A stretch of 12,888 nt of DNA, from the NCBI GenBank assembly GCA_016209155.1, contig JACQWU010000205.1:1-12888 (forward strand), read 5' to 3'. A program made the translations under genes and the position numbers. The notes under the pieces are model-generated. The model searched no databases, was not told the DNA's origin, and worked only from the letters and a program-made list of their open reading frames with translations. The DNA is from Candidatus Desantisiibacteriota bacterium (GTDB lineage Bacteria > JACRDZ01). Positions 1 to 12,888 of this stretch are shown piece by piece; position 1 is the stretch's first letter, and each line of letters begins with the position of its first letter.

Positions 1-123
1 ATCTGTTTCTTTAATTAATTTAATACCATCTTCCTCAAAATGGCTTTCACATTCCTGACATGCCAGTTGATGAAAATGTTTTTTTACGATTTCAAAACGT
101 ATCGTGCTTTTAGAATTTTTCAT
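1..123 (-). CDS. Unidentified small Cys-containing protein, C-terminus cut by window edge
   Basis: Only the first 41 codons are present; the frame is open to the left edge. The start is ATG at 123-121, preceded on the minus strand by a purine-rich AGAGGCGAG that serves as ribosome binding site. The peptide begins MKNSKSTIRFEIVKK and continues with LACQECESHFEEDG. The CxxC pair (C20 and C23) could be half of a zinc ribbon whose second half lies outside the window. I do not recognise the family with confidence. It is read away from the nitronate-monooxygenase-like gene and probably has its own promoter at 180-209. The reading frame is well supported by its start and RBS; its function is unknown. 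Confidence 0.55.
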   Translation of the reverse strand, partial: MKNSKSTIRFEIVKKHFHQLACQECESHFEEDGIKLIKETD

Positions 124-179
124 CTCTCGCCTCTACTTTTACCTTTCTAAAATTTTTCTCAAACTTTTCTTCTGTTTTT

Positions 180-209
180 TTTATACCCACTTTTTTTTAT
201 TTTTATCAA
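180..209 (-). promoter_or_regulatory. Candidate sigma70 promoter for the left-edge gene
   Basis: Read on the minus strand, TTGATA (209-204) is separated by 18 nt from TATAAA (185-180). It lies about 57 nt upstream of the ATG at 123. The spacer is extremely AT-rich, so chance matches are likely. Confidence 0.35.
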
Positions 210-256
210 TTTTTTAAAAAAAATATTAAACTTCCACATAAAAAAAAGAGACATAA

Positions 257-278
257 GGAAAAAAATAAATATTTTTCC
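257..278 (-). terminator. Weak candidate terminator after the nitronate-monooxygenase-like gene
   Basis: An inverted repeat GGAAAAA/TTTTTCC with an 8-nt AT-only loop lies about 40 nt past the stop codon of the minus-strand gene ending at 317. On the minus strand it is followed a few bases later by a run of T. The stem has only two G:C pairs, so it is weak. The rest of 124-316 is AT-rich and shows no gene. Confidence 0.25.
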
Positions 279-316
279 TGACGGGTGAAAAAGGACAAGA
301 TATATCCTCATATTAT

Positions 317-1264
317 TTAATTTGAAATATTTACTTCATCAACTATTTGTTTAATGATTTCTTTAACCGACAATATTTCTTTAATTTTGTAAACATATTC
401 ACCGCAAAATACAACTCCGTCATCAACTAATCCGCGCCTGGAATTATCAAGTGCATGTAATATACAATATTCACCGGAGCAATGTTTAAGACAATTATCA
501 CAATCTACAGGCGGAGGAACTGTCCCGCACATTAATTTATCAGCAAACTTATTCCTTATTGCTCTTCCCGGTAATCCTACAGGACTTCGTATGATTATGA
601 CATCTTCTTTACGTGCATTTAAATACATATCTTTAAATTTTTCTGACACTTCACATTCTTTGCTTGCCAAAAAACGTGTTGCCATTTGAACTCCGTCTAC
701 TCCCATATGAAACATCTCTGCAACATCTTTACCGTTTATAATTCCGCCTGCGGCAATTACAGGAATTTTAATTTCTTTTACTATTCCCGGGATAAGCTCT
801 TTTATAGAAATATCTGTGCCTAAATGCCCGCCTGCTTCTTTCCCTTCTACTACAATTGCTGATGCTCCGAGGTTTTCAGCTATTTTTGCAAGTCTAAGTG
901 AAGAAACAATTGGAACAACAGGGGTATTACTGTCTTTTCCCAGATGAAAAAGGTCTTTTGAAAAGCCTGCGCCTGCAATTACTAAATCAATTTTTTCTTC
1001 TATTGAAACTTTAACCATTTTAATAAAATTAGACAACGCCACCATAATATTTACACCGATAATTCCTTTTGATAATTGTTTGGCTTTTCTAATCTGGTCT
1101 CTGAGTTCATCGAGCCCCATACCGGATGCGCCGATTACTCCAATTCCGCCTTCATTGGCTACTGCAGCGGCAAGACTTGCCGTAGATACTCTCACAGCCA
1201 TTCCACCTTGAATTATTGGAATATGCGCTGTTAAATTCCCTATTTTTAGTTCCGGTAAATTCAT
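317..1264 (-). CDS. NPD / nitronate monooxygenase-like FMN enzyme with C-terminal Cys cluster
   Basis: This 315-residue protein is a TIM-barrel flavoprotein of the 2-nitropropane dioxygenase / nitronate monooxygenase superfamily, which also includes the enoyl-ACP reductase FabK. The N-terminal strand PIIQGGMA (about residues 16-23), VEGKEAGGHLG (139-149, with H147 at the family's active-site His) and VIAAGGIINGKDV (169-181, phosphate binding for FMN) are typical. Near the C-terminus a cluster C255-x2-C258-x3-C262-x4-C267 plus C287 is seen in a subset of the family from anaerobes, as I recall, and may bind a metal or Fe-S cluster (inference). The start at 1264 follows a strong GGGGGAG site. 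A near-consensus promoter sits at 1332-1360, so the gene is probably monocistronic. Whether the substrate is a nitronate, an enoyl thioester or something else cannot be told from sequence. Confidence 0.85.
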   Translation of the reverse strand: MNLPELKIGNLTAHIPIIQGGMAVRVSTASLAAAVANEGGIGVIGASGMGLDELRDQIRKAKQLSKGIIGVNIMVALSNFIKMVKVSIEEKIDLVIAGAGFSKDLFHLGKDSNTPVVPIVSSLRLAKIAENLGASAIVVEGKEAGGHLGTDISIKELIPGIVKEIKIPVIAAGGIINGKDVAEMFHMGVDGVQMATRFLASKECEVSEKFKDMYLNARKEDVIIIRSPVGLPGRAIRNKFADKLMCGTVPPPVDCDNCLKHCSGEYCILHALDNSRRGLVDDGVVFCGEYVYKIKEILSVKEIIKQIVDEVNISN

Positions 1265-1331
1265 TAAACATTCTCCCCCTTAAATATTTTTGAGTTAAAA
1301 AATAAATTAAAAAACAGACAAATATCAATAG

Positions 1332-1360
1332 ATTTTATGCTTTAACATTAAGGATGTCAA
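1332..1360 (-). promoter_or_regulatory. Sigma70-type promoter for the nitronate-monooxygenase-like gene
   Basis: On the minus strand a perfect TTGACA (1360-1355) and TAAAAT (1337-1332) are separated by 17 nt. The predicted transcript starts near 1325, leaving a leader of about 60 nt before the ATG at 1264. The position just past the stop of the Ppx/GppA remnant at 1382 is consistent with a separate transcription unit. Confidence 0.6.
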
Positions 1361-1381
1361 GAATTTAATTTAAAATTTAAA

Positions 1382-2183
1382 TCATATATTCTTCATTATT
1401 ATTCCTTCTAAAAGTTCACTTTCGCTAACAATAAGTGATTTTAATGACAATTTATTCATAATTAAAACACAAATAAGTGATCCGGCTAAAATGACGTCAC
1501 TTCTTGCCGGTTGAATTCCTTTCATAAGCTTTATTTGCTCTGGCGTTTTTGCTCTAATTTCTTCGTGCAGGGCTATTATTTTTTCAATAGAAATTTCATA
1601 TTTATGTACTTTATCAGGATCATAAGGACTGAGTTTTTGCGCCATAGCGGCAAGAGTGGTAACTGTTCCTGCAACTCCAACCAGAGTTTTTCCTTGTAAT
1701 TCTAAATTAGAGGGAATAAAATTTAAAGAATATTCTATTGCATGTTTGATATTAGAATATTCATCGCTTGATATAGGGAAACGACTTATAAAGCTTTCAG
1801 TCATACGCACACTTCCAATATTTATACTGAATATTTGTAAGGTTTTTTTTTGTTTTTCTATTATAAATTCAGTGCTTCCTCCTCCAATATTTAAATCTAC
1901 GAGCAAAAATTTCACGATTTTGAGCATCTCGTACAGCGCTTGTTGCAATTATATTAATATTATCTACTTCAAAAGAATTAATAATTTTTTTATATTCTTT
2001 TAATTTATTTATACATCGATCAATTGCTTTTAAATTAAGATTTTTATTTTTATCAACCCCTTCACCGAGACGTACAATATCAACCTGCTTTAATAAAGTT
2101 TTAAGTTTCATGTTATTATCGTATATTTCAGCAATTAAAAGACGGACAGAATTAGTCCCTATATCAATTGATGCTCGTATCAT
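1382..2183 (-). pseudogene. Ppx/GppA exopolyphosphatase-family gene, internal deletion and frameshift
   Basis: Two minus-strand frames together make one Ppx/GppA phosphatase. The N-terminal part starts at ATG 2183 (RBS AAGGAG) and has the ASIDIGTNSVRLLIAE phosphate-loop motif, RLGEGVD and IATSAVRDAQNRE. The C-terminal part, in another frame, resumes at LLVD..IGGGSTEF and runs through the family's VGVAGTVTTLAAMA segment to a normal end. The join is near 1900-1910. Intact relatives have roughly 40 residues between NR-E and the VDIGGGS strand, including the SGxEEAR motif with an important Glu; those codons are missing here. Two extra residues (LN) also sit inside the VD-IGGGS strand. Together the pieces give about 265 residues against the usual 300 or so. 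Loss of the EEAR region plus the frameshift makes activity unlikely. An assembly or sequencing error could explain a frameshift but not easily a 40-codon loss. Confidence 0.8.
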
Positions 2184-2205
2184 ATTTCTCCTTATTAATG
2201 AAGAA

Positions 2206-2340
2206 CCTCGCAGCAAGCTGCGAGGTATCTTCGGTCTCTCTTCGGAATTCTTTATTATTTATTTTAGTGCCAATTCATCCCTGCCTTAAAAGGCTTACGT
2301 ATTAATGGCACTTCCAGATAAAATGGGACCAAAGCTTTGG
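2206..2340. repeat. Cluster of short palindromes resembling a decayed REP / IS200-associated element
   Basis: Four inverted repeats occur within 135 bp. CCTCGCAGC/GCTGCGAGG (2206-2225) is perfect with 9-bp arms and 2 central bases. AGTGCCA/TGGCACT forms outer arms at 2266-2272 and 2306-2312. A 12-bp palindrome GCCTTAAAAGGC (2283-2294) is nested inside them, and another palindrome CCAAAGCTTTGG lies at 2329-2340. The CGCAGCAAGCTGCG core and the CAATTCATCCCTGCC segment resemble REP sequences found near IS200-like transposase genes in other bacteria, as I recall. No transposase is present. The element lies between the 64-residue gene and the Ppx/GppA remnant and could also attenuate transcription between them. 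Confidence 0.45.
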
Positions 2341-2361
2341 AAGGTTTAGTTGAGGAATAGT

Positions 2362-2556
2362 TTAATTGATTTCATCAATAAGTATTTCTGCTAAAGCTCT
2401 TATTTCATTTTTAGTTTTCATATATTTTCCAGTGCATACAGCTTTTTTAATTTTATCAATTTTTTCAATATCGATATGTTCCATCATTTGATTTACAATT
2501 TCAGTATATTCTTTTATTTTATCAGAATCAATATTTCTATTCTTTATTCTGGACAT
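2362..2556 (-). CDS. Small protein, possible FlgM-like anti-sigma factor
   Basis: This is a 64-residue, charged, helix-rich protein with no membrane segment. ATG at 2556 is preferred over an upstream in-frame GTG at 2565, because AAGGTG lies at the right spacing before the ATG and overlaps the GTG. The C-terminal half (IEKIDKIKKAVCTGKY followed by ALAEILIDEI) resembles the sigma28-binding end of FlgM, which typically reads V..I..AI..G.Y......IA..IL..E. No flagellar gene is nearby and the protein is shorter than FlgM, so the assignment is tentative. A candidate promoter at 2592-2620 would give a leader of about 30 nt. Confidence 0.5.
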   Translation of the reverse strand: MSRIKNRNIDSDKIKEYTEIVNQMMEHIDIEKIDKIKKAVCTGKYMKTKNEIRALAEILIDEIN

Positions 2557-2591
2557 ATTTTTCACACCTTATTCGATAAAACACTTTGCAG

Positions 2592-2620
2592 AGTCTAAAA
2601 TTAATAATAACTGATTTCAA
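2592..2620 (-). promoter_or_regulatory. Candidate sigma70 promoter for the 64-residue protein
   Basis: On the minus strand TTGAAA (2620-2615) and TAGACT (2597-2592) are separated by 17 nt. The predicted start near 2585 fits the ATG at 2556. Confidence 0.4.
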
Positions 2621-2739
2621 ATAGAGACAGAAAATACCATATAATCTCTGCCGCAGGGTTATTCATAAACTTTTTTAGTAATCGGCAAAAATAAATAAAA
2701 CTTTAATTGAAATATTCCTCCATATCCGGACAAATTGGC

Positions 2740-2767
2740 TTTACATACTTTTATTTATATGTAATAA
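2740..2767 (+). promoter_or_regulatory. Weak candidate promoter upstream of the foldback element and flavoprotein gene
   Basis: TTTACA (2740-2745) is followed after 16 nt by TAATAA(T) (2762-2768). If used, transcription would start at the left arm of the foldback at 2774, so the flavoprotein mRNA would carry the whole structure in its leader. The match to consensus is modest. Confidence 0.25.
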
Positions 2768-2773
2768 TTATTA

Positions 2774-2951
2774 ATATCTTAATCTTGCATTGCAAGATTA
2801 AGATATCGCCAATACATCCTGAAATACTGCGTCTTCGGCGATTTTACTCCTCACCGTACTGGTTAAGTACGGTTGCGTCATAAAATCGCCTGCCAGACTT
2901 GTATTTCGGGCGTCCTGGCGATTTTATCTGAATCTGAAGTGCAAGATTCAG
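2774..2951. repeat. Nested foldback (MITE- or BIME-like) element, about 180 bp
   Basis: The element is built of nested inverted repeats. The left end (2774-2806) is a perfect palindrome with 16-bp arms ATATCTTAATCTTGCA around one base. The right end (2928-2951) is a diverged version with arms CTGAATCT/AGATTCAG. The centre is a CCGTACT/AGTACGG hairpin (2854-2872) inside arms GGCGATTTTA (2837-2846) and TAAAATCGCC (2881-2890). The stretch 2804-2846 is an imperfect reverse complement of 2881-2927, sharing ATCGCC, GAAATAC and GGCGATTTT blocks, so the whole region can fold into one long stem with branches. It has no coding capacity. It lies directly before the flavoprotein gene and ends about 35 nt from its start codon. 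Confidence 0.7.
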
Positions 2952-2986
2952 GTAATATTTTGAAAACATGAAAAGGAGAAAATTTC

Positions 2987-3619
2987 ATGATGGTTGATGT
3001 TCTAGGAATCAGCGGCAGTCCCCGTGTCGGACAAACCACCGATCAGCTTATTTACAACATTCTTCGTGCAAGCCATTGCCAGCATGAGTTTATTTCTCTT
3101 GCGAATAAAAAAATATTAAGCTGTTCTTCATGTCTTAAATGTAAAAATGATAATATTTGCAAAATTTCAGATGACTGGAAACCTATAACCGAGCATATCC
3201 TGGCGGCAAAAGTTATTGTACTTGGCGCGCCTAATTATTTTGGAAGAATGAATGCTTTAACTCATGTATTTTTAGAAAGGTTTTATTCTTTTCAACACAT
3301 GGGGAAAATGATTGTTAAAGGCAAATATGGGGTAATCGCAGCAGTTGCCGGAGATAATCCTGAAGCAGTTGAAAAAGATATAAAGTCTTTTTTTGAAGAA
3401 ATAGGAATTATCCACATTGGAACCGTAAAAGCATTTGGTGACAGTAATTGCTATTCCTGCAAGTATGCAACTAAGTGTAGGAGCGGAGAGATTCTAAAAA
3501 AATATGGATTAAAAATAAGTGCTGATAAAGTAATGATTCCATGCATTGAAAAACAACCTGAAGTATTAGAAAAAGTAAGAGAAATAGGAAAGATAATACA
3601 TGAAGCTATTAACGTATAA
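2987..3619 (+). CDS. Isf-like iron-sulfur flavoprotein / NADPH-dependent FMN reductase family
   Basis: This 210-residue flavodoxin-fold protein opens with LGISGSPRVGQTTDQL (residues 6-21), the FMN-phosphate loop of the NADPH-dependent FMN reductase/WrbA superfamily. GAPNYFGRMNA (80-90) forms the second flavin loop. Between them lies C46-x2-C49-x2-C52-x5-C58, the compact cysteine motif that in archaeal and bacterial iron-sulfur flavoproteins (Isf) holds a 4Fe-4S cluster. A second set, C155-x2-C158-x5-C164, sits near the C-terminus and is less usual. The likely role is electron transfer or reduction of quinones, oxygen or peroxide in an anaerobe's cytoplasm. The start is ATG 2987 with AGGAGA upstream; the adjacent ATG at 2990 is an equally possible start. 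The upstream region is the foldback element. No obvious terminator follows. Confidence 0.8.
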   Translation: MMVDVLGISGSPRVGQTTDQLIYNILRASHCQHEFISLANKKILSCSSCLKCKNDNICKISDDWKPITEHILAAKVIVLGAPNYFGRMNALTHVFLERFYSFQHMGKMIVKGKYGVIAAVAGDNPEAVEKDIKSFFEEIGIIHIGTVKAFGDSNCYSCKYATKCRSGEILKKYGLKISADKVMIPCIEKQPEVLEKVREIGKIIHEAINV

Positions 3620-3984
3620 ATCAAAATATTCCTCCTTATTCTACTCAAGGGTTATATATTTCAGATTGCTCCACCTGCGGCCCGGGTGCATCCCTGTATT
3701 TGTAAACCAAAAAAATTGGAGATGTAGTAAAGGGCAAAAGCCCTGAAAAAAAACAATTTGACATTATATTTAAGTTGAAGTATATTTAATAATATTTTTA
3801 TCCTGCACCTTAATATATACATTTCTAAATGTTTGAATTTGTATTCAACTAAAATTTTGATAGATAATTCTATACATTGTGTCTTTGCTAAAAACGTAAT
3901 TATACAACTTAAACAATTTGGTTTTCCCTATATTTTACATTCTAAATTTAAAATATTCTAACAAATCTTATAAGGAGGTTCCAA
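3620..3984. other. Non-coding spacer with operon promoter and leader
   Basis: This 365-base stretch has no credible gene. It holds a short GC-rich patch (about 3669-3696, including CCCGGG), unlike its AT-rich surroundings. It also contains a small AGGGC/GCCCT hairpin (3731-3744), the promoter at 3758-3786, and a very AT-rich leader of about 190 nt. The leader shows only weak self-complementarity (for example ACATTT/AAATGT near 3820) and no riboswitch I recognise. A consensus AAGGAGG lies just before the next start codon. Confidence 0.6.
3758..3786 (+). promoter_or_regulatory. Strong sigma70-type promoter of the icfG-like operon
   Basis: A perfect TTGACA (3758-3763), a 17-nt spacer and TATATT (3781-3786, five of six matching TATAAT) form the best promoter match ahead of the operon. 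Transcription would begin near 3793, giving a leader of about 190 nt before the ATG at 3985. The match is to a housekeeping-type sigma factor, although the operon encodes a partner-switching module that in other bacteria acts on alternative sigma factors. Confidence 0.6.
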
Positions 3985-5811
3985 ATGCAAGACAATAATA
4001 AAATGCTGTTTGAATTTTCTGATACTATAGCCGGTTATGTAACTAAATTTGAAAAGGGTAAAAACAGCTTTGATTTAAAAACCACAGACGGCCGGGAATT
4101 TTCAGTAAAACTTACCTCTAATACCTTTGCCCGCAGTGCCCGAAATCTTGATGAACCTTATATGGATGCAACAGGATTAATTTCTGAACTTTTGATTCCG
4201 GGACAATATCTTTTTGCTTATGGTATTTTTTACCCTCAAAAAGGTGCGCATGTATTTGAGGCTAAAATCCTTGATTTCCCCGGTAAAAAACTCGGAAAAT
4301 ACAGATTTGAAGAGCCTGACTGGTGGATAAAACAAGCAAGATCTATTGCTGACTTTTTTATCCGGGCGCAATTTAAAAGCGCTGATACTATTGATTATGC
4401 TAATTATAGAACATCAATTTCATTAACAGGAGCGCAAAAAGGAGATTATCGTCAGGAGACAGATACAATATCACGACTTATATATGGTCTGGCTTCCACA
4501 TTTTTACTGACAGGTGAAGATCGGTTTCTGGAAGCGGCTGAAAAAGGAACTCAATATTTACGTGATCACATGAGATTTTATGATCTGGATGAAAATATTA
4601 TCTACTGGTATCACGGTATTAATGTTAAAGGCGGCCGTGAACATAAAATATTTGCTTCAGAATTTGGAGATGATTATGATGCAATTCCAATGTATGAACA
4701 AATTTATGCTCTTGCCGGACCAACTCAGACATATAGAATAACAGGTGATCCTGCTATCATGAAAGATATTAAAATGACAATAGATTTATTTGACAGATTC
4801 TTTCTGGATAAAAAAGGTGAAGGATATTTTTCTCATATAGATCCTGTTACTCTTGATCCAAGAAGTGATACGCTTGGTCATAATAAAGCGCGTAAAAATT
4901 GGAATTCCGTTGGAGATCATGCGCCTGCTTATTTAATTAACCTTTGGCTTGCAACAGGTAATCCCAGATATAAAGATTTTCTTGCTTATACCGCAGACTG
5001 CATTGTTAATCACTTCCCTGATTATGAAAATAGTCCTTTTGTTAATGAACGCTTTTTTGAAGATTGGAGTCATGATCAATCATGGGGCTGGCAAAAGAAT
5101 CAGGCAGTAGTCGGACATAATTTAAAAATTGCATGGAATTTAATGCGAATAAATAGTCTTGCTCCTAATGAAAAATATGTTGCGCTTGCAAAAAAAATTG
5201 CCGAAGTTATGCCTAAAACCGGAATGGATGTTCAGCGGGGAGGCTGGTATGATGTAATGGAAAGGACATTAAGTAACGGAGAAGAATTCCATCGTTTTTC
5301 ATGGCATGATCGTAAAGCATGGTGGCAGCAGGAGCAAGGGATACTTGCCTATCAAATTTTGTTTGGAATTCTACGAAATGAAGAATACCTGAAGCTGGCC
5401 AGGGAATCAGCGGCATTTTATAATTCATATTTTCTGGATTACGAAGATGGTGCAGTATATTTTAATGTTCTTAATAATGGTTTGCCTTTTTTACTCGGAA
5501 CAGAACGGATGAAAGGCAGTCATTCAATGAGCGCGTATCATTCTGTTGAACTGGCTTATCTTTCAACTGTATATATTAACCTTTTGCATACCAGACAGCC
5601 TATGGATCTGTATTTTAAACCGCTTGTAAATGGTTTTGCTAACGATGTGTTAAGAGTTCAACCTGATATTCTTCCGCCGGGAAGTATAAAAATATCAGAA
5701 GTGACAGTTGATGGTAATCCATGGAAAAATTTTGATGCCGCCAAACTTACAGTTGAATTGCCTAATCTGAATTATCGTCCAAAAATTAAAGTAAGGATAG
5801 TTTCGGTATAA
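3985..5811 (+). CDS. AGE (N-acylglucosamine 2-epimerase) fold protein, icfG-cluster type (Slr1855-like)
   Basis: This 608-residue protein has three parts. Residues 1-100 look all-beta and OB-like (IAGYVTKF, FDLKTTDG, YLFAYGIFYP). Residues about 110-540 match the (alpha/alpha)6 barrel of N-acylglucosamine 2-epimerase / cellobiose 2-epimerase enzymes. The last 60 or so residues form a beta tail (IKISEVTVDGNPW). Barrel landmarks are GDHAPAYLINLWLATG (H312), WQKNQAVVGHNLKIAW (H378), DRKAWWQQEQGILA (W446, W447, E450) and SHSMSAYHSVELAYL (H513, H519). These resemble the catalytic histidines and aromatic floor of the family, so sugar epimerisation or isomerisation is plausible, but the substrate is unknown. 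The start has a full AAGGAGG site. It is the first gene of the operon, 59 nt before a STAS gene. Its length, about 200 more than simple AGE epimerases, comes from the terminal extensions. Confidence 0.75.
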   Translation: MQDNNKMLFEFSDTIAGYVTKFEKGKNSFDLKTTDGREFSVKLTSNTFARSARNLDEPYMDATGLISELLIPGQYLFAYGIFYPQKGAHVFEAKILDFPGKKLGKYRFEEPDWWIKQARSIADFFIRAQFKSADTIDYANYRTSISLTGAQKGDYRQETDTISRLIYGLASTFLLTGEDRFLEAAEKGTQYLRDHMRFYDLDENIIYWYHGINVKGGREHKIFASEFGDDYDAIPMYEQIYALAGPTQTYRITGDPAIMKDIKMTIDLFDRFFLDKKGEGYFSHIDPVTLDPRSDTLGHNKARKNWNSVGDHAPAYLINLWLATGNPRYKDFLAYTADCIVNHFPDYENSPFVNERFFEDWSHDQSWGWQKNQAVVGHNLKIAWNLMRINSLAPNEKYVALAKKIAEVMPKTGMDVQRGGWYDVMERTLSNGEEFHRFSWHDRKAWWQQEQGILAYQILFGILRNEEYLKLARESAAFYNSYFLDYEDGAVYFNVLNNGLPFLLGTERMKGSHSMSAYHSVELAYLSTVYINLLHTRQPMDLYFKPLVNGFANDVLRVQPDILPPGSIKISEVTVDGNPWKNFDAAKLTVELPNLNYRPKIKVRIVSV

Positions 5812-5817
5812 TATTAA

Positions 5818-5838
5818 TTTTGAGTTTTGAATTTTGAA
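5818..5838 (+). repeat. Three tandem copies of TTTTGA(G/A)
   Basis: Three 7-bp units TTTTGAG, TTTTGAA, TTTTGAA follow directly after the stop of the AGE-like gene. The TTTGAA-rich composition is shared with the spacers at 6218-6251 and 12801-12817. Confidence 0.5.
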
Positions 5839-5870
5839 TTCCGGCTTGCTCGGATTATGGAGGTGCTATT

Positions 5871-6212
5871 ATGGAAATAAAAACAGACATTCAGGAAAAC
5901 ACAAAAATTATTATGATTTCCGGTTCTTTAGACGGTAAAACTGCTCCGGAGGCTCAGGAAAAAATTATACCTCTTATCGAACCTGACAATATACTTGTTG
6001 TGGATCTTAGTAATTGTAAATATGTTTCAAGTGCAGGATTACGCCTCCTTTTAATGATTGCAAAACAAGTTCCTTCCAAAAACTGCAAATTATTTCTTAC
6101 AGGTCTTACTGAAGAAGTGAAAGATGTTATGGATATGACCGGATTCAGTAATTTTTTTAAAATATACGGTACAGTCAAAGAAGCTTGCGATATGGGGGCA
6201 AGCTGCACATAA
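5871..6212 (+). CDS. STAS-domain anti-sigma factor antagonist (first copy)
   Basis: This 113-residue single-domain STAS protein belongs to the SpoIIAA/RsbV family. Such proteins bind the cognate kinase/anti-sigma factor when unphosphorylated and are switched off by phosphorylation of one Ser. The motif VVDLSNCKYVSSAGLRLLL (residues 43-61) is diagnostic; S54, directly before AG, aligns with the phosphorylated Ser of RsbV/SpoIIAA, and S53 is next to it. The C-terminal half, with a DVMDMTGFSNFF segment, is normal for the family. A strong GGAGGTG lies before the ATG. It sits between the AGE-like gene and the GlgX gene, the same place as slr1856 in the Synechocystis icfG cluster (recalled). The likely phosphorylating partner is the kinase at 8767. 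The C-terminal tail ends DMGASCT and shows nothing unusual. Confidence 0.9.
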   Translation: MEIKTDIQENTKIIMISGSLDGKTAPEAQEKIIPLIEPDNILVVDLSNCKYVSSAGLRLLLMIAKQVPSKNCKLFLTGLTEEVKDVMDMTGFSNFFKIYGTVKEACDMGASCT

Positions 6213-6217
6213 ACAAA

Positions 6218-6251
6218 AAATTTGAAATTTGAGATTTGAGATTTCAAATTT
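6218..6251. repeat. Inverted repeat AAATTTGAAAT / ATTTCAAATTT in spacer
   Basis: Perfect 11-bp arms (6218-6228 and 6241-6251) flank a 12-nt loop TTGAGATTTGAG, in the gap between the first STAS gene and glgX. Its segment 6221-6237 is identical to 12801-12817 in another spacer of the same operon. No T-run follows, and the stem is almost all A:T. It looks like a dispersed spacer repeat rather than a terminator. Confidence 0.55.
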
Positions 6252-6267
6252 GATAATTGGAGTCAAT

Positions 6268-8379
6268 ATGCAAAGAATAGATGCTCATTCAACTCACAAA
6301 TATGGAGATTTTAAACTGCGCATCGGGAAACCTCTTCCTTTTGGCGCAACAATCGTTCCGGGTGGTGTTAATTTTTCAGTATATTCAAGTTATGCTACTT
6401 CATGTGAACTTCTTCTTTTTAATAAACATGAAACTAATCCTTTCGGTATTATTCCTTTTACCAATGATTTCAGAATTGGGAATGTTTTTACCATGGTTGT
6501 GTTTGATATAGATTATGAAAATATAGAATATGGTTACCGTATGGATGGACCTTTTGATCCCGGATCAGGTCATCGTTTTGATAAAACAAAAATTTTAATG
6601 GATCCATATGCAAAACTAATCGGAGGCAGAGATATATTTGGAGAAAAACCTGATTGGGATGATCCTTATCAGCATAGAGCACGTATACTTTATGATGATT
6701 TTGACTGGGAGAATGATCACCCGCTTGAAACCCCTGTTGAAGATCTGGTTATATATGAAATGCATGTTCGAGGTTTTACAAAACACAAATCATCAAAAGT
6801 CAAATACCCCGGCACGTTTGCTGCAATTCGTGAAAAAATTCCATATTTAAAAGAACTTAAAATAAACTGTGTGGAATTAATGCCTATTCATGAATTCGAT
6901 GAATTTGAAAATTCGCGTATATCCCCTGTCACGGGACAGATGCTTTTAAATTACTGGGGTTATAGTAATCTTGGTTATTTTGCCCCAAAAGCAGGGCTGG
7001 CGGCAACAGGTAAATATGGAATGCAGGCAGATGAATTAAAAGCGCTGATAAAAGATTTACATAAAAATAATATAGAAGTAATTCTTGACGTGGTTTTTAA
7101 TCATACTGCTGAAGGAAATGAAAAAGGTCCGTATATTTCTTATCGCGGTATAGATAATAAAACTTATTACATGTTAACACCTGAAGGTTATTACTATAAT
7201 TTCAGCGGGTGCGGAAACACATTAAACTGCAATAATCCTATTACTCGAAATATGATTCTCGATTGTTTAAGATACTGGGCAACCGATTATCATATTGACG
7301 GATTCCGTTTTGATCTTGCATCTATTCTCGGAAGAAATCAGGACGGAGCGCCAATGCACAGTCCGCCTCTTTTAGAAGTACTTGCATTTGATCCAATACT
7401 CGCAAAATGTAAATTAATTGCTGAAGCATGGGATGCAGGCGGACTTTATCAGGTAGGATCTTTTCCATCATGGGGACGCTGGGCAGAATGGAATGGTAAA
7501 TATAGAGATGATTTACGTAAATTTCTAAAAGGGAATGGTTCTTCCGGTGCTATGTCTCAGCGGTTACAGGGGTCTCCCGATCTTTATCAATGGCAGCAGA
7601 GAGGTGCCTGTGCTTCTATTAATTTTATTACTGCTCATGATGGATTTACTTTAATGGATTTAGTTTCTTATAACGGGAAACATAATGAAGCAAACGGTGA
7701 AAACAACAATGATGGCGGGAATGACAATGACAGCTGGAACTGCGGTTTTGAAGGAGAAACAGATGATCCAAACATTGCAAATCTTCGCAAAAAACAGATA
7801 AAAAATGCAGTAACCATGCTTTTGATAAGCCAGGGTACTCCAATGATTCTTTCGGGTGATGAAATGGGAAATACACAATGGGGAAATAATAATGCCTACT
7901 GTCAGGATAATGAGATATCCTGGCTTGACTGGAATATGACGGAAAAAAATTCTGAGCTTTTAAACTATTTTAAAAAAATGATTGCTTTTCGTCATAAACA
8001 TCCGGTTTTGCGCAGTAATACTCATTTTAGAAATTATGATTATGCCGGCAGCGGTTATCCTGATATTTCCTGGCATGGGACAAAAGCCTGGTACACAGAC
8101 TGGAGTAATAATTCAATTTTAGCGTTTTTATTATGCGGGAAACATGCAAAACAGGGAAAAGTGCAGGATAATTATTTTTATGCAGCTATGAATATGCACT
8201 GGGAAATGCATGGTTTTGAACTTCCCAAACTTCCCGTAAATATGTCATGGTATGTTTTTGCTAATACTGATGTTGCTCCCCCATTTGATATTTGTGAACC
8301 CGGGCAGGAATATTTGATGGAGAATCAAAATGAATTTTTAGTAGGACCAAGATCAATTATAATATTAATCGGTAAATAA
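6268..8379 (+). CDS. glgX: Glycogen debranching enzyme GlgX / isoamylase type (GH13)
   Basis: This 703-residue protein of the GlgX/isoamylase branch of GH13 hydrolyses alpha-1,6 branch linkages of glycogen or limit dextrins. A CBM48-like beta domain (about residues 15-130; GKPLPFGATIVPGGVNFSVYS) precedes the catalytic barrel. All four conserved regions are present: DVVFNHT (D274), DGFRFDLAS (nucleophile D349), IAEAWDAGG (acid/base E386) and FITAHDGFT (H457, D458). KHNEANGENNNDGGNDNDSWNCG is the Asn/Asp-rich segment typical of GlgX. Length is normal. ATG 6268 is chosen because TTGGAG lies just before it; an in-frame ATG at 6229 falls inside the spacer inverted repeat and lacks an RBS. No glycogen synthase or phosphorylase gene is nearby. 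Instead the gene is bracketed by two STAS genes, as slr1857 is in the icfG cluster (recalled). This suggests glycogen breakdown is tied to the switch. Confidence 0.93.
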   Translation: MQRIDAHSTHKYGDFKLRIGKPLPFGATIVPGGVNFSVYSSYATSCELLLFNKHETNPFGIIPFTNDFRIGNVFTMVVFDIDYENIEYGYRMDGPFDPGSGHRFDKTKILMDPYAKLIGGRDIFGEKPDWDDPYQHRARILYDDFDWENDHPLETPVEDLVIYEMHVRGFTKHKSSKVKYPGTFAAIREKIPYLKELKINCVELMPIHEFDEFENSRISPVTGQMLLNYWGYSNLGYFAPKAGLAATGKYGMQADELKALIKDLHKNNIEVILDVVFNHTAEGNEKGPYISYRGIDNKTYYMLTPEGYYYNFSGCGNTLNCNNPITRNMILDCLRYWATDYHIDGFRFDLASILGRNQDGAPMHSPPLLEVLAFDPILAKCKLIAEAWDAGGLYQVGSFPSWGRWAEWNGKYRDDLRKFLKGNGSSGAMSQRLQGSPDLYQWQQRGACASINFITAHDGFTLMDLVSYNGKHNEANGENNNDGGNDNDSWNCGFEGETDDPNIANLRKKQIKNAVTMLLISQGTPMILSGDEMGNTQWGNNNAYCQDNEISWLDWNMTEKNSELLNYFKKMIAFRHKHPVLRSNTHFRNYDYAGSGYPDISWHGTKAWYTDWSNNSILAFLLCGKHAKQGKVQDNYFYAAMNMHWEMHGFELPKLPVNMSWYVFANTDVAPPFDICEPGQEYLMENQNEFLVGPRSIIILIGK

Positions 8380-8418
8380 TTTAATTATTTAACAATAAAT
8401 TAAGGAGGGGAAATAATT

Positions 8419-8733
8419 ATGAGTTCAAATATTTCAGTTTTAATTGAGAATGGAATTGCAAAAATCGATTTAAACGAAAGATTGGATGCTTCAAATGCTC
8501 CTGCTTTCCAGGAAGAGATGAAAAAAATCATCGGACAAAATATTACAAGCATAGTTTTTAATTCTCAAAAGCTTGAATATATTTCCAGCGCAGGATTAAG
8601 AGTAATAATTTTTGCAAAACAAAAATTAGGGGAAGATGCAAAAATTTATATGATTGGGGCAAAAGACGTGGTTTTAAATGTTTTAAAAATGAGCGGATTG
8701 GATAATTTTATGATTTTGCAGGATACATTTTAA
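8419..8733 (+). CDS. STAS-domain anti-sigma factor antagonist (second copy)
   Basis: This 104-residue STAS protein is paralogous to the one at 5871 but clearly diverged. The motif KLEYISSAGLRVIIFA (residues 51-66) carries S57 at the phosphorylation position with S56 beside it; VLKMSGLDNFM is the usual C-terminal helix region. The ATG has a very strong AAGGAGGGG site. It directly precedes the kinase gene (33-nt gap), the standard antagonist-kinase pairing of SpoIIAA/SpoIIAB and RsbV/RsbW operons. It corresponds in position to slr1859 of the icfG cluster (recalled). In that cluster a PP2C phosphatase gene lies between this gene and the kinase; here nothing does. Confidence 0.92.
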   Translation: MSSNISVLIENGIAKIDLNERLDASNAPAFQEEMKKIIGQNITSIVFNSQKLEYISSAGLRVIIFAKQKLGEDAKIYMIGAKDVVLNVLKMSGLDNFMILQDTF

Positions 8734-8766
8734 AGAATAAGAAACTTTAATTTAAGGATTATTACT

Positions 8767-9168
8767 TTGGAAAAAATAATCTATTCGGCAGAATTAGATA
8801 AATTAGATTTAATGATTCAATTTATTTTTGACGGTGCTAAAAAAGTTGGATTTGATGATGCTGCTTTAAATCAGATTCATCTTGCTTCGGAAGAAGTCTT
8901 GATTAATATCATAAACTACGCATATCCTGATAAACCGGGGGATATCGAAATAAGTTATGAAATTGAAAATGGACAGATTATAATTGAAATTTCAGATTCC
9001 GGTCTGCCTTTTGATCCTTTGAAAAAACCCGATCCCGATATTACCTTATCTCTGGAAGAGAGAGATATTGGAGGATTAGGTATATTCCTGACAAAAAAAA
9101 TCATGAACGAAGTCATTTACAGAAGAGAAAATAACAAAAATATTTTAACTATGATTAAATGTAAATAA
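8767..9168 (+). CDS. RsbW/SpoIIAB-type serine kinase, possible anti-sigma factor (Slr1861-like)
   Basis: This 133-residue GHKL ATPase belongs to the HATPase_c_2 / anti-sigma kinase family. It shows the N-box EEVLINIINYAYP (E43, N47), the G1 box ISDSGLPFDP (D77, G79) and the G2 box GGLGIFLTKKIMNEV (residues 102-116). Such proteins phosphorylate a STAS antagonist on Ser; many also hold a sigma factor or another target. The start is TTG at 8767 with AAGGA eight bases upstream; no ATG gives a complete N-terminus. The TTG start and modest RBS contrast with the strong site of the preceding STAS gene and would favour antagonist over kinase in translation. Candidate substrates are the STAS proteins at 5871 and 8419. 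No sigma factor and no SpoIIE/PP2C phosphatase is encoded within the window. Confidence 0.9.
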   Translation: MEKIIYSAELDKLDLMIQFIFDGAKKVGFDDAALNQIHLASEEVLINIINYAYPDKPGDIEISYEIENGQIIIEISDSGLPFDPLKKPDPDITLSLEERDIGGLGIFLTKKIMNEVIYRRENNKNILTMIKCK

Positions 9169-9181
9169 ATAGGAGATAATA

Positions 9182-10006
9182 ATGAAAAAAATTTTAACCA
9201 TTCTTTCAAATTTCGGATATTGGGGTGTTGAACTGACCGGACCTATGGTTAAACTTGAAGAGGCAGGATACCAGTTGACTTTTGCAACTCCTAAGGGAGA
9301 TCGGGCAGCAGCATTACCTCCCACCTATGATACAAATTATTTTGATCCGCCTTTGGGAATAAATGTAACAACTGCTTTTGATGCCAATCAGGTAATTTCG
9401 ATTAAAGATAGTCCAAAACTGGATAATCCGATAAATATTTCCAAATGGATACCTGAACGCCCTTATTTCAGCTTGGAAAAATTTATTCGTGAACGGGAAA
9501 AATATTTTAAAACTGTTAAAGAAAAACAAAAAGAAATGATAAAAGAGTATGCAGGGCTTCTTCTTGTAGGCGGCAGCGGACCGATAATTGATATGGTAAA
9601 TAATCAACGTGTACATGATATTATTCTTGGTTTTTATAAGGCAGACCTTCCTATAGCTGCAATATGTTATGGGGTTGCCGCCCTTGCATTTGCGCGGGAT
9701 TTTAATGAAAGAATTCCTATTATTAAAGGTAAACATGTTACAGGCCACTGCATAGAGTATGATTACCATGATGGCACAGGATTCGTAGGTACCGATCTTA
9801 ATATAGGACCTCCTCCGTACTGTCTTGAATATATATTGAGAGATGCAGTAGGTCCAAAAGGTCAATACCATGGAAATTTCGGAAAAGAAACCTCTGTGAT
9901 TCTGGATTATCCGTTTTTAACTGCAAGATCTCTTCAATGCGCTCATGAATTTGGAGAACAATTTGTGAATATGCTGGATAAAGGATTAAAAAGATATGGC
10001 TGGTAA
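9182..10006 (+). CDS. DJ-1/PfpI superfamily protein, Hsp31-like length
   Basis: This 274-residue class I glutamine-amidotransferase-like protein contains GVELTGPMVKLEEAGY (residues 15-30; E17 at the conserved Glu), AGLLLVGGSGPIIDM (124-138) and AAICYGVAAL (159-168) with nucleophile-elbow C162. An inserted charged segment (about 85-122, SLEKFIREREKYFK and following) makes it nearly as long as Hsp31/HchA-type members rather than the 170-190 residues of simple PfpI. Members of this superfamily act as glyoxalase III, chaperone or hydrolase-like enzymes; which applies here is not visible. It follows the kinase gene by 13 nt with an AGGAGA site, so it is almost certainly co-transcribed with the partner switch. 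It is one of two DJ-1-type genes in the operon. Confidence 0.85.
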   Translation: MKKILTILSNFGYWGVELTGPMVKLEEAGYQLTFATPKGDRAAALPPTYDTNYFDPPLGINVTTAFDANQVISIKDSPKLDNPINISKWIPERPYFSLEKFIREREKYFKTVKEKQKEMIKEYAGLLLVGGSGPIIDMVNNQRVHDIILGFYKADLPIAAICYGVAALAFARDFNERIPIIKGKHVTGHCIEYDYHDGTGFVGTDLNIGPPPYCLEYILRDAVGPKGQYHGNFGKETSVILDYPFLTARSLQCAHEFGEQFVNMLDKGLKRYGW

Positions 10007-10030
10007 ATATTTTATTTATAAGGTGATTAT

Positions 10031-11737
10031 ATGAATAAAAAAACGGGACGATTTGCAATAATTGAACAGTTTATTGCTGACGGGATTACCAGAATGTTCG
10101 GTAATCCCGGAACTGTTGAGCAAGGCTTTCTTGATGCATTAAATGATTATCCCGAGATGAAATATATACTTACTCTGCAAGAGAGTATTGCTGTTTTAAT
10201 GGCAGACGGTTATGCCAGAGCGACTCATAAACCTGCGCTTGTTCAGCTTCACAGTTCTCCCGGTATCGGGAACGCGGTTGGAGCTCTGTATCAGGCCAAA
10301 AGAGGTCATGCTCCGCTGGTTGTGATCGGCGGAGATTCGGGAGTCCGGTATATGAATATGGATGCACAAATGGCGGGTGATTTAGTTGCCATGATGGAAC
10401 CTGTAACAAAATATTCAACAATTGTATTTGATCACAGGTCTTTGCTCAGAACTTTGAGAAGGGCTATAAAAATAGCCTCTACCCCGCCTATGGGACCGGT
10501 TTATGTATGTCTTCCGCAGGATATTCTGGATATGGAATGTGTAGAGGAAATCCGTCCGACTTCTATTCCCTCAACCCGTGTTCTGCCAGACCCTGAATTA
10601 ATTGATCAAGCGGCAAAATATCTGCTTGGATCAAAGAATCCAATAATTTATTTTGGGGATGGCATCAGTTATTCGGATGCTCAGGATGAGCTTAAAACCA
10701 TTGCAGAACTACTCGGTGCAAAATTATACGGAGTTGATACCGGTGATTTTAATATTGATACAACACATCCTCTTTATATGGGAACAACCGGTCATATGTT
10801 CGGTTCTGCAAGTTTATCCATATTAAAAGAAGGAGATGTAAATCTTATTGCAGGTACATATATGGTTCCGGAAGTATTCCCTGAACTGGGAGAAATTTAT
10901 AATGAGAATGCTAAAATCATTCATTTTGATCTTAATGGATATGAAATCGCAAAAAATCACAGAGTAGATCTGGGTGTTGTAAGTGATCCTAAATTATCTC
11001 TGTCAGCTCTTTTAAATGTTTTAAAATTAAAAATAACAGATGATTTTAATAAAAAAGCTCATGAAAGATTTATTAATATAAAAACTGAAAAAGAAATAAA
11101 ATTTAAAAATATTTTAGAAAATCATAAAAAATCAGAAAATATGGTACCACTTCATATGTCACAATTTGCAAAAGTTTTAGCAAAAAAAATTCCTTCTGAT
11201 ACTGTTATATTTGATGAAGCATTAACAAGTTCTCCGGATCTTACAACATATATTCCGCCGCAATTATCCGGTAGTTATTTTAGTACCAGAGGAGGATCTC
11301 TGGGTGTCGGAATTCCGGGCGCAATCGGAGTAAAAACAGCCAATCCGGAAAAAACCGTAATAGGCTTTACCGGAGACGGAGGCTCAATGTATACAATTCA
11401 GGCATTATGGTCATCCGCACGTCATAATATTGGTGCGAAATTTGTAATATGTAATAACGGATCATACAGATTACTTCAACTTAATATAAATCAGTATTGG
11501 AAAGAAAATAATATCAAACCGCATATTCATCCTATGTGCTTTGATTTATCAAGACCATCCATTGATTTTGCCGCACTGGCAAAATCAATGGGTGTTAATG
11601 CTGTCAGAGTTGAAAAAGTCAATCAGATAGAGTCAGCAATAAATATAATGTTATCTGATGACAGGCCTTTTTTAATTGATCTTGTGCTTGAAGGTGATAT
11701 TCGTCCTGAATTAATAGGAGTGAAATGCGGACAATAG
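10031..11737 (+). CDS. ThDP-dependent enzyme, benzoylformate decarboxylase / acetolactate synthase-like
   Basis: This 568-residue protein has the three-domain ThDP decarboxylase/synthase layout. The N-terminal Pyr domain has FGNPGTVEQGFLDAL (23-37), LTLQESIAVLMADGYAR (48-63) with cofactor-activating E51, and QLHSSPGIGNAVGAL (72-86) with H74 aligned to the active-site His of benzoylformate decarboxylase. The C-terminal PP domain has GDGGSMYTIQAL (448-459) ending in NN 475-476, the Mg/ThDP motif, and STRGGSLGVGIPGAIGV (418-434). The GNPG loop and HSSPGIGNA favour a benzoylformate-decarboxylase-like 2-oxo acid lyase over acetolactate synthase, and no small regulatory subunit gene adjoins it. However, Thr28 replaces the Ser of benzoylformate decarboxylase, and no His is evident where its second active-site His would fall (TYMVPEVF, 276-283). 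The substrate is therefore open. RBS AAGGTGA; 24-nt gap from the DJ-1 gene. Confidence 0.85.
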   Translation: MNKKTGRFAIIEQFIADGITRMFGNPGTVEQGFLDALNDYPEMKYILTLQESIAVLMADGYARATHKPALVQLHSSPGIGNAVGALYQAKRGHAPLVVIGGDSGVRYMNMDAQMAGDLVAMMEPVTKYSTIVFDHRSLLRTLRRAIKIASTPPMGPVYVCLPQDILDMECVEEIRPTSIPSTRVLPDPELIDQAAKYLLGSKNPIIYFGDGISYSDAQDELKTIAELLGAKLYGVDTGDFNIDTTHPLYMGTTGHMFGSASLSILKEGDVNLIAGTYMVPEVFPELGEIYNENAKIIHFDLNGYEIAKNHRVDLGVVSDPKLSLSALLNVLKLKITDDFNKKAHERFINIKTEKEIKFKNILENHKKSENMVPLHMSQFAKVLAKKIPSDTVIFDEALTSSPDLTTYIPPQLSGSYFSTRGGSLGVGIPGAIGVKTANPEKTVIGFTGDGGSMYTIQALWSSARHNIGAKFVICNNGSYRLLQLNINQYWKENNIKPHIHPMCFDLSRPSIDFAALAKSMGVNAVRVEKVNQIESAINIMLSDDRPFLIDLVLEGDIRPELIGVKCGQ

Positions 11738-11758
11738 ATAAATAAGGAAAGCAAAAAT

Positions 11759-12196
11759 ATGAGGAATCTCACAGAAAATTCGATCAAAAAAATGGTAAAC
11801 GCATGGTATAAGAAACTTGATATTCATGCACCTATGGTTGAAATATTACCTATGCTTTCAAATGAAGACAGTCTCCATATGGTATTTCCGGAAGTATCAA
11901 TAAATGGACTGGCTGCTTTTGAATCCTGGTATCAGTCTGTAATAAGAATTTTTTTTTATGAATCTCATAAGGTAAAAGAAATAAAAAGCAAAATTAACGG
12001 AAATGAAGCTGAAATCAAAATAGTTGTTGAATGGAAAGCAAGCCGATGGAAACCTCCTGCAGGATATAGTGATAGAATCAAACTTGATGCATATCAGACA
12101 TGGCATGTGAAATGGTCTTTTAAAACGAACAGTCCGGTTATAATAAAATATATAGTAGATGAGCTGAAATATCATGAAGGTTCATCCCGTCTTTGA
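11759..12196 (+). CDS. NTF2-like / SnoaL-fold small protein, function unknown
   Basis: This 145-residue soluble protein begins with a helical stretch (TENSIKKMVNAWYKKLD). Alternating strands follow (DSLHMVFPEVSINGLAAFESWYQSV, AEIKIVVEWKASRWK, DAYQTWHVKWSF, PVIIKYIVDELKYHEG). This is the pattern of the NTF2/SnoaL/ketosteroid-isomerase cone fold, in which a hydrophobic pocket binds or converts a small molecule. The MVFPEV...GLAAFESWY segment resembles the family's common 'G.e.i..f' region. It is rich in Trp. No cysteines and no signal peptide are seen. It lies 21 nt after the ThDP gene and 21 nt before the second DJ-1 gene with its own AAGGAAA site. A catalytic role cannot be assigned. Confidence 0.65.
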   Translation: MRNLTENSIKKMVNAWYKKLDIHAPMVEILPMLSNEDSLHMVFPEVSINGLAAFESWYQSVIRIFFYESHKVKEIKSKINGNEAEIKIVVEWKASRWKPPAGYSDRIKLDAYQTWHVKWSFKTNSPVIIKYIVDELKYHEGSSRL

Positions 12197-12217
12197 ATTA
12201 TAAAAGAAAGGTCGAAT

Positions 12218-12787
12218 ATGAAATTAAAAGGGAAAAAAATAGGAATTTTGTTTGAAAGTGATTTTTATGAAAATGAAATTTTTTATTATAAATTCAGATT
12301 TCCTGAAGAAGGAGCTGATTTGCATTTTTTAACCAGACTGTGGGGACAAAATCATATTACTTTTCTGGGACATGAATATAAGATTCCAGTTGACTGTAAT
12401 GAAAGTTTTGAAAAAATTACTGATGAAGAGCTGGAAACATATAGTGCCATAATAATTCCTTCGGGTATGGTTTCAGATAGACTCAGATATACTGAGGACA
12501 GTAATAAAATTCCTCCCGCGGCAGAGTTTATGAGAAGAGCTTTTAATAAAAAAAATATTCTTAAAGGTATTATTTGTCATGGTATGTGGCTTATGGCTCC
12601 TGTTATTGATGTAATAAAAGGAAGAAGAGTTGTTGTTCATAATAATCTTATATCAGATGCAAAAAATTACGGACTTCAATATATAAATGAAGATGTAGTA
12701 GTAGATAAGGATCTTATTACAGGAAGATCCGGCGGGCATTGCCACATGTTTGCAAAAAAAATAATTGAAATTCTTTCTAATGAATAA
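12218..12787 (+). CDS. DJ-1/PfpI family protein (second copy)
   Basis: This 189-residue protein of simple PfpI length contains KKIGILFESDFYENEIFYY (residues 6-24; E18 at the conserved Glu), AIIIPSGMVSDRLRY (77-91), GIICHGMWLMAP (117-128) with nucleophile C120 followed by H121, and ITGRSGGHCHMFAKKIIEIL near the end. C120-H121 with E18 is the arrangement of PfpI/YhbO-type enzymes. Family roles range from glyoxalase III and protein or nucleotide deglycation to proteolysis; the sequence does not decide. It is only distantly similar to the 274-residue DJ-1 protein at 9182, so the pair is not a recent duplication. RBS GAAAGG; same operon. Confidence 0.85.
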   Translation: MKLKGKKIGILFESDFYENEIFYYKFRFPEEGADLHFLTRLWGQNHITFLGHEYKIPVDCNESFEKITDEELETYSAIIIPSGMVSDRLRYTEDSNKIPPAAEFMRRAFNKKNILKGIICHGMWLMAPVIDVIKGRRVVVHNNLISDAKNYGLQYINEDVVVDKDLITGRSGGHCHMFAKKIIEILSNE

Positions 12788-12800
12788 AATTAATTTGGGA

Positions 12801-12817
12801 TTTGAAATTTGAGATTT
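12801..12817 (+). repeat. 17-bp repeat shared with the spacer before glgX
   Basis: TTTGAAATTTGAGATTT here is identical to 6221-6237. Both copies lie in short intergenic gaps of the same operon, shortly before the next gene's RBS. Here the inverted partner arm seen at 6241-6251 is missing. Confidence 0.55.
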
Positions 12818-12837
12818 ATTTAATACAGGAGGATTAA

Positions 12838-12888
12838 ATGGCTGATAATGTATTTCATCATATCGGGCTTCCATGCAATGATCCGATA
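12838..12888 (+). CDS. Start of a VOC (glyoxalase/bleomycin-resistance fold) protein, cut by window edge
   Basis: Only 17 codons remain: ATG at 12838 with a good AGGAGG site, encoding MADNVFHHIGLPCNDPI. The HHIGLPCNDP segment matches the first beta strand of VOC proteins, where the His is a metal ligand in glyoxalase I and extradiol dioxygenases. It lies 50 nt after the second DJ-1 gene and is read in the same direction, so the operon continues to the right. The subfamily cannot be told from 17 residues. Confidence 0.6.
   Translation, partial: MADNVFHHIGLPCNDPI

Follow-up and report, generated by a model that had tools for sequence, protein, structure and literature searches.

An icfG-type partner-switching cluster with added sugar and carbonyl enzyme genes in a bacterium without a detected photosystem

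Results

An icfG-type gene set that extends to the contig end

A contig of a Candidatus Desantisiibacteriota bacterium carries what is probably a partner-switching module of the icfG type, the orthologue of the Synechocystis sp. PCC 6803 genes slr1854-slr1861. The host has no detected photosystem, the module is extended by sugar and carbonyl enzymes, and its phosphatase would be encoded elsewhere in the genome (contig C75) and/or past the contig end. The window, as we call the whole 12,888 nt analysed, covers its contig (C120) from end to end. An earlier note on this DNA had read the plus-strand genes at 3985–9168 as AGE-fold protein, STAS, GlgX, STAS and RsbW-type kinase; profile matches bear out both the order and the families. 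The predicted genes are as follows.

3985..5811, +, AGE-fold (GlcNAc 2-epimerase-like) enzyme, Slr1855-type, 608 aa (GlcNAc_2-epim, 1.5e-11)
5871..6212, +, STAS1, anti-anti-sigma-like, Slr1856-type, phosphoacceptor position Ser54 (STAS, 3.5e-22)
6268..8379, +, GlgX glycogen debranching enzyme, Slr1857-type (TIGR02100, 701 bits, above cut-off)
8419..8733, +, STAS2, Slr1859-type, phosphoacceptor position Ser57 (STAS, 1e-13)
8767..9168, +, RsbW/SpoIIAB-type serine kinase, Slr1861-type (HATPase_c_2, 5.3e-28)
9182..10006, +, DJ1a, DJ-1/PfpI-like protein, co-inherited with the TPP enzyme
10031..11737, +, TPP, thiamine-diphosphate enzyme of the benzoylformate-decarboxylase type (best solved relatives benzoylformate decarboxylases, 4e-63)
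11759..12196, +, small SnoaL-like protein (assigned by eye, no Pfam match)
12218..12787, +, DJ1b, DJ-1/PfpI-like protein
12838..12888, +, glyoxalase/VOC-like gene truncated after 17 codons by the contig end, syntenic with the Contendobacter glyoxalase gene

The GlgX gene probably starts at ATG 6268 rather than at TTG 6229, the start of the open reading frame used in the earlier note, since relatives begin with MQRID and a GGAG lies upstream of the ATG. The conserved unit does not end with the kinase at 9168 and runs on through DJ1a, TPP, the SnoaL-like gene, DJ1b and the glyoxalase start to the contig end. In relatives the set usually continues into DJ-1 and thiamine-enzyme genes, and the unit is therefore larger than the five genes first recognised. 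Promoter and terminator scans returned site numbers no higher than in shuffles.

Correspondence with the cyanobacterial cluster

The window proteins were compared with the slr1855-slr1861 products by way of a stand-in, the locus L148 of a cyanobacterial genome, which we called Synechocystis-like from its kinase residue fingerprint and gene order. The L148 kinase has L10, L13, R38, L39, D42, E43, L44, T46 and N50, nine of the ten published N-terminal residues of Slr1861, which makes this locus a close substitute for Synechocystis. Its gene order is DJ1b-AGE-STAS1-GlgX-STAS2-SpoIIE(634 aa)-RsbW. All five core proteins of the window are reciprocal best matches of their L148 counterparts, in the same order, with identities of 62% (AGE), 39% (STAS1), 66% (GlgX), 37.5% (STAS2) and 34% (RsbW); DJ1b shares 31%. 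The AGE protein is thus orthologous to Slr1855, and the assignment to an icfG-type cluster holds, although the three regulators are only 34–39% identical to those of L148.

As in the cyanobacterial cluster, two STAS proteins flank GlgX, each with a serine at the phosphoacceptor position, and a kinase of the RsbW/SpoIIAB type with its catalytic residues follows. When the STAS proteins were aligned to the known SpoIIAA motif, the phosphosite position was a serine in 62/62 STAS1 sequences (S54 in the window) and in 65/65 STAS2 sequences (S57). Kinase residues E43, N47 and D77 and glycines 103 and 105 are invariant in 57/57 sequences, and the GGLG motif is intact in the window. The window kinase is the sole stand-alone member of its family above cut-off in the host assembly.

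Compared with the Synechocystis icfG cluster (slr1852-slr1862), the window shares the AGE-STAS-GlgX-STAS-kinase order, a linked DJ-1 protein and the phosphoacceptor and kinase residues. It differs in that no phosphatase gene stands between STAS2 and the kinase, and in that DJ1a, the thiamine enzyme, the SnoaL-like gene and the glyoxalase gene are added. DJ1b lies downstream, whereas in cyanobacteria it is found just upstream of AGE, in the Slr1854 position. With the Bacillus RsbV/RsbW/RsbU and SpoIIAA/SpoIIAB/SpoIIE systems the window shares the kinase and STAS families, the catalytic residues and the phosphosite position; unlike these, it has no sigma factor gene, and its two STAS proteins are wrapped around sugar enzymes.

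Host and contig assignment

The host genome is a 3.08 Mb metagenome assembly of 352 contigs, estimated to be 79% complete. No photosynthetic reaction centre gene (Photo_RC) was found in this assembly or in three other hosts of the module that were searched. These four hosts support conservation of the set outside phototrophs, a possibility that the earlier note had raised. We consider it very improbable that the contig was misbinned and is foreign to this genome: the AGE gene is indeed absent from all three further members of the host phylum among the genomes searched, but the tetranucleotide profile of the contig agrees with those of four further contigs in the bin (r 0.97–0.99), with a GC content of 34% against 30–32%.

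The cluster recurs across phyla

When named genomes were scanned for the AGE protein, the neighbourhoods of the 80 best loci (64–78% identity) showed that the clustering recurs widely. AGE carriers in these loci span 12 named phyla; in a few loci, which are short or rearranged, only part of the set is present. AGE, STAS, GlgX, STAS and RsbW occur together in Omnitrophota, Elusimicrobiota, Bacillota, Bacteroidota, Cyanobacteriota, Chloroflexota, Spirochaetota, Pseudomonadota and others. In the 61 named loci whose sequence extends 6 kb or more downstream of AGE, the fetched neighbourhood contained GlgX in 59 cases, STAS2 in 56, STAS1 in 50 and RsbW in 50, a co-occurrence far beyond chance. DJ1b was present in 50 of these 61 long neighbourhoods and the SnoaL-like gene in 7. 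The enzymes are better conserved than the regulators, with mean pairwise identities of 66% for AGE (81 copies found) and GlgX against 34–41% for the STAS proteins and the kinase.

The AGE tree divides Cyanobacteriota, Bacillota, Spirochaetota and others each into more than one piece, which suggests horizontal transfer, short of proof. The gene is also patchy, occurring in 13/146 cyanobacterial genomes and in 0/3 phylum mates of the host, so that function may have changed upon transfer. The closest match in gene order is given by the Contendobacter clusters L072/L080 (L197), which carry AGE through RsbW, DJ1a, TPP, SnoaL, DJ1b and glyoxalase as in the window; they differ by an extra small gene before DJ1b and, later, by a further STAS gene and a SpoIIE phosphatase gene. 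Their AGE protein falls on the cyanobacterial/Chloroflexi side of the tree. The thiamine enzyme belongs to one of two classes, the benzoylformate-decarboxylase type in the window and in L008, L013, L059 and L072, and a remoter type in most others. Partial distance correlation was 0.80 for DJ1a and TPP.

Position of the phosphatase gene in relatives

The 33-nt gap between STAS2 (end 8733) and RsbW (start 8767) had been given correctly in the earlier note, which also placed the phosphatase of the icfG cluster between these genes, where L148 has it. The window has no phosphatase gene in this gap or elsewhere. Since the window is the whole contig, this means only that there is none before the contig end.

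The position is variable among relatives, most often past the kinase. Scoring was possible at 54 loci, those in which STAS2 and RsbW were both visible and the remaining DNA was long enough; the counts are approximate, a few of the kinases being neighbouring paralogues. The phosphatase gene lies between STAS2 and RsbW in 4 loci and follows RsbW in 25; in 8 it is upstream of AGE, and in 5 it is found elsewhere within 8 kb. The remaining 12 have none within 8 kb, an upper bound because L007 and L072 have one beyond the flanks first fetched. The four in-between cases are heterocystous cyanobacteria (Nostoc, Tolypothrix and Calothrix types), and the further cyanobacteria L148 and L149 show the same arrangement. 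In L007 the phosphatase gene lies 6.6 kb past RsbW, and in Contendobacter L072, whose order equals that of the window through the glyoxalase gene, 7.3 kb past it. The contig ends 3.7 kb past RsbW, short of this syntenic position, and absence here is therefore not evidence of loss. The oddity seen in the earlier note, a cluster without its phosphatase, finds no support in these counts, and neither does loss or replacement of the phosphatase; its absence from the window appears to be mostly an effect of the contig end and of a cyanobacteria-specific gene order.

A cluster-class phosphatase elsewhere in the host genome

Searching the host assembly for SpoIIE/PP2C genes, as the earlier note had advised, yielded two SpoIIE proteins, on contigs C75 and C61. 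The C75 protein has a dCache-HAMP-SpoIIE architecture, a point of difference from the Synechocystis cluster, and its gene is not linked to the cluster contig in the assembly. As a member of the cluster's class it reaches up to 72% identity, and over its length it shares 48% with the L008 cluster phosphatase. A tree of 75 SpoIIE domains places it inside a clade of cluster-linked phosphatases (support 96/95), together with near-cluster Omnitrophota copies and a copy near an Elusimicrobiota cluster. Against the L008 genome, the C75 domain matches the cluster phosphatase at 70% and the other four SpoIIE proteins at ≤27%; against the L016 genome the values are 63% and 34–44%. Identity to the cluster phosphatases of Bacteroidota and Selenomonadaceae is 46–53%, a range that overlaps some unlinked clostridial phosphatases.

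The assembled C75 copy is interrupted, its catalytic domain stopping after 94/192 positions. The 141-nt end at the break is identical on C74 and partly present on C49, after unrelated flanks, and we read it as a putative insertion-sequence end. This break, and the fact that the 79% complete assembly holds no other SpoIIE protein besides the C61 fusion, could be taken to mean that the phosphatase is truly gone, the break being loss in progress, and that the switch is locked with the STAS proteins staying phosphorylated. We regard this as improbable: the assembly is incomplete, the cluster contig stops short of the syntenic phosphatase position, the kinase and STAS residues are intact, and the C61 protein could substitute. 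A phosphatase encoded on C75 and/or past the contig end is the reading we retain.

The C61 protein, a GAF-SpoIIE-HATPase fusion, was considered as the cognate phosphatase and is the second choice, because its long branch falls outside the cluster clade and the protein carries a kinase-like domain of its own. An attempt to join the window to C61 or C75 through the contig end failed, as the last 189 nt match no contig end and only a dispersed AT-rich repeat.

Discussion

Proposed mechanism and possible outputs of the switch

In Synechocystis, Slr1861 has been reported to phosphorylate Slr1856 and Slr1859, IcfG dephosphorylates Slr1856 and not Slr1859, and Slr1861 is an anti-SigC factor (PMC12329169). 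For phosphorylation, partner pairing, signal and output in the present host we infer a similar scheme. The RsbW-type kinase would phosphorylate both STAS proteins, at S54 and S57, and a SpoIIE-type phosphatase, under the control of an extracellular Cache sensor, would dephosphorylate at least one of them. This phosphatase is presumably kept in the design, either elsewhere in the genome (C75, where the assembled copy is interrupted) and/or past the contig end. The phosphorylation state of the STAS proteins would set the binding partner of the kinase, and the choice of partner may in turn tune the adjoining glycogen/sugar pathway of GlgX, the AGE-fold epimerase, the thiamine enzyme and the DJ-1 and glyoxalase proteins. 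The switch may govern glycogen or sugar use more generally, as the earlier note had envisaged.

The output is probably not sigma-B. No SigB/F/G factor reached the cut-off in 18 of 19 hosts surveyed, and two Bacteroidota hosts had a single hit each. Neither the window nor, above cut-off, the host assembly contains a sigma-B/F/G gene, in contrast to what defines an RsbVW sigma-B operon. A conventional anti-sigma system could still be built on another factor, the kinase holding a group 1/2 sigma, as with SigC, or a FliA-type sigma, while the enzymes are just neighbours and regulon members. The anti-SigC role of Slr1861 (PMC12329169) points this way, as do three sigma-70-like matches in the host, one of them a 260-aa protein on C270. 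Reading through the families that recur among the 80 neighbourhoods, however, revealed no sigma gene family, and this, along with the near absence of SigB/F/G, leaves the anti-sigma system a credible candidate that we nevertheless hold to be somewhat less than an even prospect.

Alternatively, no sigma factor may be involved, and STAS1 (or the kinase) may itself bind GlgX or the AGE-fold enzyme and regulate it. Here the lack of sigma-B in most hosts is joined by the correlation of STAS1 with GlgX, which at a partial value of 0.53 beyond the shared AGE signal is the highest of any regulator-enzyme pair, and by the Selenomonadaceae, in which the cluster is split and STAS1 and GlgX stay paired. 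On the other hand, co-transferred adjacent genes correlate too, GlgX is often found where STAS1 is missing (Lachnospiraceae/Ruminococcaceae types), and in one case (L027) STAS1 is present and GlgX is not. We hold direct enzyme control to be less likely than not, slightly behind the anti-sigma system.

A possible wider role for the icfG switch

In the literature found, the icfG switch is treated as a cyanobacterial inorganic-carbon device. Our searches of the open-licence literature, one query of which was narrow, returned no description of the set outside cyanobacteria and no biochemistry of non-cyanobacterial copies. The breadth of the cluster and its extended enzyme set are the larger point, for which the literature searched held no earlier report. 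That this combination of enzymes and switch occurs in 12 named phyla, for the most part in the absence of phototrophy and of sigma-B, suggests that its ancestral role lay in sugar or glycogen control. As a speculation, and one we think unlikely to hold in full, the icfG switch could be the branch found in cyanobacteria of a carbon-control module that is widespread and has been passed on horizontally. With no sigma factor in between, this module would act directly on a sugar pathway, as yet uncharacterised, made up of the long AGE-fold enzyme, GlgX, an exchangeable thiamine enzyme and DJ-1 and glyoxalase proteins. Many simpler hosts, such as Bacteroidota in which SpoIIE genes number one or two, suit testing of the switch target.

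The AGE-fold enzyme has no assigned substrate, and learning it would name the pathway. Its predicted model (pLDDT 81, pTM 0.87) was superimposed on mannose isomerase, cellobiose 2-epimerase and glucose 2-epimerase with Z values of 28–32 and rmsd values of 3.0–3.6 over 357–382 residues. Because these nearest folds score similarly, a substrate read from the fold was rejected. The model places the barrel at residues ~100–540, preceded by an extra N-terminal beta domain (residues 1–100) and followed by an extra C-terminal beta region.

Contig ends and broken genes

Two contigs of the host assembly, C75 and C74, share an identical end of 141 nt, preceded in each by unrelated coding flanks. This end breaks one SpoIIE gene and one HNH-like ORF, and it looks like one terminus of an insertion sequence.

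L004:5025-5165 (C75), 141-nt shared end
L101:5319-5459 (C74), 141-nt shared end
C49, near 9127-9181, part of the shared end

Within the window, two adjoining ORFs of 188 aa and 115 aa look, judged by eye only, like the halves of a single Ppx/GppA-type phosphatase broken by a frameshift.

1382-2216, minus strand, both ORFs

An AT-rich short repeat, AATTTGAAATTTGAGATTTGAGATTT-like, lies in gaps between the cluster's genes and recurs at many further sites in the genome.

5810-5835, 6219-6258 and 12792-12817 of the window, repeat
Contigs C228, C96, C210 and C328, repeat outside the window

Additional genes at related clusters

Some clusters have three STAS genes instead of two, and one Riflebacteria cluster is adjoined by a SpoIIE-like protein whose branch in the tree of 75 SpoIIE domains is extremely long. 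A ParA/MinD-like ATPase (motif HSFRGGTGKSN) recurs near the cluster in 10 loci, of the Contendobacter, Chloroploca and Nostoc types.

L064:10815-11613 and L072:19764-20129, third STAS gene
L069:16242-17375, SpoIIE-like protein, Riflebacteria
L197:14270-15025, L059:17469-18233 and L077:14694-15503, ParA/MinD-like ATPase
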